NCBI GenBank assembly: GCA_030248195.1
Contig: JASAND010013454.1
Span: forward strand, 20,241-84,240
Length of the DNA: 64,000 nucleotides
Direction: 5' to 3'
Source: Trissonchulus latispiculum
Lineage: Eukaryota > Nematoda > Enoplea > Enoplida > Ironidae
The translations under genes were made by a program, and so were the position numbers. The notes under the pieces are model-generated. The model did not search any database. It saw only the letters and a program-made list of their open reading frames with translations, and was not told where the DNA came from. Of the stretch, positions 1-64,000 are shown piece by piece (positions within the stretch are counted from its first letter, which is position 1; each line of letters starts with the position of its first letter).

Positions 1-394
1 TTTCTTCATCCGGCAGTATTTCAACATCCAACTTTGGATTCCCAGTAAAACCTGCTGGTGGCACAGCCACAGATGGTCCGACTACTCTAGCCGATAGCTT
101 ATTATGGGAATTCAGTAGCAACCTCCGGGTTATCACCGGGTGACGGATCGAAATTGACCAGACTCCAACGTCCACGTCCATGAATTCATCAGTGACCACG
201 TCCTGCAACAGAGCCATAGAGCCATCATTCACCTGAGAGTCGTTGGAAATTGTGAGTTGGGGGAATTCGGTTGATTCAGTGAGCACTCCTGAAATCTCGT
301 TCCCAAAAGCTTCGTCCTGAAGTACTCAGTAAGGCGTCATCATCTGGTCATCATCCACTGATAGCATCATCATTATGTTAGCTTGGCTGAAAGT
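1..394 (-). CDS. Partial exon-like ORF at window edge, one in-frame stop
   Basis: On the minus strand a good 3' splice signal (pyrimidine-rich run ending TTTCAG, AG at 396-395) is followed by one reading frame that stays open to position 1 except for a single TGA at 328-326. The 108 codons after that TGA are uninterrupted. A second AG (388-387) and a third (318-317, directly after the TGA) are alternative acceptors; the last would leave the stop in the intron. The product is acidic, then contains a basic stretch, and I do not recognise it. It lies downstream of and in the same orientation as the Gag ORF, so it may be the next cistron (pol or an extra ORF) of the same retroelement, or an unrelated host exon. 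It runs off the window, so its identity is open. Confidence 0.35.
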
Positions 395-884
395 CTGAAA
401 TAGGATACAATCATGTAGTTTAAGTGATCAGGAACCTGTAATAAAAATAACATTATACACGCAACACAAAAAATAAAACCAAGACACAAAAATAAAGACA
501 AGGCAATCTTCTCACTGATAGATATAAAAACGTTAAAATCAAACGATAGATTAGAATATACCTTAAGGCGACAAATACGTTACATGTAAAATACTATATG
601 TGCAAACAATAAAACAAAAGCGAAAGTGCTCAGGCACAATATGCACACAAATATGATGTCTTAGGATAAACACGTGCATAGATGTCAGATCAGTCATGAC
701 ACAATTAATAACGTGCTAAACTTAAATGTATACATATGAAATGCTGTAAAAAATACAAATAATAATACAAATAGTAAAATTGCAAGCTAAGGAGTTCAAA
801 GTCTGTCTTATGCGTTGAATATTAACTGCAAAATGGGTCAGTCATAACAGATAAAATAGCACTGCACATTTAACAAATATACTA
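395..884 (-). other. Non-coding spacer after Gag ORF
   Basis: No open frame of note on either strand. The sequence is A/T-rich and ends, on the minus strand, in the splice-acceptor-like tract that precedes the edge ORF. It may be a 3' untranslated or intronic part of the retroelement. Confidence 0.4.
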
Positions 885-3416
885 TTACAGGAAATGTAAC
901 AGAAAGTTGTCGAACTGCACGGCCAACATTTTCTTGGTGCATAGCTCAGGCTGACAATTAACGTAAAATTGAGAAAAACTATATACAACCATAAACAGAA
1001 CAAAAGAAAGCCAAATCCAGGTAAACAAAAGATCAGAACAAATTACAATCTGAAGAACAGGAGGAGGTTCAGGTGGTGGCCTGGGTCGCTGTCGACAAGT
1101 ATCTGCAAAAGAAAGGCTCACTTCAAGCATTATCATTGCACCACAAAGCAAAGCAGGCTGCAGTTTTAGCAAACTGCTAGAATACCGACATTGTGGTCCA
1201 ACCGTGACTTCTTCTACATGACCGAGTTTTAGTACTTCCTTAACCACATGTTGTTGCAGCAAATTACAGACATCGTAGTAGCTCACGGCACCAGGAACAT
1301 CCTCCGAACAACTGCAGATGGCGGAAGTTTCATCGTTTTCCCGGTTGGTGCTTGAATTAGAGACCTTAGGGTCTGACTGCACAAACACAAATGAGTCAAC
1401 CGTAGGGCGTTCTTCCAGATTAAATCTTGCTTCCCAGCTATCATCTGTTCTGTCCAATTTGAAGCTGTCTACGAAGCACAATTTCTCCTCGAATGCAACC
1501 TCCACTTGATGCAGAGTGAATGTAGTACCATAATAATTACCAGTTATCCAACAACCGCTTACTAAGCAGCGAGCATCTTCTTTGTGGAATTCGATTCCCA
1601 AACATTGTTCCTGTTGATTACAGCCTACAAACTGTTCCGCTTCGGTCTCCATGCTGGAGTTTACAGATTCTTCGCGTTTTGATAATTGCAATTTATCAGC
1701 ATCAGGTAAAACATTGCAGCCATCCGCAAGCAAAGCCTCACAAACGTTCACTGGACTTTCTTCCGCTTTGTCAACGGAAGATGTTTCAGAACAACCAATT
1801 CCCTCAGGGGAACCTTGCGCTGAACGTGTATTAAATTTCTCCTTGCTGGGATCCAAACAGTTGTCCATCGCTAAATGTTCGCATTCTGCTACTGCGGTCC
1901 CAGGGTTATTCCAAGTTCTGAAAGCACAGGGCAGATCAGATCTAGTTGCTGCATAGGCCAATGCTTCACCTTTTTCAGGAAGATTGCTAAGGCAAGTTCT
2001 TCCACCAGATTGGCATACGGAGTCAAGATTAGAGGAAATTAAATTATTATTAGAATAATCAGAATTGCTTACCTTTCTGTCACGAACATTTTGAGATGAT
2101 TGCAAGCAGAATCTTAAAGGATTCCAGACAGCAGATTTAGTTTCATACCTGGCTACATCGCTGTCTGCCAAGAAGCCATTGGTTCCCACCATACAACTTG
2201 TGGAACTCATCTTGGTGCCAAATTGTCTTTCAGATGCTCTGGAGTTATCACTCCCAGTATTAGGCGTATCGACACGGTCATGCATTGTTTTGTTATCCAT
2301 GGTCCACTTTCTAATCCTATCAATTTCTTGTCCGGAGACAAGGTTAGTATGACCTCTGGGCCTTTGATTCCATCTTGACCTTCTCGGACCTCTTTCACTA
2401 GCATACTTTAGACTTTCCACTTGACGGGTCAAGTTTTCAACTAGCTGCAGAATCTCCGCTGCTTCACTAGGGTCACAGACCTTACGCTCAGGCATGTTAA
2501 AAGGTTGTACCATTAACTTACTGTCTTCAGGCAACCATTGTGTCGCCGTTTTAGTCTGGAATCGTGACGATGTTTCTGACTGTGCACAGCTTGCCAACTT
2601 GGTCACATCCGATCCCGAGTTAAATCCGGGAAAGTCCACATTTCTGTAGGGGCTGACTGTACTCTGTCCATTTTGTGAGGAAGCGAGCGGATAGCTTTCG
2701 AGCGGAGAAAGATTAAGTTTTCCAGTTACCAGTAGATTTGCCTCATGGCGCTTCGCTATTTTCACAGCTTCTTCAAACGTTTCCGGATCCGAAATAAGAA
2801 CCAACTGTTGAATGCAGTTTAACAATTTATTGACAAAGAAATCCTTCATTAATATCTTCTGCGCCTCCAATTCAATGGTAGGATAGGCATTTCTAACCAA
2901 TTTCTGAATTGCTAAGGCAAAGTCAGAAACGGTCTCTCCAACGAGTTGCGTCCTTCCGCGCAATTGCGCTCCACTGAGCTTAACCAATTCTTCTGTCTTC
3001 AAAAGTGGCAGTAACTTACCTTTAAGGTCTGCATACGTGCGTTTGTCCTCAGAGCTCAGGCTCTGGTACGCCTCCAAGGCGCCTTTTCGCAAGTAAGCGG
3101 GCAGAGTCTTGGCCATCTTGTCTTCGTTCCAGGAGTTGGCTTGGGCCAAAAGTTCAAACATTACCATAAATTCTGAGAAGTCCTCGCCCAACCGGCCAGC
3201 GAACGGTTCCAAAACAATCGGAACATCCCACTCTGAAGCCCTTTCTAGGCAGTCGAGTCTTTCCATGGTCGAGTGTTCCAAAAATTCCAATCGTTTCTGC
3301 AGCTGCCTCAGGGCAGTCTGCTGTTGCGATAGCATTTCATCCACTGACCATTGATAGTTCGCAGGTTTGTCTCGTTCCTTTTCTGTTTCAACAGCTTCCA
3401 CAAAACTGTCGGCCAT
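885..3416 (-). CDS. Ty3/Gypsy-type Gag polyprotein with C-terminal membrane segment
   Basis: This is an uninterrupted 843-codon ORF. Residues about 20-60 look like a short coiled coil (heptad-like L/Q/E residues). Residues about 66-226 have the retrotransposon Gag (capsid) pattern: an EPFAG start, an F..F..L helix, LPAYLRKGALEAYQSL, then a GETVSDFALAIQKL helix and a D.FV.KL.. helix, as in the Retrotrans_gag family. The middle (about 230-620) is polar and low in recognisable motifs. I see no CCHC zinc knuckle. Near the end a proline-rich stretch (PRPPPEPPP) is followed by a strongly hydrophobic segment at about 795-815 and a short tail, which is unusual for Gag. No protease or reverse transcriptase is in this ORF. 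The start ATG at 3416-3414 lies about 480 nt inside the LTR. The intact frame argues for a young element or a retained gene. A domesticated Gag (Arc/PNMA-like case) is possible but the adjacent LTR favours a retroelement. Confidence 0.8.
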   Translation of the reverse strand: MADSFVEAVETEKERDKPANYQWSVDEMLSQQQTALRQLQKRLEFLEHSTMERLDCLERASEWDVPIVLEPFAGRLGEDFSEFMVMFELLAQANSWNEDKMAKTLPAYLRKGALEAYQSLSSEDKRTYADLKGKLLPLLKTEELVKLSGAQLRGRTQLVGETVSDFALAIQKLVRNAYPTIELEAQKILMKDFFVNKLLNCIQQLVLISDPETFEEAVKIAKRHEANLLVTGKLNLSPLESYPLASSQNGQSTVSPYRNVDFPGFNSGSDVTKLASCAQSETSSRFQTKTATQWLPEDSKLMVQPFNMPERKVCDPSEAAEILQLVENLTRQVESLKYASERGPRRSRWNQRPRGHTNLVSGQEIDRIRKWTMDNKTMHDRVDTPNTGSDNSRASERQFGTKMSSTSCMVGTNGFLADSDVARYETKSAVWNPLRFCLQSSQNVRDRKVSNSDYSNNNLISSNLDSVCQSGGRTCLSNLPEKGEALAYAATRSDLPCAFRTWNNPGTAVAECEHLAMDNCLDPSKEKFNTRSAQGSPEGIGCSETSSVDKAEESPVNVCEALLADGCNVLPDADKLQLSKREESVNSSMETEAEQFVGCNQQEQCLGIEFHKEDARCLVSGCWITGNYYGTTFTLHQVEVAFEEKLCFVDSFKLDRTDDSWEARFNLEERPTVDSFVFVQSDPKVSNSSTNRENDETSAICSCSEDVPGAVSYYDVCNLLQQHVVKEVLKLGHVEEVTVGPQCRYSSSLLKLQPALLCGAMIMLEVSLSFADTCRQRPRPPPEPPPVLQIVICSDLLFTWIWLSFVLFMVVYSFSQFYVNCQPELCTKKMLAVQFDNFLLHFL

Positions 3417-3614
3417 GACCTGAAAGCTTTACGTCTCCTATAAATATTAAATGGAATCAAATGCAAAATTAGTCAACTAACAACAACAACAAAACAACCA
3501 AATTAGCTATTACGTGATATAAGAAGAATTGGGCTGCTTAGACTTCGCCCTTGCCAGAATATTTAGAGCAAAATACATAGGAAAAAATACTAGACAAGAA
3601 AAACAAAGAACCTG

Positions 3615-3783
3615 CTGCCAAAATTCCGTGGCAGAAAAATAGAGAAACTAGCCAAACAGGCTGAATAACGAGACCTAAAATCCGAAGGTCGAGATGAGAG
3701 TGTCTGCCAAATCCGTGGCAGAAAGTCCTTGGCCGAATCCGCGGCGAATCAAAACACAAAAACAACTGCCAAATCCGTGGCAG
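3615..3783 (-). repeat. Three identical small hairpins in retroelement leader
   Basis: The motif CTGCCAAATCCGTGGCAG occurs at 3704-3721 and 3766-3783, and with two extra bases at 3615-3634. Each can fold with a CTGCCA/TGGCAG stem. A weaker relative lies near 3729-3746. They sit between the primer-binding site and the Gag start, where packaging or translation elements of retroelements usually lie; that role is inferred. Confidence 0.7.
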
Positions 3784-3872
3784 AAAACGGAAAAAATACA
3801 AAAACAAAAGTGGAAAAATAAATGATGGCCTATGCTGCGAGCGCAGGCAGGGCAGGAGTAGAACCTTCCCCT

Positions 3873-3890
3873 ACCCTACTCGCAGCGCCA
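3873..3890 (-). promoter_or_regulatory. Retroelement primer-binding site, tRNA-Ser-like
   Basis: Read on the minus strand, the sequence two bases after the LTR end begins TGGCGCTGCGAGTAGGG. TGGCG plus a complement to a tRNA 3' end is the standard primer-binding form. The implied tRNA end (CCTACTCGCAGCGCCA) is close to animal tRNA-Ser(CGA) ends as I recall them, and some insect Gypsy elements use tRNA-Ser. Confidence 0.7.
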
Positions 3891-3892
3891 AT

Positions 3893-4435
3893 TGTGATAC
3901 CTAGGCTAAATTAGACTTATATAAAATGCAAGCCCAAAAAATTAAGTATCGTTTAATTATTATTTAATTAAATAAGATTACTTAACATATGTTAAGGCAC
4001 ACCCGAGGTGATGCCGTCTGCAGTAATTACAGATAAATGGCCTCAGGGCCGACGCCATGTAACACTATACAACCGCTGCTGACTAAGTCAGAATAAGAAA
4101 GAGCAGAGACCGACCAACTACGCTAAAATCCAACTCAAGACTGATGTGTACGGCTTAAAGTCGAACTAGCATTTCGCAGTAAGATGAAGTCTTTAAATAC
4201 CAAGAATTACTCAGGTAATTCTTGAAGATTGTTAGTGAACCTTTCTCTAGCAAACTAAACGCCAACAATCATAATAATTCCAAGAATTATGATGCAGAAG
4301 AACAACTTCGGTTAAAAGGGAACAAACTCAAACCTAGTCAAAATATAAAGAGAAAAGCAAAAAGTCAAAAAGAGAAGTTTGCAGCAAACATTGAGGAAAG
4401 CAAAACCAATAATATGAGAATGAGGGGGCATCACA
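3893..4435 (-). mobile_element. 5' LTR of the Gag-bearing retrotransposon
   Basis: The 543-bp segment is bounded by short inverted ends: on the minus strand TGTGATGCC at the outer end and GGTATCACA at the inner end, matching 8 of 9 bases as inverted repeats and giving TG...CA. The inner end is two bases from the primer-binding site. A TATA-like TATTTAAAG (minus strand, about 4188-4197) could drive transcription toward Gag. The partner LTR is outside the window, so the outer boundary rests on the inverted ends alone. Confidence 0.6.
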
Positions 4436-7170
4436 GCAGGAAGAGCCGTCTGGCTCGGTTAGCGACGGCGATGGCTTTTCATAACGGGGAACTAATGCAA
4501 ACGGATAATAGAAAACTGGTCCTATTTCGCTGAGTGGACGTACTGTCCGGGTGAACTCAGGATCCAGATGCCGTATCCAAGTTACGTAAATATCGCCTTC
4601 TTATCATTACTTCTGCTTCGAACGTTTTCTTGGAAAGGGCCGGGCAAAGGTTCTGATCCTTGCCCTGATCAGACGGATCCAGGCCGTTCAGGCAGACCGA
4701 AGATGGCAGTCCTGACACAGTGGGAAACCCGTAATGCAACCCCACTCAGCGGGTTAATCCCTGACCTGCGAAGAAAACCCATCAATATCTTGTCCATAGT
4801 CCTGATAAGAGAGCATAAACACCTGTCCACTCCCTATGACCGGCAAGGGATCTTCACTCAATGCGGAATTGTGAAGAAAAAGGAGAGGGTAGGGAAAACG
4901 GAGGCCATGGGTTAACCACCACTGGGCGGGACCAAAACCACAGGAGGTGAGAGACAAAGTCGCACGCTCCTCTTTCAGGTTGCATCAGTCCTGGCTGGGG
5001 TTCATACCCGGGTCTCCTTTACCGCTTTGCCCTCCAGAACGGTTGTCCTTACCAGCCCCAATTTCCAAAAATCACCACAGCGACCAAGATTCGACACGCC
5101 CCTACTGCCCGTTGGTAGACGAAGAATTCGGATTCCCCGTCAAGGAACATACCCTGGAGGACCAGGGGGCCAACCACGAAATTTTGGAACGTAGGACCGC
5201 AGGGAAGGTTATTATCCCATCCACATATTTAGCGGCCGACTGGGGCAACTCAACCAAAGTTGACCCCAAAAAGTTCCGCAGGAAGGGGATACGGTCGTAA
5301 TCTGTTCACGCCGCATCGGGACTACCGACGGTACCTCGTGAATGCTGGCGAATAATCATAGTTCGTCATGATCTAAGCCGTCACCTGCGATCGTAAATAA
5401 TCGGCGATGCTGCAACTGCTCCCGTGTGCACTAGGGGAGCAGCAGCGCCCGATCTTCAGAGCGCCAGCTTCAGTTGATCTTACATGAGATGTTGTGGATC
5501 TCAAACGTGATGAGGGCTCGCCTCGGCATTCGAAGGAGACTGGCCAAGTCCACTTCGAAAAAACCATCACAGCTACGGCTTCGCTATGATCGTAAATTAC
5601 CAACCACGACCATCAACGTAACAGGAATCGTAGAGAAAATAAAAGAGTTGAAATAATTAACCTCCGACGTACGTTAATGCGTTCATGAGCGTACTGCTCG
5701 GAGGACAACGTAAAATCGATCCATAAAATTACGTAAATGATGGTGAGGCTGCTTGAGCCGGTGAGCTGCAAAAAAGACGGCCTCTCCCGACGTTATCGGA
5801 GAAACCTGGCTTTAGCCACCGAGTGGCCAAAACGATCACAGGACATGGCTATATACGCGCCGCAGTCAGCGAGGAAAAAGTGATGATATACGTATGGGGG
5901 AAGGGTAAAAACCGATCTGAATGCCGATTTGTGGACGCTCAGGCATTCAGAGGCAGGACATATGATGCTCCGCAGGACATGGACCAGGGTCGTCGATGGC
6001 GTCGGAGGTTTGATTCCACTTTAGATTCGATTATAGTCGCTCGATAGACGAATGATAACGATTTTGGCCGGACAGGCCGGAAAACGTGAATATACGTAAG
6101 ATCGAAATGAGCGAAATTCACAGCTTCCGACCCGTACTGGGTGGTTTCTTTTCAGGACTCGTCAAGACTTCTGGACCATAACCGAAATCTACTGATTCCA
6201 ACGAAGAATCAGCCTCGCGACGAAAATTGATGGAATGTTGGGTGACGACATCATTCGTTTGAACCGATTTGGTCGAACTGACCGGTTTAAATGGCAGAAA
6301 AGTCGGCCCTGACGTGGCTCTGACTTCTACCTGGGCATTGGAAGGCCGTCCATGAGAGGCTTCGCCTTCGGAATTAGCCGTAGGTAGGTACGTAGATTCG
6401 TAGAATGGCGCAGAAAATCCCAGGACGAACGTACTGTTCTTATTTTCAGGCGTCTTCGAAATCTTCAGCTCATCGTGGCGATTTGGGATAATAATGGGTA
6501 CTGCCGACCCAAATTTCTGAATTTCGTATCGTAGATGGAAGATAAAGCGCGTTTGGAACCGGTACTGGCGTACTGCCGTTCGCTCGAGTTGAAGATTCGC
6601 TAGATTCGAATCTATCTCAGGAAGTGGTGTACTGCCTTTCCGAATTCCAGTTGTCGCTTCGAAAATACCACAGGAAATCTCAGAAATTGATGCGTTATCG
6701 TTGGGGAGCGGCGTACTGCCTTTTCTCCCAAGCGCCGATCAGAACAGGAAGAAAAAAAAATACGCAAAAGAACCAGGTTGCGTCCTGGCAGACTAATGTA
6801 GCGGAAGTGTTGTAATTCCTGTAGCGATTGACAACCACTTGCTACTGGAACTGAGCCCAATGGCTAACGCGCCTGGCCTAACAGAAGCCAGTTCGTGGGG
6901 AGCCTCGCCAGTAACTGATGTTACACGTACACGTACCAGGCTAATAATAAATGAGCCCAAAAAGAACTACGAATAAATATAGAGCTTTAATATAAAGGCG
7001 CATTGGCCGGAAATGACTCATAGATAGACATAGAAATAGCAGGCATAAAGTACACATATATAGGAATATAATAAAGGCCGTACTGGCCGGGCATATAAGG
7101 CACAAATATAACTATACGCAGAGCACGTGGGAGCCACAAACGGGTGGGGGAAACCGGTTGTGATGACAAG
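4436..7170. other. Unassigned region with recurrent GTACTG motif
   Basis: No convincing gene. Composition differs from the rest of the window (higher GC, many CG dinucleotides, GA-rich and TACG-type words). The hexamer GTACTG, often followed by CC or GCC, recurs on the plus strand at 4540, 5691, 6134, 6431, 6498, 6562, 6570, 6629, 6713 and 7080. Short ORFs here show no known family. It may be an old or chimeric repeat that the LTR element inserted into. Confidence 0.4.
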
Positions 7171-9027
7171 TGCCATGTCTATGGCGGCAACCACCCGTGA
7201 CTACATCAAACAACCAACTGAATGCCAAAAAACAAGGAGAGACTGAAGTGTCTGCATACAGAATATGCAAATTAGCCTGCAGACGGAGCAAAACATGTAA
7301 ACAGACAACTTACATATATGCATCTCCACCATACGTGTGCTTGGGGGGGTTTGGGGGGGGGGGGGTTCCCCCCCCCAGACCTGAGCTCACCCCCCCAGAA
7401 TCCGGATTTTTCCGGTAAAAAACCGGAAAAATCCGGTTTTTCGGCGGCCTTCGGCCGCCCTTCACCCCCCCAGAACTTCCCAGGAAGGAAAAAGAACAAA
7501 GGGGGAGGGGAAGAGGATGAAAAAAAGATAAAAAAAGAGAAAAAGAAGGAAAAAAGAAGCTCCTGCAATATTTGTGTGTGTAACGCTGAACACTTCTTCG
7601 TTTGCCTGGCAATGTGCTGGCATAATTACCACATATACACTTGTTGGTCGGGTTAGGTTGGGATGGGCTGGGCGTCCCCACGCTATTGGGAGCTCCTCAA
7701 TTTACATGTTTGTGTTGTGTTGCGATAGGTTGGGAGAAGCCCTGAGAAGTTCTGAGCATGAGCATTCTGGGTATGTTAGCGCAAACGTGTTAGATGTACT
7801 GCCGGGATCTCGATCAGCCAGTAGAATCTAATACTTAGACAAATTTTTGAGATTAAAGTTTATATATTTTTGTAGCAAGATCAGTACATTCTGGTTTATT
7901 TCTTACATCCGCATCAGTTTTTATATAAAATGTCATCAATTTCCAAAATAGTTAACTACCACTGTAGCCGTTTACATCAAATTGCTTCATTCGTTCAAGT
8001 CAAACTAGGAATGATCCTAACTCGTCGAACGATATCGAAATTCCAAGCTTGGTATTGTGAAAGTACCTCCGGAAGCTGCTTTTCATAGTCCTTTCGAAAA
8101 GAACAAATTTGCAGGATGTAGTTAGCTGTCAACATTATTGTCGCACAAACGGGTTGTCTATCAATGCAGAACATCAAAGGTTTTGGGGTGACAGACAAAG
8201 TTCCAATGATTGGAGAGAGCTTCAACACAGAGGTGTGTGGGATGGAAGCTAAGATTTACAGAGGATTAAAAGTAGTTTAGTTGGAAAAGCTGTAGTGGAG
8301 AAGCTAGTACATTTGCACAAAACCCCTGGTTTTCGTGTTTTGCACAAGATAGGACAACATGAACTTCTTGAAATTGTTATTAGGTACGCTGACGAGACGT
8401 GTATTTTCGGTTTAATTTGTTGCGTATACAAATAAACAATTTTATCAGAGTTGATGTAAGGGCTGGCCCTGCACAAACTTTAAACTTTAATCTGTCTCGT
8501 CAGGTGTTTTTTGGTCACGTTCACGTGATATTTTCGCACAGTTGCTGCATTGCTTCTGTTTATACATAACGTTAACACATTTTGGTGCTTTTGAAGTTAA
8601 ATTGTAGGATGTCGCCGCAATAGAGCCTGATCGGGGTAAAGCGCAAAACTTGCATTATATCAGCTACTATTCAGTTGAATTATACTTCTGAATTGCTACA
8701 ACCTTTATGCCTGTCGATATGGGTAGTGGTGTACCCTCACCACTTTATGGGTCTCCAAACTTCGTACTGTGCCTTTGAGAGGGTAATTATTTTCACAGCA
8801 ATTTCAGAAACCATTGTGCTGTGGAGTTTCTTACTTACCTTATTTCTCTCTTGCCGTTTTAGTTCACTATGGAAATGTGATTTTTTAGGTTTTTATCATC
8901 AATTTTAGTTTTAATTTATCGTTCAAGCTTCCGGCAAAGCAATGAAAACTGATCTTCCGTTTTCTTGGATATTTGAAATTTTGTAGTGTCACAATTTGTT
9001 TTTAGGAATTTGCAATACTTTATTTCA
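7171..9027. other. Intergenic region with G/C-run hairpins
   Basis: At 7340-7475 runs of G8-13 and C7-9 alternate with the palindromes CCGGAAAAATCCGG and GGCGGCCTTCGGCCGCC, which give strong hairpins and spurious long ORFs on both strands. A related fragment lies at 50500-50580. The rest is ordinary AT-rich sequence upstream of the BTB gene; an acceptor-like TTTTTAG (ending 9005) lies 22 bases before its start codon. Confidence 0.45.
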
Positions 9028-9993
9028 ATGATGCCTGGATACACCTGGTTTAATCCGTTCACTAAGGATTCAGCAGATACTGTGGAGTCCGAACTGATCT
9101 ATCTTTCAGAAGAGTTGTCAGCAAAATTTGAGTATTATCGTTCACGAGAGCACATTTTCGTGATAATTACTCGAACAGAGAGACCTCCCCTGGAGGAACT
9201 GTTTTTGGACATAAAGGTGGACATGAAATATGAACATTCAGATAAGAAGTTTCATTGTTTTCGATTGGTGGATGCCAAACGAATTTCTTTTGGAAATCAG
9301 CAGAAGGGTAGTTGGAGCACATGGGCACCTCTTCTCGGATTTAAGCCCTATTATTTGGAATTCCGATTAATCAAAACTGAATCAGTTAGTGCGGAGTCGG
9401 AGATCTCTAACTGTGATAAACAAACGGAGACATCGCTGAATTTTGGAGATCTATCTCTAAATCCGTGGTATCATCAGCTTTGGCGGGGCCTAAGTCGTCC
9501 AGAAAATCCGTTCAGTGATATGCAAATTAAGTGCGCAGACAAAGTCACACTTTATGCGCATCGTTTCCCATTGATGACCAGTCCAGTTCTCCGACGAAAT
9601 ATCCAGTCCGGTCTGTCGGAATCGGTTTCAGGAATTCTTGAAATCACAGATTTTCAAAGTGGCGCTGTTAAAGATTTTCTTAAAGTTTTATATTTAGGAA
9701 ATTTCGAATCAATAAGTACATCATATTTCTTGAAAGATATTGCTCTGATGGCGCACCGTTACGAGCTGCATGATTTGCTCAAGTATGTTAGCGAAATCCT
9801 GACATTGAAAGTAAATCGGAAAAACATGGGCGAATATTTACTGGTTGCCTGCCTGCTTGATTTACGTACTCTGAAAAAGAAATGCATAACTATGATGAAA
9901 TCGAATTTGACTGACTTTGATCACTTGCCGGAACGAGAAAAAATTTGCTCCATCCCCGAACTTTTCACAGAAGTTCTGAATTTCAAAGACTGA
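9028..9993 (+). CDS. BTB (POZ) domain protein, MATH-BTB/SPOP-like
   Basis: An intronless frame of 321 codons from the first of two adjacent ATGs (9028 and 9031). The frame is open 14 codons further upstream but has no ATG there. Residues about 1-120 are beta-rich with aromatic residues and may be a divergent MATH-like substrate-binding domain. Residues about 162-259 are a clear BTB domain: FSDMQIKC, then LYAHRFPLMTSPVLRR (the usual H...L...S..F/LR pattern), ITDFQSGAVKDFLKVLYLG, and the ALMAHRYELHDL helix. Residues 260-293 resemble the short BACK-like helices of SPOP/TDPOZ proteins. BTB proteins of this type usually dimerise and bind Cullin-3 as ubiquitin-ligase adaptors; that role is inferred from the family. 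No close neighbour gene. The upstream acceptor-like TTTTTAG suggests a 5' non-coding exon could be spliced to it. Family assignment is good for BTB, moderate for MATH. Confidence 0.8.
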   Translation: MMPGYTWFNPFTKDSADTVESELIYLSEELSAKFEYYRSREHIFVIITRTERPPLEELFLDIKVDMKYEHSDKKFHCFRLVDAKRISFGNQQKGSWSTWAPLLGFKPYYLEFRLIKTESVSAESEISNCDKQTETSLNFGDLSLNPWYHQLWRGLSRPENPFSDMQIKCADKVTLYAHRFPLMTSPVLRRNIQSGLSESVSGILEITDFQSGAVKDFLKVLYLGNFESISTSYFLKDIALMAHRYELHDLLKYVSEILTLKVNRKNMGEYLLVACLLDLRTLKKKCITMMKSNLTDFDHLPEREKICSIPELFTEVLNFKD

Positions 9994-11462
9994 TTTACGT
10001 AGGCATAAGGAGTATAATTTACATATATGTAATAATTAAAATTTGTTGCAAAGCTGGTATTAGATAGATGAGGTGGTAAGTTTGCGTGTAAAGCGCCAGG
10101 AGGACCTCAAATGAAGTATACCTAGTTTACCTTTTTGTCTATATTTGACCTTGTAAAAATAATATTGTTATCCTGATTTCTCATAGGTATGTTATCATTA
10201 CCCTACGGAATTTTCCATCTGGGCTTGGGAGCGAAACGCCCAATACAGGCAGACCACTGTATGTCTGGCGTTGTATATATTCGACAGAAAATTTATAGAA
10301 TAAGGATTATTTACGGATGCATTAATAATAATAATGTATTACATACATATTCAAAACTTGTTACTTGTGATTGTAAAGCAATGGATTCGTGATCAGTTGG
10401 ACCTTTAGTTGAAAATGTTTTGTGCTTTCATTTTGAAACTATGCTAACATAACGGATAAGTATCAATAATTAATTTTGAATGAATTATTCTCTCTGCTAA
10501 GTATAGCTTTGTTATAATTTGTGATCATTAGTAGTTATTTCTATATTTGTTTCGTGTGCTCCGCTCTCCAAAACTGTGAAGGTATGAGAGGGAACAGAAG
10601 GTAAAGCAAGTTATGTCAAACTTAGTGAAGCATACCTAAAACAGTCTTATTGAGTGCTGCTGGGGGGCTTCCAATGAATATGAAATGATGGCCTTTGGAC
10701 TCTCCAAGAGTGGAAAACCAATTATTAGAACCAACTATGGGACCCCAATACCTTTAGTACATACTTAGTTAGATAGGTGCAGAGGTACACATGTAGGGTG
10801 TAGGGGAATGCTGTAGTTTTAGGTCAACAACTATGAGGTTACTGGGGCGACCGATCTCTCAAAGAATGCATGGGATTCCAATTATGCATGCTCCATGGCA
10901 TACCAATAGTTCGACCTGCCACCTTAGCTTCGTCTAACTAACTTGCCTACCATACCACCAGAACTAGACCTCCTGTGTAGCTTAATAGTTGTTGTCAACT
11001 TTGGTTTCCTGTACACACTAGATTAGCTTCATGGTTTTCTACCTACAGCGGGAGCGGAGGAAGTTATATGTCAAAAATTGGTGTACATAATTCCGCAATA
11101 CCTTTTTGGATATCATAGTGATGGTGAAGAAATTCTAAATCTAAATCTAAATATAGGGTCAGCTTTAAATACTCTGTGAGAAAACCTTATTTAGGATAAA
11201 ATTACTGTTTAGTAAGTAAAATTTAAAACGTAAATTAAAGTAAATAGATAAATAAATAAATAAATAAATGCAAATTGTGATCTGATCCTCTACAGTCCTG
11301 GTCAGAAATACTTTCTTATTTTCGCGAATATTCGCAGTTTTGTGAAGACATTCGACACCAAAAATTTTGATGAAAGTTCGCGAAGGGGCGAATGCAAAGT
11401 CCTTTGTGCATTCGCAGTGTTTCTGACAGATGCCAAAACAAGCAGTATGGTGCCTGCTGCTT
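9994..11462. other. Intergenic, no gene seen
   Basis: AT-rich sequence downstream of the BTB gene. It holds short TAAA/AATA runs (about 11245-11270) and no ORF or recognisable repeat that I can support. Confidence 0.4.
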
Positions 11463-11748
11463 TTGTAAGGGAAGTAGGCATAGGAAATATTGATAAGCCT
11501 GCAATGGGAGTTCAGCTGATGGTCCCGTGGTGTAGTGGTTTAGCATGTCTGACTCTAGAGCAGAAGGGCCGTGGTTCGATCCCCGGCGGGACCAATTCTT
11601 TACTTTCAATGGTGAGTGAAAAGCTGAACCTCCCTCTTCCCTTCTCTCTTCTAGGTCCTGGTTTCGTGGGTACGAGGGTGCCTGACGCCTCCCGTTCGGG
11701 CTTGTCCTTGGTTTCTTCCTGATCCGCCAGCCCTGGTAGAAGCGTTAC
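11463..11748 (+). mobile_element. tRNA-derived SINE, copy 1
   Basis: A repeat in three parts: a head (GGCATAGGAAA.ATTGATAAGCCTG), a tRNA-like core with RNA polymerase III boxes, and a tail beginning AATTCTTTACTTTCAATGG and ending CCCTGGTAGAAGCG. The same three parts recur at 17220-17495 and 17734-18018 on the opposite strand, and the head plus half core at 37423-37650. The tail contains TGACGCCTCCCGTTCGGGC. The tRNA core lies inside the unit, not at its 5' end. Confidence 0.8.
11521..11593 (+). tRNA. tRNA-like core of SINE, anticodon CTA (probable pseudo-tRNA)
   Basis: 73 nt with a perfect seven-base acceptor stem (GGTCCCG / CGGGACC) followed by A. The A box TGGTGTAGTGG and B box GGTTCGATCCC are intact. 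The anticodon arm TCTGA-CTCTAGA-GCAGA gives anticodon CTA, which would read UAG. The T stem is imperfect and the D loop has one extra T. The overall pattern is nearest to Gln/Glu-type tRNAs. Because it sits inside a SINE and sibling copies have other anticodon loops, it is most likely not an aminoacylated tRNA. Confidence 0.5.
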
Positions 11749-12684
11749 ACTTTAACTTAATTGCTAGTAACCATAGGTCGACTAGTCCATTTCACCTCTG
11801 TGTAGGAAAGAGTTTTAAATAGACAGCTGTGCAGTAAAGGTACGTTTAAGCTTAACCCTTTGACAGGTATGTAATTATTAATGTCCTGCTGTGAGAAAGA
11901 AGACTTGCGAGGGAAAGTTATTTCTGACCGGGACTGTAGTTGGCAAGCTGTGGGCCTTGTGCAAAAGGTTTCACTTTTTCAGCTTGGGTGAGTTGGGTGA
12001 GCAAAAAGCGCAACTTCTTGCGATCTGATCATTTAGTTGGCAAGCTGCGGTCCTTGTGCATAATTCACAGGATTAAGCAGCACATTTTCATGAGAGGGAG
12101 GAACTAAACCAGGGCTCCCCCAGATACCAAGTAAACGATTGGTATTTTGATTTGTTAAGAGTGGCCTACCCTAGAGAAGTTTGTAGAGGTCTAGTTTACA
12201 AACCAAGACCATTCCTTAGTTTGGGCAAAGAGTGGCACATCCTACCTAGAGCAATAGTGATTGCTTGCGCCAGCATTGGACGCGTCGCAGACATTGGACT
12301 CGTTTTGGGCTGCTTGATCTGCTAATTCAAATATAGTAAAATCTTTCGCTTTAGAGAAACAGGATTTTTGAGTTTTATTATTTGAAGTGGAGAAACAAAC
12401 TAATTTATTCGTAGATATGAAATCTCTTGGTTCTTCTCGGTTCTATTTTGGGAATCAAAATATTCAAGAAAATCGGAATTAACGAAATCGATACCAAAAT
12501 TGTTGCCATGATTTAACTCGACATGGTCAAAAAATAACCACACCAATCTTTAGCTCGGTCAGTCAAGCTTGGGTGCTTTAGAGGATGTCAAGGAGGGAGG
12601 AAACTTAGAAGACCTCCTAAACCCGTTTCAAGATATCTTTCCAAAGCTAACGTCCCGCTTTCCCCTACCTTTGGAGGTATGTGA
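11749..12684. other. Intergenic with half-MITE relic
   Basis: No gene. At about 12440-12560 a degenerate half copy of the 21668-22253 MITE family is visible (AACGAAATCGATA, then CTCGACATGGTC and TTTAGCTCGGTCAG). Confidence 0.4.
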
Positions 12685-12987
12685 GGGACAGGTTCAAAAA
12701 TAAAAGCGTATATACGTAATTTTTGATACGCTTTAATTGGAAACGTATATACGCTTTCTGATGCGATTTTTTTGTCTAAAGTCATTGAAGCTCGGTGATT
12801 TGAAGTTCTTTTTCGTGATAAAAACCTGAGTTTTTGTGGGGGGCGGGGGGGGCGAAAAAAGCTAAAAAAGAAAATTTAACATACAGCCACAATGTCTGCA
12901 ACCAGGAAGATTTGGAAAATACGCTTTCAAGGCGTATAAATGAAACGTATATACGTTTTCATGGAGAAATAATTTTGAACCAGTCCC
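12685..12987. mobile_element. MITE with GGGACAGGTTCAAAA ends
   Basis: Inverted ends GGGACAGGTTCAAAA (12685) and its counterpart TTTTGAACCAGTCCC (12973-12987). Inside, ACGTATATACG-type words recur in inverted order. Flanks TGA and TAA suggest a three-base TNA duplication as in PIF/Harbinger elements, but this is weak. Confidence 0.5.
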
Positions 12988-15900
12988 TAAGTTAGGAGTG
13001 GTAGATGGAACTCCTTTATTAGGCTTATAGGAGAAGATGAGATCCGGACCGCCCTTTTAGGCCCGACCGGCTCGGCCCTGATGAAATTTTTGTCCCCACG
13101 CGGTCCTGATAGTTGGTTTGGTTACATATGTAACTTTATGCAGCCAAAAGTGCATTGCAGTCCCCCACCAAACAACCATCTGCAAGTAAAGTTTTGTACA
13201 TATACTATTAACAAGCAAGATTTTATGCAAAAGGTTAAGTTTTCGCTGGATGGACATTTTCCGTAACTGTAAACCTGCTGCGCAGCTAAATTATTTATAA
13301 CGGAGAACTTACTTGTTTACTACAAAAAACTAAAGCGTGCAAAATGTCTGAATGAAATTGTCTGAATACGAATAGATAATAACTGTTCATATTATTGTTA
13401 AGTAATTGTTAAGCGATATTTGACGAATTTGGTTTCATATTGTGAATTAAGTTTCATACAGATATTATTAAGTATACTTTTCTTAGCTGTTTCTTGTCTA
13501 AAGTCTCCGCTGAACTGATAAATTATTCGAAGCTCAACTAGGAGTCATCAATCTAAATAACGAATGAATTGTCCGACTTTGAAATTGCCATTGTGGAACG
13601 AGCATATATGCGTAAATACTGCATGAATCAGAAACTTTTGATTCTTTGAAAAGAAAGCAAGATTTCACACACAAAGCATACTGGCCTAATCTTAAAGCAC
13701 TGCTCACACGCATTTATATAGAAATGCATCTTTATCAAGTAAGCTGCGTGTGAAGGTCCTGGCCGAGCAAACATAAGAGACCTGCTGCGCTGAGGCGCAG
13801 CAGGAAAAACGTCAACTAATTGTTGGTATCGTTATGGATTACTTTCATATTTTAGTACAGTTGGAGTTGAGTAGCTTACAATTCGTTCAGACATGTAATC
13901 AGTCTTCATGAATTATGGACACTGCATGTTGTGGCTGCGACGTCGGATTAGGGTCAGAATTTTAAGTACCCTTAGTTTAACAGGTCTGCGAACTCTTAAG
14001 GACTCCGGACGATTGGATCTATTAGAAGGTAAAACTACATTCTCAGAAATAAAAGTACATACAGGGTGGAGGCGGACTAACAAATTGGACACACTTTGCT
14101 AAACACGTAAACGATGCCACCTTGAACACCTTTTAACATAGTGACTTGAATTGGAAGTCATATACTTAAAAGTCCCTCTGCTATTCGATTCTGTCAAACC
14201 AGGCATTGATCTGTATTTAAATTTGGTAAATTGTAGTAAAATTTGATTTCAAATTTATCAATTTCATCCTTTAGAAGGTTGCATCTCTGATAGGTTTTGG
14301 TTGCTTTAAACGGTCAGAATATCTGAAAAAGAGAAAAAATATATAGTATAACAAACTTATATTCAGTTTTAACAATATCTACCTAATATCCTTGTATGTA
14401 GCATATATGCACGTCATCATGTCTGCATACTATATATACATTTTTGAACGTCTTAGCCTTAATCCATAAATTTCCCAATGGTACATTAAACTACATTCGG
14501 ACTGCAGCATTGCAGCTGGAGACTATTTTAGTTCTAGTTTACTACATAATATATTGCGTGTAGCCTATGTAAACATAATTTTTAAACTTATTCGTTCTCG
14601 TTGTAATCAAAAGGTAATTATGCTTCATACCCAGTGATAACCAAGGACTGCGGCAGACAGACCCAGCAGATATGAACATTTATGACACAAATATCTGACC
14701 GTCTGTTTGGTAAATGCAGTTTTCTTTTGCAGTTAATTTTTTCTTCGAAAAGATAATTCAGTTAAAAATAGAATTTTCCACAAGGATTATAACAGTAGAT
14801 TGTTTTTTCATAACAGGATGTTAGAGTTAACTTGTCCGTAACGGATGCCACAAACGTCTAGAAGTAGGGTTATTCTACAAGATGTTTTGAACTTTTGTGT
14901 ACATGTATTCTGACAGAGAAAAAACAATTTTAAAATTTTCAAAATTCAATCGCTCGTGAAATTAAAGTAAAGAATGGAACGTTTCATAATTCAGTTTTTG
15001 CGTGGGGTTTTAAACACGAAGACGAGCATAACCCTAAACTGATAACCTACATAACAAGGCAACGATGGCGGGTTTAAAGTTAAGTTAACATAAATTTTGT
15101 TAGACCGGTTGGCATGGACCTATTCAGAAGTACATTTCAAAAACTTTTTCTCCCTATCGAATGAAAATTGTTGTTTATTCCGCGCGCGCTCTCGCACTCT
15201 CAACTTTAGTAAAACTGGATATTGGAACGTTAAATGTACAAAGGCCATAGTTCAATTTGATCTACGTGTGTACAGAAATGAAGAGTAAAACGAGGATACG
15301 TATTTTATGGGTTGCTGTTGATGATGAATATAGTTTTTGACAAAAATCCGGTTTCTTAGTCAAACCCCCGTTTTTGACGATTCGCGATGTTTTTTGTTTG
15401 TGGATGTGCAAAGGTCGTCTGACATGGGGACAACTCTTCTATTTATACCGTTTTCACTACTACTGCTGTTGCGGTGTTGTTGTTGTTGCTGCTGCTATTA
15501 CTGCTGTTAACTTATACAAAATCTAATTAATTTATTTGACATGATATGATATCACTATCGATGTTTTTAAAACGGCGAGGTGAGGCTGTTGAAATGTTTA
15601 TGTTTCATATTTTTAGTTCTTTGTGTTTGTTCGCCCCTTGCCCGTCCTTTTCTGTGGGAGAGTGCAAGAGTGCATAAATGTCAACTAACAAAATGAAGCC
15701 AACACTAGATAGGCTCTCATTTGAGGACTAAAATGTCCGCACAGTAAATTCCGAAAATTAATAAGTCGACAGCCAATTTGGCATTTGTATTGACTTCGCA
15801 CCAGCACCTAGTAAACATTTTTGTTTACGTTTTAAGATTTCAAGTACACTACACTGTACATAAACTGTTGGCTTAAAAAATCCTGGTAAATTCCTCAGCG

Positions 15901-17219
15901 TATTAGTTTACGATTAACATCTAAAATTTGTTTTCAGTACAGAAACATTCTATAAGAGATTCCACTGGTTAATTATGTTCGTAGATGTATTTTTCGTAGT
16001 TTCGAAGTCTCATTTTTTAATTACTATCTCTATTGCAGCAACGAATAAATCCGTTTGAGATATAATTAATTTTCATGAGTATACTATGTACGACACTCGC
16101 TAACGGCAGCTCACTATCATGGTCACGCTAGCATATACTACCACATCGAGTTCTATTTTCAACGGCAGCTTTGTAATATTGGTTTCTCAAATTTTTTATC
16201 GAAAATTATTCAATTTCTACGTTTTAGCTTAATAAACCAAAAGTGTTATTTCTAAATTTCTCTCACTCAGTGTAAGCCTCGGAATCATTTGTTAGAAACA
16301 TTTGTCTCTCTTCTGTTCCACAAGATGTGAAGAACTGGTTGTTGAAGGTTTCCACAGAAGTCGACCTTTTGTTCTAAAACACAGTTCTACGCCTTTTACA
16401 GTACAGCCGTCGTAGTGCAGAAAACGGTACAATGTCAACATCTTCTGATTGTATTAAAGCCAAGCGTGACTATTATTACATGTGGTGTCACGACTTTATT
16501 CAGAAATAAGCTTTATTCGCCAAAACAAGAGTTTTGTTGAGACTACCTTTCCTGGCAGAAAATGGTAGGAAAACGCTAAAAAATGAGCTGTTACTGAAAA
16601 GTGTTACCTGACTAGGCTTTTTAGTATTATCCAACTTTTACCTATTTCAGAAGCAGGGCGTCATCTTTCTACCATATTCTTGCTTAACATTAAATGTTTT
16701 GAAGGTTATTATTGTTACTTCAAGCTTAATGCAGAATTTCTGAAACCTGACTTGTTTTAAGATTTTTCTTCCATACTGGTTGGACTTATAGGATGCGACA
16801 TGAGAAATACAGTAGGTAGATAGTTAAAGATTTTTAGCCAATCAAAATTACTAGATAATGATTTTTGATCAGAGGCTAGAGTTAGTTTTTGTAACAAATT
16901 ATGTTTGTGATTAGATTGATAAATCAGATGTAACGTTTTCGGGCACGCTGAACTATAATCGAATGACTCAACAGGAAAAGATCAACCGTAGGTTGACTTC
17001 GCGCAAGGGGAGCTTCCAAATAAAATGTTTCGAACAGGAGAATGGAGGTTTGTAATGTACACTGCACATACTTAAAAAATTAGAAATTTCTAAGGTGCTC
17101 ATTCCTCAGGTCCAACTAATACGAAACTAGGATAACTCTAATGGGATTTACGTAATCGTGTTCCAAGCATGTCATGTACCTAATCGAGACAGGCAATTGG
17201 GCATATATACAACGGTGTA
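12988..17219. other. Intergenic, no gene seen
   Basis: About 4.2 kb without an ORF or splice pattern I can support. A short fragment at 13033-13085 resembles the GGCCCG-rich element family of 51651-52458. Otherwise low-complexity AT-rich sequence, with a small GTTGTTGTTG/CTGCTGCTG patch near 15460-15505. Confidence 0.4.
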
Positions 17220-17495
17220 GCGCTTCTACCAGGGCTGGTGGACCAAGAAGAGACCGAGGACAAGCCCGAACGGGAGGCGCCAGACACCTTCGTACCCGCG
17301 AAACCAAGACCTAGAAAAGAGAAAGGAAGAGGGAGGTTCAGCCTTTCACTCACCATTGAAAGTAAAGAATTGGTTCCGCCGGGAATCGAACCATGGCCCT
17401 TCTACTCCGGAGCAGACATGCCAACCACTTCACCACGGGACCATCAGCAGGCTTATCAGTCTTTCCTATGCCCGCTTCGCTTACATCTGCCCCGG
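17220..17495 (-). mobile_element. tRNA-derived SINE, copy 2
   Basis: Inverted relative to copy 1, with tail at the low-coordinate side and head ending near 17495. The tRNA-like core is 17372-17442 (minus), with acceptor ends GGTCCCG and CGGAACC (one mismatch), intact B box GGTTCGATTCC and an anticodon arm one base shorter than copy 1. Confidence 0.75.
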
Positions 17496-17733
17496 GGTTC
17501 AATTAAGACGCGTCCCGCGGCTTACTCAACTCGGAATCGAACCGAGGGCGCATCCAGCACAGGGCATTCTGAGCCCAAGGGACCCGTGCTCCCCTCACAC
17601 ACGTTCAGATCCCTTTAGATCCAACCAACCAGAAGCAACTACGGGGGACAGGAACCTGGATCGTTGGGACTTCACCCTACCAGCGGAGCTGGGTCATGGA
17701 GACTTTCACCCTGCCAGACAGCCTCACCACACG
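17496..17733 (-). repeat. Second tRNA-like repeat between two SINE copies
   Basis: Read on the minus strand, CTCGGTTCGATTCCGAG at about 17530-17546 is a T-arm/B-box hairpin, preceded by GGGCTCAGAATGCCCTG. The piece looks like a different tRNA-derived head followed by non-repetitive sequence. No complete tRNA fold can be drawn. Confidence 0.4.
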
Positions 17734-18018
17734 TAACGCTTCTACCAGGACTGGTGGTCCAGGAAGAAACCGAGGACAAGCCCGAACGGGAGGCGCCAGG
17801 CACCCTCGTACCCACGAAACCAGGACATAGAAGAGAGAAGGGAAGAGGGAGGTTCAGCCTTTCACTCACCATTGAAAGTAAAGAATTAGGTCCGCCGGGG
17901 AGAAAACCACAGCCCTTCTACTCCGGAGCAGACATGCCAACCACTACACCACCGGACCATCAACTGAACTCCCATAACAGGCTTATCAATCTTTCTTATG
18001 CCTGCTTCCCTTACAACG
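17734..18018 (-). mobile_element. tRNA-derived SINE, copy 3
   Basis: Same orientation as copy 2. The core at 17889-17958 is decayed: the B box reads GGTTTTCTCCC and the acceptor GGTCCGG. Head GGCATAAGAAAGATTGATAAGCCTG and tail CCTGGTAGAAGCG are both present. Confidence 0.75.
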
Positions 18019-19646
18019 GTAACTGCATGATGCTGAATCTTTTCCAAAGCTTCGTATCAGTTGATAAGAATTGAACTTTTCAAATCCTGATAACTTTGAG
18101 TTTAAGGTTAACTGGCGTAAGCTAGCTTTATGCTTACGAATGAGCATGAGATGACCTGTATAGAAGTTAGGGTACTGTTTTGCTAGAACATGGTATGGTC
18201 TCCCTTTGGATTTTGACTTAGGAGAACTTAGCCTAGTAGCACAACGTCAAGTCAAGCTCCATATTCAGTCCGTTATAGTCTATATCTAATAACTGTTAAA
18301 TAACGATTTAAATATTGTTGATACAAACTCAAGAGTCGACAGTCTATAATCTTACATAAATCATTGTATAAATACATAATATACACGGCATAACGAATGT
18401 TCCGACCAAAATAACCGTTCCCTGTTCAGGCGAGGTCGAAATTTATTACTCCTTCCGCTTCTTCTGGAATAAGATAACTAACAAATGATCAAATTGCAGA
18501 GACTCCCTCCCCAAACGGGCAGAGAAAGAAAAGACAGGATTTCTGCCGTCCCAATTGCGGAGAATTTTACTATAGAAACTAATGCGAAACCATATGTACA
18601 GTAGTCCTTTACTCGATCTCATCCGCTTTTTGGATTAAAAGGGGGACTGGACTTTTCTGTACCTCACTTTTTGCTATATAGCTCTTCCCTAAATTTGAAA
18701 AAAGATTTATCCGCTTCCAAATCGTGAGTCATTCTTATTCTTATGTGATTAGTAGTTAGGATAGGAACTCTTGGTCAACTCACATGTTAACGGTTTTAAG
18801 GTGATGATTCCCTTTGGTCACATAAAGTTTGCACCATTATTACTCATTCATTACTTGGAGTTAAGAAGCCATTTTTATATCAAAATGTAGCTTGACATTT
18901 TCTCTTTTTAATGAAAACAGTAAACCCAACTTTAGTTCTCGGAAGTTATTTTGCTGCATTTTCGAAGTAATTTAATCTTCCAGATTTTTTGCAGACTAAA
19001 GTAAATTTTTTCGTGAGACATCGGTTAGGATCTCTTTAACTTTATCCCCCCCCAAAAAAGAGTTGGTCAACTTCAACGGCTTATTGCAAGTGATCAACAG
19101 AGCTTTAGAGCATGATTTCTACATCTTTGGAATGCTCGAGATGTGCTCTATTTAATGGTCTAAGGCAGTTTGCTGTAGCTTACAATTTGCACCCAAACTT
19201 GACCTAAAGTACGCAGATATAGATATATAGTCTGACATTTTGTAGGTCTGCGTTGCCACAGCTCCATGTTATTTCCCAAAAATGCGAATTTCCGGAATTT
19301 TGCTGGGAGAAATCTTTGCGCCAGAGGAAGCTCTAAATCGGGGCAGACCTAACCAGGATGAACTGGTATCGTTCGAAATGTCTTGTCTGTGATTTGTAGG
19401 AAGCAAAATTTTTAATTAGGCCTTACGGCTTCCAGAATATTTCATCAAAATTACTGACCCCCAGTTTTGAATGTTGCATGCAAACCAGTTAAATTTGGCT
19501 GTTCTCAAACTTAAAAAATTAATTTTAAAAATAAAATAAATTAAAATTCTACTTCCTACAAATCTCGGGTCGAGATCGTATTTATAATATAATCTGGACG
19601 TTGAACTACTCAGTTTTGTCGTTGAGCGGAACCGTGTGATCAGCCC
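18019..19646. other. Intergenic, no gene seen
   Basis: AT-rich sequence with no supported ORF, RNA or repeat. Confidence 0.4.
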
Positions 19647-19654
19647 CGTCCACC

Positions 19655-20052
19655 CAGGGTTTTTTTTGGTTTTCGGATTTGCGTCAACCTTGCGTCCCGC
19701 TAAATTTAAGTTGCGTCCCGTTAAGAAATTTTGCGTCCAGACAGAAATCTTGTTGAGTCCCAGACTTGAAATATTTTAGTGCAAAAATTGTATTATTTAT
19801 AAAAATTTCGATAATTTCTTTAGTGCAAAGCTATTTAGACTATTTAGAAAGCTGATGCTACTTAACGGTAATGCACGATTACAGGATTACCTACCAAGAA
19901 TATAGATGCGTCCAACATACACGACGGGGGGTCTGGGGGGCGGAGCCCCCCCAGAAGTTGAAGAATTTTTTGAAATTACAGAATAATCCGTAATGGAAAT
20001 GTGTAAAAAGATTTTATTTGGCGTCTGTTGCAGAACTTAGTAATTTTCGATA

Positions 20053-20105
<53 letters not shown>

Positions 20106-21185
20106 TATTGACACACATTATTCCGATATTTAAATGTTAGTTAAACTAATTAAAGTATTAAAAATTTATGAAATATTTAGGAATATCGTTGAGAGGAAAG
20201 GTAGCAAACATAAAAACATACATTCGGTTTCGCAAACTTTGACAACTGGTGATCCTTAATAGCAGGATTATTGCAAATGAGCACCGGGGGGTCTGGGGGC
20301 GGAGCCCCCCAGAAGTTGGAGATTTTTCGAAATTACGGATTAAATCCGTTGTGGAAATGTTTAAAAAGATTATTTGGCAACTGTTACATCTATTTTAACT
20401 AAAGCTCCTAACGCTAATGCATTTTTTGTGTTAATTGCATCTGTGAATTCTTGAATTTTGAATAAAGTCAGTATAAAGTCAATAGAGAAGCGTGTATGCT
20501 CCGTGCAGCGTTATTCAACTACAAAACAGTGAAGCATTTGTAATTACTATTAACGTTAGTTAAATTGATAGTGAATTGCTCGCACATAGGTCTTTTGTAT
20601 TTGAAAATTTCAGAAAAATGGTAATCTTGCATTATTTTAAGTTGCCATTTGTGTATTTTTTGCGAAAAACATTTTTTTAGAAGAACCAAAAAATTTGGAT
20701 ATTCTGCTTCCGCTACAGTTACAAATTTTGTTAATTTCGGGGTTTTACTTTAGTACATACTAATCTTGATCCTGCCTGACCTGTTGAATGAGAACAATAT
20801 AAATGTATATAAATGCACCTAGTAATCTCTATGTATTTATTGACGTGAAATTCATGAGTTCGAAAATATCTGATATATATATGGATGCAGGTGGACAACA
20901 ACTTACAAATAACATTGAGTAACATTGAGACATGACTTTGCACCTTGGCATTCCATGACAAAGTGGGAAACATCGGGGGTCTGGGGGCGGAGCCCCCAGG
21001 ACCCGAAGAAATTTTAGGAAAAAACGGAAAAATTGGTACTGGAAACATTTAAAGTTTTTACTCTTACAAAAGTGAATTTTCTCCCGAAATAATGTTGCGT
21101 CTAGCTTGCGTCCCGCTAAAATTTCATTGCGTCCAGATAAGAAACTTTGCGTCCAGACGCACATCTGGACGCAAAAAAAATCCTG
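19655..21185. mobile_element. Non-autonomous hAT-like element, 1.53 kb
   Basis: Ends CAGGGTTTTTTTTGG and CGCAAAAAAAATCCTG are imperfect inverted repeats of hAT type (CAGGG...). A perfect 8-bp TSD, CGTCCACC, lies at 19647-19654 and 21186-21193; eight bases is the hAT length. Inside, the words TTGCGTCCCGCTAAA and TTTGCGTCCAGA occur in direct orientation near both ends. A GC-rich hairpin motif (GGTCTGGGGGCGGAGCCCCC) occurs three times in the same orientation, starting near 19928, 20287 and 20978. No transposase remains. Confidence 0.8.
20050..20100. repeat. (TA)n microsatellite
   Basis: About 50 bp of alternating T and A inside the hAT-like element. Confidence 0.95.
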
Positions 21186-21667
21186 CGTCCACCCCATCAT
21201 TGCCAGGTGCAAAATTATGAGAGCAGCTTCTTAAGTTTTCTACAAGATTGTTCGGATCTCTTGAACTTTATGACCACAAGGTGTTAACATGTTCCACTTT
21301 GAACTTATTTATTTACTGATTGCTACGATAAACATTATTAGTTGATTTTTACATTATTCGAAAGCTCTAAAGATGCTATAGTCGAAGATGTAAAGCATTT
21401 GGTCAAATATTGTTTCGTTGATAAGTTACTATGAAAATTTGCAGATTCTCAAATTTTCATTACCTTTTAAAGTAATTAATTTTTCCGCACCGCATGATAA
21501 AACCAATTACTTATACCGTTGTATAGAGCACGTCTAGTGCTTTCGAATGATATAAGTACAACTAATCAATAATCATCGTAGCAATCAGTAACTATAAGTT
21601 TAAAGTAGATCATATTGACATCTCGTGTTTGTGGCCATAAAGTCCAAGAGATCCGATTACGGACGGA

Positions 21668-22253
21668 GGACCTTTTCAGGATAACCCCCCCAGATCCAGA
21701 TTCCGCAAAACTTGACCAAATGAGCTGAAATTTGGTATGGGTATGTTTTCAACCACGCTGAGTTCAATTATCGCAAGATTTTTCGATTTCACGAAATTTG
21801 ATTTTTTCGATTCGTAAAGGGGGCCAAGGGGAACTGAAAAATTTTTTGTCAACGATTTTGTTGAAAAGGTGTATTCAAGGGTTTTCGGGGTCGCAGAACA
21901 CGAATCTGAAATTTCGATTCAGCTTTTCGTTAGCTTAGTTTAAGCTAAAGTTTTAAGCTTAGGATGTAAGCTTATACTGAGCTAACGAAAAGCTGAATAG
22001 AAAAACTGATTTTAGATTCGTGTTCTACGACCCCGTAAACCCCTGAATACAATTTTCAGCAAAATTGACTACGAAATTTTTTTGATTCCCCTTGGTTCCC
22101 TCCTTACGAATCGAAAAAAATTGAATTTCGCGAAATCGATAAATTTTGCGATATTTGAACTCAGCGTGGTCGAAAACATACCCATACCAAATTTTAGCTC
22201 ATTTGGTCAAGATCTGTGGGATCTGGGCCTGGGGGGTTATCCTGAAAAGATCC
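21668..22253. mobile_element. Palindromic MITE with GGACCTTTTCAGGATAACC ends
   Basis: Inverted ends GGACCTTTTCAGGATAACC and GGTTATCCTGAAAAGATCC. Flanks CGGACGGA (21660-21667) and CTGACGGA (22254-22261) match at 7 of 8 bases. The arms are long imperfect inverted repeats holding conserved words such as ATTTTGCGATATTTGAACTC and TTTAGCTCATTTGGTC, which explain the ORF at 22082-22360. Relatives: 12440-12560, 35230-35800, 47503-47817 (ends only), 50000-50245 and 52495-53080. Confidence 0.75.
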
Positions 22254-22261
22254 CTGACGGA

Positions 22262-25200
22262 CACAAAAATTATTTTTGGCTAAAAATTAGAAGACTTTGT
22301 CTTTTAATCTTCTTTAACACAACTAAATGCTTGGAAATTTGGGAGTTCTACATTTTTTAGTAAAGCGTGAGATGAGAAGGTCAGTTGGAAATACTGTAGA
22401 AACTTTACTTCAGTTTTATTATTACGAAAGTCAGGTCATGAAATCGTAAACATTTCTATTACATGTGCATAACATGTTCTGAAAACGTCAGTGTGACATG
22501 AACTTTTACATGTTTGTAACCTCTGCACTTTACAGAAAATACTCCCTGTAAAGAGACCACGAAATTGAAAATTTAAAAATTCATTACCCGCACATACATG
22601 TAGAGGCTGGGAGAATTTGAAAACTATTGTTCGCTATTGACCTTTATTATGACTCAGTTTATGAAAGTTTAACCCATAAAATGAGGGAAACGTAAAGGAA
22701 AAGGGGACACTTTAATGAGTTTTGGATTGGCTTCTGTGGAGGCACAGTTCGTTAATACTGTTTTTAATTATTTTAAATGACGTAGGTTTTATGGGAAACT
22801 TAGGACCAACCCTGCCCGTTCACTTCCTTGGTTTGCATGAATATTGAGTGACCCAAATCGCAGAAATTGACATTTTGCTCTATAACTCTGTCCAGAACTT
22901 ACGTATATGTTAGTTGGATTGAATGAAACAGCAGAACTTTAGTAGTGCATCATTGAAATTCAACCTTCGCCCCTAAACCTACCTTCTTCTTCACATATGC
23001 ATAAAGTGTGTAGGAGTGGAAATGTCCCGTTCAAAAGGTTATGTCGAACGGCTATTTATTGTTACACATATACGTAAATATCACATTCACATAAGATTTA
23101 CACTGCCAGCAGAGCAGAAAGACCTTTGTGTAGCTAGCTTGGGTCATTTTAAATTTAAAACTTGGATTGGCCTGGGTGGGTTCGTTGAGTGTAATGTTTC
23201 TATAATGCTGAGACGATAGAATTGAATCAGTGTTGCAGCTGTGTTTATGTATATTTCATTCTATTCCTTCTGTCATTCCTATCGATTTTTTGCAATATGT
23301 TTATGTTTATTTAGAAGGTTCATTTCAGTTTCAGTTGTCTCTGGTCTTGACCCTGTATAACTGGATTAGCTTTACCAGAAATGGATATGTTGTAGAGGTG
23401 CTTCAATAGGTTGAGCCAAGATTAAAGTTTACGTTATGAGCTAATCAAAGGTTGAATCCAACAGGCGAGAGAAGGAGGATGGCACACATCACCTCAGCCC
23501 AGAAAAATCCGGACTGAGGTGGGGATCCATCCTAAAGCCAGCGGTTATGATGACGGACGCTCTACTGATTGAGCTACCCATGCATAATCAAAACAACAAA
23601 CACCGGTTACATCTAAGAGCAAACACAATCTAGAGAGATTTCCTTGGTGAACGGGACAGAAACTGATGCATCTGAATCATACAAGTTTAGTCTACATATT
23701 TTGTGCAGAGATAACAACAAAACGTTGAAGGGGAAAGTTAATTTCAGATTCGTTTGAAATTGCTAGAGCTGTGTGGAGGAAGTTGGCTAACTCGGAAATC
23801 ATACGGTTGGTTGTATACGGTTAGGATTAGTATACTGGTTTTCATCGTGCTCTGCAACTAAGTTAACACTGAACTTGAGGATGCTCTTCCTTAGTACGCT
23901 TAAGCTGAAACAGTAGCTTAAGCTTAACTTAGCTTAACTAAACTACAGTGACCTCTTGCAGAATCTTGGTTGATGGATGTCCAGCTTTGTCTGGTAGACG
24001 GATGTACTCCATAGAAGCCAAGCAAATTCCACTTTAACCTATTTAATTTGACACAGACAACAGTGAAAAGGTAAAGCCTAAATTACCCCCGATAGTTAAG
24101 TCAAAGCTATACTACCAGTGTGCACAGCTGGGTCAGCCTTAGCAATTTGAACGTCGAATGCTTTTGTGATCACATATTATGCGTACTATGCGTATATATG
24201 TGGGTAATATTATCTAGGGTATATATGAAACCTCTAATATAAGGTCAGATGCCTGTTTGTGCTTGTGCTTGTGCTCTGATGTTAGTGTGCTGAATGGGGG
24301 CTCGGTTCAGGTTTTGACCTGTGTACTAAAATTCCCCCATCGTCAAAATTTTCTCCTGCTATTGATTTAGGCTTCCTGGTTTGGGGTGGGGGTAAATTAT
24401 TAGCCCTTGCCTTCCATCTATAGTATTTTATGAGTCTCCCCTATAATACTGGACTTCTCGTTTTTCGTGGCATATATATATCTATCTCTGACTCACCAAT
24501 CTCAAATAGCTTATCTACTCATTGACCTGAGTCTAGTAACTGGCTTAACCAGTGAGTTTATTGAAACACAAAATACCTACAACAAGGCATATAAGCAAAA
24601 CACCACGTCGACGATTGGTTCCAATTAATTTTCGTTAAAAGAAATAAAATTGATTATTATATTTGTCACTGCCAAAGAATACGTAGTCATAACTTAGACT
24701 GTCTGCTCTTTTTATTTGACACTTCGCCGTTTAACTTTATTTCCATGTTCCCACTTCCACCGACTACTTATTATTCTTGGTATTATCAAGACGTTAACCA
24801 CTTGATGTTTATCTGTTTCTGTGCTTGTTCTAAAACTGAAGATCATACATTTGTTGTGCTACTTCTAATTGATGTTACCAGCAAAATCGGGAACAGAAAT
24901 AAAAGTATCATTATTATCGAAGCCAGGTGGAAATTTATTCTTTAAAATGACAAGAAATAGTAATAATAACTAAACCTGAAGTGTTGTTAATTGTTATAAA
25001 CTATATTTCATGCAATTGCACATAAGTTTGATGAAATTGTTTCTAGACTTGAGTTTGAAGGGAGTATATAATATATTTTATAGTATATATTAAGTCTTGT
25101 CTGGTCAAAGTCTGGTTCTGTAAACTGCTTCAAAAAATTAAAATTTCATGCTAATAATGCATTTTTAAATAGCTTCAATTAAATCATTAAATCTAGTTAA

Positions 25201-27167
25201 TTGGATAGAGGAAAGAATTTTTTAATACAATTCTTGCTGATTTACCTAAAACCGCCTAAAGGGATTGCTCTGTCGTGGCCTTACAGCAGGAAGACAACTT
25301 TTATGCCGAAGGTAAATTTTGATGAGAAAATCAGTCAAAGTGTAGCTACTGGGCATCAATTCATTTATCCAAATTTACGCAAGTCTTCTTTGACCTTTGC
25401 CCGCAATTTCCTCTCTATAGACTGAGGCAATTATGCTTCTGATCTCAGTGAGGGGAAGAAGTGGCCTGAAGCCTTTTATTTAGCTATATATTATATTGAG
25501 AGAACGAGAGAACGCAAGAGAGAAAGAGAGACAAAAGGACAAAATGTGGATGGAAGGGGAATTAGGTTCTGTCTGGTTCGCTCTTATTTGACCTGGTTTC
25601 TTTAACCTCTGATTTCTTCTCTAGTGTTGGCTGGTTGGGTCGGCAGGGGTTGAATTCCTTCGCACTCCCTTCTTATCTCTTTCCTCAGACTAAAGAGGGC
25701 AACCTTTGAGAAGGCCTCCGAGAAGTTCATTAAATAGTGTTTATGTGTGTATGTGTGTATATATATGTGGATGTCAGTCAGTTTTCCCCAAGCTTGGCCT
25801 GCTTTTCCCCTTCTGCTCTTTTCATTTCCTTCAAGTCAGCTAAAGGTCAAAATCCTAGGTTAGGTTAGGTTAAAGTGTTCGGTCAATACTAATTGCGCCT
25901 GTCAGGCAAAAGCCAGAAGCCCCACGGATGGTAAATGGGGCACCCCTGCCTTCCCTTTAACCCTTCCGAAAGACATAAACATTACGTGTAGGACTGCTGG
26001 TTTCATTTCTCTGACTATACCAGAGTTAACTTCTCAGTACAGTCGTTTCTGTGTGTGCAGTTTCTCGTACTTATAAGTTCAACTGACTCAATCAAACAAA
26101 GTTCCTTACCTAACTTGGCTAAGGCAAATTCGATATTTTATTGAATTAATACATATTGCAATCTATAATTTTAAGTTTTTATGTGAAATATTTGTGTAAT
26201 TTCCCAAACATCCCATCTTTGTGAATTGTGAAAGTTGTAAGCTTATGAAAGTTGTTTAGAATAAGTGGACTTTAAGAGAGGGCACAGAGAGAGAGTCGAC
26301 TAGAAAAGTCAAAGTGCAGCACAATTATTAGCCTTCGCAGTTACGTATATGTGTTATTGAGCTTCATCTTGTGCGCTAGTGAAAGCTAGAAATCTGTAGT
26401 AGATACGCCTAAATGACTAGCCGAAGCGTAAAATGCCGACACAACCTAGTGCTCTCTGCACTTTGGCCGATAAGAAATATCCTTGACTTGACTAGCGAAA
26501 AGAAGCACATAACAGCACAAATAATATGCTTGTGAAATGGCTTTTTCTGGGTCCATAGGGTGCTACGTTAAGCAAAGAATACAAGAACCGCTTCTTTAAA
26601 TTGTCCCCTTCGCGACCCCTACTGGCCTACCTATCTAGTAGTTTATTTTAGTCTGGAAATCTTAAAATTTATCACGGGTCGGTTCTTCTGATGCTATTGC
26701 GCCAACTTTGCACCTTCACTTGGATAACTATCCTGTTTACCACAATTTCAATGTAGGTAAAGCATGTTCCCATGCAGTGTTTGTGTCCCTGAATTAACAG
26801 TGTGGGCATTCATTCAAAATTTCTTATGTTTAAGCAAAAAGTTTAGAATCCGAGGATCTTATCTAGTAGGTTGACATTATGACCTGTGGCACGATCTAAA
26901 ATGCCTTCTTTGAATTCATTGTAGCAAATATATATTTTTTAAGTCTATATTTGCTACCTAAATCGTATACTGTAGGTTGTATGTGCTTCATTGCTAGCGA
27001 TGCTGAGCTAAACTCTTGGACAGAAGAACGATATGCTTCATGGAATTATGGGAATTACGAGACGTTCTAAACAAAACTGGCAAACGTCTGGCTTTAGCTT
27101 AAGGTCATCGTTCTGACTTAGTTGAATTGCGAAGCACTTGTAATTGTAGTTGTATTTGTATTTTCAG
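22262..27167. other. Intergenic or 5' region of the receptor gene
   Basis: About 4.9 kb without a supported gene. It may hold upstream non-coding exons or the promoter of the receptor gene; I can point to none with confidence. Small repeats: GAGA-rich patch at 25500-25540 and (AGGTT)n at 25857-25872. Confidence 0.35.
23527..23590 (-). pseudogene. tRNA relic (possibly Met-type)
   Basis: On the minus strand GGGTAGCTCAATCAGTAGAGC is a clean D-arm/A-box, followed by an anticodon-like CATAA loop. The B box is destroyed and no acceptor pairing is seen, so this is a tRNA-derived fragment. Confidence 0.4.
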
Positions 27168-27265
27168 AAAATTTTTATATATTTGCCTTTCTATTTGAAC
27201 TATCCACCAATGTAAGCTAGTCCTTATTGGTAGTAATCTGACCAGGGCTATCTGTGATATGCTAA
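27168..27265 (+). promoter_or_regulatory. Putative 5' leader with AUG-stop mini-uORF
   Basis: A strong acceptor-like tract (TTTGTATTTTCAG, AG at 27166-27167) precedes this stretch, so the first coding exon may be internal with a 98-nt 5' UTR part. It contains ATG directly followed by TAA (27210-27215), the minimal start-stop uORF. The same bases (TGTAAGC) could instead be a 5' splice site. Confidence 0.4.
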
Positions 27266-27364
27266 ATGAATGGAATGAAGGATTGCATGAAACCAGTGAT
27301 GGCTCAAGTCGCACAAGAACCGGTGACATATTCTTTGGCATTAAAGGTGGAAAATGGTGATAAG
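27266..27364 (+). CDS. NR2C-like receptor, exon 1 (candidate start)
   Basis: 33 codons from the first ATG after an in-frame TAA (27263). Further in-frame ATGs at 27275, 27287 and 27299 could also start; the one at 27275 has G at -3. The exon ends AAG|GTACGT at 27364 in phase 0, matching the phase-0 acceptor of exon 2. The product has no known domain. Support is splice consensus and phase only, so other exons could lie between 1 and 2. Confidence 0.5.
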
Positions 27365-27428
27365 GTACGTATAACGTATCGTATTCTTATTAATCTGTCA
27401 TCTTTTCAGAAAGGTAGTATCTTAAAAG

Positions 27429-27934
27429 GGAGGTAACTAAAACCAGGATCGGAATCAGGTATCAGGATCAGGATCCATTTCAGGATCAGGATCAGGATCG
27501 GGTGACCAAAAACAGGATCCATTTCAGGATCGGCTAAAAACTTCAGGATCAGCTTCAGAATCGGCTAAAAACTTCAGGATTCGGCTTAGGGGCGGATCCT
27601 GAGTTCAGGATCGGGTGTCTAAAAACAGGATCCATTTCAGGATCGGCTTGTAACTTCAGGATCAGCTTCAGGATCGGCTTATAAGTTCAGGATTCGGCTT
27701 AGGGGCAGATCCTGAGTTCAGGATCGGATGTCTAAAAGCAGGATCCATTTCAGGATCGGCTTGTAAATGGATCCTGTTTTTAGACACCCGATCCTGAACT
27801 CAGGATCCGCCCCTAAGTCGAATCCTGAAGTTTTTAGCCGATCCTGGAATGGATCATGTTTTAGTCACCCAATCCTGATCCTGATCCTGAAATGGATCCT
27901 GATCCTGATCCCGATCCTGGTTTTAGTCACCTCC
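27429..27934. mobile_element. Foldback element with CAGGATC minisatellite arms
   Basis: Perfect 9-bp TSD TCTTAAAAG at 27420-27428 and 27935-27943. Ends GGAGGTAACTAAAACCAGGATC-like and its inverse. The left part is a tandem array of units like TTCAGGATCGGCTTA, the right arm carries the inverted units. No ORF. Nine bases fits Mutator-like (or Drosophila FB) elements. It sits 64 bp after the exon 1 donor. Confidence 0.85.
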
Positions 27935-27999
27935 TCTTAAAAGCAGTACCTACATAACATATAGTTGTGCCCAAAGGTCAGCTTGGCCTGTCATACCCA

Positions 28000-28520
28000 T
28001 TAGGGCAACCTGATAAGGAACTTCAGGATTTATATAGTTAGGGGTGCATTCTGCGTTCAGGATTGTGTGCCTAAAACCAGGATCCATTGTGTATATATAG
28101 GATCGGCTTTAAATGTCAGTGTACTCTTGATGTCAGTAAGGTGTTTCACAGAGGGACTCATAGCAATAAGAGCTCCTAAGTTTGCTATGTACTTATGAGA
28201 AAATTTAGGGGAACAGTGTTTCACGAAGATTAAGACTGGAGTGACCTAGGAGCTACATTTACTAGTTCTTTGTGAAGCGCCCCAGATGATTGGACCTGTG
28301 GGCACAATTCCTCAGTTCACGATGGAATATCTAACAGGATCCATTTTTGGATCGGCCTGTAAGTTTAGGATCGAATCCAGGAGTATATAGATTTGGAGCT
28401 CAGGATCTGGTGTCTGTAAACAGGATCAGTTTCAGAATCGCGTTTTAGCTTCAGGATTAGGCTAAAATGAGTAAATACTGAGTTCAGGATAACAAAATCC
28501 ACAGCAGGAGTACAATCTGG
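28000..28520. repeat. Decayed relative of the CAGGATC foldback element
   Basis: Scattered AACAGGATCCATTT, GGATCGGCTTTAAA and GAGTTCAGGAT words in the same order as the intact element, with many substitutions and insertions. Confidence 0.6.
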
Positions 28521-30984
28521 TAACTTCGATACTTTGCTTCAAAACCCTGAAAGCTATGAATTCTGAAACTGATCGTGTACCCGATCTTGATTCCGATCCG
28601 AAACTGGTTGTACTCACCGTCTTATTTGAAAAGTTTCGTAGATGAGACTGCTGCCGGAGGCTGCGAAAAACCGGATTTTCCTAAAATAAATATTTAGCCT
28701 AAAAACAGCGGAGGGAGCACGGGCGGGCGCCCTCAGCGGCACCAAGGCAGCGGTTGAGTATCAGATTCGGCAATTAATGGCAGTGGGTGTAGGATTCAAA
28801 AGATTAATTCTTTATTTTTCCATTACTTTATAAGTAAATAACTAGCTTATAAGTTCGAAACTAAACTGCTCTGATTGTAAACATAGATTTTTGTATTGTG
28901 TATATATAAAGGATAAGCCACGTGATATTTACATTTACATTTATCTATTGCTTAATTTTACTTTAGTAAAAAGTGAGATGGGAATTGGACCGTGACCTGA
29001 ACTTGAGAAAATAAATTTTGTGAAGGATCCTCTCTGCTATTCTTATTTTTGGCAGAAATCATTCTATTTTCATTCGACATTTGTTCTGCTCTCTCTGCCT
29101 GCGTCAGTGAAGACATTTTCTACACAAACTGGTCCCATCTATGTTTTTAGCCTTTCAAATTTGCAGCCCTTGTCTAAGCACAGTGCAAAGTACAATACTC
29201 TACATATAGGTATATGTCAGTCAGTTGATTTAAAAACTAAATCGCCTTATTCTGTAAAAAAACCCGACGTGGAAAAATATCGTTACTCATGCGTTTAGAA
29301 TTAATACATTGGTGGACGAGGGGGACAATTTGCTATGTCAAACGTCAAACTAAGAAAACATCGTCTCCAAGTACAGTAGTTCATGTTCAAATACATACGT
29401 TTCAGGTTAGGTTATACTGTTTTAATAAAGGTTTGGTTAGGTATTAACAGAAAAATATTAGGCTTTGACATATTTTCGACTCTGTAAATTCCTATTCATT
29501 TGATTTTAATGTGCAACTGTATATCGGAAAATTTGCTGACATGACCAGGACTCTCCTTTTCTTGGAATTAGTTTGTAATGGTATGTAGAATCATATGTTT
29601 GTAAAGAATTTGTAATTTTTATGCTCACTTGTGAGTTGTGATTGTGAAGGCATATAACTATACAGAAAGATCAGTTGAAAAACGTCTAAAATTTAGATTA
29701 TTATTGGTAAAATTTGAAGTCAACAGCGTTAGAAGTGCACAAAAACAATTTGCCGAAATGGAAAGCCAAGCCAACGTTGCATTACGTATTTCGCAGTGAG
29801 ACCACTTTTAACTGCAGCTTCGAATGAAATTAACGATGAAACTAAAGTTAGAAGAAATTTGTTGAGCTATTGAAACAAGAAACTCTGAGCTGATATTGGA
29901 AAGACGCAAAAGCAGGGTCTCAATTCTGGAACTTTCTTCATTGCCTATTGTTTTCTTTTTCTAATAATTTGTTTTGAGCACGATTCGATAAAATTTTTCT
30001 TTAAACTGTTTTTTGCGATAATTCCTAAATAGGCGAGTGATGGTTAGTTGACAGTCACAGTTGGTTCGGTTCTAGATGGGATGGGCCGACATTTATTAAA
30101 ATTTTGACAGAATGTTGTATACGAGGAACTTTTGCATGTAGAAAAAAGAACCGAAGGATTTGTAATTTGTATATACATTCGAACTACGACATAAATATGT
30201 ACAAAAATCTATATGAGGAAACCGTAATGTAAACATCGGTGTGACGGATTCCTCACTCTCAATAGATATGTACGTACCTACCTATTCGAGTTAGAAACAT
30301 CTTTATTTGGAAAGGTGAAAGTGATTTGTAAGAAATGATTTGGGTCGATGAGTTTTGGAGTAAGCGAAATCGAAAATGATTATTCGAAATTTTGTTGAGC
30401 ATGTGTTATACATATTATGTACCTATATGCGTATGAATGTCGTACGACAAGTAGAATACATACAACAAAAATTACGACTATGCAGCCCCGTATGTACACA
30501 TGGAGCGAATGAATTGTAATGATGAGTTTTTGAAGATACAAATTAATCCGACCATGCTATTCGAAAAAGTTTTTGCCGACTACTTTTATGAAGATTGAAC
30601 CGGCAGTTTTTATACATTGAAAGAGTAGGAACAGATCCGTGTTTAAAAATTTTTAATCTTTTTAGTAATGTCTTGAGCATTGGGTTGTTAGGTTATAACT
30701 CGAATACGGCGGAGTGAACGCATTTGGTTTCATCTAATCCTTATTTATATGCATAAGCATAGCTGCTTTATAACTTTCAACTTTAACAGGAGGAAGGTCC
30801 GCATTAACAGATAACAATTCCGAGTCCTTTAATAGCCCGCTGGCGAGTCGAGGCGCTGTCAGTTCGGGATGGGAACGACAGCAAAGTAATCTTTGCGATA
30901 TAGACGTTAGTTGCCATGTCGTATGACTTCCATAAAAATTCAATTCCGTAGGAATGAAGATTTTAGCAATTTGAGCTGGATACC
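28521..30984. other. Intron 1, no further feature seen
   Basis: About 2.5 kb of AT-rich sequence. ORFs here are short and have no family pattern. Confidence 0.4.
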
Positions 30985-33657
30985 TTAAGGTGGTGGTAAC
31001 GTTTACCGCAGTCATCTTCAAAAAGTCATAACTTGCTCAACTTATGGACTTATATAGCAAATGATCAAATCTTATCTTATATAGCAAATCATTTTAAAGC
31101 TTGAAATGAGGATATTTTGGTGATGTCGTCAAACTTTAGATTAACACTTTCTACAGTGAAATGAAAAAACCATAAACCAATTTTAAACAAGGATTTCAGA
31201 AACCTGTGAAAGTTGATCAAACTTCGCTCTACTATATCACTCTATCAAGTGCTGACGAGGGTCATTTTTCAGTTTCAGTCATCCCCAGAAGACCTACAAC
31301 TCGAGAAATTTATCAAAAAGTCAAAATTTTTGAAATTTCATAATTTTTCGACACTTTAAATGAGAATTACACAGCGTTGTGAAAGTTTCTCAAAAACTAA
31401 GAAAAATGACCCTCGGCAATAGCGCGCAAAATGTTTCTGTGAAATGGTTTGCCGTTTTATTGAGCCAGTTCGGCGAAATCCGTGTTTAAAACAAACTAAC
31501 TGCAGTTTTTAAAAAATCGGTTTTTTAGTTTTAGCTTTAGTCACAACTTTAGCTAGACTGATGTAATCATTTTTTGCACAAAATGTGCCCTTGGACGGTT
31601 TTTGATTCGGGTAATCAGCTGTCGGATGTTGTATAGTTACATGCTGCAGCAATTGAAAAAATCTGAAAATTTAGAAATCAGCTGGTTTTTGACCCCAAAA
31701 GCTTTAAATCTGGTTTATTTCCCGAAATGTAGAAGATAGAAAACGTGGTCCAAAAGCAAAGTTAACAGTTTGATAAGCTCTTTCGATTGATAATGGGATG
31801 GGTTTGGCTAACTTCAAGCATCTCTAAGAAGCTTATTCTGCAAAAATTAACAAGTAGGCCCCAAAAGGGGCAGTATTCCTTAGTAGACCTGTTATATTCA
31901 GTTACCGTTGAATAATTTCTTCGTAGAAACTAGAAACTGAGGTCTTTGACTGCTTTTTCTTGCCACAACGGAGGGAGTCTCGCAGGTGTCCATAAGCGCT
32001 GTAACCCCACCTCCCCCACCCACAATTTTAGCCACGCGGTTTATCTTCTCAAATCATCTCAAATTGTGCGAACGTCCTGCTACAGGCTACAGCAACGTAA
32101 AGTTCGCCCATCTGACACTATTGTAAAATGACAAAAACATTTATATTGAGCTTTCGTCACAAATGAAACCTAATTTGCATATTCAGAATCCAAAAAGTGG
32201 TACATAGCTAGCCACACGTTAAAGATAGGGATTTTCTTGACCCAGTGCAGAAATACACGCAAAAGATGCTAGTATATACCGATATTAGTCATTCCGGCTC
32301 TAGCCGGAATAAAAATTCTTAGATTTTAACACAAAGGCTGGGTGTGCATAAAACACGGCCCCGGCCCCGGCCCGGTACATAAAACACGGCCCCGGCCCCG
32401 GCCCGGGTGCATAAAACACGGCCCCGGCCCCGGCCCCGGCCCCACATAAAACACGGCCCCATTACGGCCCCGTGCATAAAACACGGCCCCGTTACGGCCC
32501 CATACATAAAACACGGCCCCGTCACGGCCCCATCAAAAAATCATATTTTTGACTAATGGGACTAAATATAACCAATTCAGCATCTCCTAATCTATCAAAT
32601 TAAATTGTTTAAATGTTTAGTCTTTGAGTTTGAAAAATCGAATTTTGAATTGAAAATGTTATCTTTGAACCACCTTTTTAAGTTTTTGTATCATGATAAA
32701 CCTACAAATAACAAACTTTATGTTATGCAGTTATTAAATGTGTAAATTAAATTAAATTGTGTAAATGTGTTTATGTGTAAATTTATTTTTAATTTTATCT
32801 TGCGCTCCGAAAAACTAAAGAGAATTTACAAATTTTCATCACCTTTAAAATTAACTTGTTAACGAAACTACATATGACCAAATGTATATACATCTAGAAT
32901 AGGGCTCGCTTAGAGATTTCGAGTGATTTAAAAATCAACTGATAATGTTTATCTTTGCAATCAGTAACTAAGTTTTTAAAGTAAGCCGTGCCGTATTGAC
33001 ACCTTGTGGTCATAATGTTCAAGAGATCGTAAAAAAACAACAATTTATAAAAGATTACATAAAATAGCATAAACGCATTTACGCATTTACTTTACACAAT
33101 TTAATTTAATTTACACATTTAATAACTGCATAACATAAAGTTTGTTATTTGTAGGTTTATCATGATACAAAAACTTAAAAAGGTGGTTCAAAGATAACAT
33201 TTTCAATTCAAAATTCGATTTTTCAAACTCAAAGACTAAACATTTAAACAATTTAATTTGATAGATTAAGAGATGCTGAATTGGCTATATTTAGTCCCAT
33301 TAGTCAAAAACATGATTTTTTGATGGGGCCGTGACGGTGCCGTGTTTTATGTGTGGGGCCGTGACGGGGCCGTGTTTTATGCACGGGGCCGTATTGGGCC
33401 GTGTTTTATGTGGGGCCGGGGCCGGGGCCGTGTTTTATGCACCCGGGCCGAGGCCGGGGCCGGAGCCGTGTTTTATGTACCGGGCCGGGGCCGGGGCCGG
33501 GGCCGGGGCCGTGTTTTATGCACACCCCAAAGGCTCCGGGATTGTTTCTAATGTTTTCAGGAACGCCGGCGTAGTGTGTTCTGAAAGTTTCAAACATTTT
33601 GGATAACATTCGCGAAAGTTGTTTCCCAAAATACGGGAAACGTTGCCACGACCTTAA
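30985..33657. mobile_element. TTAA-flanked DNA element (Kolobok/piggyBac-type), host of nested foldback
   Basis: TTAA at 30985-30988 and 33654-33657 flank inverted ends GGTGGTGGTAACGTTTACCG and CGGGAAACGTTGCCACGACC (a few mismatches over about 20 bp). TTAA duplications are used by piggyBac and Kolobok elements. No transposase is visible. A younger foldback element is inserted at 32340-33527. Confidence 0.55.
32340..33527. mobile_element. Foldback element with GGCCCC/GGGGCC repeat arms
   Basis: Perfect 8-bp TSD CAAAGGCT at 32332-32339 and 33528-33535. Terminal inverted repeats start GGGTGTGCATAAAACACGG. Each arm is about 425 bp: an outer 180-200 bp array of CATAAAACACGGCCCC units with GGCCCC hexamers, then about 230 bp of AT-rich sequence that is a near-perfect inverted copy of the other side (for instance CAAATAACAAACTTTATG at both). 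The loop is about 33085-32765 region. No coding capacity; the ORFs reading MFYVWGRDGAV and alike are translations of the repeat. Confidence 0.9.
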
Positions 33658-35229
33658 ATTAAATTAATTATGTCCAGCTGGGATTATTTTGGCCGGAGTG
33701 GGATAGTTAGGACAGGACTTGCTGGGATCTTGCATTCTGGCAGGGCCACGAAGGAGCCCATTTTACCAACATGGATAATAGGGGGAATTTGTTTATAAAT
33801 TATTTAATAGTTATAAAATATTTAGTACATTAGAAGTAAGCTCAAGCTGACAAACTTTTTAACGATTTTAAATAAAATTTGGAGTCAGCCTCGCTGAATT
33901 CGCAGGAATCTGAAAAGATCGAAGTTTTTGCATATAAATACCATTTTATCAACAGCAACAGTTCCTACTGCCTGGTATATACATAGATATAAATGCGAGC
34001 AACAGACTTTGTATGGATTCTTCCTTTAAATGGTTTCATGGTACCCGATTTGATTCTCTACCTCCGTTTCTACCTTTGATGACTTACGGCTGCCATCCCT
34101 CATTTTCCCTGTCTCAGGTAGATTGTAATTGCAGTCAAAATACACGTTACAAGATACAAGTAACAAAAGATAATGTTACTGTCAAGAAACATGAAATGAT
34201 TTGTTTAGTTTTTTAAATTAGTATTGTTGGTGGGGATGTATCGTAGCGATGTTCTGCCGAAATGCAGTATGCTCAACATCAACAAATTATTGAAAGCATA
34301 TTCGAACCGTGTTGCTGGAAATGTGTTTGATATTCAGCATGATTTCTAAATTCTAAGCGCGTAGTGTTCGCCGTTCGGTCACGTGTCGCATTAAATTGAT
34401 TAATTAATGGTACTCAAATTTGTTTGGCAATATTTTTCTAGATGATAGGCAAATTGATGATAGGCATTACTATGTAAGTGTAATGCTATTCTAAATTCTT
34501 CTTGAAAAATGAAATAGTGAGGAGAGGAGGATCTATGAGACATCAGAATGCGAAGTCAGACTCCGACTGGACAACTGTTCTAAAATTAAAATTTTGACAA
34601 ATGTTTGTGATTGGGAATGTCTCGCTTTTGAAGATGGCGGTTGGGGCAGCAGTAGTCTGGAGGAGTATATAATGTCAAATATATAGACATTTAAATTTAA
34701 GGTGAAGTTAAGTTGACCTATGAGAGCGGAACAGCAGTGGTTAAAATTTCGAGGTCATACATTTCCACAGACACATAAGCATATTCGTAAGTACGCACGT
34801 TCATATATGCTTCTGTGTGTATACATGTGTGTCTAGGTGTGTGTAAATTTCATTCAAGCACTATTTGGATGTTTATATGTACGCATATGTGAGATAGTGT
34901 CTGCGTCTGGAGGTCAGCTAAGGTCACAGGCCAGTCGGGGTCAGGTGTCTACTACTCGTGTGTCACAGAGAGAGAGAGACAGAATTTGTTGTTGTTGTGT
35001 CTGGCTGGGTTGGAGTTCACGTAGTGTCCTTCCTTAGCCTGTTGTTTACACGTTGATTATTGCCATCCCTGTTGTTGTTATTGTTTTTAGATAAGGAAGG
35101 GGTAAACCAAGCTTCTGCGTGTTTTGGCGAAAGTATCAGTATTAATTTAATTATAGCAAGCTTAGTCTTTATTTGCAACAAATTAGTTTGAGTTTAATTA
35201 GTTGAATTACGTAAAGTTTAGGGTATTTC
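33658..35229. other. Intron 1, no feature seen
   Basis: No supported element; a (GT)-rich patch lies near 34815-34850. Confidence 0.4.
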
Positions 35230-35800
35230 CCATTCATTAGTCCCCGCCCTCAGTGCTCAAAAGTCTGAAACCCGACGAATCGAGCTAAAATTTGGTATAG
35301 GTGTGTTTTTGACACGCTGAGTTCAAACATCACTAGGTTTTCCGATGTAGCGAAATTCGAGTTTTTCGATTCGTAAGCAGGACTAAGGAGAACCAAAAAT
35401 TTTTACCCCGAGTATGCTGAAAATTTGCTAAGACAGATTCTCTGGGGCGCAGAATACGAATCTGAACTCCGTTTTTCGATTCGATTATTCGTTAGTTCAG
35501 TGTATCCAAAGTCGTATCCTTAACGCCTTATCATTTATCTTGTACTGGGCTAACGAAAGATCGAATCGGAGAGTTCAATTCGGAGACAATTAAAAATGAA
35601 AATAAAAGAGAAGAAGAGAACCAGAAAATCCATGTATAGCAAATATTCAGTAAAATCAATGTCAAAAATTTTTGGGTTATTCTTTTTCCTCCACTACGAA
35701 TCGAAAACATTTAATTTCGCGAAATCGAAACACGAAACATTTTTTGATAATTGAAGTCAGCACTCAGCGTGGTCGAAAACGTACCCATGCCAAGTGTTAG
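35230..35800. mobile_element. Degenerate palindromic MITE copy
   Basis: Same arm words as 21668-22253 in inverted order (GAGCTAAAATTTGGTAT, TTTTTCGATTCGTAAG, then CGCGAAATCGAAA and GTGGTCGAAAACGTACCC). Ends are decayed. Its right end lies about 50 bp before the exon 2 acceptor. Confidence 0.6.
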
Positions 35801-35847
35801 CTTCATAATTGTATCATGCCTTCGAATTAATGTTTTCGTTGTTTCAG

Positions 35848-36174
35848 GTATATTCTAACGGTGTTCTGTCGCCAGCTGCATCCGGTGAAAAGCTTAGTGC
35901 GAACGGAGAGACCAAGTCTCAGATCACACCTGGAGAAGTAGATCCATCTAATCAGTCAGACAGCTTCCTTTCCAACGGCGACTCTGTATCGGAATCAAGT
36001 CCACTTCTGTCCATATCTAGTCCAATTGTTGCTAAGCTGACCAATGGTAACTCTCCTTCCCCGAAGCAGACACAACAGTCCAGCTCGCCTTCTCAGCAAG
36101 CCTCTTCCGCTGCGGCATTCCTTGCGGCTACGCAACTCCGGGCTTCACTCTTCAGTCAGATCTTTTCTGCCCAG
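35848..36174 (+). CDS. NR2C-like receptor, exon 2
   Basis: 109 codons, phase 0 at both ends: TTTCAG|GTATAT and GCCCAG|GTTGGT. Encodes the N-terminal A/B region, rich in Ser, Asn, Gln and Pro, ending ATQLRASLFSQIFSAQ. Codon use and the open frame differ clearly from the surrounding intron. Confidence 0.85.
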
Positions 36175-37422
36175 GTTGGTAATTTTAAACTGGAGTAGTG
36201 CCTCATTTTACAGTTAGTGCCTATACACAGTTTGATAAATATTAGGCAAATTGAAAAAATTTAAAATATACGAATGTTCAATGCCGGCTCTTCCTTCCTC
36301 CGACGTACAGTACAGAAAGTTTGCTCATTGGGGATTTTATAAATCTTTTATCGGATGGCAACCAGTTTGTCACCTGTGTGAACGAATATTTTCGACAAAC
36401 ACTGCAACATTAACGCTTAGTTGATCTGCTATTATAAGAATAGCAGGTAAATAATTTACCCAGTACCCCTTCGCAAGAATTGACAGCGGACCAGAGAGTC
36501 TTGCAGTTGGGTTTCGGCTCGGGCAAGACATGGCTGCTGGCATAATGCAGATATCGAATGGTGATATCGAATGCTTATCGCACTAGAGGAGAGAGCTTTC
36601 ACGACTCCTAAAAATGTAAGGTGGGCGCAAAACTAGAATGAATCACTTTTCTTACAAGAAAATAATTCGACTGTTTACTGTATGCTTAGTTTGGTACTTT
36701 GTTTGATTGAGCAGCTACTGGTGTGCTTTTCCTGAATTGTGGTGCAATTTCTCAGAATGTTTAAGCTCTCTGTTGTAGAACTTTTGCTTGTTTTTCGTTT
36801 AGCAAACATATAATCTATATATAGTGTTAACAAACATATAATAGTATATATGCAGTAGGGGTGTCAAATGCAAAACTGAGTCTTATCTTATTCTAATAAT
36901 TAGTCGGACGAAATCCGTATTATGCGAGAATGACACTTGGTGGTGACGGATTCTGTGATTTCTCTGGTCTTAACTTTGGTATAAGTAGTTATCTACTTAA
37001 ACGCCTTGATTTGACATGGACATGCGAAGCCAGTGTGAGCTGGTAGAATAAAAATGAGAGGAAACTGCAGTTTTCTTTGGTCTTGCATGGGTGGTAAATT
37101 TGTTTCATTACTTGGTAAAAGCTTTTGTTATGTATTTTGTGAACAAATCTAGTGTTCTAAGGATTATGTTGAGAGATTGGGATTTGAGATGATTTTCAGT
37201 TTCTCTTGTTGAAATTGTTTCCAGAAGTCGTCTCGTTTGTTTGGTACAGTTTTCGCTTCAACGTTTCAGAAATTCGTTTAGAACTTATAAGGAAGACATC
37301 GATTTTATGCACTAGTCTTCGAGAGCAAACGATTGAAATACATTTATTCTCGCAGCTTTTACAGTACCTGTGGCTTCTTTCAACTCAAAATTCAAATTAT
37401 TCTCAACATGGATCTGTGACTG
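36175..37422. other. Intron 2, no feature seen
   Basis: AT-rich, no supported ORF or repeat. Confidence 0.4.
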
Positions 37423-37650
37423 TGTAAGCGAAGCAGGCATAGGAAAGATTGATAAGCCTGTAACGAGAGTTCAACTGATGGCCCTGTGGTGTAGTTGGTT
37501 AGCATGTCTGCTACGGAGTCAGAAGGGCCGTGGTTCGAAACCCGGCTGGGCAGTTCCTGGAGCAGACATGCTAACCAGCTACACCACAGGGCCATCAGTT
37601 GAACTCCCGCTTACAGGCTTATCAATCTTTCTTATGCCTGCTTCCCTTAC
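37423..37650. repeat. Head-to-head SINE palindrome
   Basis: Two SINE head-plus-tRNA halves in inverted orientation meet at about 37545. Left: GTAAGCGAAGCAGGCATAGG to the B box GGTTCGAAACC; right arm is the inverse without the T arm. The left tRNA-like core (about 37479-37552) has anticodon loop TACGGAG and a mismatched acceptor stem. Confidence 0.7.
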
Positions 37651-38255
37651 AACTGTATCCTGACGTCAACGGTCGTCTCTATTAGGTATGCTCAAACCTC
37701 AAGAATACCTAAATTCAGCTAAATTTAAGTCTCTAAACTAGATTTATGTCATATGTATATGACATATGTATGTAGAATCTGGAAGTTAAGCCAGCCAAAT
37801 TTTACTTCAGATTAAGTTCTCACTTCCCGTGGTTATGGAAAAAGTATACAAATGCATTCTTTTTATTATCTTTTATATTCTGAAAGCAAATATAGACGTT
37901 GGCTATCTTCATATATGTATTCTCTCAGTCCGGTTTGTTCTATATATCCGACGATATCAATATATACCAATTAAGCCGAAATTATAAATATATATCTAAA
38001 ACAGTTATACAATCGTTAATGACATTCCAGGCATTCTCGAATCCTAAATTTCTCAGATACTTTACCGTAGTTCAATTTCTTTTTATGTATCCTTGTGGTC
38101 TTGTTAGTTTATCTATAGTTTTATCATGCTCTCATGCACCCACCCATCCAAACGTTACAACTTTTTTCCAGTTGGTGGATTCCTCCGACAAATTGCTGGC
38201 AAAACTACTGGACAATATCTGTTTTCCTTTTGTGAGCTCTCAATTGTCAATTCAG

Positions 38256-38590
38256 TAGAGATGAGCATTTCGGCCCGTCGGCCCCGCCCGGGCCGAGCAA
38301 GGATTTGGAGCGGGCCGGGCCGGGCCGAGAAATTTTTTAACTGCGGGCCGGAGCGGGCCGAAACAGGCCGGATCGACCCTCGAAAAGTTGTGAAATCACG
38401 AAAATATTTATGCATTCTGGTTAATTTACAGCAAAAGTTAACATTTCGTAGCATAATATAGCGTTTCCACCATGCATTGAAGCCTTTGTTATAAAGACAT
38501 AAATATTTTGTTATATAGACATAAAATTGTTAGTAAAATTTTGGAAATTTTCTGTTGGCGGGCCGGACCGGGCCGAATTTTGTTAAAAAT
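38256..38590. mobile_element. Truncated GGCCCG-rich MITE copy
   Basis: Starts TAGAGATGAGCATTTCGGCCCG as in the family at 59861-60245 and 51651-52458, with inner GCATTGAAGCCTTTG words, but has no inverted CTCATCTCTA end. Confidence 0.6.
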
Positions 38591-39472
38591 TGAATTGAAT
38601 TTAGTACAGAAGCAAAGAAAAAGACTTAATTTCTGTACGTAATTGACGACAGTAACACCGCACTGGTATTAGGTTTCAAAAAGATGTCAATATGTATCAA
38701 TATACTTTGCTGCTTATACATAGTTTCATTAATTACTGACTTTTTACCAAAGCAAGTACCTTCGACTAAAATCGGAGATGATTAAGAACTCGAATTATCC
38801 TCGTGTATAAAGAAAGAAAAATAAGGGGAATTTTGATGACAGTAAGCTGGCAGAAAATAATCTTTCAATAATCTTTGAATAGGATATGAACCAATTGGTG
38901 GACGACAACTTTGGATTAAACACACGCTTATTCTAATGTGCTAAGTAGTGGGTTTAAGATTTATCCTTAGCTGAGGTATAAATCTGGAACCAACGGTGCT
39001 GTTGATCTAACTCCACCAGTCAGTGTAATCCCTGACTGTTATAAACCATAGACATGGCTTTACATTAACATTTTCCTTATCCTGAGCTGCACTAGTTTAT
39101 GGAGAAATGAAAGAAGAAGCTGTCTCAGGCTAAGGCTGCAGAATGATTTTGAATTTTTAGAACGTATCGTATATATTTGGACTTCAAGTTTGATGGTCAT
39201 CTTTAGTTTAAACATAAAGTTAGGTAAACCTAACTTGTAAGACCGTCGTAAACCCCAATTTGCTCCCTGATAGGATTAAACTGATTATCCCCGATTAGTG
39301 ATTAAGTATTTTATAGGAATCGCCCTAGGTAACATGTTCTATTTAGGTATTTCCTGCTTCGCGTAAGAGTAGAGTACCACACGAACGGCATCACGGAACG
39401 TAGGCGACATCGCAGGTATTGGCGCTGATCACATATTGATACAATATACGTGTAGACAATAAACATGTATAT
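38591..39472. other. Intron 2, no feature seen
   Basis: No supported element. Confidence 0.35.
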
Positions 39473-39695
39473 GTCACCGTAAAACTGTAGAATCAGGAAT
39501 TCTGCAGAATTACTGAACTTTTCAGGAATTCTACTGAATTCCTGAACATTTCAGTAAAACTGTAGCATTACGGTGTAACTTGAGTCAAGTTTCGCCGTAA
39601 CTCTACGGTTTTACTGAAATTTTCAGGAATTCTGCAGAATTCCTGAAAATTTCAGTAATTCTGTAAAATTCCTGATTCAACGGTTTTACGGTGAC
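39473..39695. repeat. 223-bp palindromic MITE
   Basis: Ends GTCACCGTAAAAC and GTTTTACGGTGAC are perfect inverses; inside, CAGGAATTCTGCAGAATT and related words alternate so the whole unit can fold. Flanked by TATAT on both sides. Confidence 0.65.
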
Positions 39696-39700
39696 CTATG

Positions 39701-39830
<130 letters not shown>

Positions 39831-40949
39831 TTCGTTTCGGCAATTAAATGAATTTAAACATAACAAAGGTTAGATAAGCCTGACTTATAAGTCGTATAAC
39901 TTATGTCGTAAACCTCAATTTACTGTCTGATAGGATTAAACTGGTCATCCAAACTTTGGGCAGTATTAAGATTCAATCTGGCAAAACTTCAAAATTTATT
40001 AAATTTCACTTTGTGCCTAAGTTGATAGCTTCCATAGAAAATTGTTACACTTTTATATACATTTTCATTTTGGCATCTTCGCAGTCTTGTATTCCAATAC
40101 CGTGCAATAATATGCTGCTTCTTATAGTTCCTAATCCTGGGATCTTTTAAGTACACACACAGGCAATTTAATAATTTACCGGTTTGGTATACATACATAC
40201 GCAAGCATCAACTGCAGAGCTTACATTGTCGGCATGTTACTTGTATATGAATTTTAAATGGATTAAAGTATGTATGGAAATTAATTTCAATGGAAGGGCA
40301 GCCATTGAAGGTAACTGTTAATATTTGTTAATAATCACATAGGGTAGAATCATAGGGGTGGAGGAGGGGGGGATGCTTGAGCAGGCTATCCCATGAACTA
40401 AAATGGCGTATCCCCAGTTTGTCCATTCCGCAGTTTGTCAACTCCCCAGTTTGTCAGCTCTAATCGCGATAATTAGTGCCGTCCCCAGTTTGTCAACTCT
40501 TTTTCCTTCCATCCCCAGTTTGTCAACTCTTTTTCTGTTCATCCCCAGTTTGTCAACTGTTTTCCACACTATCCCCAGTTTGTCAACTCTTTTTCAGTGT
40601 ATCCCCAGTTTGTCAACTGTTTTTCATTCCATCCCCAGTTTGTCAACTCTTTTTCTGTTCTTCCCCAGTTTGTCAACTGTTTTCCACACTATCCCCAGTG
40701 TGTCAACTCTTTTTCAGTGTATCCCCAGTTTGTCAACTGTTTTTCATTCCATCCCCAGTTTGTCAACTGTTTTCCACACTATCCCCAGTTTGTCAACTTT
40801 AAATTTGTTTGTTCTTTAAAATATGTAGTTGCATAAATCTAAAACTGCAATGTATACTGTGTGGTAGCACATATCATAAAACAAGCAAATTACAGTACAA
40901 GTAAAATTATATATACATTAAAATTAAATTTTCGTACAATGTTCAAGTT

Positions 40950-41278
40950 CTAAATAGCATCGGGGCTCTGAAAGGCAATCGCTTTCAAATACTGAACAGG
41001 AGTTTTCATTTCAATTTCGGTCATAATTCTCATCAACTGTCGGTTCACGCGCTGGTAATCGGCATTTTTTGGCGGTAACTGATGGCCCGTTTGGTGACGA
41101 GAAATGTCGTCTGAAATTTTGTTGTGCTCCTTCATCATTTGTCTGAGGAACCTAAATACATTCGGATGAGGAGTAGCAATGAACCTATTCAGACGAGAAT
41201 GCCAACCCTCCACGTGATTATTCGTTCGGATTTCCACGAGATACCATAACCAACTCCTTTCGAAGGAAGCCGAATTTC
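40950..41278 (-). pseudogene. MULE transposase C-terminal exon (fragment)
   Basis: An acceptor-like GATTTTTAG (AG at 41280-41279) is followed by an open frame to a stop at 40950. The product contains the RTNNHVEGWHSRLNRF and HPNVFRFLRQMMKE patterns typical of the C-terminal part of Mutator-like (MULE) transposases in animals. The catalytic core is missing; a nested element sits about 36 bp upstream of the acceptor. Confidence 0.75.
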
Positions 41279-41315
41279 CTAAAAATCAAGAAGTTCGTCA
41301 GCCATACCCCTCAAG

Positions 41316-42027
41316 CAAGAGTGCATAATTGCACTATATATAAGAGGAAGAGTAAGCCACTGGAGCGCTCCTCTTCTTGGCATTGTGTAACGGTGCTCCG
41401 ACCACAATACGCGAATGCTCCCCCGTTTGGTGGGGGGGTAGCTCTCTTCGACAAAGCATACCCCCCTCCGTTTGGTGGGGGTAGCAGAAAAGAGGTCCCC
41501 GTTTGGGGGGGCAGCCAACAGCCAATCAGATTGCAGAGACCCCCTCCCTGTTTGGTGGTGGGGTGTAGCAGAGGATTACGGTAGTTTTTGTTCTATTTGA
41601 AAAAGGGTCCCCGTTTGGTGGGGGTATGCAAAAGGGGTCCCTGCGTGTGGGGGGGGGTAGGCAAAAGAGGTCCCCGTTTGGGGGGGAGGTCGCCAGCAGC
41701 CAATCAGATCAGCCAATTTCAGCCTGACTTGGCGACCCACCCCAAACTGGGACCCCCTTCTGCCTACCCCCCCACCAAACGGGGACCCCTTTTGCATACC
41801 CCCCCACCAAATGGGGACCCCTTTTGCATACCCCCCCACCAAATGGGGACCCCTTTTGCATACCCCCCCCCCCCCGCCAAACGGGGAGGGGGTATGCTTG
41901 TCGACCCCCCCACCAAACGGGGGAACATTCGCGTATTGTGGTCGGAGCACCGTTACGCAATGCAGTGAAGAGAAGCCCTCTAGTGGCTTACTCTTCTTCT
42001 AATATATAGTGCAATTATGCACTCTTG
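41316..42027. mobile_element. Nested foldback element with CCCCGTTTGGTGGGG arms
   Basis: Perfect 7-bp TSD CCTCAAG at 41309-41315 and 42028-42034. Terminal inverted repeats CAAGAGTGCATAATTGCACT, extended through AAGAGTAAGCCACT and a stretch CGGTGCTCCGACCACAATACGCG, then G/C-rich units with CCCCGTTTGGTGGGG and GCAAAAGGGGTCCC. Seven-base duplications occur in P-superfamily (Galileo-type) foldback elements. The overlapping ORFs are repeat translations. Confidence 0.85.
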
Positions 42028-42422
42028 CCTCAAGTATACTGAATATTTCATGTCGTATGACCCGAATAGGCTTAATTTAAATATGCAAATTAGATTTGCC
42101 GTATCTTGTTTAGTTTCCGTATATTCCATAGTTTAAGCGTTTAACTTGCTGCCATATTGTCCTAGATAGATCAAACTTAAACTCAAGTTGACAAACTGGG
42201 GATAGTGTGAAAAACAGTTGACAAACTGGGGATGGAATGAAAAACAGTTGCCAAACTGGGGATGAACCGAAAAAGAGTTGACAAACTGGGGATGGAAGGA
42301 AAAAGAGTTGACAAACTGGGGATGGCACTAATTATAGGGAATAGAGTTGACAAACTGGGGAATTGACAAACTGGCGAGTTGACAAACTGGGGACAAACCA
42401 CTAAAACTTTTGAGTGGCTTGT

Positions 42423-43665
42423 CAGGGATGGAAACTGGGTCACTTTTTGTGACCCATGACCCACACGACCCAAACGCAAATTTGACCCACCCAGACCCAA
42501 GGCGACCCATAAAATTTTAAAATTTGGTGACCCAGACCCAAATGACCCAAACGTTTTCGTGACCCAGACCCAACTGACCCAAGAATTTTTGTGACCCAGA
42601 CCCAAATGACCCAATAGATTAACGTGGCCCAGACTGATTTTACCTAAACGTGGTTGTCCTTTTGTGCAGTAATTTTAAAACACCGTAAATTTTGAAAAGA
42701 GGCAAGAATAAGAGATCTTTTACGCTTTCCCCCAGCCCTAACTTTTGTTTTTTTGAATCCAGAATAAGTACATTTCACTCTTTTTGTGAAACTAAATCGA
42801 CAGTTTGTTTTTTACAAAAATCAGTTAAACATGGACCGGCGGTTTTCAATTTCGATTCATTAGATTTGCAACCTCAGACAAGGACCCGGTTTTTAAAGAA
42901 AATGTGAGACGAGGGATCTCTCGCGATTTCCCCAAAAGCCATAACTTCTGATTCTTTTTGTAACCTTTGATTAACTTTTGCTCGTCCTGGCCTGGAAGGC
43001 CTATGAGGTCAACTATATAATGTGTGATAGTATAGACAAGGAGTGAGCGACAAGGTCCACTCCACACACTGCACATATGAGAACCCTATGCCGGTGGAAA
43101 GTTTGTAGCATGTATTCAAAAAGCTGATCACTCAAGATCACTGGTAAAAGCTAAGGGTCCTAACGAAATTTCAAAGCTTTTCTTGTTATGATTCTATATT
43201 TCAAAATCCATAGAAATGTGTTCACCATGTTACGTGGCTTTTACTATATGAACCCGCTGAAATAAAATGGATTAAAAAATAAAAATAAAAACCCGCAACT
43301 CACACTTAATTCGACTATTTCTGCGAAGCGGGTAATAAATTCAATAAAATGGTTAGTGATCGCGCCGAAGGCGCGAAAATTTTTTAAGGAACACTGGGTT
43401 TTATTTTAAAATTGGCTAAATTTCCACCAGAAAAATTGAAACTGGAAGCTACTTTAAATATTGGCAAGACCCTATGACCCAGACCCAAAATGACCCACTA
43501 AAATTTGCTGACCCACACCCAAAGTGACCCACAGGAAGCTTGACCCAGACCCATATTGACCATACGGTTTCACAAAATTAGTGACCCAAGACCCAGTGAC
43601 CCAAGCAAAAATGGCGACCCAAACGACCCATGACCCAATGACCCATGACCCAGTTTCCATCCCTG
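42423..43665. mobile_element. Non-autonomous hAT element with GACCCA repeats
   Basis: Perfect 8-bp TSD TGGCTTGT at 42415-42422 and 43666-43673. Terminal inverted repeats CAGGGATGGAAACTGGGTCA. Subterminal arrays of GACCCA/TGACCCAAA words stand at both ends (42455-42630 and 43475-43645). Internal sequence has no transposase. Confidence 0.9.
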
Positions 43666-43673
43666 TGGCTTGT

Positions 43674-44121
43674 ACCTTAAGAATGAATTAACGAAATGTT
43701 TCGGAATATTAATGTTAATTTTATTGAAAGTTTTGATGTTCTCATAGGTCTTCGGTTTTAGAAAAGATTTCAAAATGTTGGCCTATTTTTAGGAACAATT
43801 AAGATCTATAACTAAAAACTTCGGCGAAGCCGGAAATTTTTTAAAAAGTTAAGTGTAAAAACTAACTTTTTCCGCCATTTCTGGTCACTCCTTGTCCATT
43901 TTCCTTACTCCTCCTCCCCGACAGAGGTAAGGCTGGCACCATCTCCGGGGGGCTTGGACACCCTCTAGACCCCCCGAATTAACCACTATGGTTATCATGT
44001 AAAATTCTATACTGCCAGTTGCTCATATTCCTGCTTTGTTGTGCTTATGTTCGTTTCATTGAAAGCTTTGACTTTACATATGTACACGTATGCAGTTTTC
44101 CGTAAATCTTTGATTTATACA

Positions 44122-44182
<61 letters not shown>

Positions 44183-45030
44183 TCCTTTTCAAAATAAATA
44201 TTGAGGAACAATTAGATTTATGCATTTGTATGCTACTGCTGAAAGACATTGTTCTGACATGTCAGCTCCAGCCCATGTATTAATTTAATAGGTATACAGT
44301 TATATGTGGAAATGAACGGCATAGGGAGGGATTAGGTAACTTTTAAGCTTACCTTCCATCCCGTTTTGGAATAGAGTTATGTAATTAGTACATGTATGTA
44401 AATTTAAAAGAATATGTAAAATGTTCATATACTAATGCAACATATTCAAAATGAATAAATAAGCTTGTAATAAACAGAACAGAAGGTAAGCTTTAGGTCC
44501 CTTCCCTCCCACCCAAACTCGGAACTTGCAAAGGTCGAGAGAATAGGGGGCGGAGAGGTATTATATATATTCCCAGTTTTCAACTCGACTAGCTGAGTTA
44601 AACTCCAAATATTCACGTATGTCGAAACCGTCTGAATCCGAAAATAAAACTTTGTCTACCGATTTTTTTGGAGAACGAGAAAGCTAAAGATCGACATTAG
44701 TTAGCTGAACCAATTTAATTCCAATGTTTGGGTTGGACAGTTCTAGGAACCATAGCTAGTTGTGACCCTTATCCGTAGTGGAATTAAGGGAACACGTGGA
44801 AGTGTACCACTTCCATAATTGGGTCTGGTGGTGACGGGCCACAAAATAATAAATATTTTTGAATTGCCATTGTCTGCTGTTTCTATTTGTATTATCAACG
44901 CTTCCTTATTTCCCTATAATGAACCAGAGTTTAAGTTGTCGTAGGTTGCACGATGTCGCGTTTATTTCAGTATATATAGGTATTTCACATTTTCAGGATA
45001 TTACCGTTCATTAAAGAAGAATTTTTAGTT
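43674..45030. other. Intron 2, only microsatellite seen
   Basis: Contains (TTA)n at 44123-44183 and no other supported feature. A TTCGGCGAAGCCGGAA palindrome lies near 43820. Confidence 0.4.
44123..44183. repeat. (ATT)n microsatellite
   Basis: About 20 ATT units. Confidence 0.95.
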
Positions 45031-45038
45031 CTAAACAC

Positions 45039-45843
45039 CAGTGATGGAACCGGGTCACTTAAGCTTGACCCGGTGACCCGGTGACCCGGTAGAGCCCTGA
45101 CCCGGTGACCCGATGACCCGGTGACCCGGTTTTCCAGAAAATTCCAAAATCTGCAAAAAATTTCTGATTTTGCCTAAGAACGCTAAATTTTTGGCTTCCG
45201 TGTTCCATCACCACCCCAAAAAGAATAACTATGACGTACATGCATTTGCTGTATGTTTTTTAATATGCATTTGATGGTAGCTGTAGTTTTTCTAAATTAA
45301 TGCGATTTTAATTGCAACACCAATTTATCCGATAATTTTGTAGTTCTAATATGTCACTAATATGTCTATATCTAACATGTCTAGCATTTGTCCATGAACA
45401 CGGAGCATATACTTTAAAAATTTGGTTTTTCATTATCTATTGCGTTAAATTAAATTAAATTAAATTGTTCACTTACTTCAACGTTTACCTGGTTTCGAAA
45501 ATAATCTGAAAAACATATTCTACTGAATACAGTTCTGTAATAATCATAAAAACCTATAAAAGCTAGACAATAATTTGGCAGACAGACAGATTCAAATAAC
45601 ATCACGCTGCGAAAATGCTCAAGACTAAAGTATAAAAAAGCCAATTAATATTGGACATTGAACAAAAATGTAAGCTGAAATTTTAGCTTGGTAAGTCAAA
45701 AATTTCAAAAATTTGAGGTAAATTCAGAAAACCGGGTCAAGACCGGGTCGAAGCTCTTGACCCGGTGACCCGGTGACCCGGTCCAAAAAGTGACCCGAAC
45801 TGACCCGGTGACCCGGTGACCCGGTGACCCGGTTCCATCTCTG
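45039..45843. mobile_element. Non-autonomous hAT element with GTGACCCG repeats
   Basis: Perfect 8-bp TSD CTAAACAC at 45031-45038 and 45844-45851. Ends CAGTGATGGAACCGGGTCA and TGACCCGGTTCCATCTCTG. Subterminal arrays of GACCCGGT at both ends. The right end lies 34 bp before exon 3. A decayed relative is at 57225-58010. Confidence 0.9.
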
Positions 45844-45877
45844 CTAAACACAATTTAATTTTGTAATCTACTTTTAG

Positions 45878-46162
45878 ACCGCTGCTTTGAGTCAGCACAA
45901 ATCGGCGGAGCTTACTGCTGAATCAGCTGTTGGCGAGTCGGCATCGCCTGGATCCTCAGTTGCGTCAATCCTGGGTGGAACAGGGACATCAGCCACAGGA
46001 CCCGCCCTTTTGTTGGGGTGCAGCGGCGGTCTGGGTGCTTCACCTGCATCCACAGCTTCTAGTCACGGGATCAGTGGCCCTTCAGCCACGCCTATGCTGC
46101 AGAAAATGGTGCAGCGTGTGGCTGCAGCCGCTGCAGCACAGGAAAACACTGCTCTAAGTCAG
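45878..46162 (+). CDS. NR2C-like receptor, exon 3
   Basis: 95 codons, phase 0 to 0: CTTTTAG|ACCGCT and AGTCAG|GTGGGA. Ser/Gly/Thr/Ala-rich A/B region ending in an alanine run (RVAAAAAAQENTALSQ). Confidence 0.85.
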
Positions 46163-46262
46163 GTGGGAGTTGATTTGGTATTGTATACATATATGTACTG
46201 TTTACCTTGGTCGTATATGTACAATATTGAATCTTCTGTTGATATCATCAATTGTACAAAAC

Positions 46263-47439
46263 CAAGAGTATACATAATAACTAAGAGTGTGACAAGCGCA
46301 GCACTCTTAGCTACCAGGCTGGGGACATCATCTGCACTAACGGCCTACCCCCCCTCCACAAATTGGACCCTAGTGACCCCCCACAAAACAGACCCTTCAA
46401 CCACCCCTCCACACAAAACACTACAGACCCTAGTAGATTTCACTAGGGTCTGATTGGTGGGGGGGTCATTTCACTGGGGTCCAATTTGTGGGGGGTCATT
46501 TCACTAGGTCACTTCACTAGGATCTGTTTTGTGGGGGGGGGGTTGACTACACTCTTAAAAAGACTCCTGTAGAAATTACAGGAATTCTTGTAGTTCTCTA
46601 CAAAAGTGCTCCTGTGCGGTCAGTCACTAGCGGAGCTTCCTGTATTTTCCACAAAAGTAAATTTTGTATTTTTTACCGGTCTCTGGAATAGTAAAAATTA
46701 CAGGAGTTTCCTGTAGAAAATACTAAGCAAACCTGTAGTTTTTATTACAGGAATTTCCTGTAGAAAATACAAAAGAAACCTGTAGTTCTGTTCGACTTTT
46801 TTTACAATCCTATATCAGATACCAAACCTGTATTTTTTACAAGACAAAACCTGTAAATTTTACTGGAGCGACCTGTTATTTCAGAAGGGGGGCAGGTGTG
46901 GGGGGCGGCCGCTCCCAAAATATTTTCGGCAGGGAGCGGCCGTTACAAAAAAAATCACCCACTGGGTGTTGGAAGACTGAAAATTTGAAAAAATTCAAAA
47001 ATTTCAGTCTTCAATCATTATGACTACTGTCGCCCTTATATACAAAATTTGCGTTATCAGCGTATCGAATACTTTCCTGTGAGCAAACCTGTAAACCAGT
47101 GAAAACTACAGGTTTCATTTCTACTGAATACTGGTCTAACTTGTAATCAATTCTACCAAAGCATGTCCGGTAAACACTACCAACGATGACCTGTAGAAAT
47201 TACAAGACTCAAACTGTATTTTCTACAAAAGCTTTTGTACTTATCATCTACAAAAGTGATTCCTGTAGTTTCTACAGGAACATTTCTAAGAGTGTAGGGT
47301 GTGTTTTGTGTGTGGGCGGGGGGTCACTAGAGTCCAGTTTGTGGGGGGGGGGGGTAGGCCGTTATCGTGCAGATGATGTCCCCAGCCTGATAGCTAAGAG
47401 TGCTGCGCTTGTCACACTCTTAGTTATTATGTACTCTTG
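46263..47439. mobile_element. Foldback element related to 41316-42027
   Basis: Ends CAAGAGTATACATAATAAC and GTTATTATGTACTCTTG, sharing CAAGAGT...CATAAT with the 41316 element. Arms run through AAGAGTGTGACAAGCGCAGC and GGGGACATCATCTGCA into C/G-rich units (CCTAGTGACCCCCCACAAAA). Flanks ACAAAAC and ACAAACG are only roughly alike, so the TSD is uncertain. A second element is nested at 46550-47294. Confidence 0.75.
46550..47294. mobile_element. TA-flanked palindromic element with CCTGTAG units
   Basis: TA on both sides (46548-46549, 47295-47296). Ends CACTCTTAAAAAGACTCCTGTAG and its inverse CTACAGGAACATTTCTAAGAGTG. Internal units like CCTGTAGAAATTACAGGA occur many times in both orientations. The TA duplication suggests Tc1/mariner-type mobilisation. 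Confidence 0.65.
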
Positions 47440-47502
47440 ACAAACGTAATCAATGCAAATTTTGTAACTTGGTCAAAGCAAGAGTCATCATATAGAATCA
47501 TC

Positions 47503-47817
47503 GGGTCTTTCCCATTATCCTCCCACAGCTCCTAAGAAGTACCGAAGAAGCACAATTTGACTGATTGAGTTGAAATTGGGTGTGGGTAGGTTTTCGGACT
47601 TGCTGATTTGCACTAACGGCCTACCCCCCCCCACGAATTGGACCCTAGTGACCCCCCCACAAAACCGCAAATGCAAATGCAAAAATTTTAAAAGTTTCAA
47701 AAAATTTTTAAAATGTTTTAACTGAAAACCTACCACTACAAAATTTCAACTCAATCCGGCAAATTGTGCTATCTTCGATATTTCTTTGGAGCTGTGGGGG
47801 GATAATGGGAAGGACCC
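47503..47817. mobile_element. 315-bp MITE with GGGTCTTTCCCATTATCC ends
   Basis: Perfect 8-bp TSD GAATCATC at 47495-47502 and 47818-47825. Ends GGGTCTTTCCCATTATCC and its near inverse. Its left half contains a fragment (about 47606-47662) nearly identical to the C-rich arm of the 46263 foldback element. Confidence 0.85.
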
Positions 47818-47919
47818 GAATCATCTGTTCTATCATTGCTCATAGAATTATGTGTATATAGTGCTTAGCTTACATCAGCATGGTGATTGTCTGCAACTTC
47901 TGCTTTTTACTTGTTTTAG

Positions 47920-48127
47920 TTGGTTGGTTTGCCCGTAGTAACGTCTGGCGGAGTTGCATTCCCAGCTGGTTTGGTGGAATCTGTGTTCTCTTCTGGCTCT
48001 GGTACGGCGAATGCTGTTGGTGGCGCCATAGCTGGAAGTGGTCTTTCTGGAGGCTCAGGCGGTCCCAATGCCGCAACCAACATGCCCTGTGCAGAACCTT
48101 GTGTTGTGTGCGGAGATAAAGCTTCCG
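47920..48127 (+). CDS. NR2C-like receptor, exon 4 (first zinc finger start)
   Basis: TTTTAG|TTGGTT to CTTCCG|GTTTGT; 69 codons plus one base (phase 1). Ends with CVVCGDKASG, the first half of zinc finger 1. An intron after ASG is common in nuclear receptor genes. Confidence 0.95.
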
Positions 48128-48138
48128 GTTTGTCTGAT

Positions 48139-48157
48139 TATATATATATATATACAT

Positions 48158-48248
<91 letters not shown>
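48139..48248. repeat. (AT)n microsatellite
   Basis: About 110 bp, starting 11 bp after the exon 4 donor. Confidence 0.95.
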
Positions 48249-48254
<6 letters not shown>

Positions 48255-49170
48255 AATAATAAGCGGACTAATTCTAAAAGGTGGCGAAATGATTTTTACC
48301 TATATAACTCAATTATTTAAGTTTAACAATGTAGTGCAGAGTTGATTTCCGGGTTCGGGTCTAATTTTTAGTGGCATTCGGTCCGAATAGATGCCTGAAA
48401 ATACAAATAACATCACAAAAGTTATATACATAATTGAGTTCTAAAGCTAGGTTTAGCATTGTTTCCGATATGTTTGCTGTCATAGCATCGAAAACGAGTA
48501 GTAATGGTGTGATTTAGACCAAAATCCAAGTATGGATGGATTAAACAAATATCCGGTATCTGCACGGGTCCGGGGAGATCAATCCGGGACCCGGTCTAGA
48601 AATTTAGACCCGGATCCAACTCTAAATTAATGAAAAGTAACACACCTACTCTAAAATTTATAAACTTCATTTTAAATCAGTGACCAAAAGCACATTTATG
48701 CCAGGGTCTTTTGCAGGGGGTAAATTTACACCTTTTTTGTAGATATATTATTATTTGCTACTATTATGTAGCTACATGTTTACATTTAATGTTAACAATC
48801 ATAAAGAACCGTGTTATTGTAAGCAGAAGTAACGTCGACTGTAATGTATCTAATTAATAGCATCAACCGAATTTAATATTTTATTTGACTCTTAATTTCT
48901 TGGATTGACCTGTCATCTGCACCGGGTCAATTTTAGAAGCATGGGTAAAATCCCTGAAGGCTATTTTTTGCTTAAAATAGTCTCTCAGTAGATTTACCGC
49001 TAACGACAAAAACATCCAACATCAACTAGAGTTGTTTCGTTTCTACACATTAGTCTATTACATCTTCTTCTTAACCATTTCATTATACAAATTGAACCTC
49101 CGGGGAGGGGGCGGGAAAGGGGGAGGGAAGGTAGAGGGGGAAAAAGGAGCTAGCATCATCGTCGGGGGAA

Positions 49171-49201
<31 letters not shown>

Positions 49202-49545
49202 AAGGAGGGCGGCGGGCGGGGGGGGGGGGGCCCAAAAAAAAGAGGGGGAAGGAGATTATACAAATTGCATTGCTCCGAGTTCTCTGTTCTTCAGTTCATT
49301 GTTTTGAGACACTGAATTATGTCTGTCGCAGTTTTACCAGTCACATTTCGAAATATCCTAGATTTTATGATATGATCTCACGCAGCTCCCCTTTTGACCC
49401 GGCTCTAATTGCCCGGTCTTGCGTTCTTCGCTTGAGGACTCCATATTCTGCTAAATTCTTTTTGTTAGATATGTCGTGTAAATGCTGTTTTCTACATTTT
49501 ATTTGCATTGTATATACATATGTATGTGTATGTGAATTTTTCTAG
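48249..49545. other. Intron 4 with G-rich tract
   Basis: At about 49100-49240 the plus strand is almost only G and A, with a run of more than 30 G. This may be a real G-rich repeat or an assembly error. No other feature. Confidence 0.5.
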
Positions 49546-49725
49546 GTCGTCATTACGGTGTGATAAGTTGCGAAGGCTGTAAAGGATTCTTCAAAAGATC
49601 AATTCGAAAACAGACTAACTACGTTTGTCGAGGGAGCAAGGATTGTCCGGTTACTAAATTCCATCGAAATCGTTGCCAGTATTGCCGCCTGAAGAAATGC
49701 CTGGCCACTGGCATGCGTAGTGAGT
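49546..49725 (+). CDS. NR2C-like receptor, exon 5 (DNA-binding domain)
   Basis: TTCTAG|GTCGTC to GAGT|GTAAGT, 180 nt, phase 1 to 1. Encodes [18 protein letters not shown], then the second zinc finger (CRGSKDC...CQYCRLKKC) with all eight zinc cysteines present when joined to exon 4. P box residues E-G in CEGCKG predict AGGTCA half-site binding; CLATGMRSE leads into the C-terminal extension. Confidence 0.97.
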
Positions 49726-49730
49726 GTAAG

Positions 49731-49785
49731 TGGGTGGCCGAATGGCAAGGCATTTGGACTGCACACTAAAATATTGGAAGTATAT
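49731..49785 (+). repeat. tRNA-Ser-like half next to exon 5 donor
   Basis: GGTGGCCGAATGGCAAGGC followed by ATTTGGACTGCA resembles the D arm and anticodon arm of tRNA-Ser. No T arm is seen, so it is a relic or chance match. Confidence 0.3.
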
Positions 49786-49999
49786 CTTCAAAATTTACGG
49801 TTTTTTAAAACCTCTAATGTTTCCTATTTTTTACTTTATTGTAAGCGTGTTTACTATTTCTATTTCCATGTACAGATGTGGAAACGGATCAGATTTTTCA
49901 GTCGACCTTTCAGTGGCCTGTGCTATATTTTAACCCAAGTAAACCATTTGAAGTAATACTTGAAGTTTCGATGGAGTACAACTAAACTTCCTTGATAGT

Positions 50000-50245
50000 A
50001 CATAAACTGAGAGTTGAGTTCACCTACCCAGAAAACCCCTATATGCAATTCCGGCAAAAGCGAAGAGAAAAATCTTTTGGGTACCCTTGGTCCCTCTTTG
50101 CGAATCGAAAAAAAATCTCACTTAATCAAAACTTTTGCGATGTTTGATCTCAGCGTGGTCGAAAACAAACCCATGCCTAATTTCAGCTCATATGGTGACG
50201 TTTTAAGAATTTTGAGTGGTGGGAGGTAATCTGGAAAAGACCCTT
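50000..50245. mobile_element. Half copy of GGGTCTTTTCC-type MITE
   Basis: Words GCGAATCGAAAAAAAATCTC, ATCTCAGCGTGGTCGAAAAC and the end GGTAATCTGGAAAAGACCC match the right arm of the 21668 family. Confidence 0.6.
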
Positions 50246-51006
50246 GGATTCAGCCAAAAAGCAGGATTGAATACTGTAGTAAAACTAAAGATAAATGTTT
50301 CCAAATAAAATAAGCATTCCAGTTATAGTTGAGACCAGACATGTGCAGCGAATTTTTAAAGTTTTTGACCAAAAATCAGTAAAAAATGACAATTTTTAGC
50401 TATTTTTAAGAAATTCTTTTAAAAAATCGCTAAAATTTGCTAAAAATTACCTATTTTTGGTAAAATTTGGAGGTGAACCGTTTTATATTTTTAGGGGTTT
50501 TTGCCCAAAAAACGGAAAAATTCCGGATTCTGGGGGGTGAGGTTCCCCTCAGGGGGGGGTGAAACCCCTCCCCCACACTCCCCAAAGAACATGTATGGTT
50601 GAGACTCTGATGTGTTAAAATTATTTTTGACCAGTAGGCATTCGTTTCAAATGATTGACCTAATTTGGACCCATTATTCAGATTATGTATATATTGTTTT
50701 TGATTTAATTCTCACATAGTCGTTATGGTATCCATGGCAGTCCCGGCCTTAGTAGGTATTTCATACTCTGACAAAAATTAAATTATTCAATAATTCTGCA
50801 GATACGGTGCTAAAGCTAAAGGCAACTTTGGTTCGTCTCAAATTATTTATTTACTGAGAACAATCTGTAATTACTGCCTGATTGAGAGAACGTGCTGTCA
50901 TGTGTTGTTTGTCATATTTGTATGCAGTCATGTTTGTAATAAGTGATATCACTCTTGGTGATATTTGTGTTATAATTTTCATCGTGTTTATATAATATTG
51001 TTTCAG
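50246..51006. other. Intron 5, low-complexity sequence
   Basis: At 50340-50580 A/T-rich words (TTTTTAGC) lead to CCGGATTCTGGGGGGTGAGG, a piece shared with 7390-7470. Otherwise nothing supported. Confidence 0.4.
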
Positions 51007-51287
51007 CTGTCCAGGCAGAGCGAAAACCATCCGCCGGCTACAGAATGGATTCTCCGTCCCCTCGTCTGAAGATTCAGGCCAGTGGTGGTTCATCTCCCGC
51101 TTCTGCTGGGAGCGCATCCCTGGGAGCTCCACCCACCAGTTCTGTCACATTTCCTGCTAACATTGCCAGTATTCTAAATTCCGGAGCAAACTATACCAGC
51201 AGCGGGACTGGGACAGGAGTCGGAGGCTCGGTCGGTTCAATCTTCACCTTATCAACAAAAACAGCTGCCGGCTTGACCAGAGCTGAG
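51007..51287 (+). CDS. NR2C-like receptor, exon 6
   Basis: TTTCAG|CTGTCC to GCTGAG|GTTAGC, 281 nt, phase 1 to 0. Starts with SVQAERKP, the conserved extension after the DNA-binding domain in TR2/TR4/Hr78, then a Ser/Gly/Ala-rich hinge. Confidence 0.95.
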
Positions 51288-51328
51288 GTTAGCTCACTTT
51301 CACGTTTTGTGTCTTTCCCATCCGCACC

Positions 51329-52493
51329 TAAAGATGAACACAGGGCTTTCTTCGGCTTTTCGGAAAATTTTGCTTGGCCCGTCCCTCTGGCAAAATGTTT
51401 CTGCCCGGTCCTGCCCGCAAGCTGGCAAAACTTGGCCCTACCCGGCTCGCCAAAAGAAAATTTCCACAAATTTACGAACATTGTCATTTCAAAGGCTTCA
51501 ATGCTACTTGGAAGCGCTAAGTTATACTACGAACTGTTAAATGTTGCTGTAAAATAACCAAAGTGAGTAAATGCTTGGCTTTCTGTACTTCACAACATTG
51601 TCTCAGAGTCGATCGGGCCAATCTCAACCCGCCCGCTAAGCAATGGAGATTAGAGATGAGATCAGGGCCGACTTTTTCGGCCCGGCCCGGCCCTGTTCAA
51701 ATTTGAGGTCTGTCCGGCCCGGCCCGGCCCTGTGTCAAAAACGTCAGGCCCTGGCCCGGCCCGGCCCTGAGCGCCGTTTAGGTCTGCGCGGCCCGGCCCG
51801 GCCCTGAGAAGCCCTGATTTTAAAAAATTCTTCTATGAAGTTTTGAGACTCTTAGAATTTTGTGTTCTGCCGCACTATTGTATTCTCGAGATCCAAAATT
51901 CATGTTCTCTCAAAAAACAGTGCATTACAAATATATTTCATCATCCTACCTAGCTAAGGAAATTAGCACTAAATGTACTAAATTAGCCTGAGGTCGATTT
52001 ACCGAAATAGTTAAATGTTTTACATGTTTGGATGTTTGTTTGTTTGTTGTTTGAAATAGAGTTTGAAACTAGAAACTTTGAAAATAGAGATTAAACTTTT
52101 GTTACTTGAATGCTGACGCAAATTTGATATTGATATTGATATTGATTTGTTGTATATTCAGTCTCATTTGACACAAAGAATGCAAGAAATTTTGAATTTA
52201 GGAAGGCAAAATCAATTCTTAGAATTGGAAAGTGTATATATGCAATAAATTAATGTGAAAAACGTCAGGGCTTGGCAGGGCCGGGCCGGGCCGGGCTTTT
52301 TTCGTTGGAAGCTGCGCGGCCCCGCCCCGCCCCTACAGACTTTTCTTAAGGCCCGGCCCGGCCCGGCCCTGACTGGAAACCAGGTCTGCGCGGCCCGGCC
52401 CGGCCCGTCGGGCCGGGCCGGGCCGAGCCGGGCTTTGTCGGCCCTGATCTCATCTCTATTGGAGATCGACCCGGGCCGAAATGCTCATCTCTA
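51329..52493. mobile_element. Older GGCCCG-rich MITE split by a younger one
   Basis: Starts TAAAGATGAACACAGGGC and ends GGCCGAAATGCTCATCTCTA, matching the 59861-60245 family end to end, but interrupted by 51651-52458. Begins 42 bp after the exon 6 donor. Confidence 0.6.
51651..52458. mobile_element. Nested GGCCCG-rich MITE
   Basis: Ends TAGAGATGAGATCAGGGCC and GGCCCTGATCTCATCTCTA are inverse repeats. Flanks ATGGAGAT (51643-51650) and TTGGAGAT (52459-52466) match at 7 of 8. Arms carry GGCCCGGCCCGGCCCT tandem words. Confidence 0.8.
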
Positions 52494-52494
52494 C

Positions 52495-53080
52495 CCCTCC
52501 TTAATGCTGAAAGATAAACTTTGATGACTCGAGCTGAAATTTAGCATATGTAGGTATGGTTTTTGCCCTCGCTGAGTTCAAATATCGCGAAATTTTTCGA
52601 TTTCGCAAAATTTTGTATTTTGTGATTCGCAAGGGGGAACCAAAAGGAACCGAAAAATTTTTGTCTGCAATTTTATATAGTAGTTATTATGGTCGCTGCG
52701 CACACACAAATCCTAGGTGCGTTCTTTAGCTCTGCTATTTGTTAGCCCAGTACAATCATACAACTTAGGCTTGCACCATAAGGTTCTATCAAGCTAGCGG
52801 AAAGTTGAATCGAAAAACAGAATTCAGATGCGCATGCTGCCACTCAGAAAACTGCTATATGAAAAATTTTGCCAAAATTTTCGGTTCCCCTTGGTTATCT
52901 TGCGAATCGAAAATATCGAATTTCGCGAAATCGAAAAATTTTGCGATGTTTGATCTCAGCATGCTTGAAAACATACGTATCTATTCCACAGTTTAGTTTG
53001 GTTGGTCAAAATTTAAGTATTTTAGCACGGTGCCCAGGGGGGGGGGTACATAGTAAATTGCGAAAGACCCCCAAGTTTGT
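52495..53080. mobile_element. Palindromic MITE copy of 21668 family
   Basis: Arm words GAGCTGAAATTTAGC, ATCGCGAAATTTTTCG, then CGCGAAATCGAAAAATTTTGCG in inverted order. Right end near GCGAAAGACCCCC. Confidence 0.6.
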
Positions 53081-53224
53081 ACACAGAAAAAAACTGGTTT
53101 CAGAGGAAACCACACATAGAAAATAAATTTCATGCTTGAACATTTGCTGCTGAGATTTGAACCTCCTCTACAATCACATGAGTGTGTGTATCAACGTCTT
53201 CGTTGCGTTCTAACTGTTGCTGAG

Positions 53225-53275
53225 AGCATGTTCAGAGTGCCTGTAACACAACGTTGCGCTAGGAAACGTAGAAAA
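53225..53275 (+). CDS. Candidate 51-nt cassette microexon
   Basis: A branch-point-like TTCTAACT and acceptor GTTGCTGAG precede 17 codons ending in a strong donor GAAAA|GTAAGC. The exon is phase 0 to 0, exactly fitting between exons 6 (ends phase 0) and 7 (starts phase 0). The peptide ends CARKRRK, a basic cluster of nuclear-localisation type. No expression evidence; it could be chance. Confidence 0.4.
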
Positions 53276-53381
53276 GTAAGCAACCATTTTTCAGTCATCC
53301 GGATCCTAATTTGAATTATATTTCTAGTCGGAAACAAAAATAATTGGTCCATTCATAATTTTTACATCTACTTTATTTCAG

Positions 53382-53742
53382 CCTTCACAACAAGTCATAC
53401 CCACATCGTCGATTGGCGGTCGACCATCCTTGAGTAACAGCGCCACAGCCTCGATCAGAGCCGGGGATGAGGTCTCCACGGCCGCCCAGCTCTTCATGAC
53501 TGGACTTCTAGGCACAGTCCAGGAACAGGTTCCGGGAATGTTTCAGCGACTGGAAGATTCCGCTGACAGTCGGCCTAATCCGCTGACTTCGACTGCTACG
53601 TTAATCCCTGCGGGAGGACTCAGTTTTGGCACAACTACACCGGCGGCATCCACGATGCCGCAAAATGCCACAGTTATTCCGACTACCGCAAATCAAGCAA
53701 ATCCTGGGCGAACGCATCGGCGTAAACCGGCTACCAGCTACA
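53382..53742 (+). CDS. NR2C-like receptor, exon 7
   Basis: TTTCAG|CCTTCA to GCTACA|GTAAGC, 361 nt, phase 0 to 1. Hinge region with STAAQLFMTGLLGTVQEQV and a Thr/Ala/Pro-rich stretch ending THRRKPATSY. Confidence 0.9.
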
Positions 53743-54048
53743 GTAAGCTTTTTCTTATTGGCTCGTGCCGTTACAACAGGAGAAGTTTACCAATTGATTG
53801 ATATAATCAAGTGTGCATAATACACAAGAGTGTGACAGCTGGCATTCAGATTCATTCGAGATTGCTAAATGATAGGCCACACATTAGCAGAGGGTGGGCG
53901 GCTTATTGTAGAAACGAGTGAACATACATACGCAATTGCGTACTAGGTACTGACATGCGGGAGGGTCCACTAGGTATGCAGTTGCGGAGGGTGGGTGAGG
54001 TGGGCCGCTAGCGCGCAGAGCATGGCTCGCGAGCTGATAACATAGGCC

Positions 54049-55937
54049 CTATTTCTTTAAAGATTAAACGGATTAGATTAAAATTAATCCGCATTAAAGA
54101 AATAGCACCTCGGATTAAACGGATTAAAATTTAATCCAGCGAGTTAAACGAGTTAAACGGATTAAATTTAATCCTATTTCTTTATTGCACCTAGGATTAA
54201 AATTTTAATCTAATCCTGTTTCTTTATTCACAGTTCGGATTAAAAAACAACGAGTTAATTTTAATCCGACCTGCTTAATCGCTGTTTCTTTAAAGATTAA
54301 TTTTAATCCGTTTAATCCGTCGCCTGCATTTTCAACTAAAGTCTGACCAAAAAATGTAGAAAGCGAAATTGTTTGCTTTATATCTCGTAAACGCTTCAAG
54401 ATAACTGCCATAAATTATATATTTTCTGAACCGGAATGATGAGATCTTTCTTCTCGTGAAAAAAGTTTTTTGAAATTTCCCGTGCGATTTCAAAGGGTGC
54501 CGCTTTTATATGTCCAGAAGGATTGGTAAATGCTACACCCACGATTTTTTCAGGAAAATTTCCCCTTGCCCGAATGTCCTACACACCAAATTTCAGCTTT
54601 GTTGGTTGAAAATTGCGTGAGTCATTCCATTTTTTAGATTTTCAAAATCCTTTGATCTTTGCCGCTTTTTCGACTTTGACTGGTTGTTACTCGCCACTCG
54701 CTCAACGAAAAAAATTTTTTGATTGGATTTTCAGGACCGCCTGGGTGTCCGCTTTCATCTGATATTCGTGGTATTTCAAAATTTGAAAGTCGATTTTTTC
54801 GAAAAATACCACTTTTTGACCCAAAATTTCGGCAAAGCGAATCCAGCAAAAGTGAATAAAAATATCATAATCATAAAGTTCATTATGAGCTGAATCCAAC
54901 GATATAAAGTTTTCGTGGCTACGACTTATATTGCGCCAGCAATGAATTTTTAAACATTTTCCTTATTTCAGCTGGTTTTTGCTAGTTTACGCTGGTTCAG
55001 GTAAATCTAGGCGGCAATATCAAAGGAAGCCAAAAACCAGCTTGAAATAAGGGAAATGTTTAAAAATTCATTGCTGGCGCAATATAAGTCGTAGCCACGA
55101 AAACTTTATATCGTTGGATTCAGCTCATAATGAACTTTATGATTATGTTATTTTTATTCATTTTTGGTGGATTCGCTTTGCCGGAATTTTGGGTCAAAAA
55201 GTGGTATTTTTCGAAAAAATCGACTTTCAAATTTTGAAATACCACGTATATCAGATGAAAGCGGACACCCAGGCGGTCCTGAAAATCCAATCAAAAAATT
55301 TTTTTCGTTGAGCGAGTGGCGAGTAACAACCAGTCAAAGTCGAAAAAGCGGCAAAGATCAAAGGATTTTGAAAATCTAAAAAATGGAATAACTCACGCAA
55401 TTTTCAACCAACAAAGCTGAAATTTGGTGTGTAGGACATTCGAGCAAGGGGAAAATTTTCCTGAAAAAATCGTGGGTGTAGCATTTACCAATCCTTCTGG
55501 ACATATGAAAGCGGCACCCTTTGAAATCGCACGGGAAATTTCAAAAAAATTTTTTACGAGAAGAAAGATCTCATCATTCCGGTTCAGAAAATATATAATT
55601 TATGGCAGTTATCTTGAAGCGTTTACGAGATATAAAGCAAACAATTTCGCTTTCTACATTTTTTGGTCAGACTTTAGTTTTTAATCCGCGTGCAGGTACG
55701 CGGATTAAACGGATTAAAAGTTGGCGGATTAAAATTTTTAATCGCTGTTTCTTTAATGGCGGATTAAATGGATTAAAATCAACTCGTTTAATCCTCGGAT
55801 TAAAAATGGTCGGATTAAACGAGTTAATTTTAATCCGTTTAATCCGTTTAATCCAGCATTAAAGAAATAACAATTAAAATTTTAATCCGGCTGATTTTTA
55901 ATCCGTTTAATCCGACGGATTAAATAGATTAAACTCT
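54049..55937. mobile_element. 1.9-kb foldback element with GGATTAAA ends
   Basis: Nearly perfect palindrome: left arm about 54318-54990, right arm about 55000-55690, mirrored with a few differences. Outer parts on both sides are arrays of GGATTAAACGGATTAAA words (54060-54310, 55690-55935) with TATTTCTTTAA near the ends. The loop is only some ten bases. Mirror ORFs at 54634-54899 and 55114-55379 are arm translations. Exact ends and TSD are unclear. Confidence 0.75.
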
Positions 55938-56229
55938 TGATATAACGATAGAGTTTTTAAATCAAAATGAATTCTTTTAAAATTAATTTGAAAGGATAAA
56001 TTGTGATGGTATAGGTATTGTGATTGTGATTATTATATGTAGTATTCAAAAATTAATTAATCCTTATGTATTCTCTCCAGTTCTATTTTTGAGTGCAGGA
56101 AAGTCCGTCACACAGGTTTTGTAATTGTAACCTGTCAGTGCTCTTACTATACTGAAGTTATTGCATATATGTATATATATACATATATATATATATATAA
56201 GCTTAATTTCAAACTGCTTTTAATTTTAG

Positions 56230-56472
56230 AAATAACCTCCAACACCACACACTCTGACTTTAATGACAGCACTGCCACCAGCAGTGAGGTCTTTATGGGA
56301 GTAGAGGATTCGGGGGTTCAATCTAAGATTGATCAGTCAGAGGAGGGTATGGACTTGTCCAAGTCGGCCCAGTCTCTGGGGACTCTCGAACAAGGAAGAG
56401 AAGGTTTAGAGTCCAGCTCCCCTGCTGCTCCAGTCGCGACTGGCAACCTTATGAATGTTAAACTTGAAATAG
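56230..56472 (+). CDS. NR2C-like receptor, exon 8
   Basis: TTTTAG|AAATAA to AAATAG|GTACAA, 243 nt, phase 1 to 1. Hinge region rich in Ser, Glu and Asp, ending NVKLEI. Confidence 0.9.
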
Positions 56473-56702
56473 GTACAAAGTTCACTACTATTCACAATGT
56501 AATGTGGACTATATACTTGAAGTTTTATTGAAATACAAAGCATAAATACTAGGAAACCATGATAATGCGTTTAAAGGATGTATTGCTATGTGAACTTTCT
56601 TGTATTTTTAATTCCATGTTGGTTTATTTCAGTATAGCTCTGATTGTTATTTTCGTCATATTTTTGTTTTCTGTTACTCATAAAATTCGTTGCTGATTTT
56701 AG

Positions 56703-56958
56703 ATTGCAACTCTTCTGAGGTTGAGCCAGCCATTGAGCTCGAGGAGAGCGGTTCTTCTTCCTCTTCTGGCGGTCTGGTCAGTTCTGACATTCTTGATTCA
56801 TCTCGGCCGCTTCTGACATTAGAAACGGCCCAATTTGAGCTTCCAGTCCCTCTTCCAGCCCCCTCTGTCCTTAATAATCCTTATGTTTGTGAGACAGCCT
56901 CCCGTCTCCTTTTCCTTTCTGTAAACTGGCTCAAACACCACGAGCGGTTGAATTTGCG
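56703..56958 (+). CDS. NR2C-like receptor, exon 9 (LBD start)
   Basis: TTTTAG|ATTGCA to TTTGCG|GTAGGT, 256 nt, phase 1 to 2. An acidic Ser-rich stretch is followed by YVCETASRLLFLSVNWLKHH, matching helix 3 entry of the TR2/TR4 ligand-binding domain. Confidence 0.95.
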
Positions 56959-57224
56959 GTAGGTTTTATAGCTGTAAAATATGTTTAAAATCTAAAATTA
57001 TTGTAAATATAAATTTATAGTAAAATGTATTCGTTATTCGCTCTACATTTTATTCAGCCTGGATTGATTAAGTGAGTGTTAAACCTTCTTGTTTCAATAC
57101 CACCGTTTGAATAATTTCAAACATATATGTATAATAGATACATGTACTTGGATTCTTATTGGCATGTATAATCTAAAAATGTAATTCCGGAATTGATAAG
57201 AATCTACAGATTAAGTTCGATGTG

Positions 57225-58010
57225 TATGTAGATCAATCGGAACCGAGTCGCTTTGACTTGGCCCAGTGAGCCGGAGACCCAGTTGAGCTCTGGCCCGGTG
57301 ATCTGATTTTCCAGAAAATCCCAAAATTGTTCAAAAATTTTAATTTTGCCTATGAAGACCAATCTGTTTTATTTTTATTGTCCATCACCACCCCTGAAAG
57401 GACAGCTATATGACATGTATTTGTTCCAATTTTATGAAAACGATTATATAAGACAGCAGCATTTCATAAACTATTAATGCAAAAATGAATGAAAGAACGA
57501 ACTAAGTTGTGTCAAAATAAAATAAATAGTCATGTACAAAATTTTTAGCGCTTATGCTTGTTCTTAATAACGGTGTACTTTAGAAATTTGGCTTTTTACT
57601 TGCATTGCGTATGTTGTAATTTGATCAGTTATCTTTAAAAGTTACCAGTTGTCAAAAAATCTGCAAACTTTTAAATAAAAGTATATACAATCTAAGTGTA
57701 AATACATATACAATAATCATGGAACTGATATATAAAGCTAAACAATATTTCGCCGGAGACTTTGGCTGCGCAAATGCTCAAGTGTAGTTTAAAATATATG
57801 AAAATATCAAATTGTGTACGCAAATATTTGTTATGGCAATTATGGACGAAAATGAAACCTATAATTTTAGCTTTGAATACCAAAAATTCTAAAATTAAAT
57901 GTAAATTGAGAAAGCTGGTTGAAGACGGGGCGAAGCTCTTGACCCGGTGCCCCTGCGAGCCGTTCCAAAAAGTGACCCGAACTGACTCGGCGACCCGGTT
58001 CCATCTCTGG
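57225..58010. mobile_element. Decayed hAT copy of 45039 family
   Basis: Left GGAACCGAGTCGC, inner CCAGAAAATCCCAAAATTG and TTTTATTGTCCATCACCACCC, right GACCCGGTTCCATCTCTG. Same layout as 45039-45843 with many substitutions; TSD not recoverable. Confidence 0.7.
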
Positions 58011-58071
58011 TCTAGCTAGATCTTTCAAAATTTTTGTCAAGCTAGTGGGTTTCTATATTTATTTGTTTCAG

Positions 58072-58214
58072 AGTCGATACTTTGCAGGAATCCGTCTTGA
58101 AACAAAGATGGCATAAAATCTTTGCCCTAGGCCTGGTTCAGTGTGCCTCAAAGTTTTGCCTGGAAAGCATGCTATTGGCCATGCGTTCACATCTCCAGAC
58201 CTGTGCCTTAGTTG
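58072..58214 (+). CDS. NR2C-like receptor, exon 10 (LBD)
   Basis: TTTCAG|AGTCGA to TAGTTG|GTTAGT, 143 nt, phase 2 to 1. Encodes LKQRWHKIFALGLVQCASKF, the helix 4-5 signature region of the ligand-binding domain. Confidence 0.93.
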
Positions 58215-58708
58215 GTTAGTTGCATTAATAAGTTACAGGCATGTTACAGCTAGAGCTAATTTAATGCTGCCTAATTTCTAGAAGGGCCTAGCGGGGCTAT
58301 TGGGCACTCTAGGTTACATACTTCGAATTTCCATTTCCAACACCACCTTTGGGGGCCAGGTCCAACTTCAGACCCACAGTTTCGCTGTAACTTCAATCTA
58401 TCCTAAAATAAAATAGTCGGTTATTGGGATATTGGGGTGGGAAGTTCCACAGTATGAGACTGTGTTAGGCCCCCCTGTGTTGCATGTACTCATCTCTACG
58501 TGCTGTAGGCGTGCTAATCATGGCAGTGAAAATATGTGGCCTGCTAAAATCCTGCCAAAACAACTGCATAATACAGTTGCTCCCTTTCAAAATTTTCTGC
58601 AAAACATTACTCCAAAATATATACCCTCCAGCACAAAGATCACATCTAAGGTTAACTTGACATCTAACAAGATTTTTAATATACTTAGTGTTTCTTTGTT
58701 CACTTCAG
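58215..58708. other. Intron 10
   Basis: Open in one frame into exon 11, but that ORF start lies in the intron; no repeat or other feature seen. Confidence 0.6.
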
Positions 58709-58846
58709 GCCAACTCAAGTATGGTAAATTTGAAGAGGTTCAAGAACAACTCCAATACCTGCATATGTTGCTGAAGAAAGTTGAAGAGCTTAATCTGGAT
58801 AGCCTGGAATATGCCTACCTGAAACTGATTGCTTTCACGTCTACAG
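58709..58846 (+). CDS. NR2C-like receptor, exon 11 (LBD)
   Basis: CTTCAG|GCCAAC to TCTACAG|GTAACA, 138 nt, phase 1 to 1. Encodes EEVQEQLQYLHMLLKKVEEL and LEYAYLKLIAFTST, matching the LEYAYLK (helix 8) block of NR2 receptors. Confidence 0.95.
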
Positions 58847-59014
58847 GTAACAGATTTACTGTATTCTTTCTTACCAGTAATACATGATACTGTATGTATG
58901 TATGTATACTTCTCCATAATGCTTTACTTTACACTTTACTTTACACTAAACCAAAACCACGTATCCACGTTGCAGTTTCCGTTTGGTTAATTTGTCCCTC
59001 TTACTTACTTGCAG

Positions 59015-59577
59015 ATGATTCCACGTCAATGTCTTCAAATCATCTGAGTGGTCTTCAGCGTCAAGCCTGCGTCGAACTGTACCAGCATATCAGTCAGCAG
59101 TCGTCCTCAAATCCAGGAGACAGACGGTCGCCTGACCCACTTCTCTCCACCGGACTGAGAGGAACCGACTCGGAAGCGCTGTGGCGCTACAGTCAACTTC
59201 TACTGCTCCTACCCATGCTCCGTTCGCTGAACAAGTCCATTTTGGTGGAGCTGTTCTTTTCCGGGTCCATCGGGAATGTTCACATTGAAAATGTCATCCC
59301 CCTGATTCTGAGCATGGACATCAACCAGGTATTCCTGCAGGCGAGCACTGCCTGCTCCGTGAGTCCGCCGGACGCCTTTGGCAACTCGGTGACTGTCAGC
59401 TCCAGTCTGGGCGGCACCACGCCGACTCCCACACCCTGTTCCTCCTCTTCTCTGACTGTGCCTTCATCGACCAACGGAAACGGTTGCTCCTCATCATCGG
59501 CGGAGTCCTCAGGATCCTGCGCCGGTCTCCTGGATCTGAAGACGGAATCTCCACCGTCCCTCTCTGGGACAAACTGA
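59015..59577 (+). CDS. NR2C-like receptor, exon 12 (LBD end and tail)
   Basis: TTGCAG|ATGATT to the TGA at 59575-59577. Encodes the end of the LBD: QRQACVELYQHISQQ, an insertion of about 25 residues (SSSNPGDRRSPDPL...), RYSQLLLLLPMLRSL, ELFFSGSIGNVHIE and the AF-2-like VIPLILSMD. About 85 further residues form a Ser/Thr/Gly-rich tail that vertebrate TR2/TR4 lack. Confidence 0.95.
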
Positions 59578-59860
59578 TCCTCGGTCTGATTCACACGATC
59601 TGATCCTGATTGGAGAGTCTCTTCAAAAGCCTAAAGCCGCGATCTTTCACTGAAGCCTCACACAAGAATCTTCCCGAATGTTATCTTTTTCCAGCTGCTT
59701 TTCTCTTAGAGGGTGTAATTGTTCCATCGTTATCTTTGTTGTTATATGTCGTATGAGTTAATGTTGTTGCTGTGTACGTAGATTTCACAAATTTTAAGCT
59801 TTTGTATATATATCTAAACGGTTTTTAGTTGCAGTGTCTGCCTTCTGTGTTACTGTGAAC

Positions 59861-60245
59861 TAGAGATGAGCAGGGGTCGAATTTTTTCGGCCCGACCCGG
59901 ACCGGCCAGGAAATGATGTCAAAATTTTTCGGGCTGCATGCTGACAAAATTCTGCCCGGCCCGCCAAAAGAAAAATTCGAAAATTTAACTAACAGTATTA
60001 TTTCAAAGGCTTCAGTGAATGGTGGAAACGTTAAATTATACTACAAAATTTTAAATTTTGCTGTAAAATAACAAATAATTAGTAAATGTAATGCTAATTT
60101 TACTGATTTGACAGCATTTTTTAGAGTTGAACCGGCCCATTTAGGCCCGCTCCGGGCCGTTGTTAACAAAATTTCTAAAAAGTTGCTAACAAATGGATGT
60201 CGAGGTCTGGCGGGTCGGGCCGACGGGTTGAAATACTCATCTGTA
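59861..60245. mobile_element. GGCCCG-rich MITE in the 3' UTR
   Basis: Ends TAGAGATGAGCAGGGG and GAAATACTCATCTGTA; flanks CTGTGAAC and AGGTGAAC match at 6 of 8 bases. Inner words (TTTCAAAGGCTTCA, TTGCTGTAAAATAAC) match the 51329 copy. Confidence 0.75.
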
Positions 60246-61793
60246 AGGTGAACGTTTTAGTGTATAAATGGTAGAAATTAGACGAGACTATGAATATGTA
60301 GCAATTGTATGATTGTCTGAGAACTTTGTTGTAGGTTTTCATATTTTCTTGTTTCGTTTCCGTTTAATTTCCAAGCGGTTTGAAGCGATTTTATCTGATT
60401 TTTATTGCGTAGTCTTGTAGAAGCTGTGTTTTATGTATATTACTTTGCTTTTCAGTTTAGTTTTAACTTAGATTTGCTATATTTACATTTATATCTTAAT
60501 AGGACGTTTTGTGATGCATGCCAGGTTCAGTTGTGATGGAATGTACTTTTCTCAATTTTATTGTATAGTAATTTGTGTACAACCATAAAGTTATCCTAAA
60601 GTATTCCATAAATCGTTTATAAGTTTAAATGTTTTTCCCTATAACTTGGTTTTAAGAGAAGGAGGGTCCGTACTTTTCATACTCGGATCTGCTCGACTCG
60701 GACCTATGAAATTGTATCGACGTTGGTTTTGTATATACGAGTTAGATAAGGAAATATCAACCTTTGTGGCACTTAACCAGTTTCAATATAATTAATTCAG
60801 CTTAGAAGCTATCCTGCTCAATGCCGTTGGTCTGCAAATATATATGAATTCATTTTTGATAAGCTGAGTTCTGAGATAACTGCAATTTTCAGCTTTATAC
60901 GATTTTGTTTTGCTTTCCTTTTGTTCTTGCCTCCGCCTAGTTTTATTGTTTCTTTGTTGTGTCCGGTTCGTTCGATCCCATTTTGTACTTCTGTTAGGTT
61001 CAACTATGCTGTTGTAATAGTCGTATGTAATGTTGTTGTAGTTCCATATAGTCGATGTTTAATGTGCACAAGTTTCCTACATATCTTTTACTTTGTTAGC
61101 AGTTAACTAATTTGTATTCTCGTTTAATGTATATACGTATTGTTTTCGTTATATTGAAAAACATGTATGGTTACAGGTTTTATGTAGTCATTTTTATTTA
61201 CTTCTGAAATGAGTATTATTCCGTCAAGTAATTTTGGTTTGATGCAAAAATTTGTGGGTCTTAAAATTTTTAGATTAGTACAAATTCACAAGCGTGAAGC
61301 TACAAAAAGAATTCTGTTTCAGAGCACGCAAAGCGCAACTATAATTATAGCTTCAATTCGAGGAGTTTTCTTATTGAAATTAAGAAGTTATGTCAATTTG
61401 GAATTACCTTTTCTTTCATTGTCGTATGGCTTCAATCTTCTGTGAACAATTGTTATCATGTGCTGCTTTGTTACGCAAAATGGCTCGTCTTAATTTCCTT
61501 TGACAACTTCCGAATTTGAAAACTTAAACGAACTTAATCCAAATATATAATGCCCCAAATCTGCAGCTGTCGCTACTAAGTTGTCTGTTAGAGTTTTGTG
61601 CAGTGTATTTGTCAATTAATCCCTATCATTCCTTTAATTCCATGTAAAACTATTTCGACAACCGCGGACTACTACAGTCATTTAACATTTCTTTTTTGCC
61701 TTAATTTGGTAAAATTTGGTATTTCCTACCAATTTTGGTATTACGTTTTACATTCAAGAGTCATCATGTTGATGCGATAGAGAAATTTTCTAT

Positions 61794-61799
61794 AATAAA
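61794..61799 (+). terminator. Candidate polyadenylation signal AATAAA
   Basis: First clean AATAAA after the receptor stop codon that I found, 2.2 kb downstream. Confidence 0.45.
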
Positions 61800-61800
61800 A

Positions 61801-62831
61801 ACAGAGATTAATGAAGATGTATGAAGAGCCATCTCCATGCCACAATGTCAGCGCGAGAGGAGGTGCCTCGGTTTGCTCCGGTTTATAGTTTAGTTCACTT
61901 TCAGTTTGTATAACCTTCAAATTTCTTTGGGAATAACATTAAGCGTTATTTGGATATGCAAACGTGTCAAAAAAGAGATGCAAAAAGTTTCGCCTCATAT
62001 TTAATCGTATCTAAATAACATAATATGTACTTCAGTTGGCGATGTTGTATATTTCTGATCTTCCAACTTTCTTTGGTTTGTCGTTTTGTACTTGAAACAG
62101 TGCCACTGTACTATTTTACATGTTACGTTTTACCGTTCTATGCTTCTGAAATATTTGGTTGCCTGTACTGTTTACCTAGTTTGCTTTGAGCTAAGCTGAA
62201 GTAAATTTTGCAGTCGTTGGAGCTGTAATATATGATGTCACAATGGCCCTCACCTGCGGGTCTGGACTCTGGTTGTAGGTTTTCATCCATAAAATGGCGA
62301 ATAAGTGAGCCAAATTTTTTAAAATTGGTTCATACCGGTTTAGCAACCTCATTTTGAACATTAGTTACTGACACCACAGTTTTCATCGAATATTATGGAC
62401 AACGTCCATTTATCAACTTCATTATCGGTTTTAGCATTTTTTCACTTTTTTCATTTTTCATTTTTTTCAATTTTCAGCATCATTTTGTTCTTGATAACGG
62501 CACCGCTGTAACTACTTTCAGTTTTAGTTTCAGGCCTTATCTTGTCTAATTTTCAGTTTCAGACGGATGCCCGTGATAGCTAACGACAAAAAGAAATCAC
62601 ATTTATCATTCTTATAGAGTGAATTTCGAATACGGGTATATAATTATTATTTTCCATTGAATAAGCTAGAATTGAGATAAAAATTTAGATAAATGAGATA
62701 TATAGCGACTAGCGACTAATCTAGAAAATACTGCGCCTACCGCTTACGTTTATGCGCCTTTACATAAGTGCTTGACCTTTGCGCTGCGCTGTTGCGCACT
62801 GATGTCCTGTCATCCAATGGGTAGCAACCAG
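61801..62831. other. Intergenic, no feature seen
   Basis: AT-rich with short T/C runs; nothing supported. Confidence 0.4.
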
Positions 62832-63518
62832 GGCCCTGTTGCACCAACCACTGATTACTGATTAATCAGTAATCAGTAATCAGTAAATAATCAGTGAATA
62901 ATCAGTAAATAATCAGTACATAAGTTGTTGCACCAAACTCTTTACTGATTACTGATTATTTTCGCTTAAATTTAATCAGTCTCCTTTACCATGATTACTG
63001 CACAAGCAGTGTAATTTTTCAGTAATTAGGGGCATATTTCGTGAACCTTTTCATTAATACTTAGGAAATACTTTGTTATCAGTTGAACTTCACCGATTTC
63101 TAGCAAATATTCCTACTTCCGCTATAAATATATGTTGTGGTAGTTTCCCCTCTTGGTAAGCCAATAAGTACAGTTAGCACTAAACTTAATATAAATGGAT
63201 AAGCTGCCAAAAATTAAAAATAAACTATAAATTTCTAAAATGTAGTAGTAAAGCTGTAATTATAGGTAGTCCTTTTTCTGTTTTGAGTTTGTGGGCCAGC
63301 AATATGCCACAATCAGCCATATTTCCTACGTAATCAGTAATCAGTAAATGTATGGAAGTCCATTTCTCATGTAATCAGGAATCAGTAAACGTGAAGACGT
63401 GTATTTCTCGCCTCTCGCGTAATCAGTAATCAGTAATCTGCAATCAGTAATCAGTAGTCTTAACGGAAAATAACTTACTGATTACTGATTACTGATTAAA
63501 AGTTGGTGCAACAGGGCC
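62832..63518. mobile_element. Foldback MITE with GGCCCTGTTGCACCAAC ends (Harbinger-like)
   Basis: Ends GGCCCTGTTGCACCAAC and GTTGGTGCAACAGGGCC are perfect inverses, flanked by CAG on both sides (62829-62831, 63519-63521), a three-base duplication as in PIF/Harbinger elements. Subterminal arrays of ACTGATT / AATCAGTA words face each other on the two sides. Confidence 0.85.
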
Positions 63519-63521
63519 CAG

Positions 63522-64000
63522 AGCGGATCACAGGAGCATCCACTCACTCCAAATTCTCATAGGAGCAAATTGCTTCTATGTAGCTATGAAAAAGTTTTCA
63601 GTTTGTATTTGGACTGATTTTAACTTTAGTATGGCTGGTGCTATTTAAATATTGTTACTCTTCCTGTCGGAATAATTCCTTCTGAAATTTAAATACATTG
63701 TAACATGTTTTCACAATTGATTATGTTGACTGAAGATTGATTTAGATTTTAGATTGATGAAACTTAAGGCGAAAACCTCAATATCGATCAGCTTAAGCTT
63801 TGCCGACTTCTTTCCCTTTCCCTTCACTTCCAAAGACTTATTTTTAGATAATTGCAATTAGTTTACTTTGCTTTACAAAATCAGAGTCAAACGAGAAAAG
63901 AGCTGTAATTTTATGTGCCTCGGTTTAAAACTGCCAAACAAAGAAAATACATAGCCAGTTTAAATTCTGAGTTCTCATCATAAGAAGCATTCTCTTTAGT
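63522..64000. other. Intergenic, no feature seen
   Basis: No supported feature to the window end. Confidence 0.4.

Follow-up and report, generated by a model that had tools for sequence, protein, structure and literature searches.

A foldback transposon family with GGGGCC/GGCCCC runs in its tandem-repeat arms in the nematode Trissonchulus latispiculum

The 64,000-nucleotide stretch of Trissonchulus latispiculum DNA analysed here (the window) carries a 1188-bp element with long inverted arms, flanked by the 8-bp target-site duplication (TSD) CAAAGGCT, that belongs to a dispersed family of foldback transposons, a kind of element that is already known, with arms whose repeat motif is unusual. 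We consider it very probable that it is a non-autonomous foldback DNA transposon, whose arm units would be bound by a transposase supplied from elsewhere that excises it and inserts it with an 8-bp stagger, and whose GGCCCC spacers would slip. An earlier note on this DNA had placed the element at 32340-33527 with a perfect 8-bp TSD, which the sequence confirms, and its parts are as follows.

32332-32339, no strand: left TSD, CAAAGGCT, read from the sequence, with the same letters at 33528-33535
32340-33527, no strand: entire foldback element, 1188 bp, with no open reading frame (ORF) of at least 120 aa listed within it
32340-32533, + strand: left outer arm, six CATAAAACACGGCCCC units with GGCCCC-run or GTNAC/ATTAC-type spacers, its first letters being the end motif GGGTGTGCATAAAACACGGCCCC
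32534-32765, + strand: left inner arm, AT-rich and without tandem repetition (sequence, arm comparison)
32766-33090, no strand: middle region (loop), 325 bp, compared across 39 copies
33091-33323, - strand: right inner arm (sequence, arm comparison)
33324-33527, - strand: right outer arm, six units, reading GGGGCC on the + strand
33528-33535, no strand: right TSD, CAAAGGCT (sequence)

Inverted arms make up most of the element: 32429-32765 and 33091-33427 are 94% complementary over 337 nt, and the outermost 34 nt of both ends are 100% complementary. The inner part of each arm is AT-rich and about 230 bp long, and the outer part, about 195-205 bp on each side, consists of six units at 29-43 bp spacing, every one of which starts with CATAAAACACGGCCCC. 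In the left arm this start is followed by runs of GGCCCC in the outer units and, in the three inner units, by an ATTAC-, GTTAC- or GTCAC-type spacer and a second GGCCCC. The arms are a two-level repeat, in which a unit of about 30 bp is able to hold a hexamer run. As the earlier note had described, the left-hand hexamers read GGCCCC and the right-hand ones GGGGCC, alternating with CATAAAACACGG; the 200-bp outer hexamer arrays that it claimed, however, are not long pure arrays, the longest unbroken GGCCCC run in the window copy being four on each side (TRF counts the rotated hexamer 5.0 times at 33482-33511).

The genome that holds the window (733.8 Mb in 21,732 contigs) contains the 23-bp element end, at no more than one mismatch, 134 times in forward and 136 times in reverse orientation, and a reversed-pattern control 0 + 0 times, an abundance that chance does not explain; a search with the inner arm returned at least 48 matches (40 of 305 candidates scored). 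TSDs were read in the window copy and at loci L009-L073, 66 sources in all, some of which are the same places; these resolve into 39 distinct copies with both ends, and 12 sources lack an end pair. An identical 8-bp TSD flanks 33 of the 39 two-ended copies, each with its own and none repeated between copies, which is the outcome of a check proposed in the earlier note, namely a search for other copies with independent 8-bp TSDs. Apart from 8 bp, exactly identical flanks were seen in a single copy at 7 bp and in none at 6, 9 and 10 bp, in a tally that has 32 of 39 at 8 bp. Among the six copies without an exact 8-bp TSD, L009 has two mismatches, L038 and L041 have one each, the TSDs of L020 and L039 seem displaced on visual inspection, and L058 is without any TSD; in L074, which lies outside the 39, 9 bp (CTAAATTTG) fit equally well to 8 bp plus an extra G. 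These differing TSDs and flanks argue against a spread by segmental duplication alone.

The target preference is for an AT-rich core, nAAATTTn. In 32 copies A or T occupies 159 of 192 sites at TSD positions 2-7, whereas the flanks have 887 of 1408 (p = 1.7e-8), and A at position 2 or T at position 7 is present in 43 of 64 cases, with a background of 0.32. For three insertions (L010, L017 and L031), element-free copies of the host repeat match the sequence obtained by joining the two flanks at the TSD, the empty sites being L067/L028 for L017 and L071/L026 for L031, and that for L010 lying within the window itself.

20896-21173, - strand: empty counterpart of the L010 insertion site, in a repeat copy (joined-flank match)

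Insertion at these related empty sites is precise, and the fixed length of the TSD goes together with dispersed copies. The mobile foldback element proposed in the earlier note is thus supported by the family size, the 8-bp TSDs and the empty sites. At least 200 of the 325 bp of the middle region are present in 29 of the 39 copies and none of it in two; the window copy and L009-L013 are at least 99% identical there, the remaining matching copies 74-93%, and this near identity suggests that the group has likely moved recently. That the palindrome is an assembly artefact, as the earlier note had considered and as G-rich stretches open to misreading might suggest (an odd poly-G run occurs in L073), is extremely improbable, since the 39 distinct two-ended copies, the 33 with TSDs of their own and the related empty sites exclude it for the family, the exact hexamer numbers in the window copy apart.

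The number of tandem repeats in the arms varies among ends and among copies, as in foldback elements, with 2-18 units per arm in the 39 copies. The two sides do not vary together (correlation between left and right unit number -0.19 in 39 copies, that is, not positive), the extreme being L035 with 18 units on one side and three on the other. On this 18-unit arm (L035 747-1450) the GGGGCC strand has long open stretches in all three frames (197, 125 and 255 aa) with GP/GA/GR-rich strings. The commonest spacing between units is 30 (127 cases), and the rest largely form ladders with steps of six (23/29/35/41, 31/37/43/49 and 32/38/44/50). Counted on both strands of the 39 copies, unbroken GGCCCC runs comprise 497 single, 91 double, 43 triple and 38 quadruple hexamers, seven runs reach five, and three single longer ones six, seven and nine hexamers, nine being the maximum. 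These hexamer runs travel with the element across the family copies, and to this extent the runs are mobile, as had been claimed.

Spacers change faster than the adjoining arm, and mostly in 6-bp steps. We compared five spacings in each of 19 close arm pairs (inner-arm difference of at most 1.25%), which share members and are not independent. Of these 95 spacings 46 are unequal, and in 33 cases the difference is a multiple of 6, as compared with 24 of 4448 differing inner-arm sites. The unit core differs from its consensus by 1.3% per base, with 387 of 430 units perfect, as against 3.7% in 66 inner arms, a conservation that is in part selected for by the way the units were located (allowing as many as 5 mismatches in 16) and some copies were found (through a perfect or near-perfect end). 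Low core divergence is consistent with selection on the core or with its homogenisation, accompanied by free slippage of the spacers. Strong gene conversion between the two arms of an element can be rejected: within a copy the arms differ on average by 0.049 (29 copies), as against 0.059-0.072 between copies, and the nearest arm was the own partner for only 4 of 58 arms.

A second foldback family came to light during the examination of transposase matches, as an array of CTGGGTAAAATCCGGCCCC units at L096 708-908. Its end, GGGTCTGGGTAAAATCCGGCCCC, occurs 126 + 112 times in the genome (238) at no more than one mismatch, with 0 + 0 for the control, and all three copies that were read have an identical 8-bp TSD (GGATTTTC, CAAATTTG and TACTTTTC). 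This family, too, carries GGCCCC runs, and its unit core differs from that of the first family, so that at least two families of one genome share the end design, the GGCCCC runs and an AT-rich target of 8 bp. Two copies of about 6 kb each (L098 and L099) contain no ORF longer than 149 aa; arms and repeats are common to both.

Next to these direct observations on insertion, target, family size, the near-identical group, arm variability and core divergence, we propose a mechanism in part by analogy with Galileo, whose transposase THAP domain gave a footprint on the arm, additional sites having been identified within the tandem repeats (PMC3688188). A transposase encoded elsewhere would bind the repeated CATAAAACACGGCCCC units of both arms, which we infer to be its binding sites, join the two ends and cut the element out. 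Movement would take place in trans, with insertion by a staggered cut of 8 bp at an AT-rich target (nAAATTTn). Between the units, the GGCCCC/GGGGCC runs would serve as spacers that slip in 6-bp steps, and whole units may be gained or lost through unequal exchange or slippage, giving arms of 2 to 18 units.

Such an anatomy has several counterparts. By its arms the element may be likened to the sea urchin TU elements, which combine an outer tandem-repeat and an inner domain with an 8-bp TSD, as here, and have 15-bp units, unlike here; the TSD of Galileo is 7 bp. As far as the accessible portions of the published descriptions go, Muta1 and Muta5 of Aedes aegypti share an 8-9-bp TSD, a terminal motif, variable short subterminal tandem repeats and hundreds of non-autonomous copies with the present family, but they have units of 12-15 bp, a known transposase and, for Muta1, no apparent target preference, and that text makes no mention of GGGGCC units (PMC5225508). 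Tm1 of root-knot nematodes likewise is mostly non-coding and has arms of 1-9 tandem units that vary by end and copy, yet its unit is 14 bp long, its TSD 9 bp, its terminal motifs are asymmetric and its transposase is Phantom-like (PMC3169594, from the portion available). The sections at hand on Galileo describe long, internally repetitive arms whose tandem repeats hold binding sites of the transposase domain (PMC3688188, PMC3573991), together with a P-type transposase and a sequence that differ from what is seen here (PMC3688188). Tetris of Drosophila virilis is, in the part of its description consulted, a foldback with internal tandem repeats and 8-10-bp TSDs for which an autonomous copy was not found, but its units of 220 bp also build satellite arrays (PMC4079207).

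None of the copies read yielded a transposase. The longest copies of the first family, L073 (4.57 kb) and L074 (about 2.5 kb), owe their length to nested elements and were rejected as autonomous copies: L073 contains a nested Penelope-like retroelement, and L074 holds a nested element with G-run ends beside TTAA (by eye). The element nested in L073 has a 903-aa ORF at 1850-4561 on the - strand with an N-terminal GIY-YIG domain (Pfam) and reverse-transcriptase-like motifs recognised by eye, which we take to be a Penelope-like element with permuted domain order. Six one-ended copies were compared with the window element (L019, L042, which is the same place as L050, L059, L060 at a contig end, L061 and L072), and inspection of the frame lists of these and of L075, the stretch beyond L059, recognised no transposase. 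Of 20 probed ends for which no partner had been listed, seven showed the expected arm and 13 had no recognisable partner arm; matches of these 13 to one another and to the other DNA analysed are confined to dispersed repeats and short fragments of ends; the longest frames of four of the 20 (L079, L081, L085 and L087) matched no Pfam family.

We tentatively favour, at somewhat less than even confidence, a Mutator-like (MULE) transposase as the mobiliser, which would make the element a Mutator/foldback like mosquito Muta1 and nematode Tm1. The genome contains 86 MULE domain matches, 75 of them without an internal stop, and the TSD of 8 bp falls within the 8-10 bp of MULEs. In the accessible part of PMC5225508, all 14 described mosquito MULE families have 8-9-bp TSDs, 10 of 12 families with long TIRs have subterminal tandem repeats, and Muta1 is assigned to the type 2 foldbacks; together with the 1-9-unit arms and Phantom-like transposase described in the available portion of PMC3169594, this makes MULE-type foldbacks the closest match by anatomy. 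Against this reading, comparison with 146 of the 270 first-family ends placed none of the 86 matches within a distance of 5 kb, and the TSD here is nearly always 8 bp at a preferred target, while that of Muta1 is reported as 8 or 9 bp with no evident preference. Among 100 of the 238 second-family ends compared, a single MULE (contig C1526) lies 1.0 kb from an end. We rejected this MULE, in L096, as an autonomous element and read it as probably nested in the second-family arm, since a second copy (L097, 94.8% identical) is armless and bounded by a short inverted repeat, and since the C1526 MULE starts where the arm alignment breaks off; the contig ends inside it, so that one flank is visible.

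P and hAT transposons can have 8-bp TSDs. A mobiliser from another superfamily, be it P, hAT, KDZ or an undescribed one, is possible, if less probable than a MULE. Neither the AAATTT target core nor the GGGTGTG end of the first family resembles hAT. Searches for P-type (PF21787) and KDZ (PF18758) domains gave no match but carry no weight, as their controls, too, matched in none of 14 genomes. Foldback-like arms do occur in the P superfamily, Galileo being an example in the part of the source available (PMC3688188).

A transposase of the Merlin (IS1595) superfamily appears unlikely. Merlin ends start with GG and have 8- or 9-bp TSDs and TIRs of 24-462 bp in the sections of PMC8101967 at hand, and the 5'-GG end and 8-bp TSD of the present element, for which Merlin ranks second by anatomy, agree with this. 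However, none of the 91 Merlin domain matches in the genome lies within 5 kb of the 146 first-family or the 100 second-family ends compared, and the same sections make no mention of tandem-unit arms.

The DNA-binding exon of the downstream gene, near 49.54-49.72 kb, has NR2C2 as its best PDB match (E 2e-26), and by this similarity the gene is identified as an NR2C (TR2/TR4)-type nuclear receptor. The first exon-like stretch recognised lies near 35.85 kb, after an acceptor-like CAG, and no exon was identified upstream of the element (32.3 kb), so the location inside an intron of this gene given in the earlier note is plausible but unproven. For a BTB gene in the neighbourhood, a protein search over 1013 candidates returned none with E <= 0.001. 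The window also contains a long inverted-repeat element at 40404-42400 with tandem units of about 30 bp (TCCCCAGTTTGTCAACT...) in both arms and no TSD by eye, a large palindrome of different sequence at 54334-55679 with arms 95-97% complementary, and at 51678-51806 a dispersed repeat, also found in L042 around 2060-2230, that has GGCCC pentamer runs and no obvious kinship to the element. tRNA matches at 11521-11594 (+) and 17371-17442 (-), which lie within a repeated block or on its border (11553-11750 versus 17215-17412, 90%), are probably tRNA-derived SINEs.

Like any palindrome of this type, RNA of the window copy is predicted to fold into a near-perfect hairpin (-812.3 kcal/mol, a value for the unshuffled sequence alone), and the computed fold supports the very stable transcript hairpin that the earlier note envisaged. 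Of the 39 copies, 33 have a simple G4 motif on one strand or both (15 of them on both) and six lack it, and G-quadruplex formation here is a suggestion from the sequence motif. The parallel drawn with the human GGGGCC disease repeat is weak and was overstated: the runs are mostly of 1-4 and at most of nine hexamers, broken by non-repeat units, and the runs of the 39 copies contain no disease-like expansion.

We consider it improbable that the GGGGCC runs are selected for forming G-quadruplexes or hairpins, with an effect on transposition or on the host gene, instead of being neutral spacers. Two families with different unit cores both have GGCCCC runs, and the frequency of the G4 motif and the stability of the hairpin would fit such selection, but run length varies freely, the six copies without a G4 motif exist, inner units have GTNAC-/ATTAC-type spacers where a hexamer run would be, and the two families may simply share ancestry. 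With similarly little confidence, we may conjecture a lineage of at least two foldback families that uses GGGGCC microsatellites as a selected, adjustable spacer/G-quadruplex module tuning transposase assembly; if this were true, unstable hexamer repeats of the disease type would have been seeded by transposition at hundreds of sites of an animal genome.

We found no report of GGGGCC in transposon arms in the open-licence literature searched. For foldback biology itself the family is an ordinary addition, which fits a view of foldback arms as binding-site arrays whose spacers are flexible, and it shows transposition spreading DNA with the potential to form quadruplexes. With well over a hundred copies, which can be compared via their adjoining arms, the family is a multi-copy natural record of GGGGCC length change, and its visible 6-bp steps would make hexamer slippage measurable outside the human gene.
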